DNA of 60,130 nucleotides from Desulfonatronum sp. Its GTDB lineage: Bacteria; Desulfobacterota; Desulfovibrionia; Desulfovibrionales; Desulfonatronaceae. The position numbers and the translations under genes were made by a program. Below the pieces are notes generated by a model. It saw only the letters and a list, made by a program, of their open reading frames with translations, was not told where the DNA came from and did not search any database. Below are positions 1 to 60,130 of this stretch, piece after piece. Location of the stretch: the NCBI GenBank assembly GCA_011049455.1, contig DSBL01000130.1, positions 1 to 60,130 on the forward strand, in the 5' to 3' direction. Position 1 is the first letter of the stretch, and each line of letters starts with the position of its first letter.

Positions 1-450
1 AATGGCCGCTGGTGTGACAACGGCGATGGAACGGTTACAGACCTTCTCGGATACAACGGCAAGGGCAAGGGCCTGGTTTGGCTCAAGGATGCTGGTTGGG
101 GTGGACAAAGAGCATGGAGAGTTAATATGGTGGATAGTCATAATGACGCCCATACCCGCGCAGGCACGTTATCCTCTGGTACTGCTGGTTTGACTGACGG
201 CTCCGTTCTGGGTGATTGGCGACTGCCAACTCTGAAAGAATTGGTGGCGCTAACCAAAGGAACGCATCAAATCAGATCCGATTCACCCGGACCGTTTAAC
301 GGCATACAGTGGAGCTGGTATTGGTCGGGTACGACGAGCGAGAACTTTTGGAGCATGGCGTGGTACGTTTTCCTGTCCGGAAATGCCAGTGACTCAAGCG
401 TCGTTAAGACCGCCTCGGGGTATGTGTGGCCCGTTCGCGGAGGGCAATAG
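1..450 (+). CDS. DUF1566 (Lcl C-terminal) domain protein, 5' truncated by window edge
   Basis: The plus-strand frame is open from base 1 to a TAG at 448-450, so only the C-terminal ~149 residues are visible. The segment begins with the DNGDGTVTD motif typical of DUF1566 proteins. It continues with LVWLKDAGW, GDWRLPTLKEL, a YWSGTT motif and a terminal YVWPVRGGQ. DUF1566 is a C-type-lectin-like fold found in surface or secreted proteins, and it is a known class of diversity-generating-retroelement (DGR) target. The last ~40 codons, from YWSGTT to the stop, look like a DGR variable region: Ser, Gly, Asn, Asp and Ala are scattered where templates carry AAC codons. No reverse transcriptase or template repeat lies in the window. 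Family assignment is firm; DGR targeting is inference. Confidence 0.75.
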   Translation, partial: NGRWCDNGDGTVTDLLGYNGKGKGLVWLKDAGWGGQRAWRVNMVDSHNDAHTRAGTLSSGTAGLTDGSVLGDWRLPTLKELVALTKGTHQIRSDSPGPFNGIQWSWYWSGTTSENFWSMAWYVFLSGNASDSSVVKTASGYVWPVRGGQ

Positions 451-695
451 AAAATGCTAAATCTTTGACCGTTGGCGATTTAGGCACAGGGGCCGCTTTC
501 CTATCCCGGCCCGGATCTCCAACCCCAGCCTGCGCCATGGTCACTCCGCTGCCAAACGCTGCGGCGGGGCCGGGGCCGAGGGCGCTGGAGGGATTGGGGT
601 GATGCGGCGGGGGAAGGGGGTTGAGAGCAGATTCTATCCAATCAGCACAATTTGTTTTTTGGCAATCTTTTGGCAATCTTCAGGTTAACCAAACG
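451..695. other. Gene-free stretch with tandem TTTTGGCAATC repeat
   Basis: No convincing gene between the DUF1566 stop and the tRNA terminator. The middle is very G-rich (about 540-620). An 11-bp motif, TTTTGGCAATC, occurs twice in tandem at about 657-679. The stretch lies downstream of the tRNA-Ala 3' end, a usual integration side for tRNA-targeting elements, but I see no copy of the tRNA 3' end that would mark an att site. Confidence 0.4.
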
Positions 696-733
696 AAAAA
701 AGGGCTAGGTCAATATGACCTAAACCCTTGTTT
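696..733 (-). terminator. Intrinsic terminator of tRNA-Ala
   Basis: On the minus strand, just past the tRNA 3' end, GGGTTTAGGTC pairs with GACCTAGCCC around a short loop, followed by a run of six T. The plus strand also reads as a hairpin with a shorter T run. Confidence 0.75.
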
Positions 734-737
734 TCTT

Positions 738-813
<76 letters not shown>

Positions 814-825
814 GAACGAAGAAAT

Positions 826-855
826 AAGATATATTCAAGTGTCCGGATATGTCAA
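826..855 (-). promoter_or_regulatory. Sigma-70-type promoter of tRNA-Ala
   Basis: On the minus strand a perfect -35 TTGACA (850-855) is followed after 16 bp by TATATC (828-833), or after 18 bp by TATCTT. The tRNA 5' end is about 13-15 bp further on, the expected distance for a tRNA transcript start with a very short leader. Confidence 0.7.
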
Positions 856-1000
856 GAGCTGGCCGCAAAAAAACCGCTCAGCCCGTTTGGGACAAACTCA
901 TGCATCAAACACGAAAAAAAGCAGTCTTCTCACCGGACCCGCCCGACAAAAGCACGGCCGCAAAGACTTTTTCCGGCAATCCCAGGCAAGGCCGAGGGTC

Positions 1001-1624
1001 TTATCCCAGCTTCTCCTTGCTCAGTCTGGTTGCGATTTCCGCCACATGCCGGCCCTGGTACCGGGCCCCGTCCAGTTCGTTGGCCGACGGCATCCGTTCG
1101 CCCTGGCCCCCGGCTATGGTGGACGCGCCGTAGGGCGAGCAGCCCGTGATCTCGTCCATGCGCGTCTGCCCCTGAAAGGAATAGGGCAGCCCCACCACCA
1201 CCATGCCCTGGTGCAGCAGATAGGGGATAAACGTGAGGATAGTGGATTCCTGGCCGCCGTGCTGGGTGGCCGAACTTGTAAACACGCTGCCCACCTTGCC
1301 GATCAGCCTGCCCTCAGCCCACAGTCCGCCCGTGGCGTCCAGAAACTGGCGCATCTGCCCGACCATGTTGCCAAAGCGAGTGGGCGTGCCGAATATGATC
1401 GCGTCCGCCTGGGCCAGCTCGTCCACAGTGCACACCGGCACCTGGGCCATGTTCTTCTGGGCTTCCAGGGCGCCCATCTTGGCCAGCACCTGCTGGGGCA
1501 GGGTTTCCGGCACCCGGCGCAGTTCGATCCGGGCGCCGGGCACCTGGGCCGCGCCTTCGGCCACGGCCCGGGCCATGGCATGGACATGCCCGTACATGGA
1601 ATAATAGACGATCAGCGCTTTCAT
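1001..1624 (-). CDS. wrbA: NAD(P)H:quinone oxidoreductase, WrbA family
   Basis: A 207-residue flavodoxin-fold protein that should bind FMN and reduce quinones by two electrons in the cytoplasm, limiting redox-cycling damage. The N-terminus [12 protein letters not shown] is the flavodoxin phosphate-binding loop. Family-typical segments follow: [39 protein letters not shown], and a [12 protein letters not shown] loop. Length matches the family (about 200). A good Shine-Dalgarno, GGAGGTG, precedes the ATG. It appears monocistronic; a family A repeat lies upstream and the tRNA-Ala downstream. Confidence 0.93.
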
Positions 1625-1691
1625 GGTGCACCTCCAGCGGGTTCTATTGAGGGTTCACGGTTCAATGGTTCAATGGTTCAATGGTTTGTAA

Positions 1692-1921
1692 CTACTCACC
1701 ATATATGGCCTATGGCTGGTTTGCCTTGATTTGGCTTTGTCGCAACTCCTTCGCCGGCCTCGTAACGTCGAACCATTGCCAGCCATGAACAAAAGCATAT
1801 GCTTTCTGCGTTTGGCAATGGTTCGACTGACGATGTCAGGCTCAGTCGGACAGGCGACACAGCCAAATCAAGGCAAACCAGCCATGCTGTGCATGCAGCA
1901 AAAATTGTGCTGAACGGTTAC
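1692..1921. repeat. Family A palindromic repeat, copy A1
   Basis: Two 32-nt arms (1712-1743 and 1854-1885) form an inverted repeat with one mismatch, beginning ATGGCTGGTTTGCCTTGATT. They enclose a 110-bp core (1744-1853) that holds a second palindrome around GAACCATTGCC/GGCAATGGTTC. Related copies lie at 4610-4853 and 6472-6683. The outer flanks of A1 and A2 (left CTCACCATATAT, right GCAAAAATTGTGC) are in the same orientation, but the A1 core is reverse-complemented relative to A2. A short tandem of TTCAATGG (1661-1685) lies just to the left. The open frames inside the element are not genes. Confidence 0.85.
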
Positions 1922-1934
1922 AATAATTTTTTCT

Positions 1935-2957
1935 TTATTCCGTCCTCCGTCCTCCTGAAAGACATGCAATCCGGGCCAAGCCTTCCAGTTCCTCGGCCAA
2001 GGCCAGGGCCTCGCCCAGGTCCCGGCCCCAGCAGACCAGGCCGTGGCTTTCCATGAACAGCGCGGGATAGCCCATGGACGCGCGGCCGACCTGGCTGGCC
2101 AGTTCCTTGCTGCCCGGTGCGTTCGCGGGCAGCCGGATCATCTGCTTAATCCAGTGCCGGGCTTCAAACAAGGGCAGGGCCAGAAAATCGCTGTCGGTCC
2201 GGGACAGGCTCAAGGCCAGCAGATGCGGGGGGTGGACATGGACCACGGCCTGGGCCTTGGGCTGGGCAGCGTACACAGCCCGGTGCAAGGCCGCCTCCGT
2301 GGAGGCCCGGCCCGGGCCCAAGGCGCTTCCGGAGGCCAAATCCACGGCCACCAGGTCCCCGGGGCGCAAGCGGCCCTTGGCGCTCCCGGAAACCGTGATG
2401 ATCATTGCCTCCCCCTGGCGCAGGCTCAAATTGCCGTTGGCTCCGCTGAACAGGCCGCGCTGCCAGGCCCGCTCGCCGATCTCTTGGAGCTGCAGGGCCT
2501 CCCGGGCGCTGATGCGCGGGCCCCAGGGCGCGATATGCGGACCGTCCCTGCCCAGCACCGGCTTGATGTCCAAAACTACAGTCTGGTCCAGCACTTCCAA
2601 AGCAAACACGTCCAGAACGCCCGTGTCCGGATTCACCCCCATGATCCGCACGCGATGCAATCCGATGGGATTGGGCCGATGCGGGGATCGCAGGGCAAAA
2701 ACACCCTGCAAAGGATTGTCCGGGTTGCCCTGGGCCCGGCCGCTCAACCGGTCCCTGCGGCCCAAATGCAGCCAAGTCAGAACCTCCACCTCCTGGCCCG
2801 CGGCCAAGCCCCTGAGGGCCGACAAATATTCCGGCACAACCTCGATCCTGGCCATGGGGGCGTCCGCGCCGCCCTGCTTCGGGCAGTCCGCAAGGTTTTT
2901 CAAAGACGAATGCACATGGCCGATGGGCACAAGGACAAGGTCCATAACGCGATCCAT
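1935..2957 (-). CDS. Fusion: TrmO/TsaA-type tRNA methyltransferase + class II aldolase/adducin domain
   Basis: A 340-residue two-domain protein. Residues about 5-140 are a TsaA/TrmO domain, known to methylate N6 of the t6A base at tRNA position 37 with S-adenosylmethionine; the signature SPHRPNPIGLHRVRI is present. Residues about 150-335 are a class II aldolase/adducin domain of the L-fuculose-phosphate aldolase type, with the GANGNLSLR substrate loop, the metal-binding HVHPPH pair and a later ESHGLVCWG histidine. Both halves look complete with no stop or frameshift between them, so the fusion seems genuine. Two starts are possible (2957, or the ATG at 2942). The joint function is unknown; the domain calls are firm. 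Confidence 0.85.
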   Translation of the reverse strand: MDRVMDLVLVPIGHVHSSLKNLADCPKQGGADAPMARIEVVPEYLSALRGLAAGQEVEVLTWLHLGRRDRLSGRAQGNPDNPLQGVFALRSPHRPNPIGLHRVRIMGVNPDTGVLDVFALEVLDQTVVLDIKPVLGRDGPHIAPWGPRISAREALQLQEIGERAWQRGLFSGANGNLSLRQGEAMIITVSGSAKGRLRPGDLVAVDLASGSALGPGRASTEAALHRAVYAAQPKAQAVVHVHPPHLLALSLSRTDSDFLALPLFEARHWIKQMIRLPANAPGSKELASQVGRASMGYPALFMESHGLVCWGRDLGEALALAEELEGLARIACLSGGRRTE

Positions 2958-3114
2958 GGATTACAAGGTCCGGGTCTTCAGGTTCTTCATGTGTTGGTCT
3001 TTGCCGCGGTTCTCCATTGGCCACTCGACGATCTGACGTACGCCGGGGGAACTGCTTGTCGCCCGCATCCGCAAACTCCTTCGACGTTACATATAAATCT
3101 CCCTTTCTTTTTCC

Positions 3115-4545
3115 TCAAGCCCGAATGACCCGCTGCAGGTCAACGCCGTATTTGCGCATCCGGTTGAGCACCGTGACCCGGTTGATGCCCAGGATCCTGG
3201 CCGCCTCGGACTTGTTGCCTTTGGCTTGGCGCAGGGCCTGGACAAGCCGGTCCTTCTGATCCCCTCCGTCATTGCTGCTGTCCCGGGAAACGATCTCCCC
3301 GGCCAGGCCCATGGTGATGTTCACGGGCAGATGCTCCGGCTCGATCCGGCCCTCGTCGGCCAGCACAAAGGCGTATTCCAGGGCGCTTTTGAGCTCGCGG
3401 ACATTACCCGGCCAGGGATACTCCATGAACAGCCGCAACGCACCGGGGCTCAGGCCCTTGATGTCCTTCTCGCTCTTGAGGCGCAATCGCCGGATGAAGA
3501 AATCCGCCAGCAGGGGGACGTCCTCCAGGCGTTCGCGCAGGGCAGGCAGATACAGGGGAATGACGTTGATCCGGTAGAACAGGTCCTCCCTGAACCGGCC
3601 CTGGGTGATCAACTGCTGCAGGTTTTTGTTGGTGGCGGTGATGATCCGCACGTCCACGGAAAGCTGCCGGTTGTCCCCGACCCGCTCGAAGGTCTTTGTC
3701 TCCAGCACGCGCAGCAGCTTGACCTGCACGGACATGGGCAGGTCACCGATCTCGTCCAGAAAGATGTCCCCGCCGTGGGCCGCCTCGAAGCGCCCCTGGC
3801 GATGCCGGATTGCGCCGGTGAACGCGCCCTTGACATGGCCGAACAGCTCGCTCTCCAGGAGGGCCTCGTTCAGGGCCGCGCAGTTGAACTGCACGTAAGG
3901 CTCGCCGCTTCTGGGACCCAGTTCGTGGACGGCCCTGGCCGCCAGCTCCTTGCCCGTGCCGGACTCGCCGCAGATAAATATCGGCGCGTCGCTTGGCGCG
4001 GCCTTTTCGATCAGATGGAACATGGCGCGCATCTTCGCAGAACGTCCGACCATGCCGTGGAACATGGTTTGCTCCTCCAGCATCCCCGAAAGCTGCCGCA
4101 GTTCATTGTTCTTGCGGTCCAGTTCGGACAGGTCGGTCATGGTCTCCACGGCGCCCAGGGGCGCGCCGTCCTCCGCGAAAAGCAGGGCAGCGGTCTTCAG
4201 GATGGGCACATAGGCGCCGTCCTTGCGCATCACGTGACACTTGCTGCGCATGCATCCACGCTGCTCAAAAAGCCTGCACCACGCCTGGCGGGCCTCGGAG
4301 CGGACCAGGCGGCAGGCGTCGCACTTGAAAAGCGTGCAGTTGGCGCCGATCAATTCCTCCCGTGAATACCCGCTGAGCTCCTCCAGGGCGCGGTTGACCA
4401 GTTTGATGGTGCCGTTGGGGTCCACCACCAGCAGTCCCTCCTGCATGATTTCCACAATCTCCCGCCAATGGCCTTCCAGCGGAGGATTTTCAAAAAAAGG
4501 GGCTTGGGACCTCTGGGTGGTGGAGGGGTGAAAGCAGATGCTCAT
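3115..4545 (-). CDS. Sigma-54-dependent regulator with cysteine-rich PAS domain
   Basis: A 476-residue one-component enhancer-binding protein. Order: PAS domain (about 25-140); AAA+ sigma-54 activation domain (about 165-395) with Walker A GESGTGKE, an intact GAFTGA loop, Walker B DIFLDEIGDLP and the WPGNVREL motif; Fis-type helix-turn-helix (about 430-472, KGNKSEAARILGINRVTV). It lacks a receiver domain, so the PAS domain is presumably the sensor. The PAS half carries six cysteines in short order (CTLFKCDAC, then WC, GC and KC), which suggests a redox or metal signal; this is inference. The ATG at 4545 has the Shine-Dalgarno TTGGAG. It is divergent from a second PAS/sigma-54 regulator, with repeat A2 in between. 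Confidence 0.9.
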   Translation of the reverse strand: MSICFHPSTTQRSQAPFFENPPLEGHWREIVEIMQEGLLVVDPNGTIKLVNRALEELSGYSREELIGANCTLFKCDACRLVRSEARQAWCRLFEQRGCMRSKCHVMRKDGAYVPILKTAALLFAEDGAPLGAVETMTDLSELDRKNNELRQLSGMLEEQTMFHGMVGRSAKMRAMFHLIEKAAPSDAPIFICGESGTGKELAARAVHELGPRSGEPYVQFNCAALNEALLESELFGHVKGAFTGAIRHRQGRFEAAHGGDIFLDEIGDLPMSVQVKLLRVLETKTFERVGDNRQLSVDVRIITATNKNLQQLITQGRFREDLFYRINVIPLYLPALRERLEDVPLLADFFIRRLRLKSEKDIKGLSPGALRLFMEYPWPGNVRELKSALEYAFVLADEGRIEPEHLPVNITMGLAGEIVSRDSSNDGGDQKDRLVQALRQAKGNKSEAARILGINRVTVLNRMRKYGVDLQRVIRA

Positions 4546-4609
4546 GGCGTCTCCAAGAACGGGTAAACCGCATGCTCCCTCAATGCGGTGTTACCATATG
4601 TGGAACGAA

Positions 4610-4853
4610 CTCCTCACCATATATCAGTGATGGGATGGCCTATGGCTGGTTTGCCTTGATTTGGCTTTGTCGCCTGTCTGACTGAGCCTGACATCGTTAG
4701 TCGAACCATTGCCAAACGCAGAAAGCACATGCTTTTGTTCATGGCTGGCAATGGTTCGACGTTACGAGGTCGGCGAAGGAGTTGCAACGAAGCCAAATCA
4801 AGGCAAACCAGCCATGCCGTGCATAAAGCAAAAATTGTGCCGAACAATTACTA
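4610..4853. repeat. Family A palindromic repeat, copy A2
   Basis: Arms at 4642-4673 and 4784-4815 match those of A1. The 110-bp core (4674-4783) matches the reverse complement of the A1 core with about four differences, while the flanks on both sides match A1 in direct orientation. It sits in the intergenic region between two divergent sigma-54 regulators. The left flank is slightly longer than in A1, with an insertion CAGTGATGGG near 4625. Confidence 0.85.
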
Positions 4854-4947
4854 TGAAACATGATTAATCAGTTGTCAACAACACCGGACAAGACATCCCA
4901 AAGTAAAAAAAAAATTATTCATGAGAAATCAATGAGGTATAGGTATT

Positions 4948-4976
4948 TTCACGTTGGCATGCCCTGTGCTTATAAT
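4948..4976 (+). promoter_or_regulatory. Candidate promoter of the 5092 regulator (overlapping sigma-70 and sigma-54 motifs)
   Basis: TTCACG (4948-4953), a 17-bp spacer and a perfect TATAAT (4971-4976) make a sigma-70-type promoter about 115 bp before the start codon. The spacer also contains TTGGCATGCCCTGTGCTT (4954-4971), with GG and GC separated by 10 bp as in sigma-54 -24/-12 elements, though the match to TTGC is imperfect. Confidence 0.5.
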
Positions 4977-5091
4977 CGAACAAGGGTGGGCAGCCCACCG
5001 GGCCGAAGTGTGAACGTTTCTCCACGCCCCGACAATCGGGAGATTTTTCATTGAATGAACCCCCCATTCCCCAAAGCAAGCGAGGTGAACA

Positions 5092-6459
5092 ATGGACATG
5101 ACCGATACGCCCACGGACAACGCCATCCTGAACCACCTGGCCGTAGGGGTGTTCACCGTGGACCACGCCTTCAGGATCACCTCCTTCAACAAGAAGGCTT
5201 CGGAAATCACCGGATTCGGCCGGCACAAGGCCCTGGGCCGGCGCTGCTATGAAATTTTCCGGGCGGATACCTGCTCCGGCAACTGCCCGTTGAAACGCGC
5301 CATGGAGAACAATGCGGAAGTCATCAAGCAACGGGTGAAAATCATCAGCCAGAACAACCGGGAAGTCCCGGTGGAAGTGTCCACCTCGGTGCTCAGGGAC
5401 CGGGCCGGCCAGGTTGTCGGCGGGGTGGAAACCCTGTTGGACGACAGCGCCAGGACCCTGTTGGAAAAGCAGATCGAGAGATCCTATACGTTCGAGGACA
5501 TCCTGGGACGTTCCAAGCCCATTCTTGATCTTTTCGAGATCCTCCCGACCATGGCCGCTTCGGACGTCACGGTTCTGGTGCAGGGGGAAACCGGCACGGG
5601 CAAGGGACTCATCGCCCACGCCCTGCACAACACCAGTCCGCGCCGGGAAAAGCCTTTTGTGAAGGTGAATTGCGCGGCCCTGCCCCAGAATCTTTTGGAG
5701 TCGGAACTGTTCGGATATCGCCAGGGCGCGTTCACCGACGCGCGCAAGGACAAGCCCGGCCTGTTCGAAATGGCCGGGGCGGGGACCATTTTTCTCGATG
5801 AAGTCGGGGACTTGCCCATGGCCATGCAGGCAAAACTGCTGCAGGTTCTTGAAGACCGCCAATACTACGCCCTGGGCGCGGTGCACCCTTCGCGGATGCG
5901 GGCCAGAATCCTGGCCTCCACCAACAGGGACCTGGAAGACATGGTCGCGCAAGGCGCCTTTCGCGGCGACCTGTACTATCGGTTGAAGGTGGCCGTTGTG
6001 GAAGCTCCGCCGCTTCGGAACCGGCAGGACGACATCTTGTTGCTGGCCCAGCATTTCCTGCGCCAAGCCGCGGCCCTGGAGGGCAAGCATCTTGCCGGCC
6101 TGGCCCCGGACGCCCTGCAGGTGCTCATGGAACACGCCTGGCCCGGCAATGTTCGCGAACTGAAAAACGTCATGGACTACGCGGCCCTGGTGTGCGACCA
6201 GGGCATGGTCCGCAGGGAGGAACTGCCCCGCTATCTGCTGCATCCGCCCAATTGCTGCCTGGAAGCCTCTCTTACACCGGCCGAAGCAGAGCCGCCCCAA
6301 CGCAATCAGGAACAGGAACGCCTGGCCGCCACCCTGAACGAGCATGGCTGGAATCGCCAGGCCGCGGCCAATTCCCTGGGCGTCAGCCGAACCACCTTGT
6401 GGCGGTTGATGCGCAAGCACAATCTGGGATGCCCCCGGAGCACTGAAACGCTGAGATGA
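5092..6459 (+). CDS. PAS-domain sigma-54-dependent regulator with variant GAFTDA loop
   Basis: A 455-residue one-component enhancer-binding protein. The PAS domain (about 12-120) contains CYEIFRADTCSGNCPLK, a three-cysteine cluster seen in a subset of PAS sensors. The AAA+ domain (about 130-365) has Walker A GETGTGKG, Walker B TIFLDEVGDLP and WPGNVREL. A Fis-type helix-turn-helix is at about 405-447 (NRQAAANSLGVSRTTLWRLM). The sigma-54 contact loop reads GAFTDA instead of GAFTGA, a natural variant whose activation competence is uncertain. The ATG at 5092 follows GAGGTG. The gene runs towards repeat A3 and a terminator. It may control the convergent cytochrome operon, but only proximity suggests this. 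Confidence 0.9.
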   Translation: MDMTDTPTDNAILNHLAVGVFTVDHAFRITSFNKKASEITGFGRHKALGRRCYEIFRADTCSGNCPLKRAMENNAEVIKQRVKIISQNNREVPVEVSTSVLRDRAGQVVGGVETLLDDSARTLLEKQIERSYTFEDILGRSKPILDLFEILPTMAASDVTVLVQGETGTGKGLIAHALHNTSPRREKPFVKVNCAALPQNLLESELFGYRQGAFTDARKDKPGLFEMAGAGTIFLDEVGDLPMAMQAKLLQVLEDRQYYALGAVHPSRMRARILASTNRDLEDMVAQGAFRGDLYYRLKVAVVEAPPLRNRQDDILLLAQHFLRQAAALEGKHLAGLAPDALQVLMEHAWPGNVRELKNVMDYAALVCDQGMVRREELPRYLLHPPNCCLEASLTPAEAEPPQRNQEQERLAATLNEHGWNRQAAANSLGVSRTTLWRLMRKHNLGCPRSTETLR

Positions 6460-6471
6460 AAAACCGGTGTG

Positions 6472-6683
6472 CCTCCTCACCACGTTCGGTTTATGGCGGG
6501 TTGCCGTGTTTTGGCTGTGTCGCTTGTCTGACTGAACCTGGCATTGTTCGTCGAACCATTGCCATACGCAGGCGGCACATACTTTTGTTCCCTGACTGCA
6601 ATGGTTCGACGGTACAAGCCCGGAGAAGGAGTGGCGACAAAGCCGAAACACGGCAATCCGGCCATGCTTCGTGGACCCCTTCA
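6472..6683. repeat. Family A palindromic repeat, copy A3 (diverged)
   Basis: The more diverged third copy. Left arm GGGTTGCCGTGTTTTGGCTG and its complement near 6640-6665 enclose a core with GAACCATTGCCA and TGCAATGGTTCGAC. The core orientation matches A2. It sits between the 3' ends of the 5092 regulator and the convergent cytochrome gene. Confidence 0.75.
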
Positions 6684-6707
6684 TGTTTTGTAAGGGGTTG
6701 TAAAACC

Positions 6708-6751
6708 AAAAAAAGCCGTCTCCAGGAAAATGCCTGGAGACGGCCATTTTT
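6708..6751. terminator. Bidirectional intrinsic terminator
   Basis: A perfect 12-bp stem, GCCGTCTCCAGG (6715-6726) with CCTGGAGACGGC (6733-6744), has a 6-nt loop. It is preceded by an A run and followed by a T run, so it serves both the plus-strand regulator and the minus-strand cytochrome operon. Confidence 0.9.
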
Positions 6752-6767
6752 CGCAGGTTGCCAGTTG

Positions 6768-8840
6768 TTATTGCTCTTCCTCGACAGGCACGAAGCCCAG
6801 GGGCAGGGTTTTGAACCGGCCCCCGTGGATGATCGGATCCCCCTTGTAGCCCAGCTTCTTGAAGTCGATATAGTCTGTTGCGCCGATCAAATCGACCACA
6901 TCGCGGCCCTTGGCGGCCATGGTTTCAAAATCCGTTCCTTTGCGGGCCAACTCCTTGAAGTTCACCTCCTTGTTCTCCTGGTGACAACGCAGACACGCTT
7001 TCTCGTCCTTGAGGCTGTCGTGGCACTGGGCGCAGGACAGGGCGTTTTCCTTGGGCATGATCTCGTGGTTCAGCTTCCAGTACATGTTTGTTTTTACCCA
7101 GGTATATTCCCCGCTGTAGGGGAATCCGGCGGCCTGCATTCCGGCGGTGAAGGACTTCTGCCAATCGAAATGTTTCCAGTAGGCCGTGGGATCGTCCTTG
7201 TCCCTGGGGAACAGATGCGGCACGATCAAATAGCCGTGCTGCGCGTCCGCCATCTGGATCCCGCGCATCACCTTGTAGGGTGCAATGCGTGATTTGGGGT
7301 CATTGAAATAGCCCACCGGTTCAGTCAGGTTGGTCTCTCCCTCCAGGTTCACCGGATCCCCCAGCAGGACGCGCTTGGTCAGGCCGGTGGTCCAGGCGTA
7401 TTCCGGCTTGGCGCTTTCCTTCCAAACAAAGTCGCCCTTTCGCGGATCATACAGCTCAAGACCGTATTTGTCCTTTTCCACCACGCGCTCCTTGTCCCCG
7501 GCCGTGGACCAGTCCCATAACATCTTGGTGGGCTGGCACTTGGAGTACAACGGGGCGTGGCAGGTGGTGCACAGCAGGTGCTCGGTATGCTTGTTCAAAT
7601 GGTAGTCGAGCAGCTGCTGGCCATAATGCGGGCTGGCAGTATGGCAGTCCTCGCAACTGCGGCTGCCCTCGGCCACGGCCACGGAGGAGCTGCGGCCCCA
7701 GATCCGGTGGTTCTGGGTCTTGTGGCAGTCATGGCACTGCATGTCATAGCCGCCCATATGCACGTCGCAGGAGCGGCCGGGATAATACAACTGCGGGGAC
7801 ATGTCCGCGTGCTTCACGCCGTCGCCTCCGCCGCCGGACATGTGGCAGTCGCCGCAGGTCTTGCGGGTGGGCTTGCCCACCTTCTTGGCCACGGCCACCA
7901 GATCCACGGCCGGGTCGGGCATGCCGGCCGCCGTGGGAGTCTTCTTGTAGGTATCCGTGGTGTCGTGACAGACCAAACAGTCGATCCTGGTTTTGTCCGT
8001 GAAATCAAAGGAATCGTCTGACCAGCCGTATCCAGCGTGGCAGGATGTGCAACGAGACTCGTTGCTGCGGATGGATATTCAGAAATTGTTCACGGCATTG
8101 GTGGCCTTGCCGCTCATGACCTCCTTGGTGCGCTCAACGGTGTACGGGGAGGGTCCGCGCCACAGCCAGTGGGCCGAGCGAAGCATGTCCTCACCCTGCT
8201 TTTCATGGCAGCGCAGGCATTCCGCGGTCACGTCCCAGGGTTCGGGATCGGGCCGCAGTTTCACCAGTTCCTCGTGATCCGGCGCATTGCGGCTGTGGCA
8301 GCCCAAACAGTCCACGGGCCCCTTTTTCATCTCCTCGTGGCAGGTCATGCACTGGATGTGGTAGGCGGCCTTCAGACCGATCCGTTCCGGGCGCTCCGGG
8401 TCGAATGCCTTCTGATGGCAGGCGGAGCAGGCCACGGTTTCCGAGAGTTCCGGATCGGTCGGCCGCAGGTGGTGGCATTTGGAGCAGTCGCCGTCCACCA
8501 CGGAGATGTGCTTGCCGTGCATGAACCGGACCGGCTCATAAAAATCCTCGTGCTCGGCCTTGATGATCGGACTGTCCAGAAGCATGAACGTATGCTTCAC
8601 GTCCTGAATGCCGACGCCCTTTTCCAGCAGGGTCTTGCGCCGCTGGTACAGGCTTTCCTCGCGCACCTCGGTGACCAGTTCCGGGACAATGGCGGCCCGT
8701 TCCCGGGCCTTGATCATGTCCTCGGGAACGAACGACTCCTTGGTGGGAATCGGGTCCACGTGTTGGGCCGTGATAGCGGCCAAGGAGGGCAGGGCCAGAA
8801 ACAAGACGACCACGCCCGCCATGACGAATTTTCTGTTCAT
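6768..8840 (-). CDS. Multiheme cytochrome c of the octaheme tetrathionate reductase family, probable selenoprotein (in-frame TGA at 8079-8081)
   Basis: Read through one TGA at codon 254, the frame encodes 690 residues with 13 CxxCH heme motifs: five before the TGA, eight after. Residues 1-22 are an export signal. Four motifs (CSKCH, CSACH, CMTCH, CLGCH) form an N-terminal extension. From CLRCH on, the protein follows the octaheme tetrathionate reductase (OTR) pattern: AECLRCH, AVNNF-X-ISI, SRCTSCHAGYGW, CLVCHDTT, CGDCH followed by GGGGDGVKHAD, then five more motifs. The TGA sits at X, where I recall OTR homologues having cysteine near the catalytic heme. A SECIS-like hairpin follows 13 nt after the TGA. 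The ATG overlaps the nrfD stop by 4 bp. It should act in the periplasm on a sulfur or nitrogen oxyanion; the substrate is unknown. A nonsense mutation is the alternative. Confidence 0.82.
8029..8081 (-). promoter_or_regulatory. Candidate bacterial SECIS element with its UGA codon
   Basis: In the minus-strand mRNA, the UGA (8079-8081) is followed by 13 nt and then a perfect 7-bp stem, GCAACGA/UCGUUGC (8049-8065), with apical loop GUC. The loop starts with G, 20 nt after the UGA. This fits the published bacterial SECIS model: a short apical loop with G in its first two positions, a 4-16-bp stem, and a UGA-to-loop distance of about 16-37 nt. A lower stem is also possible: UAUCCA (8072-8077) pairs with UGGAUA (8029-8034). 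Confidence 0.72.
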
Positions 8841-10006
8841 ACCGAAACCTCCTTGCTGCGAGCTGAGAGCACCGGCAAATACGTAACTGCGACACGATAG
8901 AGGAACATGATCGTGGCTACAAACCCGGCCGTGACGAGCACCTCGGCAAACGAGGGGAAATAGGGCCGATCGGCCAGGGGCGGAGTAAACCCGATCAGGA
9001 AGACATTCACCCGGTTCAGGACGATGCCGCCCACGATCAGCGCCCCGGCCGTGAACAGCCGGGTTCGGGAGCGCCTGGTTTTGGGCGAGAGAATCAACAG
9101 CCAGGGCAGGATCACGCCCAGCCCCACCTCCAGCAGAAAGGCGTTGCTTTGCATGGTGCCGTCCAGCAGATAGACATGGGTGCCGCGGTAGAACATGTCG
9201 CCCAGCTTTACGGCCATGTAGATGCCCAGAAGCAGGATGGTGAACCTGGACAACGGGCCCAAAATGTCCATTTCCGATTCCAGTTTCAGGGATTTGGTGG
9301 CCACGCCGGTCTCAAAGATGACCATGGGGTAGCCCACGGAGATGGCCGACAGCAGAAAGAGCAGGGGCAGCAGCGGCGTGTACCACAGCGGATGCAGCTT
9401 GGTCGGGGCGATGAGCATCAGCCCGCCCAGCCCGGACTGGTGCATGAAGGAAAGGACAACGCCCAGAACAATGAGCACGCTCATGACCTTGGTGCTGATC
9501 CGGCCGAGAAAGCCCAGCAAACGGATCTTCTCGCCCCAGCGCTCGGCCGCGATGGGCACGAACTCCAGCCAGAGCACGGTCAGATAGGTCATCACGCACA
9601 TGGCCACTTCAAACAGCACGGATGTGTAGTTGTGAAAGAACATGGGCTTCCAGATGGCCCAGGGCCGGCCGATGTCCACGAAAATGCCGATCGCCACGAA
9701 GGTGTAGCCCAGGGCAGCGGTGAGCAAAGCCGGCCGGGTCACGGCCTCGTAGCGGTGGCCGCCGAAGATATGGGCCAGGGCCGCGGTGCTGAAGCCCCCG
9801 GCGGCCAGGGCCACGCCGGTGGCCACGTCTATCCCGATCCACAGTCCCCAGGGATAGGCGTCGGTCAGGTTGGTGGCATAGCCCAGCCCGCCGATGAAAC
9901 GGGCCATCAGGGCCACGCCCCCGGCAAGCATGAAACAGACCATGACCATCACGCCCGGGGTCCAGAAGCGTGACTCGGTGGGTCGGGGTTCGGCGTGATG
10001 ACTCAT
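8837..10006 (-). CDS. NrfD/HybB-family integral membrane subunit
   Basis: A 389-residue polytopic protein with about ten hydrophobic helices, of the NrfD/PsrC/HybB family that exchanges electrons with menaquinol in the membrane and docks an FeS subunit. Typical segments include [20 protein letters not shown] near residues 55-75 and an RVNVFLIGF motif near the C-terminus. The start overlaps the upstream ferredoxin gene by 4 bp (ATGA) and the stop overlaps the cytochrome ATG by 4 bp, so the three genes are tightly translationally coupled. With the ferredoxin and cytochrome it resembles the Hmc/Ohc/Hyb-type transmembrane redox complexes of sulfate reducers. The direction of electron flow is not shown by the sequence. 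Confidence 0.92.
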
Positions 10007-10911
10007 TGCGCACCTCCTTGTCCGGCCTGTTTTTGATCACGCCGGTCGTTGTACGACTTGACCCCGTAGAGCATGCCGAACAGGGCGACGGGGGCCCACA
10101 GGTAACTGTACACGGCCTTGTGAATGGATTCGGACAACCGCGGCATGGGAAAGTCCGGAACATCGATGAACCCCAGCTGGTGAAAGGGAACCGGCGAGAC
10201 ATACAGCCAGGACGTGCCGCCGGCCTCCTTTTCGCCGTAGATGTGATCCACGTATCGGCCGGGATCGTTCCGGATGCGCCGCCTCGCCAGCTCCAGAAGC
10301 ATGGAGCGTTTGCCGAAGGTGATCGCTTCCACCGGGCAGATCTCGGCGCAGCCCGGTTTTTTCCCCTCCTCCAGGCGATCAAAGCAGAAGGTGCACTTCA
10401 TCACCTTGGGGGTCACGGTTTTGTGGTATTCATAGGCTGGAATCTGGAAGGGGCAGGCGACCATGCAGTACCGGCAGCCGATGCACTTGGAAACATCATA
10501 ATGCACGGTCCCGTTGTCCTTTTTGCTCAGGGCCCCGGTGATGCAGGCCGAGGCGCAGGCCGGATCCTGGCAGTGCATGCACTGCACCTTGACATGCACG
10601 GGAATGAGTTGATTCTCATCGTCCACCTTGCCGGGAAAATACCGGTTGACCACGGTGTAGGCGCCGGCATCGGGACGCCGTTTGACGTCCAAAAGGCGCA
10701 GGTCGGTGAACAATGTGTCCGGCTCGGGCAGGTCGTTGACATTGTTGCAGGCCTGCTCGCACTTGCGGCATCCCGTGCAGCGGGCCAAATCCACCAGACA
10801 CCCCAGGGGATCATCCGGCGCTTTTGACTCCCAAGCCTGAGCGGGACCAGCGGCTCCGGCCAAGGCAGAGGCGCCCAGGCCGGAAAGAAAGACTCGTCGT
10901 GTCATGTTCAT
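10003..10911 (-). CDS. Tat-exported 4x[4Fe-4S] ferredoxin subunit, HybA-like
   Basis: 302 residues. The N-terminus [20 protein letters not shown] is a twin-arginine signal, placing the protein in the periplasm. Four cysteine clusters follow in the HybA/DmsB order: [35 protein letters not shown]; and the split CTFC...CAEIC. Each binds one [4Fe-4S]. A C-terminal hydrophobic segment (about 270-287, [15 protein letters not shown]) should anchor it in the membrane, as in HybA. It is the first gene of the ferredoxin-nrfD-cytochrome operon, with Shine-Dalgarno AAGGA 8 bp before the ATG at 10911 (a second ATG is at 10905). It wires the NrfD quinone site to the periplasmic cytochrome. Confidence 0.93.
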
Positions 10912-11068
10912 GGTGCCGTCCTTGGTTGAGATGTTACAATGATCCGCACGAGCATCACCAGGAATCCATGGAAAATGCCGTTGCCGACCCCTCGGGGATG
11001 CATCCTGCCGATTCTGGATGATGTTGCAATTCCATGCTGTATTTTAGCGTTACGGCCATATGCCTGAT

Positions 11069-11398
11069 TCAGTCAACCTCCAGCCCGGAAACCAGCCGTC
11101 CGTCCAGATAAACGGCGATCACCCCTTCCGCGCTGCCCATGACGTTATCAAGGATGGTGATGCCGGCCTGGTCCAACCGGGCCCTGCATTCTTCGGTCAC
11201 CCCGCCGCAGATCAGGGTGCGCACGTTTTGATCCACCAGGACATTGCAGATTTCCTGAGGTTTCATGCGCCCCACGGGCACGACCTCCCGGTGCAGGTCC
11301 TTCTGGGCGGTCACAAAGACCAAGAGGATTGTCTCGGCCCTGTCATACCGCGGAGCAATGCGGTTTCGGAAAAGGCAGAGGGCAAACCTGTTGACCAT
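11069..11398 (-). CDS. Dinitrogenase iron-molybdenum cofactor (NifX/NifB C-terminal)-like small protein
   Basis: A 109-residue single-domain protein of the nitro_FeMo-Co superfamily. The core carries the IAPRYDRAETILLV start, a central QEICNVLVDQNVRTLICGGVTEECRARL segment and a final GVIAVYLDGRLVSG strand. Members bind FeMo-co precursors or other FeS/Mo clusters; in non-diazotrophs their role is undefined. No nitrogenase gene is visible nearby. Shine-Dalgarno GGGAGGAAA lies just before the ATG. It is on the same strand as the HybA-like operon, but that operon starts about 160 bp downstream with its own ribosome site. Confidence 0.8.
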   Translation of the reverse strand: MVNRFALCLFRNRIAPRYDRAETILLVFVTAQKDLHREVVPVGRMKPQEICNVLVDQNVRTLICGGVTEECRARLDQAGITILDNVMGSAEGVIAVYLDGRLVSGLEVD

Positions 11399-11598
11399 GG
11401 ATTTCCTCCCTGCTCCACCAAAGCAATTTTCAATCCAGACTATTTTTCATCATGATTTCAATGGGAACAAACCGGCCCTTCGCCTGGGCGGCCCTTTGAA
11501 CAAACAAAATGTTCCATTTTTTGAAACAAACGGTCTGCCGATGCAACATGCATGAAACGTCGCTTTGATCCCGACCCGTCCGCCCATGTCGGGCAGGG

Positions 11599-11713
11599 CG
11601 GGGCTCCGTCAAAGTCCTTACTCCCCTGTTCCGGCAAGTGAATGACAATGAGAAAGGCCGGCCCCTCCACTGGCAGCGTTGAAACCCTTGCCAACGACTT
11701 TGACCGGACCCTG
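11599..11713. repeat. Family B MITE-like element, short copy B1
   Basis: Left end GGGCTCCGTCAAAGTCCTTA and right end CGACTTTGACCGGACCCTG are imperfect terminal inverted repeats sharing TCCG and CAAAGTC. It is flanked by near-identical 10-bp direct repeats, GTCGGGCAGG (11588-11597) and GTCGGGCAAG (11714-11723). Compared with B2 it lacks the central part. It fills much of the 431-bp gene-free interval 11399-11829 upstream of bioY; I see no gene in the rest. Confidence 0.75.
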
Positions 11714-11829
11714 GTCGGGCAAGGCACCGGCTGTTGCGGTCCGATTCCGCTTGGAGTAGCAAGCAAGACTCATGGACCAGGCCGGCAGCCGAGGCGGCCT
11801 GGCCTCCGGCTCAAGGAACGCACAGCGCC

Positions 11830-12372
11830 ATGCACAGCACGCCTCTTCAGGGATTGCATACCACCGTGTGGACGGCCCTTTTGGCCGCATTGATCGCCCT
11901 AGGTTCGTTTCTTTCCCTGCCCCTGGGGCCGGTGCCCTTTTCCATGCAGCCGTTCTTCGTCATGATGGCCGGATTCATTCTGGGCTGGCCGTACGCAATG
12001 ACGGCGGCCCTGCTGTTTGTCGCCTCCGGGATCATCGGGCTGCCCGTTTTCGCCGGTGGAAAGTCCGGCCTGGCCGTGCTTCTCGGCCCCACCGGAGGAT
12101 ATGTCCTTGGTTTTGTCCCGGCCGCCGGATGCATCGGCCTGTTGACACGCGCTCGAAAACCCGGCTGGATCCGGGGGCTGGCCGCCGGGGTGGCCGGGCT
12201 CGCTTTGCTCTATGCCTGCGGGCTGTTCAACCTGATGCGGGTCATGCAAATCGGCTGGAACCAGGCCCTGGCCGTCGGCTTTTTGCCGTTCATCCTCCAG
12301 GATCTGGTCAAGCTGGCCCTGGCCGTGGCCACGTGGCGCTCCATGCACCGCCGGGGGTTGCTGCCGTGGTGA
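11830..12372 (+). CDS. bioY: Biotin ECF transporter S component BioY
   Basis: A 180-residue membrane protein with about six hydrophobic helices: the substrate-binding subunit for biotin. Family segments are LGSFLSLPLGPVPFSMQPFFV, GLPVFAGGKSGLAVLLGPTGGYVLGF and a C-terminal FLPFILQDLVKLALA. I chose the ATG at 11830 because AAGGAA lies about 12 bp before it and the upstream extension is unlike BioY. The stop overlaps the bioM GTG start. With bioM and bioN it makes a complete three-subunit biotin importer. Confidence 0.93.
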   Translation: MHSTPLQGLHTTVWTALLAALIALGSFLSLPLGPVPFSMQPFFVMMAGFILGWPYAMTAALLFVASGIIGLPVFAGGKSGLAVLLGPTGGYVLGFVPAAGCIGLLTRARKPGWIRGLAAGVAGLALLYACGLFNLMRVMQIGWNQALAVGFLPFILQDLVKLALAVATWRSMHRRGLLPW

Positions 12373-13115
12373 TCACGTCCGCATCGCTGTGCTTTTCCTA
12401 CAGCCCGGGCCAAAACGTTCTTCACGACCTCCAATTTTCTTTGGACAGCGGCCTGATCCTGGGACTGGCCGGGGCCAACGGCGCGGGCAAGTCCACCCTG
12501 CTTTACCTGCTGGCCGGCCTGCTCAGGCCCACATCCGGAATCTTGCGCGTCCTCGGGCAGGACAGCGCCGTTCAGGCCGCCCATATCCGCCGCCTGGCGG
12601 CCCTGGTCCCCCAGGAGGCGGACCTGTCCATCATCGGAGCCACCATTGAAGACGACCTTTGCTTGGGCATGCCCCGGGAAGCCCATGCCGAGGCTTTGAG
12701 CCTGGCCCGGCGCCTGGGTCTGCCGGCTTTGGACACTCCGGTGCATCTTTTGTCCCACGGCCAAAAACGCAAACTTTGTCTGGCCGCGGCCCTGTTGCGC
12801 AAACCCCAGCTGCTGCTGCTGGACGAGCCCTTTGCGGGCCTGGATTATCCCGGCTGCCGGGAAATGCGCGCCATGCTGCGAACCAACCGGCTGCACGGGG
12901 TGGCCCAGGTGGTGGCCGTGCACGACCTGGAACCGTTGGCCGACCTGGCCGACCGTTGGCTGGTGCTGGATCATGGCTGCCAGGCGGTTTTCGGCACGGC
13001 TGCGGACGCATTCCCGAAACTGGAGCAGCTGAACGTGCGCGCGCCTTGCTCCTGGCAGGCCGGTCTGGGCATCCTGCCCTGGGACGACCTTCGCCGCGCC
13101 TGGAGCGGCTCATGA
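12369..13115 (+). CDS. bioM: ECF transporter ATPase, BioM/CbiO type
   Basis: A 248-residue ABC ATPase that powers uptake through BioY. Walker A GANGAGKST (about 35-43), the Q-loop LVPQE, signature LSHGQKRKLCLA, Walker B LLLLDEPFAGLD and the switch histidine in VAVHDLE are all present. The start is GTG at 12369 (a second GTG sits at 12366), overlapping the bioY stop. The stop overlaps the bioN ATG by 4 bp. A longer open frame extends upstream, but it runs through bioY and the upstream DNA in another frame and is not coding. Confidence 0.92.
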   Translation: MITSASLCFSYSPGQNVLHDLQFSLDSGLILGLAGANGAGKSTLLYLLAGLLRPTSGILRVLGQDSAVQAAHIRRLAALVPQEADLSIIGATIEDDLCLGMPREAHAEALSLARRLGLPALDTPVHLLSHGQKRKLCLAAALLRKPQLLLLDEPFAGLDYPGCREMRAMLRTNRLHGVAQVVAVHDLEPLADLADRWLVLDHGCQAVFGTAADAFPKLEQLNVRAPCSWQAGLGILPWDDLRRAWSGS

Positions 13116-13855
13116 GCCTGGCCCCGGTCCTGAACCCCAGCCCCGGGTCCTCCCCGGGCCGCTGGCTGGCGCATCTGGACGCCCGCCCCAAGCTCTTTGT
13201 GGCCCTGTTGGCCGGGCTTTCCTTGTGGCGATTGCCCGGCCCCGCCCTGGCCGTCCTGGCCCTGACAGGCGCGGGATTCTGTCTTGTCCTGGGCGGGTTT
13301 TCCCGGGCCCATCGCCGGATGTGGATCGCGGCGCTTTGCTTTGTCCTCCTCTGGTCCGGGCTGAAGATTGCCCTGGATCTGATCAATGGCGGCCATCCGG
13401 CAACAAGCCTCGCTGCCGGAGCGGAACTGGGCCTGCGGCTGGCGACCCTGCTCTTGCTCGGCTTGACCCTGGTCCTGTCCACTTCGCCGCACCGCCTGGG
13501 CCTGGCTTTGGCGTGGTTTCTGCGGCCGGTTTTGAGAAGACGCGCCTGGCGATTGGCCCTGGCCCTGACGCTCATGATTCATTTTTTGCCGTTGACATGG
13601 GCCTGCGCCAACGGGCTGACCCAGGGCCTGTCCCGCCGCTGGCCGGATTGTCCCTGGCATGAACGCGTCCGCTTGATCTCCCAGGCCCTGGTGCGCGTCA
13701 TGAGTCAGCTCACCTGGAAACAGACCCTGGCCGTGGCTGCACGCGGTCTGGACCGCCCCGAGGCCTGGCGTTTCCATCGCCCGCTGCAAACCGTGGAATG
13801 GGCCGCGGGCCTGATCCCGGGTCTGGGTCTGCTGGCTTTGGCCCTGATCCGCTGA
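13112..13855 (+). CDS. bioN: ECF transporter transmembrane T component, BioN/CbiQ type
   Basis: A 247-residue membrane protein of the CbiQ family that couples the ATPase to the S component. Hydrophobic helices run over about 25-110 and 225-245. The coupling region holds the family's A-R-G motif (AVAARGLDR, about 209-217). The start is the ATG at 13112, overlapping bioM in ATGA. It ends convergently with the MinD-like gene. No biotin biosynthesis genes are visible in the window. Confidence 0.9.
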   Translation: MSLAPVLNPSPGSSPGRWLAHLDARPKLFVALLAGLSLWRLPGPALAVLALTGAGFCLVLGGFSRAHRRMWIAALCFVLLWSGLKIALDLINGGHPATSLAAGAELGLRLATLLLLGLTLVLSTSPHRLGLALAWFLRPVLRRRAWRLALALTLMIHFLPLTWACANGLTQGLSRRWPDCPWHERVRLISQALVRVMSQLTWKQTLAVAARGLDRPEAWRFHRPLQTVEWAAGLIPGLGLLALALIR

Positions 13856-13881
13856 TCTTCAGGGTTCTTGTTTCAAGGGGG

Positions 13882-13900
13882 AAAAAGCCGCTTCGGCTCG
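13882..13900 (-). terminator. Short intrinsic terminator after the MinD-like gene
   Basis: On the minus strand AGCCG-AAG-CGGCT is followed by five T, about 36 bp past the stop of the MinD-like gene. The stem is only 5 bp. Confidence 0.5.
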
Positions 13901-13935
13901 GCATTCGTCCGGCTGAATGTGCAGGTGAACACGCA

Positions 13936-15300
13936 TTATGCCGAGGAGTTGCAAAACGCCTTGTCCAGGGCTTGATAAATCTTGTCCAGGGAAAACGGCT
14001 TTTCCACCACTGCGATCACATTCAGCAGACCGGCCCAGGCCGGAACGTCCGTGGTGTATTCGGAAAGCCAGATGCACGGAACCGCGGCCAGGGTCTTCAG
14101 GTTGCGCAGCACGGTCTGGTCCGGCTTGTTCACGGAACAGATCAGCAAATCCAAATCCAGGTCGTTGCGCGGTTGGCCGTTGATGACCACCGGCTGGCAG
14201 CCCTTTTCCCGCAGCAGATCGGAGAGCAGCGCCTCCAGAAAGGCATCGGGACTCAACACGCCCACGCTCTTTTTGGAAACCCTGGTCTTTCTCAAACCGC
14301 GGGCCAGGCGCAGCAGTCTCTCTCCGGCCCGGGCAAGACGCCTGGCATTTTCCGCCTCCCTGGAAACCTTCCCCGGCTCAAGCGCCTCAAGCTCCTGCAG
14401 GACCTGCTCCAGGCGGGACACCAGATCCCGCGGCGAAACCGGCCCCAAGGCGCGAGCCCCGTCCGGGGCCGCGGGAACATGCAGGCCCTGAAAGAAATTG
14501 ATCAACGAGGCTTCCCAGAATTCCGCGGCCTCGGTGTGCAGCACCTTGAGTTCCGATCTTTTGGCCAAAAGGTCCGCCGCCCTGATCAGGGCGGCGGACC
14601 CGGGGGAATGGGACCGCGCAGCCACCGGCAGGACGGCCCGGGCAGCGGCTTCCCGGAAGAACGGATCCTCCGGCACCGCGCCCAGCGCCAAAATGAGAAG
14701 GTTCAGGTGTTTTTTGCAGACCGAGGCGAAACGCTGCATCAGCGTGTTCTGGTCAAATCCTTGCGGCACCTTGTTCAACAGGACGTAGGGCGGCCGATGC
14801 AGCCCGTTCTGCCGAAGCACTTTGAGCAATGCATAGCCGTCGATCACGGAGGAGGGTTCGGGATTCATCACGACGATCTGCTCCCGGGCGGCAAGACAAA
14901 AGGCGATCACCTGGCGGTGAATCCCCGGGGAATTGTCCAGAATCAAAAAGTCGTACTGCTGCAGGGTGTTGATTTTTTCCAGAAAAGCGGCGCGCTGCTC
15001 CCGGTCCAGATCCGCCAGCGCCGCCACGCCCGTTCCGCCGGAAACCACGTCCAGACCGGGCCTGACCTTGGTCACGGCCCGGGCCATGGGCGCATCGCGG
15101 AAAATGACATCCTCCAGGGTGTACTCCGGGGTCAGCCCCAGAAGCACATCCACATTGGACAGCCCCAGGTCCACATCCACGAGACACACCCTGCGGCCTC
15201 TCTCCGCCAGGGTCCAGGCCAGGCAGGCCGCCACCGAGGTCTTGCCGGCCCCGCCCTTGCCGCTGGCCACGGAAATGGTTCTTGTCCTCGCCCTACTCAT
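13936..15300 (-). CDS. MinD/FlhG-like ATPase fused to a degenerate receiver-like domain
   Basis: 454 residues. Residues 1-250 are a MinD-family ParA ATPase with the deviant Walker A GKGGAGKTS, the DVDLGLSNVDVLLG segment and LILDNSPG, closest in style to FlhG/YlxH flagellar-number regulators. A charged helical linker (about 290-350) leads to a C-terminal alpha/beta domain (about 355-450) shaped like a response-regulator receiver. It has DLDLLICSVNKPD, a late lysine (VEKPFSLDKI) and no clear phosphorylatable aspartate context. It overlaps the upstream hybrid kinase gene by 8 bp, so the two are co-translated. Neighbouring flagellar genes fit a role in cell polarity or flagellar placement, but this is inferred. 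Confidence 0.82.
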   Translation of the reverse strand: MSRARTRTISVASGKGGAGKTSVAACLAWTLAERGRRVCLVDVDLGLSNVDVLLGLTPEYTLEDVIFRDAPMARAVTKVRPGLDVVSGGTGVAALADLDREQRAAFLEKINTLQQYDFLILDNSPGIHRQVIAFCLAAREQIVVMNPEPSSVIDGYALLKVLRQNGLHRPPYVLLNKVPQGFDQNTLMQRFASVCKKHLNLLILALGAVPEDPFFREAAARAVLPVAARSHSPGSAALIRAADLLAKRSELKVLHTEAAEFWEASLINFFQGLHVPAAPDGARALGPVSPRDLVSRLEQVLQELEALEPGKVSREAENARRLARAGERLLRLARGLRKTRVSKKSVGVLSPDAFLEALLSDLLREKGCQPVVINGQPRNDLDLDLLICSVNKPDQTVLRNLKTLAAVPCIWLSEYTTDVPAWAGLLNVIAVVEKPFSLDKIYQALDKAFCNSSA

Positions 15301-17971
15301 CGGCGCAGGCCAGACTGTCGCGCACTTCCGCCAAAAGCCTTTTCACGTGGAAGGGCTTGCGGATGCACTTGCATCCTCCATGACTCATGGCTTCTTCCAC
15401 CTCTTCATTGGAAGCCATCCCGGTGATCACGATCACGGGCAGAATCATCTTTTGCGTACGGATTTCCCGCAACACCGAAAGACCGTCCCTGAACGGCATT
15501 TTAATGTCCAAAAGGATCAGGTCAAAATCTTCCTTGGCCAACATGTCCAGGGCTTCCTGGCCATTTTTCGCCGTCTTGGCGATCATGTCCTCGTTTTCCA
15601 ATGTTTCCTTGAGAATATCCCGGATATGTTCCTCGTCGTCCACCACCAGCACCTTGGGGCGGGTCGAGGTCAAAGGGCGGACAGCGGCGGTGTCGCATGT
15701 CTTGCCGGGACGCAGGGCCGCAATGTCCACGGGCAGTTCCACGGAAAAGACCGTTCCCTTGCCCAGTTCGCTGTGGATATCGATTTTTCCGAAATGGCTG
15801 TTGACGATGCCCATGGACGTGGACAGCCCCAGGCCGGTTCCCTTGCCCTCCTCCTTGGTGGTGAAAAAGGGATCGAAGATCCGCTTCATGTTTTCCCGGG
15901 AAATACCGGACCCCTGGTCTTGCACCTTGACCGTCACGGTGGACCGGTCCTGTGCAAGGCGGGTGGCGACGGTCAGCTTTCCGCCTTTTTTCTCCATGGC
16001 ATGGCGGGCATTGATCATCAGGTTCAAAAACACCTGTTCCAGCTGGTTGGGGTCGGCCTTGATGGGGACCATGGCCGGATCATAACTTTTGTGCACGCTG
16101 ATTCCATGCGCCCCGAAACCGTTGCCCATCAGCTCCAAAACCCGCTCCAGAATCGCGTGGATGTCCACTTCCTTGAGTTTTGGAGGGGCGGGCCGGGCAA
16201 AATCCATCAGGTTGGAAAGGATTTTGGTGATTCGATCGATCTGGGTGCAAATCACGGCCAGTTCGTGCTTTCGCTTTTCATCCTGCTCCTTCAGTTCCAG
16301 CAGCTGCGCCCTGGCTGAAATGATCGCCAGGGGATTGTTGATCTCGTGGGCCGCGCCCGCGGCCAACTGACCCACCGCCGCCAACCGCTCGGTTTGGACA
16401 AGCTGTTGGTTGACCTGCTGGTTTCTCAACAATGCCTGGGAAAGTTCCTCCTGGTTTTGGTTCAGCCGCTCCAGGAGCCGAACGTTTTCCATGGCCGCAC
16501 GCAGAATCTGCCCAACCTGGATGAAGGCATGCGCGTTTTTGCTGTTTTGCACCCTGAATTCCTGGCTCAGGGAAATGCAGAGTTCGGCGAAATAATGGTT
16601 CGGCAGGCCGAAACTGAACATGTGAAACGGCGGGGCCGTGTTCAAGGCTATCTGCCCGGAGTCCTGGACCCGGTGCTTGTATCTGGCCAGAATGGCGCGC
16701 AAATCCGCGGGCAGGCCCTGATCATCCCGCTCCCAGACCGGTTCTCCCCGGCGATCGGTGAAGCAGAGCAGCCGGCGCCTGCGGCCCCCGTCAACCCAGA
16801 CAACGCCTTCCAGTTCGCGGGTCTCCTGTTCAATGACGTAAAAAACACCCAGGGGAACCGGAGAAAACCCCTGGAACACCTGAACGACTCCGTCCAGCAA
16901 GTCCTCCCTGGTGCGCGCCCGGCCAAGCCGCATGCCCAGTTCGTGAACCAGTTCCAGAAACTTGTTCGTGCTGTTCAGGGTCGCATTTTTTTCATCCAGT
17001 TCCGCGGCCAGTCGGGAGAGCTTGCTGTTCGCCTTTTGCAGAATGTCCTGGTAGACCGTGCTCAAATCGCCGTCCAAATCAAAAAAGGCGGCCTTTTTTT
17101 CATATTCGCCGGTCGCGGCCCGCTTTAATCCCTGAACATCGTTGGCTTTGAGGTTGAGCGCCTTCATCACCTCCAAACAGGCCCCCTTTTCCAAAACCTC
17201 CGGGCGCGTTTCGCAAAAAACGTCCTTGGCGAAAATGTTGGCCAAAGAGACAATCCAGACCAGCTCGCTGTTCACTGAAGACAGCCCCATGAAGCCGGGC
17301 TCGTGGTGATGCAGCCAGATGCAGTCCACCAGCGCGTCGGGAAGCCCCCATTGCTGGGCCAGCACCTTGCCCGCCACGCAGTGATTCATGTCCAGGATCC
17401 GGTCTTCGGCCTCCAGCGAGGAAACGCCCTCGTCTTCCTTCAGGGCGTGGATGCGCAGGGCGATCTCCGGAAAAACATCCATGATCACCACCTTGCCGAT
17501 ATCGTGCAGCAAACCGCCGACAAAGGCCTGGTCCCGCAGTTCGGGAAAAGTCCGCTGTGCGAGGAGATGGCCGATAATGGCCGTCATCAGGCTGTGGACC
17601 CACATTTTTTTGGCCGCTTGAGCCATTTGTGCGGAGACGGCGGGGAGATAATCCTTGACCACCACCCCCAGCAGGGCGCAGCGGACCTGATTCAATCCGG
17701 CCAAGGTCACGGCCTGTTTGACTGTTTTCACCTTGCTGGGGAGTCCGGTGCGGGCATTGTTCACCAGTTTCAGGATCCGGGCGGTGAGCACGGGATCGGA
17801 TTCCACGACCAAGGACAGTTGGTCCAGGGCCGCGTCATCCTGCAAGGACAGGGTCAGGGCCTGAATGGCCACAGAGGGAAGCACGGGCAGATCTTCCACC
17901 CTTCTGATGATGGAGCGCATTCCGGCATTGGTCAACGGAGAACGCACAACCTCCGCACACGCTGTGAGCAT
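15293..17971 (-). CDS. HDOD domain - histidine kinase - receiver hybrid protein
   Basis: 892 residues with an unusual domain order. An N-terminal HDOD domain (about 20-225) has VLPSVAIQ, ILKLVNNA and an intact HD motif in LLHDIGKVV. A GAF-like region follows at about 345-520. The HisKA dimerization helix carries the predicted phosphoacceptor His542 (GAAHEINNPLAI). An HATPase domain has N, G1 and G2 boxes (LMINARHAM, DQGSGI, GTGLGLS). A C-terminal receiver (about 773-890) has the DDEEH acidic pair, Asp822 in LLDIKMP and a conserved lysine in RKPF. There is no transmembrane segment, so it is cytoplasmic. The gene overlaps the MinD-like gene downstream. The signal is unknown. Confidence 0.9.
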   Translation of the reverse strand: MLTACAEVVRSPLTNAGMRSIIRRVEDLPVLPSVAIQALTLSLQDDAALDQLSLVVESDPVLTARILKLVNNARTGLPSKVKTVKQAVTLAGLNQVRCALLGVVVKDYLPAVSAQMAQAAKKMWVHSLMTAIIGHLLAQRTFPELRDQAFVGGLLHDIGKVVIMDVFPEIALRIHALKEDEGVSSLEAEDRILDMNHCVAGKVLAQQWGLPDALVDCIWLHHHEPGFMGLSSVNSELVWIVSLANIFAKDVFCETRPEVLEKGACLEVMKALNLKANDVQGLKRAATGEYEKKAAFFDLDGDLSTVYQDILQKANSKLSRLAAELDEKNATLNSTNKFLELVHELGMRLGRARTREDLLDGVVQVFQGFSPVPLGVFYVIEQETRELEGVVWVDGGRRRRLLCFTDRRGEPVWERDDQGLPADLRAILARYKHRVQDSGQIALNTAPPFHMFSFGLPNHYFAELCISLSQEFRVQNSKNAHAFIQVGQILRAAMENVRLLERLNQNQEELSQALLRNQQVNQQLVQTERLAAVGQLAAGAAHEINNPLAIISARAQLLELKEQDEKRKHELAVICTQIDRITKILSNLMDFARPAPPKLKEVDIHAILERVLELMGNGFGAHGISVHKSYDPAMVPIKADPNQLEQVFLNLMINARHAMEKKGGKLTVATRLAQDRSTVTVKVQDQGSGISRENMKRIFDPFFTTKEEGKGTGLGLSTSMGIVNSHFGKIDIHSELGKGTVFSVELPVDIAALRPGKTCDTAAVRPLTSTRPKVLVVDDEEHIRDILKETLENEDMIAKTAKNGQEALDMLAKEDFDLILLDIKMPFRDGLSVLREIRTQKMILPVIVITGMASNEEVEEAMSHGGCKCIRKPFHVKRLLAEVRDSLACADE

Positions 17972-18252
17972 TTTTCACCTCCCGGGCAGTCCTGGGCATT
18001 TCTTTTGGTTCAAAGAAAGCTGTTCAGGACATACTCAAAATATCAACGTGTTGCTAGGATGTTGGGCGACATTCGTCAAGGGCATGGCCGGCCGGCGCAA
18101 ACAATTTGTTCATGCGCCTGCCGTCATCGGCACGCACGTCACAATACCCGCAGCAAAGAAAATGCTTCCCGCTTCAATCCAAAGATGATAGGTTTATAGA
18201 ATAAAATCAAATAATTGCTTGAAGATGTTGGCGGCGTGTTGGGGGAACATGA

Positions 18253-18333
18253 CGCGTTTCTGAATCTGAAAATGGAGTTGAAAACGTATCGAGTTGTGCT
18301 GCTGGTGCATCCGAAAGGTTTTTCAGAAACGCG
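18253..18333. repeat. Inverted repeat downstream of fliQ
   Basis: CGCGTTTCTGAA (18253-18264) and its exact complement TTCAGAAACGCG (18322-18333) are 57 bp apart in the 380-bp gene-free interval between the HDOD kinase start and the fliQ stop. It could form a long-range hairpin ending the flagellar transcript. The rest of the interval is AT-richer (near 18180-18230) and probably holds the kinase promoter, which I cannot place. Confidence 0.45.
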
Positions 18334-18351
18334 GAATGCTGCCGATGAAAC

Positions 18352-18621
18352 TTAGTTGATGTAATTGGGCAGATTGAGGAACAGCTCCCGGGTGAACGTC
18401 ACTATTTTGTTCATGATCCACGGGAACGAAAACAGCAGCGCCAAAAAAATGGAAACGATCTTGGGCACGAAAGTCAAGGTCATTTCCTGGATCTGGGTTG
18501 CGGCCTGGATGATGCTGACCACCACGCCGACGATCAGGCCGATGCCCAACATGGGCAAGGCGATCATCAAGGTCAGTTCAATGGATTGACGCGCAAAGCC
18601 GATCACGAATTCCGGGGTCAT
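18352..18621 (-). CDS. fliQ: Flagellar export gate protein FliQ
   Basis: An 89-residue two-helix membrane protein, the usual FliQ length, part of the FliPQR export gate in the flagellar basal body. PEFVIGFARQSI, the hydrophobic run LMIALPMLGIGLIVGVVVSIIQAATQIQE and LTFVPKIVSIFLALL are family-diagnostic. It is the last gene of the minus-strand motA-to-fliQ block. fliR and flhB are not in the window on this side, so the gate genes are split. Confidence 0.96.
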   Translation of the reverse strand: MTPEFVIGFARQSIELTLMIALPMLGIGLIVGVVVSIIQAATQIQEMTLTFVPKIVSIFLALLFSFPWIMNKIVTFTRELFLNLPNYIN

Positions 18622-18665
18622 GTGTTTCTCCGTTGGGCTGTTTGTGTCCGCCCGTTCTCATCCGG

Positions 18666-19469
18666 TCACGCAAAACCGTTCACCAGCGAGAAGATCAGCA
18701 GGTTCCAGCCGTCGACCATCACGAACAGCAGAAGCTTGAAGGGCAGGGAAATCATCACCGGCGGCAGCATCATCATGCCCATGGACAACAGGATGCTGGC
18801 CACCACCATATCCAGAATCAAAAACGGGATGTAGATCAAGAACCCCATCTGAAAAGCGGTTTTCAACTCGCTGATCACAAAGGCCGGCACCAGCAGGACG
18901 GTGGGCACGTCGTCCCTGTTGGAGGGCTGTTCCATTTTGGTGATGGAAAAGAACAGGGAAAGGTCCTTTTCCCGGGTGTGCTTGAACAAAAACGTCCGCA
19001 ACGGCTGTTCGGCCCGCTCCAGGGCGTCGTTGAAGCCGATCTCCTCGGCCAGATAGGGCTGCAGGGCCGTGTCGTTGATCTCCTTGCCCACGGGCAGCAT
19101 GATCACAAAGGTCATGAAAATGGCCAGACTGGCCAGAACCTGGCTGGGGGGCATCTGCTGGGTGGCCATGGCATGACGCAGAAAGGAAAAGACCACGATG
19201 ATCCTGGTGAAACACGTGACTGTCAGCAAAATGGCCGGGGCCACGGACAGGATGGTGAGCAGGAAAAGGATTTCCAGGGCCACGGAAATGGATTCCGGCT
19301 CCGCCCGGCCCGCGCCCAGGGTCATGCTCAGGGTGGGCATTGCGGGCTGGCCCCAGGCAAGGTGCGGCAGAAAAAGCGAAAAAATGAGCAGCAAAAAAAG
19401 GAAGCTACCCCGGATTCTTGGTTTGGGAGTGCTCCAGGTGCGAGGCAAAGGCGTTGTGTTCGTGGTCAT
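18666..19469 (-). CDS. fliP: Flagellar export gate protein FliP
   Basis: A 267-residue membrane protein. An N-terminal signal-like hydrophobic segment (about 22-40) is cleaved in known FliPs. The conserved core includes LLTVTCFTRIIVVFSFLRHAM, IFMTFVIMLPVG, LLVPAFVISELKTAFQMGF and MMMLPPVMISLPFKLLLFVMVDGW. The annotated ATG at 19469 overlaps fliO by 65 bp; a TTG at 19448 would shorten the overlap. FliP nucleates the FliPQR export gate. Confidence 0.95.
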   Translation of the reverse strand: MTTNTTPLPRTWSTPKPRIRGSFLFLLLIFSLFLPHLAWGQPAMPTLSMTLGAGRAEPESISVALEILFLLTILSVAPAILLTVTCFTRIIVVFSFLRHAMATQQMPPSQVLASLAIFMTFVIMLPVGKEINDTALQPYLAEEIGFNDALERAEQPLRTFLFKHTREKDLSLFFSITKMEQPSNRDDVPTVLLVPAFVISELKTAFQMGFLIYIPFLILDMVVASILLSMGMMMLPPVMISLPFKLLLFVMVDGWNLLIFSLVNGFA

Positions 19470-19773
19470 GGACTGTCTCCGTCAGGAGCGTGATGGACGA
19501 ATCCGTCACCCCCAGCACCATGACCTTATTCAAATACCGGACCATAACCACGGATTTGCGCGGCCCCAGGGAAACCTGGCCCAGCACCTGCAAATCCCGG
19601 GACAGGTGCCGGGTCAAACCCGCCTTGTGACCGTAGCGCTTCAGCAGAAAAAGAACCAGGAAAAGCAAGGCCAGGACAAGAAACAAGCCGCCGGCCATTT
19701 TCAGGGCGGCCAGTCCGAAATCCCAGGAGGGCATGGCCATGTCGGCTTCAGGCAAGCTGTTTGACCCTCTCAA
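19405..19773 (-). CDS. fliO: Flagellar biosynthesis protein FliO
   Basis: A 122-residue protein with one transmembrane helix (about 24-44, LKMAGGLFLVLALLFLVLFLL) and a cytoplasmic tail containing LGPRKSVVMVRYLNKVMVLGVT, the FliO/FliZ signature. FliO helps assemble FliP in the membrane. The true start may be the ATG at 19740 (MAMPSWDF), because the 19773 start runs into fliN. It sits between fliN and fliP as in most flagellar operons. Confidence 0.88.
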   Translation of the reverse strand: MRGSNSLPEADMAMPSWDFGLAALKMAGGLFLVLALLFLVLFLLKRYGHKAGLTRHLSRDLQVLGQVSLGPRKSVVMVRYLNKVMVLGVTDSSITLLTETVHDHEHNAFASHLEHSQTKNPG

Positions 19774-20332
19774 TGGGGCTGATAATATCCGTCAGGCGCA
19801 CCCCGAATTTTTCATTGATGACCACCGCCTCTCCGCGGGCCACCAGCTTCCCGTTGACGTAAATCTCCAGGGGCTCGCCGGCCAGCTTGTTCAGCTCGAC
19901 CACCGACCCCTGGCCCAGCTGCAGCAATTCGTTGATCAACAACCTTGTCCGGCCGAGCTCGGCGGAGACGTCCAGGGGGATATCCAGAATAAAATCCAGG
20001 TCCCTTTTGGTCTTTTCCTTGGGCGCCCTGGCCTCGGCCGTCAAATCTTTGAACTTGGCCTCCTGGGTCTTGGCGGCCAAGGACTGTTGCTCCCGCTCTT
20101 TTTTCAGCTGGCTCTCCTCTTCGGCGGCCAAAGCCTTGGCCCATTCATCGGCCAAGTCTTCCTGGGCGTCCCCGCCGTCCTGGGCCGGGGATTCGGGTTG
20201 CGGGTCCCCAATGTCCGGGGCGGCGGTTTCGGAAGCGGCCTGGGCTTGTTCCTCCGCGGGCTGTTCCATCTCCTCCAGGGCCTTGGCCCACTCTTCCGCC
20301 AACTTGTCCTGATCGTTCGCATCCTGGTTCAT
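19748..20332 (-). CDS. fliN: Flagellar motor switch protein FliN with duplicated N-terminal motif
   Basis: 194 residues from the ATG at 20332, chosen because AAGGAT precedes it and the longer frame adds unrelated sequence. The C-terminal about 80 residues are the SpoA domain that forms the lower C-ring: LDFILDIPLDVSAELGRTRL, QGSVVELNKLAGEPLEIYVNG and GVRLTDIISP. The acidic, Gln/Glu-rich N-terminal half is longer than in classical FliN and carries the motif LAEEWAKALEE repeated as LADEWAKALAA about 45 residues later. It acts with FliM and FliG in torque generation and direction switching. Confidence 0.94.
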   Translation of the reverse strand: MNQDANDQDKLAEEWAKALEEMEQPAEEQAQAASETAAPDIGDPQPESPAQDGGDAQEDLADEWAKALAAEEESQLKKEREQQSLAAKTQEAKFKDLTAEARAPKEKTKRDLDFILDIPLDVSAELGRTRLLINELLQLGQGSVVELNKLAGEPLEIYVNGKLVARGEAVVINEKFGVRLTDIISPIERVKQLA

Positions 20333-20434
20333 TATCCCGTTATCCTTTATGAAAATGTTCATGGACCGCAAAGGCGCCAAAGACGTCCAGGCGCCGGCCG
20401 CATGGACCACTGTCCGTAGTGTCGCCGCATCCGC

Positions 20435-21418
20435 CTAGTACCGGACCTCGGTTTCCTTGACCACCTGAACGGCCCGGTTGGCCTTGATGTACCCGGGCAG
20501 GCACATAAATTTCTCCACCCCGTGCACCGTCATCTTCAGGGACTGCTCGGTATCCGTATCCAGCAACAGGACGTTGCCCACATCCAGGTTCAGCAACTGC
20601 CTTCCGGTGAGCGAAGTATGCCCCAGGGGCACCACCATTTCCACGGGTATATCCAGCAGCCGTTCCTTGAACCGCGACAACCAGGCATGGTCCACCTCCA
20701 GGCGTTCGGATTGGAAGGCCGCGTAGAGCTTGGAACGAATCGGCTCAATGGTCGAATAGGGCAGGCAAAACAGCAGGGAGCCGATGGCGTTCTCCAGTTC
20801 CACCTCCAAGGAGATCACGATGACCACGTCGCTGGGCGGCACAATGCCCGCGAATTGGGGGTTGATCTCGGTGCGCAGCAGCTCGATGTGCACGTCATGG
20901 ACCGGGGTCCAGGACTGCTCCATGGTCGAAAGAAGCACCTTGACCACCCGTTCGATCACGGACTGCTCGATGGGCGTGAAATCACGGCCCTCGATCTTGG
21001 GCTGGGTTCCATAGCCTCCGAAGAAATTCTCCACCAGGGCGAAGACAAGACGGGTGTCCACCACCAAGATGGCGTTGCCGCGCAACGGCTCCATCTTGAA
21101 GATATTGATGCTCGTGGGCACGGGCAGGGACCGCATGAAATCGCCGAATTTGGACATGTCGATGGATACCGGATTGACATCCACCTTCTTGCGCATGGAG
21201 TTGGCCAGCGCACTGGAAGCCAGGCGCGCGAAACGGTCGTTGACGATCTCCAGTACCGGCATCCTGCCGCGGATGATCCGGTCCTGATTGGCCAAGTCAA
21301 AGCTGATGATTCCGGAATCATCCTCAATCACCGCGGTTTCGGCCTCGATCTCGCCCCCGCTCAGCCCGCGCAGCAGGGAGTCAACCTCGTCCTGGGACAA
21401 TATTTTGTTCACAACCAA
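20435..21418 (-). CDS. fliM: Flagellar motor switch protein FliM
   Basis: 327 residues, normal for FliM. The N-terminal ILSQDEVDSLLRG is the CheY-P-binding peptide. The middle CheC-like domain includes the FliG-contact region around FFGGYGTQPKIEGRDFTPIEQ. The C-terminal SpoA domain (about 250-320) ends with LPGYIKANRAVQV. It lies between fliL and fliN. Presence of the CheY-binding peptide indicates a chemotaxis-controlled motor. Confidence 0.97.
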   Translation of the reverse strand: MVVNKILSQDEVDSLLRGLSGGEIEAETAVIEDDSGIISFDLANQDRIIRGRMPVLEIVNDRFARLASSALANSMRKKVDVNPVSIDMSKFGDFMRSLPVPTSINIFKMEPLRGNAILVVDTRLVFALVENFFGGYGTQPKIEGRDFTPIEQSVIERVVKVLLSTMEQSWTPVHDVHIELLRTEINPQFAGIVPPSDVVIVISLEVELENAIGSLLFCLPYSTIEPIRSKLYAAFQSERLEVDHAWLSRFKERLLDIPVEMVVPLGHTSLTGRQLLNLDVGNVLLLDTDTEQSLKMTVHGVEKFMCLPGYIKANRAVQVVKETEVRY

Positions 21419-21440
21419 ACTCCTTGATCCATGATCATGG

Positions 21441-21959
21441 TTACTGGATCACAAATTCGGTGAAATAGACATTGGACACCCGGGCCGTGCCGACGATCTG
21501 GTTCAACCGATCCACAATCTCGTTCTTCAGCGTGATTTTGCTCTCCATGCTGGCCAAATCCGTGTACGTTTTGCTGGAAAGCAGGAGGATGATCGCATCC
21601 CTGACCCTGGAGTCCAGACGATTCAACTCCCCCGCCGCCTCCTTGCTGACAACTTCCACGTCCAGGGTCAATCGCAGAAACCGGCGTCCCAGGGGATCAG
21701 CCAGATTCACGATGAACGCGGGCAAGGTGATGATCTCCGGAGTCATCTTTTGCTGCGGGTCCGCCCCGGGCTCGCGCTGTTCCTGCTCCTGGGCGGTCTG
21801 TTCCGGGGACGACGCGCCCGGCCCCATCAAAAACCAATACGCGGCAAACCCGCCGCCGCCGAGCAGCACAAGCAAAACAGCCACAAGAATCCACTTCAGC
21901 TTGCCGCCGCTCTTTTTTTCTTCCTCAATCGGCGGCGCAACCTCATTTTTCGCGGCCAT
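21441..21959 (-). CDS. fliL: Flagellar basal-body-associated protein FliL
   Basis: A 172-residue single-pass membrane protein: cytoplasmic Lys-rich N-terminus, transmembrane helix about 22-44 (WILVAVLLVLLGGGGFAAYW), a Pro/Glu/Gln-rich linker, then the periplasmic stomatin-like FliL domain with LPAFIVNLADPLGRRFLRLTLDVEV and the terminal VYFTEFVIQ. FliL rings surround the stator and raise torque. It lies next to the motB-like genes, matching that role. Confidence 0.93.
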   Translation of the reverse strand: MAAKNEVAPPIEEEKKSGGKLKWILVAVLLVLLGGGGFAAYWFLMGPGASSPEQTAQEQEQREPGADPQQKMTPEIITLPAFIVNLADPLGRRFLRLTLDVEVVSKEAAGELNRLDSRVRDAIILLLSSKTYTDLASMESKITLKNEIVDRLNQIVGTARVSNVYFTEFVIQ

Positions 21960-22019
21960 ACCCCCCCCTTGGTCAAAGCCTACAGGAAAACGTCGCGACC
22001 TTCACCCTGCCTGTGAACA

Positions 22020-22712
22020 CTACAGGGAGGTCTTGAAAAGAATCTCCACTCTTCTGTTCAAAGCCCGGCCCTCAGGCGTGGCGTTATCCGCCACCGGCAT
22101 GCGCTGGCCATATCCGGAAACGGACAGTTTCGCGTCGGGCACGCCCAGCTTGAGCAGCCATTCCAGGACAGCCATGCCGCGCAGGGCGGACAGGGTGTCG
22201 TTGTCCATGGTGGTTCCCGGCAGGCTGTCCGCATGTCCGGAAACGTTCACGTCGTTGGGCGCGGCCAGGATCAAGGGAACCAAGCGCGCCAGTATTGATT
22301 TGGCCGGCTCCTCCAGGGCATGCCCGCCCAGGGGGAAAAGCAGCTCTTCCGTGAGCAGGATGGCCAGCCCCTCGGGCCGCTCCAGAAACTTGACGGTCTC
22401 CTCCAGGGTTGATCGGCTGACTTCCTTGGGCAGCAGATCATCGGGAAAAAGCAGATCCCGAATGCGTTCCTCATGGTTGCGAAATTCCCACGGCCGCTGC
22501 AGCAGCTCCACCACGAATTCGTATTTGCTGGGCAAGCGCCCGGCGCTTTTACGGGAAGCAAAACCCAGATCTCCTCCCAGCAGGGTCATGCTCTCGCTGA
22601 CCACCTTTCGGTCCATGGAAGACATGCTTAAAAGCAACACAAAAAAAGTCAACAGCAAGGTGATCAGATCCGAGAAGGTCACCAGCCAGCCGTTGGGGTC
22701 GACTTTGGCCAT
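22020..22712 (-). CDS. motB: MotB/OmpA-family stator protein with intact ion-binding Asp
   Basis: 230 residues. The N-terminal GWLVTFSDLITLLLTFFVLLLS is the MotB transmembrane helix, and Asp15 occupies the universally conserved proton/sodium-binding position. After a plug/linker region comes an OmpA-like peptidoglycan-binding domain (about 120-228) with VNVSGHADSLPG, LSALRGMAVLEWLL and GRALNRRVEILF. It follows a second, degenerate MotB-like gene by 8 bp. With MotA it should form the stator. The cytoplasmic N-terminus is very short. Confidence 0.92.
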   Translation of the reverse strand: MAKVDPNGWLVTFSDLITLLLTFFVLLLSMSSMDRKVVSESMTLLGGDLGFASRKSAGRLPSKYEFVVELLQRPWEFRNHEERIRDLLFPDDLLPKEVSRSTLEETVKFLERPEGLAILLTEELLFPLGGHALEEPAKSILARLVPLILAAPNDVNVSGHADSLPGTTMDNDTLSALRGMAVLEWLLKLGVPDAKLSVSGYGQRMPVADNATPEGRALNRRVEILFKTSL

Positions 22713-22720
22713 GCCTGTTC

Positions 22721-23566
22721 CTACTCCTGCCGGGGCAATGAGGGCTCCCCGGTCTCTGGGAAGCGAAAGATGAAATCCCGATAGATGAAACCCTCTTCAG
22801 CCATGTCCGTCTCCGGCCGTTCCAGCCTGGGGGTCCAATCCCGGGCGCGTTTGTCCAGGATGAACTCCACCCGCCTGTTGGCCCTGCGTCCTTCGGGGGT
22901 TTGGGGATTTTCCCGGGGATGAAAGCGGCCCACGGCCTCCATGCGCAATCGTTCGGCCGGAACGTCCTGTTCCACAAGATACCCATACACTCTCAAGGCT
23001 CGAAACAGCGAAAGATTCCAGCTGGGGTCGGGGATCTGCTGTTGCGCGTCCACCCGAAAGCCCTCGCCCAGCTCATCGCGCAAGACCGAAGCATGGCCGG
23101 CAATCAGCACCGGAAAGGACACGTTGCGCAGGGTCGAGGCCACCTCCCGCAACAGGGCTTGACCTTGTTCGGACAAATCACTCTCCCCGGGTGGAAACAA
23201 AACAGCCGTGTTCACGCTGAAAATCTGTACAAACCGGTTGCGCACGAACTGCAGATCCTCCTCCAGATCATCCCAGAGCAGTTCCTTCAGCGGGGCCAAA
23301 TCCTGTTCCTCCGGGAGCGGACCGGGCTGGTGGGCTTCCTTGATCTCCTCTTCGCCCAGTACATCGGGTTTGGCCGTGCCAATGCCGAAGGTGCCCATCA
23401 GGGATCCGACAGCCAGACGGATCCGGCGTTCATCCATGAGCGAGGCATTGGTCACCAGGTAGACGAAAAACGCCATGATCAGGATCATCAATCCCGTAAA
23501 GGTCATCACCCATCCCGGCGTGACCGGCCCGCTGTCTTTTTTTTTCCGTTGTCTGGCCATGGCCAA
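22721..23566 (-). CDS. MotB-like OmpA protein lacking the ion-binding Asp
   Basis: 281 residues. The N-terminal GWVMTFTGLMILIMAFFVYLV aligns with the MotB helix, but Gly25 replaces the essential Asp (TG instead of SD), so this protein should not conduct ions by itself. An acidic linker (about 70-110, GEEEIKEAHQPG) leads to an OmpA-like domain (about 130-250) with VLIAGHASVLRDEL, NLSLFRALRVYGYL and GRRANRRVEFIL, followed by a 30-residue tail. It lies between motA and the intact motB, so it is probably translated with both. It may be an accessory or heteromeric stator partner; that role is inferred. Confidence 0.88.
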   Translation of the reverse strand: MAMARQRKKKDSGPVTPGWVMTFTGLMILIMAFFVYLVTNASLMDERRIRLAVGSLMGTFGIGTAKPDVLGEEEIKEAHQPGPLPEEQDLAPLKELLWDDLEEDLQFVRNRFVQIFSVNTAVLFPPGESDLSEQGQALLREVASTLRNVSFPVLIAGHASVLRDELGEGFRVDAQQQIPDPSWNLSLFRALRVYGYLVEQDVPAERLRMEAVGRFHPRENPQTPEGRRANRRVEFILDKRARDWTPRLERPETDMAEEGFIYRDFIFRFPETGEPSLPRQE

Positions 23567-23586
23567 GCCTTTGCACCGGCCTGTTA

Positions 23587-24348
23587 TTATTCCGCCTTCC
23601 TGCGCATTTTCGGCGGAAGAAAGCCATTCAGCTTCTCCTCGATGATCCTGGGATTCTCGCCCTTGGAAATGGAAAGAATGCCCTCCAGGGTCAATTCCCG
23701 CAGCAAAATCTCCTCCTTGCTGCGCGTGCGCAGCTTTCCGGAAATGGGGTTGAACACCAGATTGGCCAGGACGGCGCCATAAAACGTGGTGATCAGGGCC
23801 ACGGCCATGGCCGGGCCGATGGCCCCGGGATCGTCCATGCTCTGCAGCATCTGGACCAGGCCGATAACCGTGCCGATCATACCCAAAGCCGGTGCGTAGG
23901 TGCCCATGGCCGCGAAAATATCCGCCCCTGTTTCATGGCGTTCCTGCAGGTAGGAGATTTCGGTCTGCATGATTTCCTGGATCATCTGAGGCTCGACACC
24001 GTCCACGGTGAGCTGCATGGCCTTGCGCAGATATTCGTCGTCGATTTCCTTGAGCAGCGGCTCCAGGGACAGAATACCCTCCTTCCTGGCCCTGTTGGCG
24101 TATTCCAGAAATTTCCCGATGGTCTCCGCCGGCTGTTCCAGCCTGGTGAAAAAAACGTTCTTGACCACTCCGAGCACGCCGATGATGTGGCCCAGGGGAT
24201 AGTTGATCAGCGTGGCTCCGAGGGTTCCGCCGATGACTATCAGGGCTGAGGGGATGGAAACAAAGACGAACAGGCTGCTGCCCATCATGATCGCGGAAAT
24301 GACCAGTCCAAAGGCGAGCAAGACCCCGATGATGGTTGCCAGATCCAT
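23587..24348 (-). CDS. motA: Flagellar motor stator protein MotA/PomA
   Basis: A 253-residue four-helix membrane protein of the PomA-type length. TIIGVLLAFGLVISAI is helix 1. IPSALIVIGGTLGATLINYPLG and AMGTYAPALGMIGTVIGLVQML, the latter with the conserved proline region, line the channel. The cytoplasmic loop carries RKEGILSLEP, with charged residues that contact FliG. It leads the block motA, motB-like, motB, fliL. The PomA-like length does not by itself decide between H+ and Na+. Confidence 0.95.
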   Translation of the reverse strand: MDLATIIGVLLAFGLVISAIMMGSSLFVFVSIPSALIVIGGTLGATLINYPLGHIIGVLGVVKNVFFTRLEQPAETIGKFLEYANRARKEGILSLEPLLKEIDDEYLRKAMQLTVDGVEPQMIQEIMQTEISYLQERHETGADIFAAMGTYAPALGMIGTVIGLVQMLQSMDDPGAIGPAMAVALITTFYGAVLANLVFNPISGKLRTRSKEEILLRELTLEGILSISKGENPRIIEEKLNGFLPPKMRRKAE

Positions 24349-24386
24349 ACGCTTACGTATCCTTATTATGCTTGATCAAGACAGCT

Positions 24387-25097
24387 TCAGCAGGCGCGCG
24401 GACCAAAAATCCGCGTCCCGATTCGAACCATGGTCGCGCCCTCGGCAATGGCCTGGGGGTAGTCGTCCGTGGTCCCCATGGACAAAACGTCCAAAGACCT
24501 CCCCAGCCCGGTTTGCAATCGATCCCGCAACCGCGCCAGCCTGGCAAAAGCACGCTGCTTGTGGGCAAGGTTCAGCTCAAAGGGCGGCAAGGCCATCAGT
24601 CCCCTGAGGGACAGGGCGCTCATTTCCGCCACGCCCCGGGCCACCTCCGGCAGATCCGCCTCGGTCACGCCGCCCTTTTGCGGCTCCTGGCCCAGGTTGA
24701 CCTGCAGCAGCACGTCCAGCACAACCCCGACAGTTTCGCATTTTTCTTGCAAAACACGAGCCAAGGGCAGGGAATCCAGGGAGTGCAGCATGACGAAACG
24801 CCCGGGCACGAACTTGGCCTTGTTGCGCTGCAACCGGCCCAGAAAATGCCACTGCACCGCATCCAAAGCCAGGCCTTTCTGCTTTTCCAGGGCCTCCTGG
24901 ACATAGTTCTCGCCAAAATCCAGCTGCCCGCATGCGGCCAGGGCCCGTATCGCGCACAGGGGCTGTCTTTTGGACACCGCAATGATTTGCACGTCGGCGG
25001 GAGCGCGGCCTGAACGCCGGGCCCGGTCCGCCACGTCCTGCAGCGTTTCCTGCCAGCGCAAGACAAGGGCCTGATCGTGTTCTTCAGACATAGGCAT
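24387..25097 (-). CDS. yggS: Pyridoxal-phosphate homeostasis protein, YggS/PipY family
   Basis: A 236-residue single-domain fold-type III PLP protein. The PLP lysine lies in IIAVSKRQP (Lys43). Other family motifs are FGENYVQEALEK, WHFLGRLQRNKAKFV, LQVNLGQEPQKGG and LSMGTTDDYPQAIAEGATMVRIGTRIFG. It controls free PLP and amino-acid pools in the cytoplasm. The start may be 25097 or the ATG at 25091. It lies just upstream of motA on the same strand with a 38-bp gap, so partial co-transcription is possible. Confidence 0.94.
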   Translation of the reverse strand: MPMSEEHDQALVLRWQETLQDVADRARRSGRAPADVQIIAVSKRQPLCAIRALAACGQLDFGENYVQEALEKQKGLALDAVQWHFLGRLQRNKAKFVPGRFVMLHSLDSLPLARVLQEKCETVGVVLDVLLQVNLGQEPQKGGVTEADLPEVARGVAEMSALSLRGLMALPPFELNLAHKQRAFARLARLRDRLQTGLGRSLDVLSMGTTDDYPQAIAEGATMVRIGTRIFGPRAC

Positions 25098-25200
25098 GAA
25101 TTCCGTGTTTTGATGGGCCGCGCGTCAGCGCGGTCACGGGTCTTGAAAAAATGATTGTGAATCCTCCGCAAGCCTTGGTCAAGCCCTGGGAAGCGTGACT

Positions 25201-25481
25201 CAGGGCTCCGTCAAAGTCCTCTCTCCCCTGTTTGGGAAAGTGGATGGCCACCTGAAAGGCCGGCCTGAACATGTTTGACGATCATTGCGCTGCCTGACCG
25301 AGCTTGTCCTGCGTCGGCAAAACCAATGCCTGACGATTTTCCTTGATCTCCGGCATCTTCAACGCATTGGTTTTGCCTTACGCAGGCGGCAAGGGAGTTT
25401 GCACTGAGAGGAAAACATATCCAGGTCGGCCCTCCACCGGAGGGCGTTGAAACCCTTGCCAACGACTTTGCCCGGACCCTG
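25201..25481. repeat. Family B MITE-like element, full copy B2
   Basis: The ends CAGGGCTCCGTCAAAGTC and, inverted, CAGGGTCCGGGCAAAGTC are terminal inverted repeats. The 281-bp element is flanked by an exact 10-bp direct repeat, AAGCGTGACT, at 25191-25200 and 25482-25491: a target-site duplication. The centre holds another palindrome, GGCAAAACCAATGC/GCATTGGTTTTGCC. It has no transposase gene. It occupies most of the 529-bp gene-free gap 25098-25626. Confidence 0.85.
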
Positions 25482-25626
25482 AAGCGTGACTGACAAGCGT
25501 GACGCCCTCATGTTCCAGGTCTTGTGCTGCGCCGACAAATGAGGTTACATCCAAAGGACCTTGTCCACCGTCGGCCAACCATGAAACATCCGGACGGACC
25601 CCACGTTGTTTTTTCAGGAGCACCCC

Positions 25627-26814
25627 ATGCGCATCGCCAAGAAAATCCAGACCATCCCGCCCTCGGCCACCCTGGCCGTGAACGCCAAGGCCCAGGAACT
25701 GGCGGCCCAGGGCCGCAAAATCATCAGCCTGGCCGTGGGGGAGCCGGATTTCCCGACCCCGGAACACGTCTGCCAAGCAGCCAGGGAGGCCATGGACCAG
25801 GGATTTACCAGGTACACCCCGGTGCCCGGAATCCCGGCCCTGCGCCGGGCCGTAGCCGCCTATTTCAACGGCGTTGCCGGCCGGACGCCGTCGCAAGAAC
25901 CGCCCATGGAGGCGACCATGGTCTGCAACGGCGGCAAGCATGCCCTGTATAATCTGCTGCAGGCCCTGCTCGATCCGGACGACGCCGTGCTCATCCCGGC
26001 TCCCTACTGGGTCAGTTATCCGCCCATGGTCCAGCTGGCCCAGGGCGAACCGGTCATTGTTCCCTCTGCGCCGGAAAACAAGTACCTGATTTCCCCGCAG
26101 GATCTGGAGCGCGTCTGCACCCCCAAGGCCAAGGTGCTGCTGCTCAACAGTCCGTCCAACCCCACGGGATGTCATTACAGCCAGGATCAGCTGAACGCCC
26201 TGGTCGGCTGGGCCCTGGAGCGGGACATCTTCGTGATTTCCGATGAAATCTACGACCAGCTCGTGTACGCCCCGGCCGAACCCTGCAGCGTTGCCCCCTG
26301 GTGGTTCAAGTTTCCGGACCGGATCGCCGTGGTCAATGGACTGTCCAAGTCCATGGCCATGACCGGCTGGCGCGTCGGGTACGTGCTGGCCCATCCGGAC
26401 CTGATCAAGGCCATGGTCCGCATCCAGGGCCAGAGCACGTCCAATGTCTGTTCCATCGTCCAGAAAGCGGCCCTGGCCGCACTGACAGGGCCCATGGATT
26501 TTATCCGCCGCATGCGCGAAGCCTTTGTCCGCCGGCGGGATCTGGCCTTGGCCAAAATCGGTTCCTGGCCCGGGGTGATCTGTCCCAAGCCGGACGGCGC
26601 CTTCTATCTCTTCCCCAGGATGGACAATTGCTATTCCAGGGCCGTTCCTGATTCCACGACCATGTGCACCAGGATTTTGGAGCAGGTCGGCGTGGCCCTG
26701 GTGCCCGGCGCCGCCTTCGGCGACGATCGCTGCGTGCGTTTTTCCTACGCCCTTGACGACGAAACCCTGCTCGCGGCCCTGGACCTGGTGCAAAAAGCCC
26801 TGGAAGAGGCATAG
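25627..26814 (+). CDS. Class I aminotransferase, aspartate aminotransferase type
   Basis: A 395-residue PLP enzyme of the bacterial AspC-Ib branch, transferring the aspartate amino group to 2-oxoglutarate. Features: AVGEPDFPTP at the N-terminus, YTPVPGIPALR, NSPSNPTG, ISDEIYDQLVY, the catalytic lysine in NGLSKSMAMTGWRVGY, and the substrate-arginine region CVRFSYA near the C-terminus. The ATG at 25627 is preceded by CAGGAG; a longer frame from 25606 is less likely. A kinase gene follows after 3 bp, so the aminotransferase may share its transcript. Confidence 0.9.
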   Translation: MRIAKKIQTIPPSATLAVNAKAQELAAQGRKIISLAVGEPDFPTPEHVCQAAREAMDQGFTRYTPVPGIPALRRAVAAYFNGVAGRTPSQEPPMEATMVCNGGKHALYNLLQALLDPDDAVLIPAPYWVSYPPMVQLAQGEPVIVPSAPENKYLISPQDLERVCTPKAKVLLLNSPSNPTGCHYSQDQLNALVGWALERDIFVISDEIYDQLVYAPAEPCSVAPWWFKFPDRIAVVNGLSKSMAMTGWRVGYVLAHPDLIKAMVRIQGQSTSNVCSIVQKAALAALTGPMDFIRRMREAFVRRRDLALAKIGSWPGVICPKPDGAFYLFPRMDNCYSRAVPDSTTMCTRILEQVGVALVPGAAFGDDRCVRFSYALDDETLLAALDLVQKALEEA

Positions 26815-26817
26815 CCC

Positions 26818-28257
26818 TTGGCCAAGATCACTTTCGGCCCCAGACCGTTTCAACCGGTCAAGTTCCTGTCCTGGACGTCGTTGCTGCTGATTCTGGCGGT
26901 CAACCTGGTTGTTTCCGTTTTCATCGCCAATCAGGCCCGCCAGTCCATGCTGGAAAAAAACCAGGAATTTTCCCTGCTTTTGGCCGAAAACCTGAATCAC
27001 CAGATTTTCCAGCGCTTCACCCTGCCCACGGTGATCGGCTTTGGCCGGATCGAGCTCAAGAATCCCGCCCAGTATGAACGCCTGGACCAGATCGTGCTCT
27101 CCACCATCCACAGTTTCCACGTCCTGGAAGTGCGTATCTACGATTTTGAACCGGAGGTGGCCTATTCCACCAACGCCGGGCTGGTGGGCTCGCGGGAGTC
27201 CGCCGGCAAGGCCGTGCAGGAGGCCCTGGAGCCGGGCGTGCACAGCTTTGAACTGGTCAGTCGCATCTCCCCCTGGTGGGCGCTTATCAAACTGCACCTG
27301 GAACCGGAAAGCTTCGTTTTGCGGACCATCTATCCCTTGCGGGCCGAACGCGGATTCGATCCCGCCACCGGCCCCGGTCCGATCATGGGCGCTTTGGAGT
27401 TCACCCAGGACATCACCGAGGATTATGAAGCCGTGCTGTTTTTCCAGGTGCTGATCCTGGCCGCCTCCTTTGCCTCGTCCCTGATCCTTTTTTCCGTGCT
27501 TTACGTGTTCATCCGCCGCGCCGGCCAAACCATCGCCAAAAGGGCCCAGGAGAAGGAGCGCCTGGAACGGGAGCTGCATCAAAACGAAAAACTGGCCAGC
27601 ATGGGTCGCACCGTGGCCAGCATCGCCCATGAGATCCGCAACCCCCTGGGCATCATCCGGGGCACGGCCGAACTGCTCTTGAAGCGTTCCCAGGCCAAGG
27701 ACGACCAGCAGACAAAACTGCTGGGGGCCATCTACGAGGAATCCAAGCGCCTGTCCCAGACGGTCAACGACTTCCTGGACTACGCAAGGCCCAGGGCGCC
27801 CCAAAAAGGCGAAGTGGACCTGGCGCAGGTTTTGGAGCAGGTTCTGGCGTTCTGGGAACGGGAAATGGCCGACCAGAACGTAAGGATCTCCTGCAATGTC
27901 GGCCCGGGCAAAATCGTTCTCGGAGACAAGGACCTGATCTATCGCGCTGTCTACAACGTCCTGGCCAATGCCCTGCAGGCCATGAAAACCCAGGGGGAAA
28001 TCCGGATCACCGTGGAACCCTCCCCGGGGCATTGGACCCTGACCGTCCACGACTCGGGTCCGGGAATCGACCAAAGCGCCAGGGACAAGCTGGTGGATCC
28101 TTTTTTCACCACCAAGGAAAGCGGCACCGGCCTTGGGCTGTCCATCGTGCACAGCATCATGCTCAGCCACAACGGTCAGCTGCACATCGACAACCATCCC
28201 CAGGGCGGCGCCCTGGTGCGCATGACCTTTCCCCGTCCAAACAAAGCAAAAGCGTGA
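26818..28257 (+). CDS. Membrane sensor histidine kinase (NtrB/ZraS type)
   Basis: 479 residues starting at TTG (26818). Transmembrane helix 1 is at about 16-38 and helix 2 at about 205-230, bracketing a periplasmic sensor of about 165 residues without recognizable family motifs. A HisKA domain follows with predicted phosphoacceptor His271 (SIAHEIRNPLGI). The HATPase domain has NVLANALQAM, DSGPGI, FFTTKESGTGLGLS. No HAMP domain is obvious; a short coiled segment (KEKERLERELHQ) links helix 2 to the kinase. It precedes its likely cognate sigma-54 response regulator by 6 bp. Confidence 0.92.
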   Translation: MAKITFGPRPFQPVKFLSWTSLLLILAVNLVVSVFIANQARQSMLEKNQEFSLLLAENLNHQIFQRFTLPTVIGFGRIELKNPAQYERLDQIVLSTIHSFHVLEVRIYDFEPEVAYSTNAGLVGSRESAGKAVQEALEPGVHSFELVSRISPWWALIKLHLEPESFVLRTIYPLRAERGFDPATGPGPIMGALEFTQDITEDYEAVLFFQVLILAASFASSLILFSVLYVFIRRAGQTIAKRAQEKERLERELHQNEKLASMGRTVASIAHEIRNPLGIIRGTAELLLKRSQAKDDQQTKLLGAIYEESKRLSQTVNDFLDYARPRAPQKGEVDLAQVLEQVLAFWEREMADQNVRISCNVGPGKIVLGDKDLIYRAVYNVLANALQAMKTQGEIRITVEPSPGHWTLTVHDSGPGIDQSARDKLVDPFFTTKESGTGLGLSIVHSIMLSHNGQLHIDNHPQGGALVRMTFPRPNKAKA

Positions 28258-28263
28258 GGCCCC

Positions 28264-29637
28264 ATGTCCAACAACATCCTTGTCCTGGACGACGAACAAA
28301 ACTATCTGCTGCTTCTGGAAACACTGCTCACGGACGAAGGGCACACGGTCACGGCGCTGCAGAATCCGGAAATGGGCCTGGCCTATCTGGAGGAGTCCGA
28401 GGTGGACGTCATCATCACGGACATGAAAATGCCCAAGATGTCCGGTCAGGAGGTCCTGGCCCACGTCCAGAAAACCTATCCGCACATTCCCGTGCTGATC
28501 ATGACCGCCTACGGCACCATTGACGCCGCGGTGGAGGCCATGCGCCACGGCGCCTTTGACTATATCACCAAGCCCTTTGCCAATGACGAACTGATCCTCT
28601 CCGTGCGCAAGGCCGTGCAATTGGCCCAGGCCCAGCGCAAATACAGCCTGCTCTCGGAGAGCTTGGAGCAGCGCTACGGACTGCATCAGATCATCGGCCG
28701 CAGCAAGGCCATGCGCCGGGTCCTGGAGATGGTCGACCGGGCCGCACCCAGCAGAAGCACGACCCTGATCACCGGGGAATCCGGCACGGGCAAGGAGCTT
28801 GTGGCCAAGGCCATCCATTTCGCCTCCCCCCGCAAAAAAGGGCCTTTCATCTCCGTCAATTGCATGGCGCTCAACCCCGGCGTGTTGGAAAGCGAGCTGT
28901 TCGGCCATGAAAAAGGGTCGTTCACCGGAGCCGTTGCCCGCAGGCGCGGCCGTTTCGAGCTGGCCCAGGGCGGGACCCTTTTTTTGGATGAAATCGGGGA
29001 ATTGTCCCCGGAATTGCAGGTCAAGCTTTTGCGCGTGCTCCAGGAACGCACCTTTGAGCGGGTTGGCGGCGCGGAACCCATCAGCGTGGACATCCGCATT
29101 GTCACGGCCTCCAACAAGGACCTGCAGGCCGCGGTGCAGGCCGGGGAATTCCGCGAAGACCTGTTCTACCGTTTGAACGTGGTGCACATTCCCCTGCCCG
29201 CCCTGCGCGAGCGGCGCGAGGACATCCCTTTGCTGGCGGCCCATTTTCTGAAAAAATTCGCCGAAGACAACGCCAGCCGGGTCAAGGGCTTCACCGCCGA
29301 GGCCATGGACTACCTCACGGCCTATGAATGGCCCGGCAATGTGCGTCAGCTGGAAAACGTGGTGGAACGCTGCGTGGTCATGGCCAACGACGAAATGATC
29401 CGGGTGGAGGATCTGCCGCCGGAAATCAAGGACGAGGAAGCCCAGTTCAAAAGCGCGGTGGACCTGCTGCCGCCCCGGCTGGACCTGGCGGACACCCTGG
29501 AAAAAATCGAGGCGGCCCTGATCCGCCGGGCCTTGGCCCAGTCCAATTTCGTTCAGGTCAAGTGCGCGGACATGCTGGGCATCTCCAAAAGCCTGCTGCA
29601 GTATAAACTGAAAAAATACAAACTGACCGGGAATTGA
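28264..29637 (+). CDS. NtrC-family sigma-54 response regulator
   Basis: 457 residues. The receiver (about 4-118) has DDEQN, the phosphoacceptor aspartate in VDVIITDMKMP and the lysine in ITKPFAND. The AAA+ domain (about 140-370) has Walker A GESGTGKE, the loop KGSFTGA (Ser for Ala, a common functional variant), Walker B TLFLDEIGELSP and WPGNVRQL. The C-terminal helix-turn-helix (about 425-455, CADMLGISKSLLQYKL) is short. It pairs with the kinase at 26818. Target promoters cannot be inferred. Confidence 0.93.
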   Translation: MSNNILVLDDEQNYLLLLETLLTDEGHTVTALQNPEMGLAYLEESEVDVIITDMKMPKMSGQEVLAHVQKTYPHIPVLIMTAYGTIDAAVEAMRHGAFDYITKPFANDELILSVRKAVQLAQAQRKYSLLSESLEQRYGLHQIIGRSKAMRRVLEMVDRAAPSRSTTLITGESGTGKELVAKAIHFASPRKKGPFISVNCMALNPGVLESELFGHEKGSFTGAVARRRGRFELAQGGTLFLDEIGELSPELQVKLLRVLQERTFERVGGAEPISVDIRIVTASNKDLQAAVQAGEFREDLFYRLNVVHIPLPALRERREDIPLLAAHFLKKFAEDNASRVKGFTAEAMDYLTAYEWPGNVRQLENVVERCVVMANDEMIRVEDLPPEIKDEEAQFKSAVDLLPPRLDLADTLEKIEAALIRRALAQSNFVQVKCADMLGISKSLLQYKLKKYKLTGN

Positions 29638-29650
29638 TGCCTTTTCGGCA

Positions 29651-31891
29651 ATGAAAAAAATCATCCCTGAAAATGCGTTCATGAATCAGATCAGCCAGGC
29701 AACGCCGCCCGCTGCGCCGGAAATATCCCTCCAGGCCGAGGTGCTGACCGTAACCTTTTTCAACGCCCAAAACGGCTACGCCGTGATCCGGGTCAAGGTC
29801 CGCGACGAACCGGGGACAATCACAGCCGTGGGGCATGTCCTGCGGGTTCATCCCGGGGAAATGCTGCGCATCTTTGGACTGTGGAAGGAACACCCCAAGT
29901 ACGGCCGCCAGTTTCAGATCCACCGGGCTGAACCGCTCCTGCCCGCGGGAATCAACGCCATCCGCCGCTATCTGGCCTCGGGCCAGCTCAAGGGGGTGGG
30001 CCCGGTGCTGGCCGAACGCATGGTGAAAATGTTTCGGGACAAGACCCTGGAGATCATCGACACCGACCCGAAAAAGCTTTTGCAGGTGGAAGGCATCGGC
30101 GCAAGCAAGCTGGAAAAAATCCTGAAATCCTGGGAGGAACAGCACCATGTCCGGGCCTTGATCCTGTTTTTGCAGGAGCATGACGTCTCCCCGGCCCTGG
30201 CCGCGCGCATCTACCGCCACTACGGACCGGAGTCCATGCAGAAAGTGCGGGACAACCCCTATGAGCTGGCCTACGAGGTGCACGGCATCGGCTTCCGGAC
30301 CGCGGACGCCATCGCCCTTAAACTGGGCTTTGCGCAGGACTGCCCGCAGCGCATGGAAGCGGCCCTGATCTACCTCCTGTTCCAATGCGGCGAGTCCGGC
30401 CACGTATTCTGCCCCCAGGACGAGCTTATCCAAAAGGCCCAGGTTCTCCTGGAAGGCGCGGACGAGTCCGCCCTGCAAGACGCCCTGGATGCTTTGGCCC
30501 AGCGCAAACGGGTGGTTCTGGAGGAGCTGGGGGCGCAAGGCCTGGGCGCCGTGGTCTATCTGGGACATTTTCACCGCTGGGAAAAGGAGATCGCCGCCCG
30601 GCTCCGGGCCCTGTCGGATCACCCGGCGGCCATGGACAAGAACAAGCTGCGCGCCGCCCTGTCCGAACTGGAGGCCAGGCGCAGGATCAGCCTCTCCAGG
30701 GAACAACGCCAGGCCGTGGAAGACGCCTGCCTGAACAAGGTGTTCCTCCTCACCGGCGGGCCGGGCACGGGCAAGACCACCATCACCAAATTCATCGTGG
30801 ACGCCATGTCCCTGCTGGGACTGAAAATCAAGCTGGCCGCGCCCACGGGCCGGGCGGCCAAGCGCCTGTCCGAGGCCACCGGATCACCCGCCTCCACCCT
30901 GCACCGGCTGCTCCAGTACGCTCCGGACGGGGGCTTTGCCCTGAACGAAACCAGGATGCTCAAAACCGGCATGCTGGTGGTGGACGAGGTCTCCATGCTC
31001 GACTGCCAGCTTTGCCTGGCGGTGCTGCGCGCCCTGCCCCTGACCTCCAGACTGGTGCTGGTGGGCGACGTGAATCAGCTGCCCTCGGTGGGCCCGGGCA
31101 ACGTCCTTGGAGACCTGCTCAAAAGCAGGACCCTGCCCAGCGCCGAACTGACCCGCATCTATCGTCAGGCCCAGGAAAGCATGATCGTGGTCAACGCCCA
31201 CCGCATCAACCAGGGCCTGTTTCCGCACGCCTCGCCCAAGTCCGCGCCGCAAGCCGACTTTTTCTGGCTGGAACAGGAGGATCCCGGTCTGGTCCAGGAC
31301 ATGATCCTGCAGATGGTTTGCGAACGCATCCCGGCCAGCTACGACCTGAATCCGCGGCTGGACGTGCAGGTGCTCACGCCCATGCACAAGGGCGAAGTGG
31401 GCACCCAGCAGCTCAATGTCCTGCTGCAGGAACGGCTGAACCCCAGGGGCCGGGAGTTCACCCTGGGGCTGCGGAAAATGCGCATCGGCGACCGTGTCCT
31501 GCAGCTTCGCAACAATTATGAAAAGGAAGTGTTCAACGGGGATCTGGGCTGGATCATGGACGTGGATATCGAGGAAGGCGAAGCCCTGGTGGAATTCGAC
31601 GGCCGGGAGGTCACCTATGAGCTGACTGAAATGGACGAACTGACCCTGGCCTATGCCGTAAGCGTGCACAAGTCCCAGGGCAGTGAATATCCGGCCGTGG
31701 TCATGCCCCTGCTGCTCCAGCACTTCATGCTTTTGCAGCGCAACCTGATCTACACCGGCCTGACCCGGGCCAGACGCCTGGCCGTGCTCTTGGGCAGCAA
31801 AAAAGCGTTGCACATCGGCCTCAAAAACGCCAAGGCCCGAACCCGCTACACCAACCTGGCGCACAGGCTGATGGAGATCATGAACAGCTGA
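29651..31891 (+). CDS. recD2: RecD2-type ATP-dependent DNA helicase
   Basis: A 746-residue superfamily 1B helicase of the RecD2 (RecD-like) type, which works without RecBC in 5'-3' unwinding during DNA repair. The N-terminal region has an OB-like domain followed by helix-hairpin-helix motifs (LKGVGPVLAERMV, LQVEGIGASKLEKI), typical of RecD2. Helicase motifs: Walker A TGGPGTGKTT (about 368-377), DEVSMLD, GDVNQLPSVGPG, and the C-terminal TLAYAVSVHKSQGSEYPAV. The start is the ATG at 29651, or 29681. The gene follows the sigma-54 regulator by 13 bp. Confidence 0.95.
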   Translation: MKKIIPENAFMNQISQATPPAAPEISLQAEVLTVTFFNAQNGYAVIRVKVRDEPGTITAVGHVLRVHPGEMLRIFGLWKEHPKYGRQFQIHRAEPLLPAGINAIRRYLASGQLKGVGPVLAERMVKMFRDKTLEIIDTDPKKLLQVEGIGASKLEKILKSWEEQHHVRALILFLQEHDVSPALAARIYRHYGPESMQKVRDNPYELAYEVHGIGFRTADAIALKLGFAQDCPQRMEAALIYLLFQCGESGHVFCPQDELIQKAQVLLEGADESALQDALDALAQRKRVVLEELGAQGLGAVVYLGHFHRWEKEIAARLRALSDHPAAMDKNKLRAALSELEARRRISLSREQRQAVEDACLNKVFLLTGGPGTGKTTITKFIVDAMSLLGLKIKLAAPTGRAAKRLSEATGSPASTLHRLLQYAPDGGFALNETRMLKTGMLVVDEVSMLDCQLCLAVLRALPLTSRLVLVGDVNQLPSVGPGNVLGDLLKSRTLPSAELTRIYRQAQESMIVVNAHRINQGLFPHASPKSAPQADFFWLEQEDPGLVQDMILQMVCERIPASYDLNPRLDVQVLTPMHKGEVGTQQLNVLLQERLNPRGREFTLGLRKMRIGDRVLQLRNNYEKEVFNGDLGWIMDVDIEEGEALVEFDGREVTYELTEMDELTLAYAVSVHKSQGSEYPAVVMPLLLQHFMLLQRNLIYTGLTRARRLAVLLGSKKALHIGLKNAKARTRYTNLAHRLMEIMNS

Positions 31892-31939
31892 AAACCAGGC
31901 GCCGATCGACGCTGTTGCGCGCCGCCGAACATGTCTGTC

Positions 31940-32866
31940 TCAGGGGCTTGCGCTCCAAAACCAGGTCAGCTCGTGCTTGTTGTGGTGCAAATGCAGAAGA
32001 CGCGATCCGGCAATGGCCTGAAACGCCCGGACGATCTCCAGATCCGTTCGGCCCTGGAACTTGACGGTGCAGACCATGTTCGCGGCCGCGCCCGCATCCA
32101 GCCAGCGCCGCGCCAAAGCCAGCAGCCGTTCGGGATAGCAGATCACGTCGCAAAACAGCCAGTCCACCGGGCCGGCTTCGCCGGGTCGCAGGCCAAAGGC
32201 GCTGCCAAGGCGCTGTTCAACCCCCGGCAGCCGGGCCACGCCTGGCGCCAGGGGCGCCTTGTCCACGCTGATCACCCGTGCGCCCAGCCGCGCCAGAACC
32301 CAGGTCCATCCGCCGGGGCTGGCGCCCAGGTCCAGGCAGACCTGACCCGGCCCGGGCCGGGCTTGCAGCACGGTGAACAGCTCCCACAGCTTGAGATAGG
32401 CCCTGTTGGGCGGCCCGGTCTTGTCCTCCGAGAAAACGGGCCGGCCATGGGCAAAAGGGCTGGAGCAAGCAGGCGAGGCCAGCAGGGTCGTCTCGTCCAG
32501 CAGGGTCCAGGAGCCCAAGGCGGCGTTGGGCGGCGGCGCGCCAAAGACCAGCGGCTTCAGGGCCGGACCGGGCACGCGCTCCTGGATCAGTCTGGCCCGG
32601 CCGCGCCGCTTCAGATGTTCATCGTACAGGGTCCAGCGCGGACCAAGGGCCTTGAGCAGCCGGACCGCCTCGGATATGGAGGAAAAGGGGATGCACCGCG
32701 GATTGAGCCACACGTTTTGTGCCCAGGCCACGGGCCGAGGCGGCCCGGGGCATAGCGCCAGACGGCCCAGGGTGTGCACGCCGCAACCCAGCTCCTGCAC
32801 CAGCTCGGGCAGAAATCCGTCCGGAGCAAGGTATGCCGTGCATATGTCGGGGGGTTTTTCGTCCAT
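31940..32866 (-). CDS. RlmM-like FtsJ-family RNA 2'-O-methyltransferase
   Basis: 308 residues. The C-terminal half (about 165-305) is a Rossmann methyltransferase of the FtsJ/RlmM type: SAM loop CLDLGASPGGWTWVLARLGA followed by VISVDKAPLAP. The K-D-K-E tetrad can be seen in YLKLWE, FCDVICY, TVKFQG and KHELTWFW. The N-terminal half has a THUMP-like position but little recognizable similarity. RlmM methylates C2498 of 23S rRNA in gammaproteobacteria; the same target here is likely but unproven. It is convergent with recD2 and divergent from thiD. Confidence 0.85.
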   Translation of the reverse strand: MDEKPPDICTAYLAPDGFLPELVQELGCGVHTLGRLALCPGPPRPVAWAQNVWLNPRCIPFSSISEAVRLLKALGPRWTLYDEHLKRRGRARLIQERVPGPALKPLVFGAPPPNAALGSWTLLDETTLLASPACSSPFAHGRPVFSEDKTGPPNRAYLKLWELFTVLQARPGPGQVCLDLGASPGGWTWVLARLGARVISVDKAPLAPGVARLPGVEQRLGSAFGLRPGEAGPVDWLFCDVICYPERLLALARRWLDAGAAANMVCTVKFQGRTDLEIVRAFQAIAGSRLLHLHHNKHELTWFWSASP

Positions 32867-32919
32867 GACGCGGCAGATTCAAACAGTGTTTGCACCACGT
32901 TGTAAAAAAGGAATTGCAC

Positions 32920-33723
32920 ATGTCCACTCCAGCCTGCATCCTGACCATCGCCGGATCTGATTCCAGCGGCGGCGCGGGGATTCAAGCCGACCTGAAGACC
33001 ATCACCGTGCTCGGCGGCTACGGGGCCTCGGTGCTCACCGCGATCACGGCCCAGAACACGCAGGGCGTGCACGGCATCGCCGCCCTGGAAGAGGATTTCG
33101 TCGCCCGGCAGCTGACCGTTGTTCTGGAGGATCTTCCCGTGGCCGCGGCCAAGACGGGCATGCTGTTTTCCGCTCCGCTGATCCGGACCCTGGCCCGAGT
33201 GCTTCGATCCGCGGACTTCCCGCTGGTCGTGGATCCCGTGTGCGTCAGCAAAAGCGGCCACAACCTTTTGCTGCCCGAGGCCGTGGAAACCTTGAAGAGC
33301 GATTTGCTGCCCCTGGCACAAGTCCTCACGCCCAACAAGCCGGAAGCGGAACTGCTGACCCAAACGGCCATTGCCGGCCCCGAGGATGTCCCCATTGTTT
33401 TGGACAAACTTTTCTCGCTCGGCCCCAAGGCCGTCCTGCTCAAGGGAGGGCATTTTTCGGGCGAGATGCTTACGGACTGGCTGGCCTTCAGAAACGGACG
33501 GGTCCGAGCCTTCACCCATCCGCGGCTGGTTTCCACGCACACCCACGGTACGGGCTGCACATTGTCCGCGGCCATTGCCACGGGCCTGGGGCAGGGGCTG
33601 CCCCTGGAAGAGGCCACGGACCGGGCCATCACCTACCTGCACGAGGCCATTGCCGCGGCCTTTCCCATGGGCCGCGGCGTGGGGCCGGTCAACCATCTGC
33701 ATCCCTGGCAGAAGCACGGTTGA
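32920..33723 (+). CDS. thiD: Hydroxymethylpyrimidine (phosphate) kinase ThiD
   Basis: A 267-residue ribokinase-fold enzyme phosphorylating HMP and HMP-P in thiamine biosynthesis. Family motifs: ILTIAGSDSSGGAGIQADLK at the N-terminus, GGYGASVLTAITAQNT, VVDPVCVSKSG, LTPNKPEAELL, and the catalytic HTHGTGCTLSAAIA. The start is the ATG at 32920, preceded by AAAGGA; an upstream in-frame ATG at 32890 gives an unlikely extension. No other thiamine genes are adjacent. Confidence 0.95.
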   Translation: MSTPACILTIAGSDSSGGAGIQADLKTITVLGGYGASVLTAITAQNTQGVHGIAALEEDFVARQLTVVLEDLPVAAAKTGMLFSAPLIRTLARVLRSADFPLVVDPVCVSKSGHNLLLPEAVETLKSDLLPLAQVLTPNKPEAELLTQTAIAGPEDVPIVLDKLFSLGPKAVLLKGGHFSGEMLTDWLAFRNGRVRAFTHPRLVSTHTHGTGCTLSAAIATGLGQGLPLEEATDRAITYLHEAIAAAFPMGRGVGPVNHLHPWQKHG

Positions 33724-33870
33724 AAAACCATGGCCTGGCCTGGGGAGCATCAGGGGTTTGTCCAAAACGGGCTAGGCTTTGATTGATTGATACGTGAGAG
33801 TTTGAACTTTTTGCAGCGACGCAGCAATTGGGAGTTTTTCAACGGATTGCCGGGTCATGCTCCCCTTTTG

Positions 33871-34809
33871 TCAGACATCCAGGGTGTCGTACACCTCGCG
33901 CAGAATCTCGCGCCCGCCCCGGTCCAGAACCGCCCGGGCCACTTGCCGTCCCAAGGCCTGGGCATCCCTGGTCTTGGCCGAGGCCTCCTCCACGATCACG
34001 TTCCGGCCGTCCACGTCCGCCACCAGTCCGCGCAGGTTAACGCGGCCCGCGTCGTTGATCCTGGCCAGGGCCGCGATGGGCACCTGGCACCCGCCCTCCA
34101 GGGCGGCCAAAAACGACCGCTCGGCCTGAACGCAGCACCTGGTTTCCAAATCATCGAGAAACCCGAGCATTTCCGCCAATTCCGGGCGATCCTCGGCATA
34201 CTCCAGGCCCAAGGCCCCTTGGCCCACGGCCGGCAGAAAGGCCGGCGGAGCAAGTTCGATCACCTGGGGCACCCGCAGCCCCAACCGGATCATGCCGGCC
34301 TGGGCCACGACAATGGCGTCGTAGTCGCCGCTCAAGAGCTTGCTCACCCTGGTGTCCAGGTTGCCGCGCAACATCATGATCTTCAAATCCGGGCGCAGGG
34401 CCAGAAGCTGACAACGCCGGCGCAGGCTGCTCGTGCCGACCCTGGCGCCCCGGGGCAGGCTTTGCAGATCCGGGAAATCCATGGTCAAGAGGACGTCCAG
34501 GCAACTTTCCCGGCGGGGTATCACTCCCAGGGTCAAGCCGGGCGGCAGTTCCGCCGGCACGTCCTTCATGCTGTGCACGGCCAGATCAGCCCGGCCGTCC
34601 AGCAAGGCTTCTTCGATCTCCTTCACGAAAAGGCCCTTGCCGCCCACTTTGGCCAAGGGCACATCCACAATCTTGTCGCCCTTGGTCTTGATCAACAAAA
34701 GCTGCACGGCCAGGCCCGGATAGCGATCCACAAGCCTGTCCCGGATGTGCTCGGCCTGCCACAGGGCCAGCTTGCTGCCCCGGGTCGCGATGGTGACTGT
34801 CTTGAGCAT
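33871..34809 (-). CDS. hemC: Porphobilinogen deaminase
   Basis: A 312-residue enzyme polymerizing four porphobilinogens into hydroxymethylbilane, needed for heme, siroheme and corrinoids, all in demand in a cytochrome-rich sulfate reducer. Motifs: ATRGSKLALWQA, KGDKIVDVPLAKVGGKGLFVKEIEEAL, HSMKDVP, GTSSLRR, and the dipyrromethane-binding cysteine in LEGGCQVPI. The start is the ATG at 34809 (GAGGCGG upstream). It lies 14 bp after the FmdB-like gene and appears to be in an operon gmhA-fmdB-hemC. Confidence 0.96.
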   Translation of the reverse strand: MLKTVTIATRGSKLALWQAEHIRDRLVDRYPGLAVQLLLIKTKGDKIVDVPLAKVGGKGLFVKEIEEALLDGRADLAVHSMKDVPAELPPGLTLGVIPRRESCLDVLLTMDFPDLQSLPRGARVGTSSLRRRCQLLALRPDLKIMMLRGNLDTRVSKLLSGDYDAIVVAQAGMIRLGLRVPQVIELAPPAFLPAVGQGALGLEYAEDRPELAEMLGFLDDLETRCCVQAERSFLAALEGGCQVPIAALARINDAGRVNLRGLVADVDGRNVIVEEASAKTRDAQALGRQVARAVLDRGGREILREVYDTLDV

Positions 34810-34823
34810 GAACACCGCCTCGG

Positions 34824-35057
34824 TTAATGGCAACCGGCGCAACTGGACGCCGTACACCCGGAGCAGGACGAGCCCGAGCCGGCGCTGGCAGCCGTGCCCA
34901 GGGGATCCGACGCTCCGCCGCTTTTATGGCGGCAGCGCGAGATCAACTTTTCGGTTTTTTCCGACCGGCAGTGGGGGCACCGCGCCTTGTTCCCGCCAAA
35001 GACCAGCTCCTCGAAATCCTTGCCGCACTCCGTACAATGATATTCAAAAATGGGCAT
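34824..35057 (-). CDS. FmdB-family zinc-ribbon protein
   Basis: A 77-residue protein with an N-terminal zinc ribbon: MPIFEYHCTECGKDFEELVF, then CPHC, giving two CxxC pairs. The C-terminus is a Ser/Gly/Cys-rich tail (SSCSGCTASSCAGCH). FmdB-type proteins were named as putative regulators of formylmethanofuran/formamidase genes, but their general role is undefined. AAGGAG lies 5 bp before the ATG. It is the middle gene of the gmhA-fmdB-hemC set. A paralogue with the same MPIFEY start is at 39202. Confidence 0.9.
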   Translation of the reverse strand: MPIFEYHCTECGKDFEELVFGGNKARCPHCRSEKTEKLISRCRHKSGGASDPLGTAASAGSGSSCSGCTASSCAGCH

Positions 35058-35066
35058 GACAACTCC

Positions 35067-35681
35067 TTACCTTGATGTCGCTTCAAACAGAAAAAAATCC
35101 GTGAGCAGACACAGCAGATGCCCCACGGTTATATGCACTTCCTGGATCACCGGCGTGAATGCGGACGGCACGGCCAGCAGATGATCGCACAGGCCGGCCA
35201 TGGCGCCGCCGCCCTGACCGGTCATGCCGATACTCACCATGCCGGCCTCGCGCGCGGCCTGCAGCGCCGCGAGAATGTTGGGGCTGTTGCCCGAGGTGGA
35301 CAGAGCCACGAGCACGTCCCCCGGTTTGGCCAGGGCCTGGATTTGCTTGGCAAAAACCAGATCAAAGCCGAAATCGTTGCCCACGGCCGTCAAAATGGAC
35401 GTATCCGTAGTCAGGGCCATGGCCGGCAAGGGACGCCGGTCCAGCAGGAAGCGGTTCACGAATTCCGCCGCCAAGTGTTGGGCGTCCGCCGCGCTGCCGC
35501 CGTTGCCGCACAGCAGCACCTTTTGGTCCCGCTTGAGGCAGTCGGCCAGGACCATGGCCAGACGCACCACGTCCTGCTCGTGATGGGCAAAAAAGGTCCG
35601 CCGCAGCTCGTCGCCCTGGCCGACATACTCGCGCAGCCTGTTTAGGGCCGCTGGGGACGTGTTCACACGGAACTGGTTCAT
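35067..35681 (-). CDS. gmhA: Phosphoheptose isomerase (SIS domain)
   Basis: A 204-residue SIS-domain enzyme converting sedoheptulose 7-phosphate to D-glycero-D-manno-heptose 7-phosphate for the lipopolysaccharide inner core. Diagnostic segments: LLCGNGGSAADAQHLAAEFVNRF, LTTDTSILTAVGNDFGF, ALSTSGNSPNIL, and the metal-binding IQEVHITVGHLLC. The ATG at 35681 gives the family length; a longer frame from 35759 is improbable. It indicates a heptose-containing outer-membrane LPS. Confidence 0.93.
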   Translation of the reverse strand: MNQFRVNTSPAALNRLREYVGQGDELRRTFFAHHEQDVVRLAMVLADCLKRDQKVLLCGNGGSAADAQHLAAEFVNRFLLDRRPLPAMALTTDTSILTAVGNDFGFDLVFAKQIQALAKPGDVLVALSTSGNSPNILAALQAAREAGMVSIGMTGQGGGAMAGLCDHLLAVPSAFTPVIQEVHITVGHLLCLLTDFFLFEATSR

Positions 35682-35941
35682 GGTCTGAAAATCATTTTGT
35701 TTTTGTTCACCCGCAAGAAAGACCGCGCGTTTGCCGCTGATCCGGTCGCAACAGGGCATGCCCGGTCACCCCGTTTCGGCCCGGCAGCCATCCATGCGCT
35801 TATCCCAAAAAACCTGCTCCAGGCTCACAAGGACCCGGTTTTGGGTGCATTGGAGTCGAAAATCTCGTCAACATCAAAAATACCGCCAACATCCCCCTTG
35901 GTCCGGGGGGGCTTGTCATTCCCGGGCTGAAAAGAAATCTC

Positions 35942-36655
35942 CTAAGCGCTTCGGGCGATGTCCCTGGCCTTTTGCCGGGCCATGGCCGCTTCGCGCTCCC
36001 AACCTCCCAAATCCAGGCTTTGCGCGGCAAGCAGGAACATCCGTTCCGGATGATCCCCATACAGGACGTTGATCAAGGCGTCGTAATCCCGGGCAAAAAC
36101 CTTACGCACCAACGCATTGCGGTCATAGAGAAACCGGGCCAGCAGGGTATTGTCCTTGTGCCTGGGCAGATACTCCAGAAACAGACGGCAGCAGGCGGCC
36201 ATGATGAAACGGATCCTGGTTATTTCCCGGCGCATGCTTTCCCTGGTCTGGGCCACCACGGCGCCCAGCTCCTGCAGAAGCTGCCGACCGAAAGCTCCGC
36301 GGACCTCGTCGCTGATGCAACGAAAACGCTCCCCGTAACTATGCTGTTGATAGGCGTCTTCCTTGAGCTTCATGGTTTCATGAAAAATATAGCCCAGACA
36401 CCAGTCCAGCAACTGTCCGTAAAAAATACTCGAACTCTTGGAGCGGAAAAGATGGTGCGAGGTGTCCTTCAATCGCCAGAGCAGGCCCTTGTTCATCTCA
36501 ACCCCCAAAATGTCGCGCAGGACCTCGAAATCGACCCGTTCTTCGCGGTCAAAAACCAGGAACTGCCGCTCCAAAAGCTGCTGCACCGTGCAGAAATCAC
36601 GCAGGATATCGCGTACGAATTCATGCCGTTTGGAATGGATCCAGGCCTGGAACAT
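35942..36655 (-). CDS. Conserved-looking hypothetical protein, no recognized family
   Basis: A 237-residue soluble protein, predicted mostly alpha-helical, with high Arg/Leu/Glu content and no signal peptide or transmembrane helix. Notable segments: LLERQFLVFDREERVDFEVLRDILGVE, a QLLDWCLGYIFHETMKLKEDAYQQ helix, and RFIMAACCRLFLEYLPRHKD. Codon usage and GC match the neighbours, so I take it as a real gene. I do not recognize the family. It lies between gmhA and a divergent outer-membrane efflux gene. A CCCC...GGGG hairpin near 35901-35921 may end its transcript. Confidence 0.7.
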   Translation of the reverse strand: MFQAWIHSKRHEFVRDILRDFCTVQQLLERQFLVFDREERVDFEVLRDILGVEMNKGLLWRLKDTSHHLFRSKSSSIFYGQLLDWCLGYIFHETMKLKEDAYQQHSYGERFRCISDEVRGAFGRQLLQELGAVVAQTRESMRREITRIRFIMAACCRLFLEYLPRHKDNTLLARFLYDRNALVRKVFARDYDALINVLYGDHPERMFLLAAQSLDLGGWEREAAMARQKARDIARSA

Positions 36656-36801
36656 ACAATGCTGCTCTTATTCTCGTGAAGCGTTGAAAGATATGAATCG
36701 CGTGCTCGCGGTTGTTGACCAGCCCCTGACAAGTGCGGTAAAGCGTTACGTTGCCGTACGAAACATGCATTAACCTCAAGTCTTCAAAAAATCAAAACAC
36801 C

Positions 36802-38124
36802 ATGCCAGACAAATTTTTCAGCCTGTTGAGAACGTTGATCCTGTTGCTGCTCGGGGCCGCATTTGTTTTGCCAATGCCGGCAACGGCTCAGGAAGCTCCT
36901 TTGAACTTTGCCCTGGGCCAAGCCGTGCAGCGGGCCCTGCTGGCCAATCCGCAGATCGCGGCCCTCCGGGCTCAGATCCATGGCGCAGAATTCGGGGAAA
37001 AATCGGCCAGGGCCGCCTTTGGACCGGCACTCTCCGCAAATTACGGAATGGCCTACGACAACAAGCCGGTTTCCGGAGGGGACAAGGAAACCTGGACGTT
37101 GAACATCAATCTCAGCCAGCCCCTGTTTACGGGCTGGCGCCTGCTCAGCACGCATCAACGGGCCCGGCTCGTCCGTGAGCAGGCGGAAACCCTGTTGTCC
37201 GCCAAGGAACTGGAACTGATTCAGACCGTCCAGGAGCAATTCCTGCACCTGCTCAAGGCCCGGGAAAACGTGCGCAGTGCGCAGGACTCGGTGACCCGTC
37301 TTCGATCCCAGCTCCAGCGCGCCCAGGCGTTTTTCGACGTGGGCTTGTCCCCCAAGGTGGACGTGCTCTCGGCCGAGGTCGAGCTGGCCACGGCGGACCA
37401 GGTTCTTCTCGTGGCCGAAAACACCGTGCAAACACAGATTGCCAGGCTGAACACCCTGCTGGACCTGGATCTGGAAGCCCCGGCGGAATATGTGGGGGAA
37501 TTGGCCTATCTTCCCTATGATCCGGACCTGCGGGACTGCCTGGACCGCGCCTTTGCCCAGCGGCCCGACATCTTTCTGGCCTTGAAGGCCGAGGAAATCG
37601 CAGACAAGGAATCCGAAATCACGGCCAGCGATTTCTATCCCCAGGTCAGCGCGGACCTGGACTACTACCGCAGGGGCAATGATCCCGGGGTCTCCGGCGA
37701 CGGTTCCCGGCCGGATCCCTGGTGGACCGTCGGGGTGCGCATGAACTGGAGCGTCTTTGAATGGGGCAGAACCCGCTACGCCTATGAACAGACCCGGCAG
37801 AACCTGCTCAGACTGCGCGAGGAATCCGCCAACCTGCGCCTGGAAGTGTCCTTTGCCGTGAAGTCCCTGCACCTCAAGCTGCGGGAAGCCTCGGCGCGCA
37901 TCGCCGTGGCCCGCAAGGCCGTGGACGAAGCCCGCGAGGGTTTCCGCATCGCCCAGGCCCGCTACCAGGCCCAGGTGGGCACCAATACCGACGTGCTGGA
38001 CGCCCAGGCCCGGCTGACCCGCAGCGAGGCCGGCCTGACCGAGGCCATGGCCGACTACCAGTTGGCCCTGGCCAGCCTGTTCGCCGCCATGGGCGAACAG
38101 AATCCCGGGCTGCTGGTGCCGTAG
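36802..38124 (+). CDS. TolC-family outer membrane efflux protein
   Basis: A 440-residue protein with a signal peptide (about 1-30, LLLLGAAFVLPMPATAQ). Two tandem TolC repeats follow, rich in amphipathic helices; each has the typical pattern of long coiled-coil helices and short beta strands. Examples are LNFALGQAVQRALLANPQIAAL and DVLSAEVELATADQVLLVAENT in the first half, and DVLDAQARLTRSEAGLTEAMADYQLALASL in the second. It should form a trimeric outer-membrane channel. No adaptor or inner-membrane pump is adjacent, so it may serve a system encoded elsewhere. Confidence 0.92.
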   Translation: MPDKFFSLLRTLILLLLGAAFVLPMPATAQEAPLNFALGQAVQRALLANPQIAALRAQIHGAEFGEKSARAAFGPALSANYGMAYDNKPVSGGDKETWTLNINLSQPLFTGWRLLSTHQRARLVREQAETLLSAKELELIQTVQEQFLHLLKARENVRSAQDSVTRLRSQLQRAQAFFDVGLSPKVDVLSAEVELATADQVLLVAENTVQTQIARLNTLLDLDLEAPAEYVGELAYLPYDPDLRDCLDRAFAQRPDIFLALKAEEIADKESEITASDFYPQVSADLDYYRRGNDPGVSGDGSRPDPWWTVGVRMNWSVFEWGRTRYAYEQTRQNLLRLREESANLRLEVSFAVKSLHLKLREASARIAVARKAVDEAREGFRIAQARYQAQVGTNTDVLDAQARLTRSEAGLTEAMADYQLALASLFAAMGEQNPGLLVP

Positions 38125-38130
38125 CCGCGT

Positions 38131-38907
38131 TCACCGCCATCGCCCGACTTCATAGACCCGCGCCCAGAGCAGCCCCAGATACTCGTAGACGGCGCGTTCC
38201 GTGCGGCGCAAGGCCGCGGCGGAGGGGAAATAGTCGCCCGGATGCGCGGCCTTGCTGTCCTTGACCAGATAGTCCGCAGGCGCGGCCACGGGGTGCATCC
38301 CCGCGGCCTGGAAAAGAAGCATGGCCCGGGGCATGTGCGAAGCCGAGGTGACCAGCACGAACCGCTCCTGCCCGAGAAGCTTTTTGAGCGCCGCCGCTTC
38401 CTCGGCCGTGTCCCTGGCCTCATCCAGGATCACGATCCGCTGTTCGTCCACTCCCAGACTGGCCGCGGCCAGGGCCATGACCCGGGCGTGGGGCACGGGA
38501 TCGAACACCGCGCCCCCGGTGAAGATCAGCCGGCTGTCCGCCAGTTGCCGATGCAGCCGGATGCCTTCGACCATCCTGGCCAATGAGGAATCCGAAAGCC
38601 TCCCCGCGTCCGGCAGCCTGGCATCGGAATTGTGTCCTCCGCCCAGGACCGCCACATGACGCGCTCCCGCCGCATTTTGGGCATCCAGCAACGGCGGGTG
38701 CCTGTTCTCCAACGGGGCCAGCAGCCTGTCCGCCACCGGGGCCCAGGCCGAGCCCAGGGCGATGAATACGCCCATGACCAGCAAGACCTTGGCCGCCATC
38801 TGTCTGCGCGACGTAAACAGGACCATGAGCCCGGCCATGAACAACATCCCGGCAATGCTCAGGGGCATGCTCAACAGCGCGATGATCTTCTTGAACACAA
38901 ACAACAC
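38131..38907 (-). CDS. YdcF/ElyC-like DUF218 membrane protein
   Basis: 258 residues with two N-terminal hydrophobic helices (about 5-45), then a DUF218 domain (about 80-235): HVAVLGGGHNSD, IFTGGAVFDPVPHARVMA, DEARDTAEEAAALKKLL and VTSASHMPRAMLLFQAAG. ElyC/YdcF proteins affect envelope integrity and peptidoglycan synthesis in E. coli. I place the start at GTG 38907, preceded by GAGGG at 8 bp, with TTG 38904 as an alternative. A longer open frame continues upstream but runs into repeat B3 and is not part of the protein. Confidence 0.82.
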   Translation of the reverse strand: MLFVFKKIIALLSMPLSIAGMLFMAGLMVLFTSRRQMAAKVLLVMGVFIALGSAWAPVADRLLAPLENRHPPLLDAQNAAGARHVAVLGGGHNSDARLPDAGRLSDSSLARMVEGIRLHRQLADSRLIFTGGAVFDPVPHARVMALAAASLGVDEQRIVILDEARDTAEEAAALKKLLGQERFVLVTSASHMPRAMLLFQAAGMHPVAAPADYLVKDSKAAHPGDYFPSAAALRRTERAVYEYLGLLWARVYEVGRWR

Positions 38908-38928
38908 TGGAATTACCCTCTTCTCAAC

Positions 38929-39091
38929 CAGGGCTCCGTCAAGGTCCTCTCTCCCCTGTTTTTGTATCTTCAACGCATTGGTTTTGCCCTGCGCAGGCAG
39001 CAAGGGAGTTTGCACCGGGAGGGAAACATGTCCAGGTCGGCCCTCCACTGGCAGCGTTGAAACCCTTGCCAACGACTTTGACCGGACCTTG
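38929..39091. repeat. Family B MITE-like element, copy B3
   Basis: The left end CAGGGCTCCGTCAAGGTC and the right end, inverted, CAAGGTCCGGTCAAAGTC, are terminal inverted repeats. It is flanked by a 10-bp direct repeat with one mismatch: TCTTCTCAAC (38919-38928) and TGTTCTCAAC (39092-39101). It is a shorter version of B2, keeping GCATTGGTTTTGCC and the GGCAGCGTTGAAACCCTTGC end. It lies 21 bp upstream of the ydcF-like start, so it may have displaced or supplied that gene's promoter. Confidence 0.85.
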
Positions 39092-39201
39092 TGTTCTCAA
39101 CAATCGCCCCTTGACTCCCCGGGAATCTGAACTATTTCTTGGGCTGTTCGGCTGTTCCATCATATTTTGCGACCTCGCCAAGCTTCCACCGGAGAAAGCC
39201 A

Positions 39202-39423
39202 ATGCCCATCTTTGAATATTCCTGTCCCGCATGCGGTCACATCTTCGAGGAACTGACCAGCGCATCTGACCAGTCCCCCAAAACGTGCCCTTGCTGCGCT
39301 TTTCCCAAGGCCGTCAAAATCCTGTCCGCCACGCGCATGGGCGCGTCAGGCAACTCCTCTCCGGCGTTTGCCCGGGCAGCAGCCTCGACACCGGGGTGCG
39401 CACCGCGCAACGGTTTTTCCTGA
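39202..39423 (+). CDS. FmdB-family zinc-ribbon protein (second copy)
   Basis: 73 residues: MPIFEYSCPACGHIFEELT followed by CPCC, the same zinc-ribbon layout as the protein at 34824, with a different Ala/Ser-rich tail. The start at 39202 has CGGAGAAAG just upstream. It is convergent with the radical SAM gene, 16 bp away. Function unknown. Confidence 0.85.
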   Translation: MPIFEYSCPACGHIFEELTSASDQSPKTCPCCAFPKAVKILSATRMGASGNSSPAFARAAASTPGCAPRNGFS

Positions 39424-39439
39424 GCGGGCTGATCCGGCT

Positions 39440-41158
39440 TCAGGATGAAGCCGATTCAGTAAGCCATGTGTCCAGGCCGCACCTGCGACAATCCAAACAG
39501 GCAAACCCCGGCTGTCCTGCGACATGCTCCCAGGGGCAGGGCGGGGTCGTCCGCCGCGTTTTGACCCTTTCCCATTCTTTCCAGAGATGGTTCCGGTCCA
39601 CGCCCAGGGAGATCACCTCCCAGGGAAAGGCCTCGTCTTTTCCCCGCTCCCGGTCCAGGTACCAGGCCGGATCCTTTGACCAATCCCGCAAAGCCGCGGC
39701 CCAGGACTCCTGATCCCGTCCATGTTGCTGCGCCGCGAGGCTGATCAACCCGTGCGTTTCGGTGTCTCCCCGGGCCAAAAGCCCCTGGAGCCGGGCCAAA
39801 CGGGGGGAATCCGAACGGACCTGCATCCCGGAAACATGCCTGGCCGTCCGGCGCACCTGGACAATGCGCTCTCGAAGCGTCCGCTCTCCGGCCATGGCCG
39901 CCCATTGCAGCGGGGTCCAGGGCTTGGGCACAAGACAGCCCAGGCTCAGGGTAATCAACTCCAAGCCGCGCCGGCTTCCGCTTCTGCCGGCCTTTCTGGC
40001 CCGGTCCAGCTCCTGCAGCAGCGGTCCCAACTCTTGCCAATCCTCGTCCGTTTCGCCCGGACAGCCCGCCAGCAGGTAGATTTTGAGATGATTGAAGCCC
40101 TTGGCCGCGAGACGCTCCACCGTGCGCAGCAACGCGTCCACGCGGACCTGCTTGTTCATGGAGCTGCGCAGGCCTTTGCTGACGCCCTCCAGGGCCAGGG
40201 TCACGGTCCGGATGCCCAGGGTGCGCAGGGTGTCCAGCAGTTCCTCGGTCAAGCCCTCGGCACGCAGGGATGACAGGGAAACATCCACGTTTTGTCCATG
40301 CAGCCATTCCAGAAAAAGCCGCAAGTCCGGCCAGTCCGTCAAGGCCGTTCCCACCAGGCCGACCTTGCGCGGCTTGGTGCGCAGCACCGCCTCTTGCAGC
40401 GCCTCCACGGGCGCCTGGCGATGGGGCCGGTACATATATCCGGCCGCGCAAAAACGGCATCCGTGCGGACACCCCCTGTTCACCTCCAGAAGCAGGCTGT
40501 CCCGGAACACCGCATCCGGGGAGACGAAACAGGAGACTGCGGGAAAAATCAGGCCGCCGGCATGGGCGCCCCCGCGCGTGTCCACCGCGCGCCGCACCGG
40601 CACGGCGCTCCGGCCGGGAACAAACACCCCGGGCATGGCCGCCACCGCGTCCAGGGCCTGGAATCGGGTCCCGTTGCGGATGTAGATGTCCGCCAGGATT
40701 TCCACGCATTCGCGCAGACCGGCCTCGGCTTCGCCCACCCAGAACAGATCCACGACGGGAATGATCGGGGCTGGATTGAGAAACGCCAGCGCCCCTCCGG
40801 CCATGACCAGTGGCCAAAAGGGGCGCTGGGATGCCGCGGGCTGGATCCCCGCGGCGAGGAGAACGCGATAGAGGTGGAGAAAATCGAATTCATAGGCCAG
40901 ACTGAAGGCCACCAGGCCGAAAGCGTCCAGGCCTCGCTTGCCGCCCGACCGCAGGATTCTGGAGCAATCCGGATCCCAGAACACAGGCTCCACGGCCACG
41001 GACGGAGCATTACTCACTATGTGGTATACCGCCTGCCAGCCCAGACTGGAATAGGCCAAGGCAGGCTTTTGGGGGAACACCAGGGCCATGGGCAAGCGCC
41101 CACCCCATTCCATGTCCGCGACGGGAATCGGCTTGGGGTCGTGTCGCCTGCGCTTCAT
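39440..41158 (-). CDS. Radical SAM protein, B12-binding-like N-terminus (TIGR03960-like)
   Basis: 572 residues. The radical SAM core (about 225-400) binds a [4Fe-4S] through CPHGCRFC (CxxxCxxC) and continues with VGLVGTALTDWPDL, VSLSSLRAEGLTEELLDTL, TLALEGVSKGLRSSMNK and KIYLLAGCPGETDEDW, as in MiaB/YgiQ-like enzymes. The N-terminal about 200 residues resemble the cobalamin-binding-like domain of this family (PLVMAGGALAFLNPAPIIPVVDLFWVGEAE). A C-terminal CLDCRRC motif near residue 560 may bind metal. It is similar to the family often encoded with a DUF2344 partner, which I do not see here. It lies downstream of ftsZ on the same strand. Confidence 0.85.
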   Translation of the reverse strand: MKRRRHDPKPIPVADMEWGGRLPMALVFPQKPALAYSSLGWQAVYHIVSNAPSVAVEPVFWDPDCSRILRSGGKRGLDAFGLVAFSLAYEFDFLHLYRVLLAAGIQPAASQRPFWPLVMAGGALAFLNPAPIIPVVDLFWVGEAEAGLRECVEILADIYIRNGTRFQALDAVAAMPGVFVPGRSAVPVRRAVDTRGGAHAGGLIFPAVSCFVSPDAVFRDSLLLEVNRGCPHGCRFCAAGYMYRPHRQAPVEALQEAVLRTKPRKVGLVGTALTDWPDLRLFLEWLHGQNVDVSLSSLRAEGLTEELLDTLRTLGIRTVTLALEGVSKGLRSSMNKQVRVDALLRTVERLAAKGFNHLKIYLLAGCPGETDEDWQELGPLLQELDRARKAGRSGSRRGLELITLSLGCLVPKPWTPLQWAAMAGERTLRERIVQVRRTARHVSGMQVRSDSPRLARLQGLLARGDTETHGLISLAAQQHGRDQESWAAALRDWSKDPAWYLDRERGKDEAFPWEVISLGVDRNHLWKEWERVKTRRTTPPCPWEHVAGQPGFACLDCRRCGLDTWLTESASS

Positions 41159-41278
41159 GTCCGTCCTTGATCGGCCTGGTCCGGGTGCAACCCCCTCGTC
41201 AAAGACCGCGGCGCGTCCTTACAACAACCATCCTGTGCAACAGCATTTCCGCAGCCCGCCGCAAACCCGCAGCCCTGC

Positions 41279-42529
41279 CTAATCCGCCTGCTTGCGGAGA
41301 AATGATGGAATCTCGAATTCCTCTTCGTCAAAAATAAAATCCTCGCCTCCGCCCGCCGCGGCCTTGAGCGCCTTGTTCGGGGCCTGATTCGGCAGGCCCT
41401 GGTCGAATTTTCCGCCCTTGCGCAGATACGCGGGGATGCTTCTATCTTCTCCATGATAGGGAACATGCGGCCTGCGGCCGGCCGAGGCGGACGAAGAACC
41501 GCCCATGGCCGCGCCGCGCACCCCCAGGTCCATGACCCTGTTCCCCTCCTCGCTGCGCACGGCATTGCCCGCTGTCTCGCCGATGCCCGTGGCGATCACC
41601 GTGATGCGCATCTCGTCCCCGGCTTCCTCGTCGAACACCGTGCCGAAAAAGATCTTGGCGTCCTCGTGCGCGGCCTCGGAAATAATGCTGGCGGCCTCGC
41701 TGACCTCGTCAATGGTCATGTCCGGCGTGCAGGTGATGTTCAACAAAACGCCCTTGGCGCCGTCAATGCTCACGTCCTCCAGCAGCGGACTGTTGATGGC
41801 CTTCAAGGCGGCCTCTCTGGCCCGGCCCTCGCCCTTGGCAATGCCCGTGCCCATCATGGCCAGTCCCATTTCCGACATCACGGCCTTGACGTCCGCGAAA
41901 TCCAGGTTGATCAGGCCGGGCACCATGATCAAGTCGGAAATGCCCTTGACCGCGTAATACAGAACCTCGTCGGCTTTTTTGAGCATCTCCAGAAACGCCG
42001 CCTTTTTGGAGGCCAGGGACAGCAGCCGGTCGTTGGGGATGGTGATGATCGTGTCCACCACCTCGGCCAGGGCCGCGGCTCCCTTTTCCGCCTGCAGCAG
42101 GCGCTTTTTCCCCTCAAAATAAAACGGCTTGGAAACCACGGCCACTGTCAGCGCCCCCATTTCCCTGGCCACCTGGGCGATCACCGGCGCGGCGCCGGTG
42201 CCTGTCCCGCCGCCCATGCCCGCGGTCACGAAGACCATGTCCGCCGGAGCAAGCATCTTGCGGATCGCATCCACGCTTTCCAGGGCCGCGTCCCGCCCGA
42301 TGTCGGGATTGGCGCCCGCGCCCAATCCCTTGGTCAACTTCACGCCCAGCTGGATCTTGTGTTCGGCCTTGGATCTGTTCAGGGCCTGCAGGTCCGTGTT
42401 GGCCGTGATGAACGTGACCCCCTTGAGCGATGAACAGATCATGTTATTCACCGCATTGCCTCCACCGCCGCCGATGCCGACCACCTTGATCAGGGCGTTG
42501 CTTTCGTTTTCCAGTTCCATGAATTCCAT
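41279..42529 (-). CDS. ftsZ: Cell division protein FtsZ
   Basis: A 416-residue tubulin-like GTPase that forms the Z ring. Tubulin signature [13 protein letters not shown], nucleotide loop [17 protein letters not shown]7 loop region [15 protein letters not shown]. The C-terminal tail ends with [10 protein letters not shown], the conserved peptide that binds FtsA. The ATG at 42529 (MEFMELE) follows an AGGAGG Shine-Dalgarno; a start at 42571 would add 14 residues. It is the last gene of the dcw block, 58 bp after ftsA. Confidence 0.98.
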
Positions 42530-42587
42530 GTTCTCCTCCTCGCGCATTGCGTGTTTTTCCAGCGTCCTCACGCTTTTTCAGTCCACC

Positions 42588-43829
42588 TCAGGAAATATCC
42601 GAAAACCATTTGCGCATTCTGGTCAGAATGCGGTTAAAAATGTGCGCGTCCCTGATCCGGAAGCGTTGATCCAACCCTTCCTTGCGCGCTCCATACATCA
42701 AAAGCCCCACTGCCGTGGAAAACATGGGGCTCATCACCACGTCCTTCAATCCGCCCACCTCCCTGGGATAGCCCACGCGGGCGGGCAGATTGAAAATTTG
42801 CTCCCCCAGCTCGGTTATGCCGTCCAAAAGAGCCGTGCCTCCGGTGAACACCACGCCCGCGCCGACCATGCTCCGACACCCGGACTGGGCCAGATCCTGC
42901 TCCACCAGGGCCAAAATTTCCTCCACCCGCGGTTCGCAAATCTCCGCCAGCACGCGCCGGGAAACCCGCCGGGGATCGCGGCCCCCCACACTGGGGACCT
43001 CGATGATTTCATCCTTTTGCACGATGTCGGTCAAAGCGCAGCCGTATTTGATCTTGATCTTTTCCGCGGCCAGCATGGGCGTGCGCAAGCCAAAGGCAAT
43101 GTCATTGGTCAGGTTGCTGCCGCCCAGGGCCAGCACCGAGGTGTATTTGATGGAATTGTTCGCGAAGATGGCCACATCCGTGGTGCCCCCGCCCAGATCC
43201 ACCAGGGCCACGCCGATTTCCCGCTCCTCCGGCGTGAGCACGGCCTCGGCCGAGGCCAGGGATTCCAGCACGATGTCGGCCACGTCCAGCCCGGCCCGAT
43301 GGCAGGATCGAATGATGTTCTGCGCGCTGCTCACCGCGCCGGTGACAATGTGCACCTTCACCTCCAGACGCACCCCGGCCATGCCGATGGGGTCGGCGAT
43401 GCCGCCCTGCTCGTCCACGATGAACTCCTGGGGCAGGATGTGAATCACCTCCCGGTCCAGAGGAATGGCCACGGCCTTGGCCGCATCCAAAACCCGCTCC
43501 ACATCCCTGGGACCGACTTCCCCGCCCTTGACCGCGATCACCCCGTGGCTGTTGAACCCCTTGATGTGGCTCCCGGCAATGCCGGCATAGACGGATCGGA
43601 TCTCGCACCCGGCCATCAACTCCGCCTCTTCCAAGGCCTTTTTGATGCATTGCACGGTCTGCTCAATATTCACCACCACGCCCTTGCGCAGTCCCGAGGA
43701 CGGACAGGTGCCGATGCCCACCACGTCCACGCCGTTGGGAGTGGCCTCGCCCACCACGGTGCAGATCTTGGTGGTGCCGATATCCAGGCCGACAATGAGT
43801 TCTGATTTGCCAGATGCTTTTTTCGTCAC
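42588..43829 (-). CDS. ftsA: Cell division protein FtsA
   Basis: A 413-residue actin-like ATPase tethering FtsZ to the membrane. Actin-fold phosphate loops: VGLDIGTTKICTVVGE and ALVDLGGGTTDVAIF; adenosine-binding FTGGTALLDGITELGE. The C-terminal MRKWFSDIS is the amphipathic membrane-targeting helix. It sits between ftsQ and ftsZ, separated from ftsQ by 161 bp, the longest gap within the cluster, which suggests an internal promoter for ftsAZ. Confidence 0.97.
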   Translation of the reverse strand: MTKKASGKSELIVGLDIGTTKICTVVGEATPNGVDVVGIGTCPSSGLRKGVVVNIEQTVQCIKKALEEAELMAGCEIRSVYAGIAGSHIKGFNSHGVIAVKGGEVGPRDVERVLDAAKAVAIPLDREVIHILPQEFIVDEQGGIADPIGMAGVRLEVKVHIVTGAVSSAQNIIRSCHRAGLDVADIVLESLASAEAVLTPEEREIGVALVDLGGGTTDVAIFANNSIKYTSVLALGGSNLTNDIAFGLRTPMLAAEKIKIKYGCALTDIVQKDEIIEVPSVGGRDPRRVSRRVLAEICEPRVEEILALVEQDLAQSGCRSMVGAGVVFTGGTALLDGITELGEQIFNLPARVGYPREVGGLKDVVMSPMFSTAVGLLMYGARKEGLDQRFRIRDAHIFNRILTRMRKWFSDIS

Positions 43830-43990
43830 CCTGTTTTCTCCTCGCTGTGTTCCAAACTACCTGTTGATGCGGTCCTTCACCTGCAATCCGTTCAAAAAAA
43901 CCGCCCACAAGGCGTGATACCCTGGCACGACTGCAGGGTCCGTCCTCACGCGCGGGGAGGGGCAATCTTGGGGCGCAAGAAAGCCGTCTT

Positions 43991-44911
43991 TCATCGGCTT
44001 GCCCTGGCCTGCACCCAGACCTTGCCGGACATGATCGCCATGCGCCCGACCAGATCCAATTCCCCCCGGGTCCGCAAATCCTGCCAGACCCAATTCAAAA
44101 GCCGGCCGTGCTCCCGCCAGACGCTGAGGTCCATGTCCACCTCCATGCCCCGATCTTCCAGGTAGACGCGCACGATGTTCGCTTCTTCCACCTTGAGCCA
44201 GGCAATCTCTGAAAACCCGAAGGGATACTCCATGCGTTCCACCGCGTGCATCCACTGCTGCAGGACCTCGGTATCCGGCTGGGCCTCCTCCTCGACGATC
44301 AGGGCGGGCAGGGAAACAAACCGGCCCAATTCCACCGGGACAATGGGCCTGCCGAAACGGTCCGCGTAAAAGAGCACACCGCTTTGTTGAATCCAGAAAA
44401 ACGGTTCCCGCTCCACGACCTGAATGCTCACCCCGTGCGGGAGGATCCGGCGCACGGTGGCGCTCTCCACCCAGGGACTCCTGAGCAGCCTGGCGTTGAT
44501 CTCCCCCAAATTGACTTCCAGAATGCTCTCGCCAATGGCGATGCCGCTGAGGTGCAGCAGTTCGGCGTTGGACAACTGCCTGTTTCCGGTGATCTCCACG
44601 TTGCTCACCGCGAAATGCTCCGCCGCGGTCAAGGCCCGATAAACGTGAACCATGCCCAGGCTGACAGCTCCCAGAAGAATCAGAACCAGCACAATGCAGA
44701 CGGCCCAAGCCAGAATTTTGCCCGCATGGACGAAAGCGCCGACCATGCCCGCTTTTGAGGATTTCGCCGCACCCTGGACGCGTTGTCTCGAGGCCTGCTT
44801 GCCGGCCGCGGGTGTGAACAGCGGCCAGAATTTCCGAACCCGCTTGTTGGCCTTGCTTTTCCCAACGCCAAGCCAGCCCCCCGGCTTAACCCTGATTTCA
44901 GCGATGCTCAC
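43991..44911 (-). CDS. ftsQ: Cell division protein FtsQ
   Basis: A 306-residue bitopic protein: a long basic cytoplasmic N-terminus of about 65 residues, a transmembrane helix at about 68-90 (WAVCIVLVLILLGAVSLGMV), a POTRA domain (about 98-170, FAVSNVEITGNRQLSNAELL), and a beta domain. The start is GTG at 44911, overlapping the murB stop as GTGA. It links early FtsA/FtsZ to late divisome proteins FtsB/FtsL. The cytoplasmic extension is longer than in E. coli. Confidence 0.93.
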   Translation of the reverse strand: MSIAEIRVKPGGWLGVGKSKANKRVRKFWPLFTPAAGKQASRQRVQGAAKSSKAGMVGAFVHAGKILAWAVCIVLVLILLGAVSLGMVHVYRALTAAEHFAVSNVEITGNRQLSNAELLHLSGIAIGESILEVNLGEINARLLRSPWVESATVRRILPHGVSIQVVEREPFFWIQQSGVLFYADRFGRPIVPVELGRFVSLPALIVEEEAQPDTEVLQQWMHAVERMEYPFGFSEIAWLKVEEANIVRVYLEDRGMEVDMDLSVWREHGRLLNWVWQDLRTRGELDLVGRMAIMSGKVWVQARASR

Positions 44912-45785
44912 GAAACCACCTTGACTTCGGTTTCCAGGCGCAGTCCAAAAATATCCGCGACCCGCTGCCTGGCCAGATCCAGCAATTCCAGGGCGTGTTC
45001 GGACCTGCCGCCTCCCAGATTCACTAAAAAGTTGGCGTGATGCTCGGAAAAAATCATGTTGCCCAGCCGACGGCCCCGCAATCCGGCCTGCTCAAGCAGT
45101 CGGCCGGCAGGCTGCCCGGAAGCGGGATTCTTGAACACGCATCCTGCCGAGGCCATGGTCACGGGCTGACTGGCTTTTTTTTGCATGTAGAACCGGCGCA
45201 TCCCGGCCTGAACCACATTTCTCGGAGCACGCTGCAAACGAAGTTCAGCGCCGAGCATCAGCACGGGCCGGCCCTCCACCTTGGCATCCAGGAACCGGTA
45301 GCCCGCGCGCCATTGTCCCGGTTCGCGCCAGATTGCGCCCTGGGCCGCGGTCCAGACCAAAATCCGGTCCAGGACCTGCGCCATGTCCACGCCATAGGAT
45401 CCCGCGTTCATGGCCACGGCCCCGCCCAGGGATCCGGGGATTCCGGTCAATGCTTCGAGACCGGAAAGGCCCCGGCTGCACAGCCAGCCCAGCAGGCGCG
45501 GCAGACGCATCCCCGCGGAGGCGAAGACAACGGCCGCATCCCTGGTGTCATGCACTATTCGGGGCTGATCCGGCAGGGCAATGCGCACCAGGACCACGGG
45601 AAGATCCCGGTCGGCGGCCAGAATGTTGCTCCCCTCGCCCAGAACCAAGGCCTCGCCTCCCAGCCTGCGCAGCTGCTCGCCCAACGCATCCAGATCTCTC
45701 TCATGCTCCACAACCACCTCGGCCAAAGCCCTTCCGCCGAGCTTCAAGGTCGTCCTGTGCCTTAAAAGCGGACCGGGGCCGATCA

Positions 45786-45789
<4 letters not shown>
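44908..45789 (-). CDS. murB: UDP-N-acetylenolpyruvoylglucosamine reductase
   Basis: A 293-residue FAD enzyme reducing the enolpyruvyl group to make UDP-MurNAc. FAD-binding motifs: [53 protein letters not shown]. The catalytic serine region is [10 protein letters not shown], and the C-terminus has [15 protein letters not shown]. The start is the ATG at 45789, overlapping the murC stop; the frame upstream of it is non-coding overlap with murC. It is a type II-like short MurB. Confidence 0.96.
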
Positions 45790-47150
<1,361 letters not shown>

Positions 47151-47189
47151 GATTTTTGGGTATGGTCTTGGATTCAACGCTTCCCTGGC

Positions 47190-48302
47190 CTAATTATTTG
47201 CATTTTTTCGGGATGCGCCGGCGCCTGTCGTTGCCAGGGCCTCCAGCTCCCGAACCACGTCCTCGGCCGCTTGCGGCCTGCCCAGTTCCGCCGCCGCCCG
47301 GCCCATGGTCCGCAGTTTGCCCGGAATATCCAAAAGATCCTTGATCACGGCCCAAAGCTGCACCTGGACCAGATAGCTCTCCACCAGGACCAGGGCTGCG
47401 CCGGCCTGTTCCAGATGCCTGGCGTTGAGCATCTGGTGGTTGTGCGTGGCATGCGGAAAGGGAATCAGCACGCTGGGCTTGCCCACGGCCGTCAACTCCG
47501 CCAGGGTGGTCGCACCGGCCCGGCAGACCACCACATCGGCCCAGCCATAGGCTTGGGCCATGTCTTCGATAAAGGGCTCCACCTTGGCATCCACGGCCTT
47601 GGCTTCCTGATACGCGGCCAGGACCCGCTGCCAGTCGGCGGAACCGGTCTGATGCCACAGGGAAATATTCTGTTCTGTGAATCCTTCCAGGGATTCGATC
47701 ACGGTCTGATTCACGGCCTTGGCCCCCTGGCTGCCGCCCAGGACCAAAACGTTGCGCCGCGGACTTGCCTCGGCGGATCGATTCTCCCGCAATTCCCGGA
47801 TCGCCCGGCGCAGGGGGTTCCCCGTGACCACGACCTTGCCCGGATCAAACAGGCAATGGTCGTCGGGCAGGGACAGGAACACCTTTTTCGCCACCTTGCC
47901 CAGGAGACGATTGGTCGCTCCGGGAAGCCGGTTCTGTTCATGAATGGCCGTGGGAATGCGCATCATCCAGGCCGCCAGAACCAGAGGAAACCCCGCGTAT
48001 CCGCCGAAGCCCAGGACGACCTCGGGCTTGAAGGAACGCAGCAGCCGCCAGGATTGCCAGAGGCTGCGCGGCAGCCAGCCCATGATCCCCAGGGCTCGCC
48101 AGCCCCGGCCCAAAACGCCGGACACGGGCAGACCGACAAAAGGCAGACCGGCCTTGACCGCCAGCTCCCCCTCCCTGCCGCGCCGGCCCCCCACGAACAT
48201 TACCCGAACCCGGGGGAAACGCGCCAGGATCTCCTCGGCCACGGCCAAGGCCGGGAAAATATGGCCGCCGGTGCCGCCGGTGGTGAGCATGATCCTGTTC
48301 AT
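47190..48302 (-). CDS. murG: UDP-GlcNAc:undecaprenyl-PP-MurNAc-pentapeptide GlcNAc transferase
   Basis: A 370-residue GT-B glycosyltransferase making lipid II on the cytoplasmic membrane face. Motifs: LTTGGTGGHIFPALAVAEE (G-loop 1), VLGFGGYAGFP, IHEQNRLPGATNRLL, VLGGSQGAKAVN (G-loop 3) and VVCRAGATTLAEL with the UDP-binding region. The start is the ATG at 48302, overlapping the ftsW stop as ATGA; the longer open frame upstream is ftsW in another frame. Confidence 0.97.
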   Translation of the reverse strand: MNRIMLTTGGTGGHIFPALAVAEEILARFPRVRVMFVGGRRGREGELAVKAGLPFVGLPVSGVLGRGWRALGIMGWLPRSLWQSWRLLRSFKPEVVLGFGGYAGFPLVLAAWMMRIPTAIHEQNRLPGATNRLLGKVAKKVFLSLPDDHCLFDPGKVVVTGNPLRRAIRELRENRSAEASPRRNVLVLGGSQGAKAVNQTVIESLEGFTEQNISLWHQTGSADWQRVLAAYQEAKAVDAKVEPFIEDMAQAYGWADVVVCRAGATTLAELTAVGKPSVLIPFPHATHNHQMLNARHLEQAGAALVLVESYLVQVQLWAVIKDLLDIPGKLRTMGRAAAELGRPQAAEDVVRELEALATTGAGASRKNANN

Positions 48303-49441
48303 GGGCCCACCCTCCCCCGGGAGAGGTTGAGCAGGACGCCGATGCAAAACAAGGACATGATCAGGCTGGATCCGCCATAGCTGAGAAACGGCATGGGCAC
48401 GCCCTTGGGCGGCACCGTGCCCAGCACCACGGCCATGTTCAAAATCGCTCCCAAGGCCAGGATGAGCACCATGCCGAATCCCACAAATCGTTCCTGCAGA
48501 TCCTGCTGTTGCAAGGCAATGCGCACGCCGCGCCAAAGCAGCAGCCCCAGGACCGCGAAAACAAGGGACAGCCCCAAAAATCCAAGTTCTTCGCCGACAA
48601 CGGCCAAAATGAAATCCGTATGCGCTGCAGGCAAAAAGAACAGTTTTTGCTTGCCTGAACCGAGTCCGGCCCCCAGCCATCCCCCGCTGCCCAGGGCGTA
48701 CAGGGACTGAACCAGCTGATAGCCCATATCCTGGGCGTCCTGGAACGGATCGAGAAAGGCGAACCATCGGCGGAACCGGTACGGCGAACTGAGCACCAGA
48801 TAGGCCCCGGCCATGAGCGCCAGAAACGAAGTGGTGGCCAAATAGACGATCCTGGTTCCCCCCACAAGACTGATGCAGAACAGCAGCAGCAGCAGGGATG
48901 CGGCTCCGCCGAAATCCGGCTGGGCCAGCAGCAGGACGCATAACAATCCGGTGATGCACAGCGGAGGCAGAAATCCCACGTGAAAGGACTTGATCAACTC
49001 CTGCTTGCGACTGAAAAACGACGCCAAATATAAAACCAAAGCCACTTTGGCCACTTCCAGGGGCTGGACGTTCACCGGTCCCAGAGACAGCCAGCGCCGG
49101 GCCCCTCCGGCCTGGACCCCCAGGGGGGAAAAAATCGTCAGGGCCAGCAAACCGACAGCCGCCAGCAGCCAGACATACACCGGCCGCACATACCAGCTCC
49201 GGGGCAGAAAGGCGGCCAGGGTCATGACGCCGAGCCCCGCTGCCAAAAACAGGACATGCTTTTTGAAAAAGAAATACTTGTCCGCCCAGAATCGCTCGGC
49301 CATGATTCCGGTGGCGCTCAGGACCATGATCAGCCCCATGCCTGCGATCAGCAGGGTCAGGATCAGCAGCCAGAAATCCATGCCCGCGCGCGGGACGATC
49401 ATTGCCTCATGGGCCGCGGCGTTACGCGTTGTCCCGGTCAT
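48299..49441 (-). CDS. ftsW: Peptidoglycan glycosyltransferase FtsW (SEDS family)
   Basis: A 380-residue SEDS polymerase with about ten transmembrane helices, acting with FtsI at the septum. Conserved: LPRSWYVRPVY region, LGPVNVQPLEVAKVALVLYLA, QPDFGGAASLLLL, GYQLVQSLYALGSGGWLGAGLGSGKQKLFFLPAAHTDFI, and VPPKGVPMPFLSYGGSSLI. The ATG at 49441 (MTGTTRN) overlaps the murD end by 20 bp and has GGAG upstream; a later ATG (MIVPRAG) is possible. Confidence 0.96.
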   Translation of the reverse strand: MTGTTRNAAAHEAMIVPRAGMDFWLLILTLLIAGMGLIMVLSATGIMAERFWADKYFFFKKHVLFLAAGLGVMTLAAFLPRSWYVRPVYVWLLAAVGLLALTIFSPLGVQAGGARRWLSLGPVNVQPLEVAKVALVLYLASFFSRKQELIKSFHVGFLPPLCITGLLCVLLLAQPDFGGAASLLLLLFCISLVGGTRIVYLATTSFLALMAGAYLVLSSPYRFRRWFAFLDPFQDAQDMGYQLVQSLYALGSGGWLGAGLGSGKQKLFFLPAAHTDFILAVVGEELGFLGLSLVFAVLGLLLWRGVRIALQQQDLQERFVGFGMVLILALGAILNMAVVLGTVPPKGVPMPFLSYGGSSLIMSLFCIGVLLNLSRGRVGP

Positions 49442-50795
49442 GACCGCGCTCCGGCAGGTTTTGCATCTTTTTTTGAAAGGCCATTCCCCTCGCCTTGTAG
49501 TCCGTGAACAGATCAAAACTGGCCGTGGCCGGAGACAAGAGCATCACGTCGCCGAAGCGGGCCTCAGCCCACAAGCGGTCCATGCACTGCTCCAGGGTCG
49601 GTTCCCAGAAATGCGGAACCACGCCCGCCCAGGCCTGTTCAAACACCTCCCGGCCGGCCCCGAACAAACCGACCATACGCACCTTGCGGGCCAGCAACGG
49701 CGCCAGCCCTGCCAGGTCGCCGCCCTTGAACACCCCCCCGGCCAAGAGCAAAATCGGCCGCTCAACGGCCTCCAGGGCCGCGCCCAAGGCCTGCACCGTG
49801 GTCCCCTTGGAATCGTCCACAAAAAGCACGCCCTCGCGCTCGGCCACGGCCTGCAGTCTATGCGGCAGGGCCTGAAACTGGTTCAGCGCTTCCTGGGCCG
49901 CGGCTTGATCAAGGCCGAAAGGCTGGCAGGCCAAAAACGCGGCCTGGATGTTGGACCGGTTGTGTTGTCCAGGCAGACCCGGACAATGCAGCCGCGTGTC
50001 GGTTTGAAAATACACCCGTCTTGATCCGGCGGCCTTGAGGCCGTTTGTCAATCCGCGCAGCTCCTCGGGAAAAACGGCCGTGTCCCCCTCCAGCTGACGG
50101 GCGAACATGGACAGCTTGGCCCGCACGTACTCCTCCATGTCCGCGTGATAATCCAGATGGTTGGGACTGATGTTCAGCAGCACGCCCACCCGGGGCCGAA
50201 ACGTCGGACTGTTCAGGAGCTGAAAGCTGCTGACCTCCAAAACCAGGATCTCCGCCTTGGGCCCCTCAAGTACATGGGCGGACAGGGGCGTGCCGATGTT
50301 CCCCCCCACGAAGACCCGTTGCCCCACGGCCCGGAGAAACAGGCCGATCAGCGTGGTCGTAGTGGTCTTGCCGCTGGTTCCGGTGACCGCGATGATCGGC
50401 TTTTGCACGCAGCGAAACGCCAGTTCCAATTCGGAAATGACTTTGTCCGGCTGCATTTGTCCAAGCCATGGCTCGAGATTGCGCCTGTTCACCCCCGGAC
50501 TGAGGACCGCCAGGGACGCACCCGCGAATTGGCGCTGATCATGTTCCCCGGCAATCAGCTCCCATCCCCTGCCCGCGGCCAGGTCCCGGATGCGGGCCAA
50601 TCCCTCGACATTGCGCTCCACCAGCCTGACCCGAGCGCCCAGACGCTCCAAAAGCCTGGCCGCGGCAACGCCGGACCGGCCGGCGCCGACCACCACGGCG
50701 GTTTCGCCGGGTCTCAACAGGGCCGGTCCGCGCCATATGATCTCGGATGCTTGCTGGAGCATGGTCTTGCCGTTTGTCCAACCCATGTTTTTCAT
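49422..50795 (-). CDS. murD: UDP-N-acetylmuramoylalanine--D-glutamate ligase
   Basis: A 457-residue Mur ligase adding D-glutamate. N-terminal Rossmann domain with VVVGAGRSGVAAARLLERLG, ATP loop AVTGTSGKTTTTTLIG, VLEVSSFQL, NISPNHLDYHADMEEY, FVDDSKGTTVQA and the C-terminal LLSPATASFDLFTDYKARG. ATG at 50795; the gene is spaced 47 bp from mraY, one of the few gaps in the cluster. Confidence 0.97.
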   Translation of the reverse strand: MKNMGWTNGKTMLQQASEIIWRGPALLRPGETAVVVGAGRSGVAAARLLERLGARVRLVERNVEGLARIRDLAAGRGWELIAGEHDQRQFAGASLAVLSPGVNRRNLEPWLGQMQPDKVISELELAFRCVQKPIIAVTGTSGKTTTTTLIGLFLRAVGQRVFVGGNIGTPLSAHVLEGPKAEILVLEVSSFQLLNSPTFRPRVGVLLNISPNHLDYHADMEEYVRAKLSMFARQLEGDTAVFPEELRGLTNGLKAAGSRRVYFQTDTRLHCPGLPGQHNRSNIQAAFLACQPFGLDQAAAQEALNQFQALPHRLQAVAEREGVLFVDDSKGTTVQALGAALEAVERPILLLAGGVFKGGDLAGLAPLLARKVRMVGLFGAGREVFEQAWAGVVPHFWEPTLEQCMDRLWAEARFGDVMLLSPATASFDLFTDYKARGMAFQKKMQNLPERGHDRDNA

Positions 50796-50842
50796 CAACT
50801 GTTAGCGATCCAACGCTCAATTATGTTGCAGGTCCGGCCTGG

Positions 50843-51919
50843 TCATCTCAACTTCAATGCGCTCAGGGAAATCAAGGCCATGATGATCGAGAATATCCAG
50901 CACCTGACGATGATCTTGGATTCCGGCACCCCTTGAAGTTCAAAATGGTGATGCAAAGGGGCCATGCGAAAAATGCGCTTGCCGCCGGTCATCTTGAAAT
51001 ACCCCACCTGGAGGATCACCGAGAGGGTCTCCACCACGAACAGTCCGCCCACCAGAAGCAGCAGCAGTTCCTGCTTGGCCAGCACGGCGATAAATCCCAG
51101 CACGCCGCCCAAACTGAGACTGCCCACGTCGCCCATGAACACTTGGGCCGGATAGGCGTTGAACCACAAAAAACCCAGCCCGGCTCCGACCAGGGCGGCG
51201 CAGAATACGCTGACCTCCCCCACCCCGGGGACATAGGCCACCTGCAGATACTTGGCGATGTGCACATGTCCGGCCACGTAAACAAAAATTCCGAAGCAGG
51301 CCCCGGCCACGATCAGCGGTCCGATGGCCAGACCGTCCAGGCCGTCGGTCAGGTTCACGCCGTTGGACGAGCCGATCATCACCAGCACGGCAAAGGGGAT
51401 ATAGAACCAGAGCAGATCCGGCTGGAGCATCTTGATGAACGGAAAGTAGAGAATGGTGGAATACGCCGGCTGCAGCAGAAGCAGGGAGATGGCGCCCAGG
51501 GCCACCACGGTCTGGCCCAGCAGTTTTCCGCCGGCGCTGATGCCCTGGTTCTTTTTTTTGACCACCTTCAAAAAGTCATCCCAGAACCCCACCAGGCCGA
51601 ATCCCACGAACACGAAAATGGTCAGCCACAAATAGACGTTGGTCAGATCCCCCCAGAGCAGCACGCTGGAAAGCAAGGAGACCGCGATCAGCAGCCCGCC
51701 CATGGTCGGAGTCCCGGCCTTGCCGTTATGGGTGGGCACATCCTCGCGGATATACTGTCCGCATTTGAGCCTGTTCAGCCAGGCGATGAATCTGGGGCCG
51801 AACACGATGGAAACCACCAGGGCCGTCAGCAGCGCGTACACGGACCGAAACGTGATGTACCGGAAGACATTGAAGACGATGAAATCGCTTCCCAAGGGGT
51901 AGAGCAGATGATAGATCAT
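50843..51919 (-). CDS. mraY: Phospho-N-acetylmuramoyl-pentapeptide transferase
   Basis: A 358-residue membrane enzyme with about ten helices that makes lipid I from UDP-MurNAc-pentapeptide and undecaprenyl phosphate. Active-site motifs: [25 protein letters not shown] (DD pair), [30 protein letters not shown] and [12 protein letters not shown]. The ATG at 51919 overlaps the murF stop by 4 bp. Confidence 0.98.
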
Positions 51920-53295
51920 GGCGCCGTCTCCGTGCACAAGGCTTCAAGATAGGTTTCCATGGCTCCGCCCCGGGACCCCTTGAACAGAACCACGCCCGCG
52001 TCGGTCTGGACTTCCTTCCAGATCTCGCGCAGGGCTGCAGGGGACTTGAGGACCTGAAACCGTCCGCTCCAGGCCGCGTCGTTCAACCCGTCGAGCACAT
52101 CTTGGGCATGTCGTCCATGGAACAGAACCGCCGCGCACCCCGTTCGGGCCAGGCGTCGCCCCAGTTCCCTGTGGCACTCGGCCGCTTTCCGCCCCAGTTC
52201 CAGCATGTCTCCCAGCACGCAGACCAGGGGCTTGTCCCCGGCCACTTCCCGGGCCCTGCGCAAGGCCGCGGCCATGGACAGGGGGTTGGCGTTGTAGGTG
52301 TCGTCGATGAACAGCCATTCGCCCCAATACCTGACCTGAAATCGCCCCTCAGGCGTGCATGCTCCGGAAAGCCCCTGGCTGATCATAAGGCCGTCGATGC
52401 CCAGCAGCGCCGCGGCGCCCGCCGCGGCCAGCGCGTTTTCCAAAAGCGGCGCGCCGGTCCTGGTCCAGCAGAGTTCCAGATGTCGGCCGTGCAGAACCAG
52501 TTCCATGCGCGTGCAACCGGATTCATCATCCGGCAGGCGGCGCCCGAAAAACTCGGCCTGCGCGTCCACCATGGAAAAGCCGTGCACTTCCGGCAGCAGT
52601 TCTTTGGCCGCCTGCCACAATTCCGCGCAATCCTGGTTGACCAAGGCCGCTCCGCCTTTGGACACGTGCGTAATCAGCGAGGCTTTGGCCCGGGCCACGC
52701 CCTGCACATCGCCCAAGGCCTCCAAGTGGGCCGGGCCGACATTGATCACCAGGGCCAGGTCCGGAACCAGGACCCGACCCAACGCCTCCATGTCCCCGGG
52801 GCGGCTGATGCCCGCCTCCATGACCCAGAACCCTTCCTGCCCCGTGCAGGACAACAGGGACAACGGCAGCCCGATCTGGTTGTTCCTGTTCAAATAATTT
52901 TTGCAGGTTGGCGCGGCCATGGAACAGATTTGGGCCAGCATTTCCTTGACCGTGGTCTTGCCCGCCGAGCCCGTGACGCCCACGACCCTGGCTCTGGTTT
53001 GCACCCTCCAGGCCCGACCCAGGGCGCCCAGGGCTTCCACCGTGTCCGGCACCACCAGGACCGGGGCCTGCGCCTCCACAGCGGGAAGACGACGCTTCGC
53101 CACAATGCCCGTCGCGCCGGCTTGCAGGGCCTGAAGGGCGAAATCATGCCCGTTGGCGCGGGATCCGGGCAGACAAAAAAACAGGTCGCCCATGCCGGCC
53201 GTGCGGCTGTCCATGGATGCTCCCGTGAACTCCACGTTTTCAGCGCGGCCGAAGACCACGGCGTCCATGGCCTCGGCGACATCGGCCAGATTCAT
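51916..53295 (-). CDS. murF: UDP-N-acetylmuramoyl-tripeptide--D-alanyl-D-alanine ligase
   Basis: A 459-residue Mur ligase adding D-Ala-D-Ala. N-terminal substrate-binding domain [22 protein letters not shown] loop [69 protein letters not shown] favour the ATG at 53295, which overlaps the murE stop as ATGA like its neighbours; 53301 is an equal alternative adding two residues. No ddl gene is within the cluster. Confidence 0.96.
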
Positions 53296-54758
53296 GCGCA
53301 TGACAGCAGGTCCCTGATCACCGTTGGATCGTGAAATTCTTTTTTGGTCTCGCCGATCTGCTGCGTGGTTTCGTGACCCTTGCCCGCCACCAACAGCGCA
53401 TCCCCCGGCCGCATCAGCTCCAGGGCGAGGCCAATGGCGGTGCGGCGGTCAACTTCACGCAGGACCCTCGGACAACCCTTCAGGCCCGGCATGGCATCGT
53501 CCATGATCGCTTCCGGGTCTTCATGCCGGGGATTGTCAGAGGTGAGCACCACCACGTCGGACCAGCGGGCCACCGCCCGCCCCATCAAGGGACGCTTGGC
53601 CCTGTCCCGGTTTCCGCCGCAGCCGAACACCACGATCATCCTCTTGAAGTCAAGCGAGCGCAGGGCCCGCAGGACATTGTCCAGGGCGTCCGGGGTGTGG
53701 GCGTAGTCCACGAAAACATCCAATCCATGGCTGTTGGAAATCCGCTCCAGCCGTCCGGGCACGCCGGCAAAACCGCACAGCGCCCGCATATCCTTTGGAC
53801 CGAGACCGAGGCACAGTCCCACGCCCTGCGCGGTCAGGAGATTGGCCGCATTGTGCCTGCCCACCAGAGGAGAATTCAGCTCCCAGGCCTGTTTGCCGTA
53901 ACGCATGGACAGCCCCAGGCCGCGCCGGTCACAATGGGTGATTTCGGCCAGCAGGCAATCCCCAAAAGCACGCTTTTTCCTTTGCAGGCTGCAGCCCAGG
54001 CCGCCCCACCGGGTCAGCAGCCGCTGCCCGTAGGGATCATCCGCGTTGATCACCCGGAATCGCGGGCCGGCGATTCCGGGCGCGAACAACCCGGCCTTGG
54101 CCTGGAAATAGCGCTCCATGTCCTTGTGATAGTCCAGATGATCCTGGGTCACGTTGGTCAGAGCCGCCACCTCGAACCGCAGTCCCGCCGCGCGCTTTTG
54201 ATCCAGGGCATGGGAAGACACCTCCATGCTGACCACGTCCACCCCGGAATCCCGCATCCGGGCCAGGATGGCGTGCAGGGTCCAGCAGTCCGGGGTGGTC
54301 ATGCCGCTGTTTACCGCTCCATTGCTCCATTTGGCCCCGATGGTGCCGATCACGCCCACGTTGCGGCCGGCCGAGCACAGCAAATGCTCCACGAGATAAC
54401 TGACCGTGGTTTTGCCGTTGGTCCCGGTGATGCCCACCAACAATGGACAGCGCAGGTCCGTTCCATGGTGGGCCGCGGCCAGCTCGCCCAGGGCTTCCCG
54501 GGGATCCGGCCGCTCCAGGAGCACGCCGCGGCTGTTTATCCGGATTCCTTGGCCCGCGCCGACCACGACAAACCCCGCCCCCCGGCTTACGGCCTCGGCA
54601 ACATGCACGTTCCCGTCCGTTTGCGTCCCGGGCAGGGCCACGAACACTTCCCCCGGATGCACCTGTCCGGAATGGGAGCGGACCGCGAGGCCTTTGGCGA
54701 CCATGGCCTTCAGTTCCTGCCAGGCGCGTTCCTGTTCCAGACCATGCATGCTGTTCAT
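53292..54758 (-). CDS. murE: UDP-MurNAc-L-Ala-D-Glu--meso-diaminopimelate ligase
   Basis: A 488-residue Mur ligase. ATP loop VGITGTNGKTTVSYLVEHLL, SMEVSSHALDQKR, TNVTQDHLDYHKDMERY, VDYAHTPDALDNVLRAL and the specificity motif DNPR in TSDNPRHEDPEAI, which marks meso-diaminopimelate rather than lysine as the added residue. The ATG at 54758 overlaps the ftsI stop by 4 bp; an open frame upstream runs antiphase through ftsI and is not coding. Confidence 0.97.
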   Translation of the reverse strand: MNSMHGLEQERAWQELKAMVAKGLAVRSHSGQVHPGEVFVALPGTQTDGNVHVAEAVSRGAGFVVVGAGQGIRINSRGVLLERPDPREALGELAAAHHGTDLRCPLLVGITGTNGKTTVSYLVEHLLCSAGRNVGVIGTIGAKWSNGAVNSGMTTPDCWTLHAILARMRDSGVDVVSMEVSSHALDQKRAAGLRFEVAALTNVTQDHLDYHKDMERYFQAKAGLFAPGIAGPRFRVINADDPYGQRLLTRWGGLGCSLQRKKRAFGDCLLAEITHCDRRGLGLSMRYGKQAWELNSPLVGRHNAANLLTAQGVGLCLGLGPKDMRALCGFAGVPGRLERISNSHGLDVFVDYAHTPDALDNVLRALRSLDFKRMIVVFGCGGNRDRAKRPLMGRAVARWSDVVVLTSDNPRHEDPEAIMDDAMPGLKGCPRVLREVDRRTAIGLALELMRPGDALLVAGKGHETTQQIGETKKEFHDPTVIRDLLSCA

Positions 54759-56710
54759 GTCGGCTCCAGCCAGAGCGTCACGTTGCGGTCCTGATCCGGC
54801 CAAGGGACTCCGGCTTCGGGCTCCTGCCGGGAAACCACGCCTCCCCTGCCTTGCACCGAGGGCATCACCCCGGCGGAGCGCAAACGTTCCACGGCTCGGC
54901 GCAGACTGAGACCAATCAGACTCGGAATCCCCTCCTGGTCCTCGCCGGCCGGTTCCTGATCCACCCTGTTGGCCGCGGCCGTGGCCGAATGCCATTGGGA
55001 CGAAGGCATCACGGCCGTTTCCACGGACTCCGCGTCCTCGCTCAGTTTGCCGGCATAGGCCAGGGTGCGCAGACCGATTTCCCGGACCGCGGGCGCGGCC
55101 ACCACGCCGCCGTAGTGCTGTGGATGGGGCTCGTCCACAACGACAAATATGAAATATTCCGGCCTGGTTGCGGGATAAAACCCCGCAAAGGACGCCACGT
55201 AACGGTCCCCGTAGGTGCCCGCGTCCGTGACCTTTTGCGCCGTGCCCGTCTTGCCCGCTCCGCTCAACCCGGGGATCCGCGCCCTGGTGCCGGTGCCGTC
55301 CTCCTCGACCACCTCCCGCATCATGTCCATCACGGCCTGGGCCACTTCCTGCCGGAACAGCACGGTCACCGGCGCCTCTTCGCCGGCCGGATCGCGCACG
55401 ATGCGCAAAGGTTTCAAAACCCCGTTGTTGGCCAGGGTCAGATAGGCCCGCGCCATCTGCAAGGCGTTGGCGGAAATCCCCTGGCCAAAGGATGCAGCGG
55501 CCAAATCCACGGGATGCCAGGACTTCGGCGGACGGAGCAGGCCTGGATTTTCACCGGGCATATTCAATCCCGTACGCTGCCCGAACCCGAGCTTGTGCAA
55601 ATAGGCGTGGTATCTTGAGGCACCCAAATCCATGCCGATCTTGGCCGAGCAGATGTTGCTGGAATACCGCAGCACCTTGTGCACCGGCAGCCATCCATGC
55701 GGCTTGGTATCCTTGATGCTCACGCCGGTGATTCTCCAGAGCCCCTGTTCGCAAAAATACTGGCTGTCCCTGGTGCACACGCCCTCCTCCAGGGCCGCGG
55801 CCATCAGCAGCGGCTTGAGCGTGGAACCGGGCTCCAGCGCGTCCATGGACACCCGGTTTCGCCACTGTTCGGGATCGGTGCGGGGCATGTTCGGGTTGAA
55901 AAACGGATAATTGGCCAAAGCCAAAATATCGTTGCTGTGCACATCCACCACCAAAGCCTGACCGCTTTTGCCCTGAAAGGATGCGACGGTCCGGGCCAGG
56001 GCTTCCTCGGCAAAAAACTGCACCTGCGAATCCAGGGTCAGGGTCACGTTGGCCCCGCACAGATCCTCCTCCCGACCCTGGGCGTCCAGGTACATGCGCC
56101 GTCCGGAAGCGTCCCGCTGGGCGACAAAAGTCGCCTTTTTCCCGGCCAGGACCTCGTCGAACGACCGCTCAATGCCTTCCAGACCGTCCCCGTCCAGCCC
56201 CACGAACCCGAGCAGCTGACCGGCCAGGTGTCCATGGGGATAAAACCTGGCGGATTCCTCGGTCAGATAGACTCCCCGCAGTCCGGCATCCAGGACCTTT
56301 CGGGCATTGCGGTCACTGATCTGCCTGGCCAGCCAGACGAAATTCCGCGTTTTCCCCAGATCAGCACGGATTCGGGCCGCAGGCAGGTCCAGGGCCGCGG
56401 CCAGGGTCGTGGCCGCAGCGTCCAGATTCTCGATCTCCAGGGGACGCACGTACACGGATTGAATGCTGGTGCTTTTGGCCAGGATACGGCCTTGCCGGTC
56501 CAATATCTGCCCGCGCGCACCCCGCTCGAATTCCGCGGCCCGATGCTGTCGCAAGGCCATGGAGGTCAGTTCCGGCCCCTGGAGAACCTGTACCTGATAG
56601 GCCCTGCCCCACAGGCCAAGCCACAACAGGACCATGAGCGCCCACAGCAGACCCATGCGCAGACGCACCCAATCCCTGCCGGGCGTATTCTTGATGTATT
56701 TTCTGCTCAT
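54755..56710 (-). CDS. ftsI: Septal peptidoglycan transpeptidase FtsI (PBP3) with C-terminal PASTA domain
   Basis: 651 residues. N-terminal transmembrane helix (about 18-38), non-catalytic domain starting GARGQILDRQGRILA, and a transpeptidase domain with the catalytic SxxK in EPGSTLKPLL, the SxN in RYSSNICSAK and KTGTAQ. The last about 70 residues (GIPSLIGLSLRRAVERLRSA... to VTLWLEP) form one PASTA domain, absent in E. coli FtsI but common in sporulation-type PBPs and delta-proteobacteria. It works with FtsW at the septum. It starts 83 bp after ftsL. Confidence 0.96.
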   Translation of the reverse strand: MSRKYIKNTPGRDWVRLRMGLLWALMVLLWLGLWGRAYQVQVLQGPELTSMALRQHRAAEFERGARGQILDRQGRILAKSTSIQSVYVRPLEIENLDAAATTLAAALDLPAARIRADLGKTRNFVWLARQISDRNARKVLDAGLRGVYLTEESARFYPHGHLAGQLLGFVGLDGDGLEGIERSFDEVLAGKKATFVAQRDASGRRMYLDAQGREEDLCGANVTLTLDSQVQFFAEEALARTVASFQGKSGQALVVDVHSNDILALANYPFFNPNMPRTDPEQWRNRVSMDALEPGSTLKPLLMAAALEEGVCTRDSQYFCEQGLWRITGVSIKDTKPHGWLPVHKVLRYSSNICSAKIGMDLGASRYHAYLHKLGFGQRTGLNMPGENPGLLRPPKSWHPVDLAAASFGQGISANALQMARAYLTLANNGVLKPLRIVRDPAGEEAPVTVLFRQEVAQAVMDMMREVVEEDGTGTRARIPGLSGAGKTGTAQKVTDAGTYGDRYVASFAGFYPATRPEYFIFVVVDEPHPQHYGGVVAAPAVREIGLRTLAYAGKLSEDAESVETAVMPSSQWHSATAAANRVDQEPAGEDQEGIPSLIGLSLRRAVERLRSAGVMPSVQGRGGVVSRQEPEAGVPWPDQDRNVTLWLEPT

Positions 56711-56792
56711 GGTGCACCAAGCAAGTCCAAACTGGAGCCATGACCGGGATCGACTCTGGGGAAACGTCCAATTCTCGGGTGCAGAACCAATG

Positions 56793-57089
56793 TCAATGCG
56801 ACATGGACCTGATCTGCCCCGGTCCGGCCTGACGAAGACCCGCCTCCTCGGCCAAGCTTCGCAGCCTGGCCGAGGACAGCAGGTTCATCCGTTCCACCTC
56901 GAGTTTGGCCTGCAGGTCCGTCTTGCGTTCCAGTTCGGTCTGCAGCTGCTTTAATTCATACGCCAGATCCATCCGCTCGATATTGATCCAGACCACGGAC
57001 AACGCCAGTCCCAGGGTGCACAGTCCCATGAACAGGGCAACGACCCAAAGGATGCCTCTACCGGATTTGGCGCGCGGTTTTTTGTTCAT
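56793..57089 (-). CDS. ftsL: Cell division protein FtsL
   Basis: A 98-residue bitopic protein: basic N-terminus, one transmembrane helix (about 13-35, ILWVVALFMGLCTLGLALSVVW) and a leucine-zipper-like coiled coil (AYELKQLQTELERKTDLQAKLEVERMNLL). Sequence similarity is weak, as usual for FtsL; the call rests on size, topology and position between rsmH and ftsI. The ATG at 57089 overlaps the rsmH stop as ATGA. Confidence 0.85.
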   Translation of the reverse strand: MNKKPRAKSGRGILWVVALFMGLCTLGLALSVVWINIERMDLAYELKQLQTELERKTDLQAKLEVERMNLLSSARLRSLAEEAGLRQAGPGQIRSMSH

Positions 57090-58039
57090 GTCCCAGACAC
57101 TCTGCACGCGGCCCTAAGCTTGGCGCTGCGGCTGCGCGGGTTCGCGGCCACCTCCTGGCTGGAGGCGGTCACCGGTTTTTTGGTCAGAATCCGCATCGTG
57201 GTCTTATGCCCGCATAAACAAAACGGCTGCCTGGGCGGACAAAGACAGGCCTTGGCCTGCTCCATGAAAAAACGCTTCACCATCCGGTCCTCCAGGGAAT
57301 GAAAGGAAATGATCACCAGCCTCCCCTCAGGGACCAGAAAGGGGACGATTTGCTTCAGAAATTCGGCGAGTTCGCCGGCTTCATCATTCACAAACATGCG
57401 CAAGGCCTGAAACGTCCTGGTGGCCGGATGGTTGCGTGATTTCGCGCGCCTGGCCGGAGGATAGGCCGCTTCCACCACGCGGGCCAATTCCAGGGTTGTT
57501 TCAATGGGAGCGCTCCGCCTGGCTTGATCAATATGCCGGGCGATTCTGCCGGCCAGGGGGTCCTCGCCGAACTGGCCGATGATCTTGGCCAGTTGCCTGG
57601 GCGGATAGGAATTGACCACCTCCCGGGCCGTGAGCCCGGTTCCCCGCGGGTCCATGCGCATGTCCAGGGGGCCGTCCCTCAGAAAACTGAAGCCCCTTTC
57701 GGGGCTGTCCACCTGATGCGAGGAAACCCCCAGGTCCAATAGCGCTCCATCCAATGCTTCCCATCCCAGCTTTTGCATCGGCAGAGGAAATCGGCTGAAG
57801 CGTTCGTTTCCGGCGATCACCCGGGCCTCGGGCCAGGCCCTGATCAGACGGTCCATGGCCGCATTCAGGGCGTCCTGATCGCGGTCCAGGCCAAGAATCT
57901 CCGCCCGGCCGTCGGTTTTTTCCAGAACAGCCAGCGCGTGCCCTCCGAATCCCAGGGTCCCGTCCAGATACCTCCCTCCCGGCCGGGGCTGGAGATATTC
58001 CAGGACCTGCTCCACCAACACCGGTTCGTGAGGGATCAT
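57086..58039 (-). CDS. rsmH: 16S rRNA (cytosine-1402-N4)-methyltransferase
   Basis: A 317-residue SAM methyltransferase (MraW) modifying C1402 of 16S rRNA. Motifs: HEPVLVEQVLEYL, YLDGTLGFGGHALAVLE (SAM loop), LLDLGVSSHQVDSPERGFSF, GPLDMRMD, TFQALRMFVNDE, IISFHSLEDRMVKRFF, and the C-terminal NPRSRSAKLRAA. The ATG at 58039 is 56 bp after mraZ. Confidence 0.98.
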   Translation of the reverse strand: MIPHEPVLVEQVLEYLQPRPGGRYLDGTLGFGGHALAVLEKTDGRAEILGLDRDQDALNAAMDRLIRAWPEARVIAGNERFSRFPLPMQKLGWEALDGALLDLGVSSHQVDSPERGFSFLRDGPLDMRMDPRGTGLTAREVVNSYPPRQLAKIIGQFGEDPLAGRIARHIDQARRSAPIETTLELARVVEAAYPPARRAKSRNHPATRTFQALRMFVNDEAGELAEFLKQIVPFLVPEGRLVIISFHSLEDRMVKRFFMEQAKACLCPPRQPFCLCGHKTTMRILTKKPVTASSQEVAANPRSRSAKLRAACRVSGT

Positions 58040-58095
58040 GGCTCATGGCTCGAGGTTCAGGGTTCAGGAAAAGGACCGTCTCCGGATGAAACCCG

Positions 58096-58569
58096 CTATA
58101 GGCGCAGGTCGCATTCCGTCTGCGCCAGGGCGTCCATGACCGCGTCAAAGCCTTCTTCCATTTTGGCGCGCTGCTCCTCGAAACGCTGCAGATCCCAGAT
58201 CTCGAATTTCCGGCCCACGCCCGCCAGGGCCACGTCCCTGGACAGCCCCGCATAATTGCGCAAATGCGGGGGAATGAGCATCCGGCCCTGCTTGTCCAGC
58301 TCCACTTCCACGGCGCCGGAGATGAAAAACCGTTGAAAATCCCGCAGTTGCCGGTTAAGCATGTTGATCCGCTGGAAACTGTCCTCGATCCGCTCCCACT
58401 CCGGCAGGGAATATCCCACCACACAGCCGTCGAAATTGGTCAATATGGCCCGGCCATGGTGCCCGGTGGCAAGGATAACATCCCGGAATTCCACGGGTAG
58501 CATCAATCGCCCCTTGGGATCCAGGCTGCGGTAGGCATGGCCTCTGAATGTCAGCGTTTTTCCACTCAT
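58096..58569 (-). CDS. mraZ: Transcriptional regulator MraZ
   Basis: A 157-residue protein with two AbrB/SpoVT-like half-domains, each with the D-x-x-x-R motif: LDPKGRLMLP (about 17-26) and LDKQGRMLIPPHLR (about 90-103). MraZ forms a ring that binds direct repeats in its own promoter and represses the dcw operon. I prefer the ATG at 58569; a GTG at 58575 is also open. The first MraZ box overlaps this start region. Confidence 0.96.
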   Translation of the reverse strand: MSGKTLTFRGHAYRSLDPKGRLMLPVEFRDVILATGHHGRAILTNFDGCVVGYSLPEWERIEDSFQRINMLNRQLRDFQRFFISGAVEVELDKQGRMLIPPHLRNYAGLSRDVALAGVGRKFEIWDLQRFEEQRAKMEEGFDAVMDALAQTECDLRL

Positions 58570-58595
58570 TTCCACTTTTTACCACTTTTTCCCAC
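58562..58595 (-). promoter_or_regulatory. MraZ operator: four GTGG boxes at exact 10-bp spacing
   Basis: On the minus strand GTGGGAAAAA, GTGGTAAAAA, GTGGAAATGA and GTGG follow one another without gap (boxes at 58592, 58582, 58572 and 58562). This matches the known MraZ recognition pattern of TGGG/TGGN repeats spaced one helical turn apart. The last boxes cover the Shine-Dalgarno and start codon of mraZ. Confidence 0.85.
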
Positions 58596-58597
58596 CT

Positions 58598-58624
58598 TGT
58601 TTAGCACCTTGGCAAAAATGTCAA
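58598..58624 (-). promoter_or_regulatory. Candidate dcw promoter upstream of mraZ
   Basis: A perfect -35 TTGACA (58619-58624) on the minus strand with a weak -10, TAAACA (58598-58603), after 15 bp. The spacing is short, so the -10 is uncertain. It lies directly upstream of the MraZ boxes. The rest of 58625-58981 holds no gene I can support. Confidence 0.5.
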
Positions 58625-58981
58625 GGGGTTGGAAAATATTTCTGCAGGATTACGGTATTTTCGACGCACAAGGCAGGCCAACGGGAAAATGTTCCTGCAA
58701 GCGGAAAAATACGAAAAACAGCCGGCCCACCTCGGGAACAGTACCTGGAAAACAAAACCCCGAAGGAAATCAGAAGAGTTGCTTGTCAACCCTGTTTCGG
58801 CATATGGGATCAGTGCAAAAACATTGCAATTCTCGGTTCAAAGCACGCAATCGTTGGGACGCGTAAAGCCGGCGAGGGAGATTGCGACGACGCCGAGAAG
58901 CAACACCCGGCCGGCGGCAAAAGGATGCGACGCAAGAGGACACACTCCTGAACATTCAAACCGCGCAGCGAGGAAGCGCCC

Positions 58982-59968
58982 TTGAAACCACCCCTTTCCA
59001 GCAGCGATCTTCACGAGGAATACTATCAGGTCAGTCCCGCCATCCTGGAGAGTTTCCCCCGGTTCCGCATGCCCCTGGACCTCTTTCTTTTCAAGGAGCA
59101 AATCGCCAGGCTCGTGCCTTTGTCCAAGGCCCAGCAGCGCATTTCCCCGGAATTCCGCCAGGAAATCGCGGAACACAGCGCCCACGGCCTGATTTTCGTC
59201 TCCCGTCAGGATCATCCCATCTACGCCGAACACATCAGCAAACAGCTGGATCTGGTGCTTCTGGACACCAACCTGAAGCATCCGGAAATCGCGCTGATCT
59301 TCCAGCAGGCCCTGACCGAGAAAATGGAGGAGTTTCTGCAGCAGCCCGTGGCCATGGTCCTGGAAAAACTGCGCGCGGACATCCTCGTGCTCACCGAATA
59401 CCTGTGGCAGGACGTTTTCCGGATCAGGGAAGTCGCCAAAAAAACCTGGCCTGAGCACGGCCTGGCCAGACACAGCGTGAATGTCGGTTTCCTGGGCCTG
59501 GCGCTCTATCTGCGCCGCCACCAGGGCAAAGTGGACCGCAAACACCTGGACGAAGCGGCCCTGGGTTTTTTTCTGCACGATGTGGGCATGGCCAAGGTGC
59601 CGCGGTTCATCCTGCAGAAAACCAAGCCCCTGACCATGGAAGAGCGCGCCAAGGTCTCCGAGCACTGCTGGGCCGGCGCCAAGCTGCTCCACGGTCTGGG
59701 AATCCGGGCCGAAGCCGTGCTCAAGCAGGCCCTGGAGCACCAGGAACGCCTCAACGGCAAGGGCTATCCCCAGCGCCTGGCCGATCCCCAGATCAGTTCC
59801 TGGGGCCAGCTTTGCGCTGTGGTGGATTCCTTTTGCGCCATGACCAGCACGCGGGTGCACGCCCCGGCCAAGACCGCTTCCGAGGCCCTGGGCGAAATGA
59901 TCCAGGATCCAGGCTACAACCAGAAAATGGTCAGGAGCCTGCAGGCCATGATCCTTACGGAATTGTAA
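58982..59968 (+). CDS. HD-GYP-type metal-dependent phosphohydrolase
   Basis: 328 residues from a TTG at 58982, preceded by GAGGAAG. The N-terminal about 145 residues are unrecognized (possibly a degenerate sensor region). Residues about 155-315 form an HD domain of the HD-GYP class: ARHSVNVGFLGLALYL, FFLHDVGMAKVPRFILQK, LTMEERAKVSEHCWAGAKLL, HQERLNGKGYPQRL and AVVDSFCAMTS. The GYP triad survives in GKGYP, so c-di-GMP hydrolysis is plausible but unproven. It is divergent from the dcw cluster. Confidence 0.85.
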   Translation: MKPPLSSSDLHEEYYQVSPAILESFPRFRMPLDLFLFKEQIARLVPLSKAQQRISPEFRQEIAEHSAHGLIFVSRQDHPIYAEHISKQLDLVLLDTNLKHPEIALIFQQALTEKMEEFLQQPVAMVLEKLRADILVLTEYLWQDVFRIREVAKKTWPEHGLARHSVNVGFLGLALYLRRHQGKVDRKHLDEAALGFFLHDVGMAKVPRFILQKTKPLTMEERAKVSEHCWAGAKLLHGLGIRAEAVLKQALEHQERLNGKGYPQRLADPQISSWGQLCAVVDSFCAMTSTRVHAPAKTASEALGEMIQDPGYNQKMVRSLQAMILTEL

Positions 59969-60130
59969 TGCTGGGAGGAGGGATGGTTCATAAGGTTGAT
60001 GGTTGATGGAAAAGGAACTGTTTTCGCCGCCGGAATCGAGCATTTTTTCTTGTGGCAGGGAACTCCAGCAATTATGAGGAGGCGTATATCAATACGGATC
60101 ACTGACGCGAAGAATGAGTGTCCAGTGCAT
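59969..60130. other. Window end without recognizable gene
   Basis: 162 bases after the HD-GYP stop, including a short TTGATGG tandem near 59995-60007. I see no gene or clear terminator. Confidence 0.5.

Follow-up and report, generated by a model that had tools for sequence, protein, structure and literature searches.

A 13-heme cytochrome of the octaheme tetrathionate reductase family in Desulfonatronum with a probable selenocysteine at its active-site position

Results

We analysed a stretch of 60,130 nucleotides from the draft genome of a Desulfonatronum sp. (GenBank assembly GCA_011049455.1, contig DSBL01000130.1, positions 1 to 60,130), referred to here as the window. On its minus strand (8840-6768), 253 codons, a TGA codon (8081-8079) and 436 further codons running to a TAA make up one frame of 690 codons, in which the TGA is the sole internal stop and no frameshift is found. 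Re-reading the sequence thereby bears out the earlier note on this DNA, which had described two minus-strand frames in the same phase split by a single TGA. That note had treated the cytochrome gene alone; the gene actually belongs to an operon of three. The features of the locus are as follows:

6768..8840, minus strand: gene for a predicted selenoprotein, long-form (13-heme) member of the octaheme tetrathionate reductase (OTR) family, codon 254 read as selenocysteine (Sec) (frame, TIGR04315, 1sp3 alignment, CXXCH count)
8079..8081, minus strand: putative Sec-encoding TGA, codon 254, equivalent to Cys64 of Shewanella OTR (TGA or Cys in 196/198 loci; 1sp3 alignment)
8049..8065, minus strand: candidate bacterial SECIS hairpin GCAACGA-GUC-UCGUUGC, starting 14 nt past the UGA, with a 7-bp stem and a 3-nt apical loop (folding, motif, phylum scan)
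8037..8051, minus strand: CTSCH motif of OTR heme 2, ten residues past the Sec (1sp3 alignment)
7812..7814, minus strand: Lys343, equivalent to Lys153 of 1sp3 (1sp3 alignment; invariant in the homologue alignment)
8295..8486, minus strand: four CXXCH motifs (8486-8472, 8429-8415, 8351-8337, 8309-8295) of a c3-like N-terminal domain, which resembles the C-terminal c3-like domain of HmcA
8837..10006, minus strand: NrfD-like (HybB/HmcC-related) membrane subunit (PF03916, 5.7e-24; PRK10881, 327 bits, and HmcC, both under cut-off; synteny)
10003..10911, minus strand: HmcB-like periplasmic iron-sulfur (FeS) subunit with a Tat-like RR N-terminus (HmcB model, under cut-off; synteny)

The joined protein begins with a signal-like stretch and contains 13 CXXCH motifs, five N-terminal and eight C-terminal to the TGA. 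The c3-like domain (residues 119-182) holds four of them and the OTR core (208-607) eight; the thirteenth lies at residue 616. Among the 19 frames in the window in which a TGA that can be read through is flanked on both sides by 150 codons or more, only the OTR frame carries heme motifs. The TIGR04315 profile matches residues 199-609, a region spanning the TGA, with 498.3 bits, above its curated threshold of 375, and phmmer aligns residues 197-608 to the Shewanella OTR (PDB 1sp3) with E = 1e-120. The family named in the earlier note, which had called the protein octaheme-tetrathionate-reductase-like, is thus the right one, and only the heme count has to be changed to that of a 13-heme form. 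AlphaFold models of 20 sequences had a mean pLDDT of 53, with values below 50 in the heme regions.

Counting residues on the phmmer alignment places codon 254 opposite Cys64 of 1sp3, as the earlier note had proposed to check, Lys343 opposite Lys153 and Asp340 opposite Asp150. The core has both its eight CXXCH motifs and the equivalent of the Lys ligand of the active-site heme. Around codon 254 the residues read AVNNF-X-ISIRSNESRCTSCHAGYGW, the context that had been given before as AVNNF-X-ISI. In Shewanella OTR, Cys64 and Lys153 were reportedly described by Mowat and colleagues in 2004 as flanking the active-site heme. We take the CTSCH motif ten residues past codon 254 to bind the catalytic, Lys-ligated heme of OTR, of which Lys153 in 1sp3 is presumably the distal ligand.

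Within the operon, the HmcB-like gene overlaps the NrfD-like gene by 4 nt, and the 3′ end of the latter overlaps the start of the OTR gene, the last of the three, by another 4 nt. The order FeS-NrfD-OTR is kept in those 13-heme relatives that have enough flanking sequence, of both Sec and Cys type, while 8-heme forms generally lie outside this arrangement. This retention suggests a membrane-bound, quinone-linked reductase. None of the three subunits reaches the Hmc equivalog cut-offs (HmcA 79/400, HmcB 349/420, HmcC 280/550 bits), and the complex is therefore regarded as working like the Hmc type rather than filed as Hmc. The operon has the same G+C content as the window. At E 1e-40, none of seven congeners (G024-G030) gave an OTR homologue, which makes the operon patchy within the genus. 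Just downstream lie two PAS/sigma-54 activator genes (5092-6459, plus strand, and 3115-4545, minus strand), one of them convergent, which are candidates for regulators of the operon. A further ORF (1935-2957, minus strand) encodes a TrmO-like tRNA methyltransferase domain fused to a class II aldolase domain.

OTR homologues are present in 110 of 348 genomes of the same order, and more were drawn from 395 genomes across the phylum and from 80 named loci. This order is probably Desulfovibrionales, as the codons of one of its loci (L032) at the site are identical to those of a Pseudodesulfovibrio locus (L144). In the 198 loci in which column 254 is covered, the codon is TGC in 90, TGA in 63, TGT in 43, ACT in one and GCC in one, corresponding to 133 Cys, 63 TGA, one Thr and one Ala; since some loci are duplicated across collections (e.g. 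L083/L166), the count of 63 is slightly inflated. The earlier expectations that the family residue would be cysteine and that relatives would share the TGA both hold in this set. Homologues with neither Cys nor Sec, which the earlier note had regarded as speaking against its reading, are confined to two divergent sequences with Thr or Ala (L082 and L119), and the residue is therefore not absolutely required in the wider family. The TGA-bearing genes fall into about 20 family-level groups and include those of Desulfosarcina cetonica, Desulfosarcina alkanivorans and delta proteobacterium NaphS2. Cys-type homologues with 42-51% identity also occur in Methanosarcinaceae archaea (L164, L165, L167-L169).

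The hairpin downstream of the TGA (8065-8049) folds with -9.2 kcal/mol into 7 bp with a GUC loop, beginning G-U, at 20 nt from the UGA. On every count it lies within the bacterial SECIS model of PMC13188914, which comprises a loop of 3-9 nt with G in one of its first two positions, a stem of 4-16 bp, a distance of 16-37 nt from the UGA and a minimum free energy of at most -7.5 kcal/mol. The Rfam covariance model SECIS_1 (RF00031) gave no match here and likewise none in the control genomes. The motif of this hairpin, termed hairpin A, is GCAACGAG[G/T]CTCGTTGC and is exact in all 38 class-A TGA genes, where synonymous shuffling with each gene's own codon use predicts it in about 0.1%. All of the remaining 25 TGA genes share a different hairpin, hairpin B (C/UUGGUGC-AGGU-GCACCAG/A, at +18), whose basal C-G is replaced by a compensated U-A pair in L083/L166 and which has a G-U wobble in two others. 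Across the hairpin, synonymous positions are frozen in the TGA genes. Among the 135 non-TGA homologues, hairpin A was found once and hairpin B never.

Scanning the whole genomes of the 395-genome draw for a TGA followed by either hairpin returned 4 matches for A and 27 for B, all in OTR genes, and these 31 matches are exactly the 31 TGA-OTR genes of that draw; reversed hairpin patterns, used as a control, had no match in the same 395 genomes. This one-to-one correspondence is the strongest single result of our analysis.

Just past the site, Cys enzymes mostly read SNEPRC or SNWPRC, compared with SNE[A/S]RC in Sec enzymes with hairpin A and SNWC[R/S]C in those with hairpin B. The residue at the variable position seems to be dictated by the hairpin and not by heme binding, and the codons indicate that hairpin A would require Glu, and hairpin B Trp, two residues earlier. 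Moreover, one OTR gene from a Desulfatitalea MAG (L210, ~4935-6212) has TGT at the site together with an intact hairpin A, apparently a recent change from Sec to Cys that left a fossil SECIS.

All four sel genes that the earlier note had proposed to look for are present in the genome: SelA (540 bits), SelB (393 bits, cut-off 242), tRNA-Sec (82 bits, cut-off 47) with anticodon UCA, and SelD (335 bits). The selD gene has an in-frame TGA of its own in the motif SAAGUASK (L068, minus strand, ~position 1525; G000, contig C58), and SelD itself is therefore probably a selenoprotein. selB occurs in 20/20 TGA-OTR genomes of the order sample versus 284/348 genomes overall; because it is so common in the order, this agreement tells little by itself.

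A tree of 177 rows, built without the site and hairpin columns, requires 11 changes between Sec and Cys, at least 8 of these changes being forced by well-supported branches. Hairpin A is shared by the 13-heme clade and a distant clade of 8-heme forms, and hairpin B is found in two other clades; the presence of each hairpin in two distant clades may reflect convergence, loss or exchange. One genome (G478) has two Sec-OTR paralogues, at C93:38692 and C10:107334, which carry different hairpins, B in one and A in the other.

Discussion

Our comparison indicates that the TGA at codon 254 almost certainly encodes Sec. The earlier note had come to the same reading, and the SECIS hairpin extends its case beyond the Cys/TGA exchange and sel genes on which its checks were based. 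An error in sequencing or assembly that conceals a TGC or TGT could be imagined in a draft genome of 164 contigs, where one base change restores the usual Cys codon. However, 62 other loci, spread over many families and independent assemblies, have the same TGA, always accompanied by a matching hairpin, and the gene carries a hairpin that the Cys genes, with one exception in 135, are without. We regard such an error as exceedingly improbable. The same holds for a pseudogene broken by a nonsense mutation: by itself, the first half would amount to a pentaheme fragment of 253 residues, but the frame downstream of the TGA is unbroken, keeps eight heme motifs and shares ~60% identity with distant relatives, and the TGA has been kept across families together with the frozen synonymous positions over the hairpin. 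Two separate genes are effectively excluded along with these two readings.

Somewhat less far-fetched, though still improbable, is that the TGA is mainly regulatory, with programmed termination or leaky readthrough giving two products and the inserted residue being something other than Sec, or Sec only at high selenium. Release factor 2 competes at Sec-UGA codons, and the N-terminal five-heme fragment could perhaps fold by itself. Against this, the strict exchange of Cys and TGA and the presence of a SECIS favour Sec as the inserted residue. Pyrrolysine was rejected because it would call for TAG, whereas the codon is TGA. A changed genetic code in which TGA is generally reassigned was rejected because tRNA-Sec and the SECIS account for the single TGA at hand.

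With codon 254 read as Sec, a mechanism can be proposed. The hairpin would recruit SelB and Sec-tRNA(UCA), yielding one periplasmic 13-heme cytochrome in which Sec254 would replace the conserved catalytic-site Cys (Cys64 in Shewanella), close to the active-site heme on its Lys343/Asp340 side. Its c3-like four-heme domain and the HmcB-like and NrfD-like subunits could then build a membrane-anchored, (mena)quinone-linked complex; that the three proteins form a membrane complex is probable, and its most likely role is that of a periplasmic reductase drawing on quinol and/or cytochrome c3. The quinol pool and/or periplasmic cytochrome c3 would supply the electrons for reducing a small oxidised compound of sulfur (or nitrogen). 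The selenolate could attack this substrate (in tetrathionate, for example, at the central S-S bond), giving a Se-S adduct that would be reduced by the heme. The active-site cysteine of TsdA, proposed to attack tetrathionate (PMC5146829), serves as the model for this step.

The repeated exchange of Cys and Sec at this residue argues for a catalytic nucleophile, a role that we consider rather likely for the Sec. Tetrathionate as the physiological substrate is a more doubtful proposition. Alternatively, the Sec may be present in an enzyme with another direction or substrate, i.e. an oxidase of sulfur compounds feeding the quinone, or a reductase of nitrite, hydroxylamine or selenium oxyanions. 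Shewanella OTR is promiscuous in vitro, reducing nitrite and hydroxylamine as well as tetrathionate (as cited in PMC4911364), and complexes of the Hmc and Nhc type, whose c3-like domain the N-terminal domain resembles, pass electrons from c3 to the quinone (PMC8076601). On the other hand, the OTR core and Lys343 are retained, and we place this alternative somewhat below an even chance. The most far-reaching form of our reading has about that even chance: a selenium-dependent, quinone-linked 13-heme reductase complex with a selenolate beside a Lys-ligated heme, a catalysis new to characterised enzymes, in which two different protein-coding hairpins at the same codon reflect repeated gain (or re-encoding) of Sec. 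The broader explanation, with Sec inserted through a SECIS into a 13-heme OTR that is part of a membrane complex with Se-S chemistry, appears highly probable as a whole; Sec coding, SECIS, active-site position and operon are shown by the sequence, and from there we infer the complex, electron path, substrate and chemistry.

The earlier note had expected an unusual selenoprotein, which is not entirely new. The table of a 2026 review (PMC13188914), the only full-text hit for TIGR04315 among open-licence papers, already has the family among its selenoproteins, flagged 'GenBank annotated', and leaves out motif, position, SECIS, heme count and distribution. Judged against the open-licence literature, the catalytic position, the two SECIS types, the distribution, the repeated Sec/Cys exchange and the 13-heme complex are apparently new. 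In the same literature, we found no paper that settles the role of the conserved OTR cysteine, and the natural pairs of Cys and Sec enzymes are ready material for testing whether it is a nucleophile. The available part of a review of NrfD-containing complexes (PMC8076601) covers Nrf, Qrc, Nhc, Mcc and others, with no FeS-NrfD-OTR complex among them. Our reading would add a heme enzyme with a catalytic-site Sec to the known selenoproteins. Furthermore, gene callers that stop at TGA cut the OTR gene in two and hide a selenoprotein in sulfate reducers. With two hairpins in use, the coding demand of the SECIS appears to set the neighbouring residues, and SNE[A/S]RC and SNWC[R/S]C could serve as a signature for finding more such genes.

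Among known systems, TsdA shares a heme active site with a catalytic cysteine on which a thiosulfonate adduct forms (PMC5146829), but it is a different, di-heme protein whose cysteine ligates the heme, and the analogy is one of mechanism alone. The Desulfovibrio Hmc and Nhc complexes have in common with our operon an HmcB-like FeS subunit, an HmcC/NrfD-like membrane subunit and a c3-like cytochrome domain, whereas their cytochromes are without the OTR core. Geobacter ExtKL, too, is a multiheme c-type cytochrome with a predicted Sec whose annotation is split into two genes (PMC5877670, PMC13188914); it is listed as a family apart (NF040886) and belongs to an ext operon of its own. WP_331457571.1, a 'tetrathionate reductase family octaheme c-type cytochrome', is a GenBank-annotated selenoprotein of the same NCBIfam family (PMC13188914), a likeness by annotation. 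The Shewanella oneidensis OTR (1sp3, TIGR04315) shares the eight-heme core and the pairs Cys64/Sec254, Lys153/Lys343 and Asp150/Asp340, from which the Desulfonatronum protein differs by its predicted Sec in place of Cys, its c3-like tetraheme N-terminus, its thirteenth heme and its operon with FeS and NrfD-like subunits.
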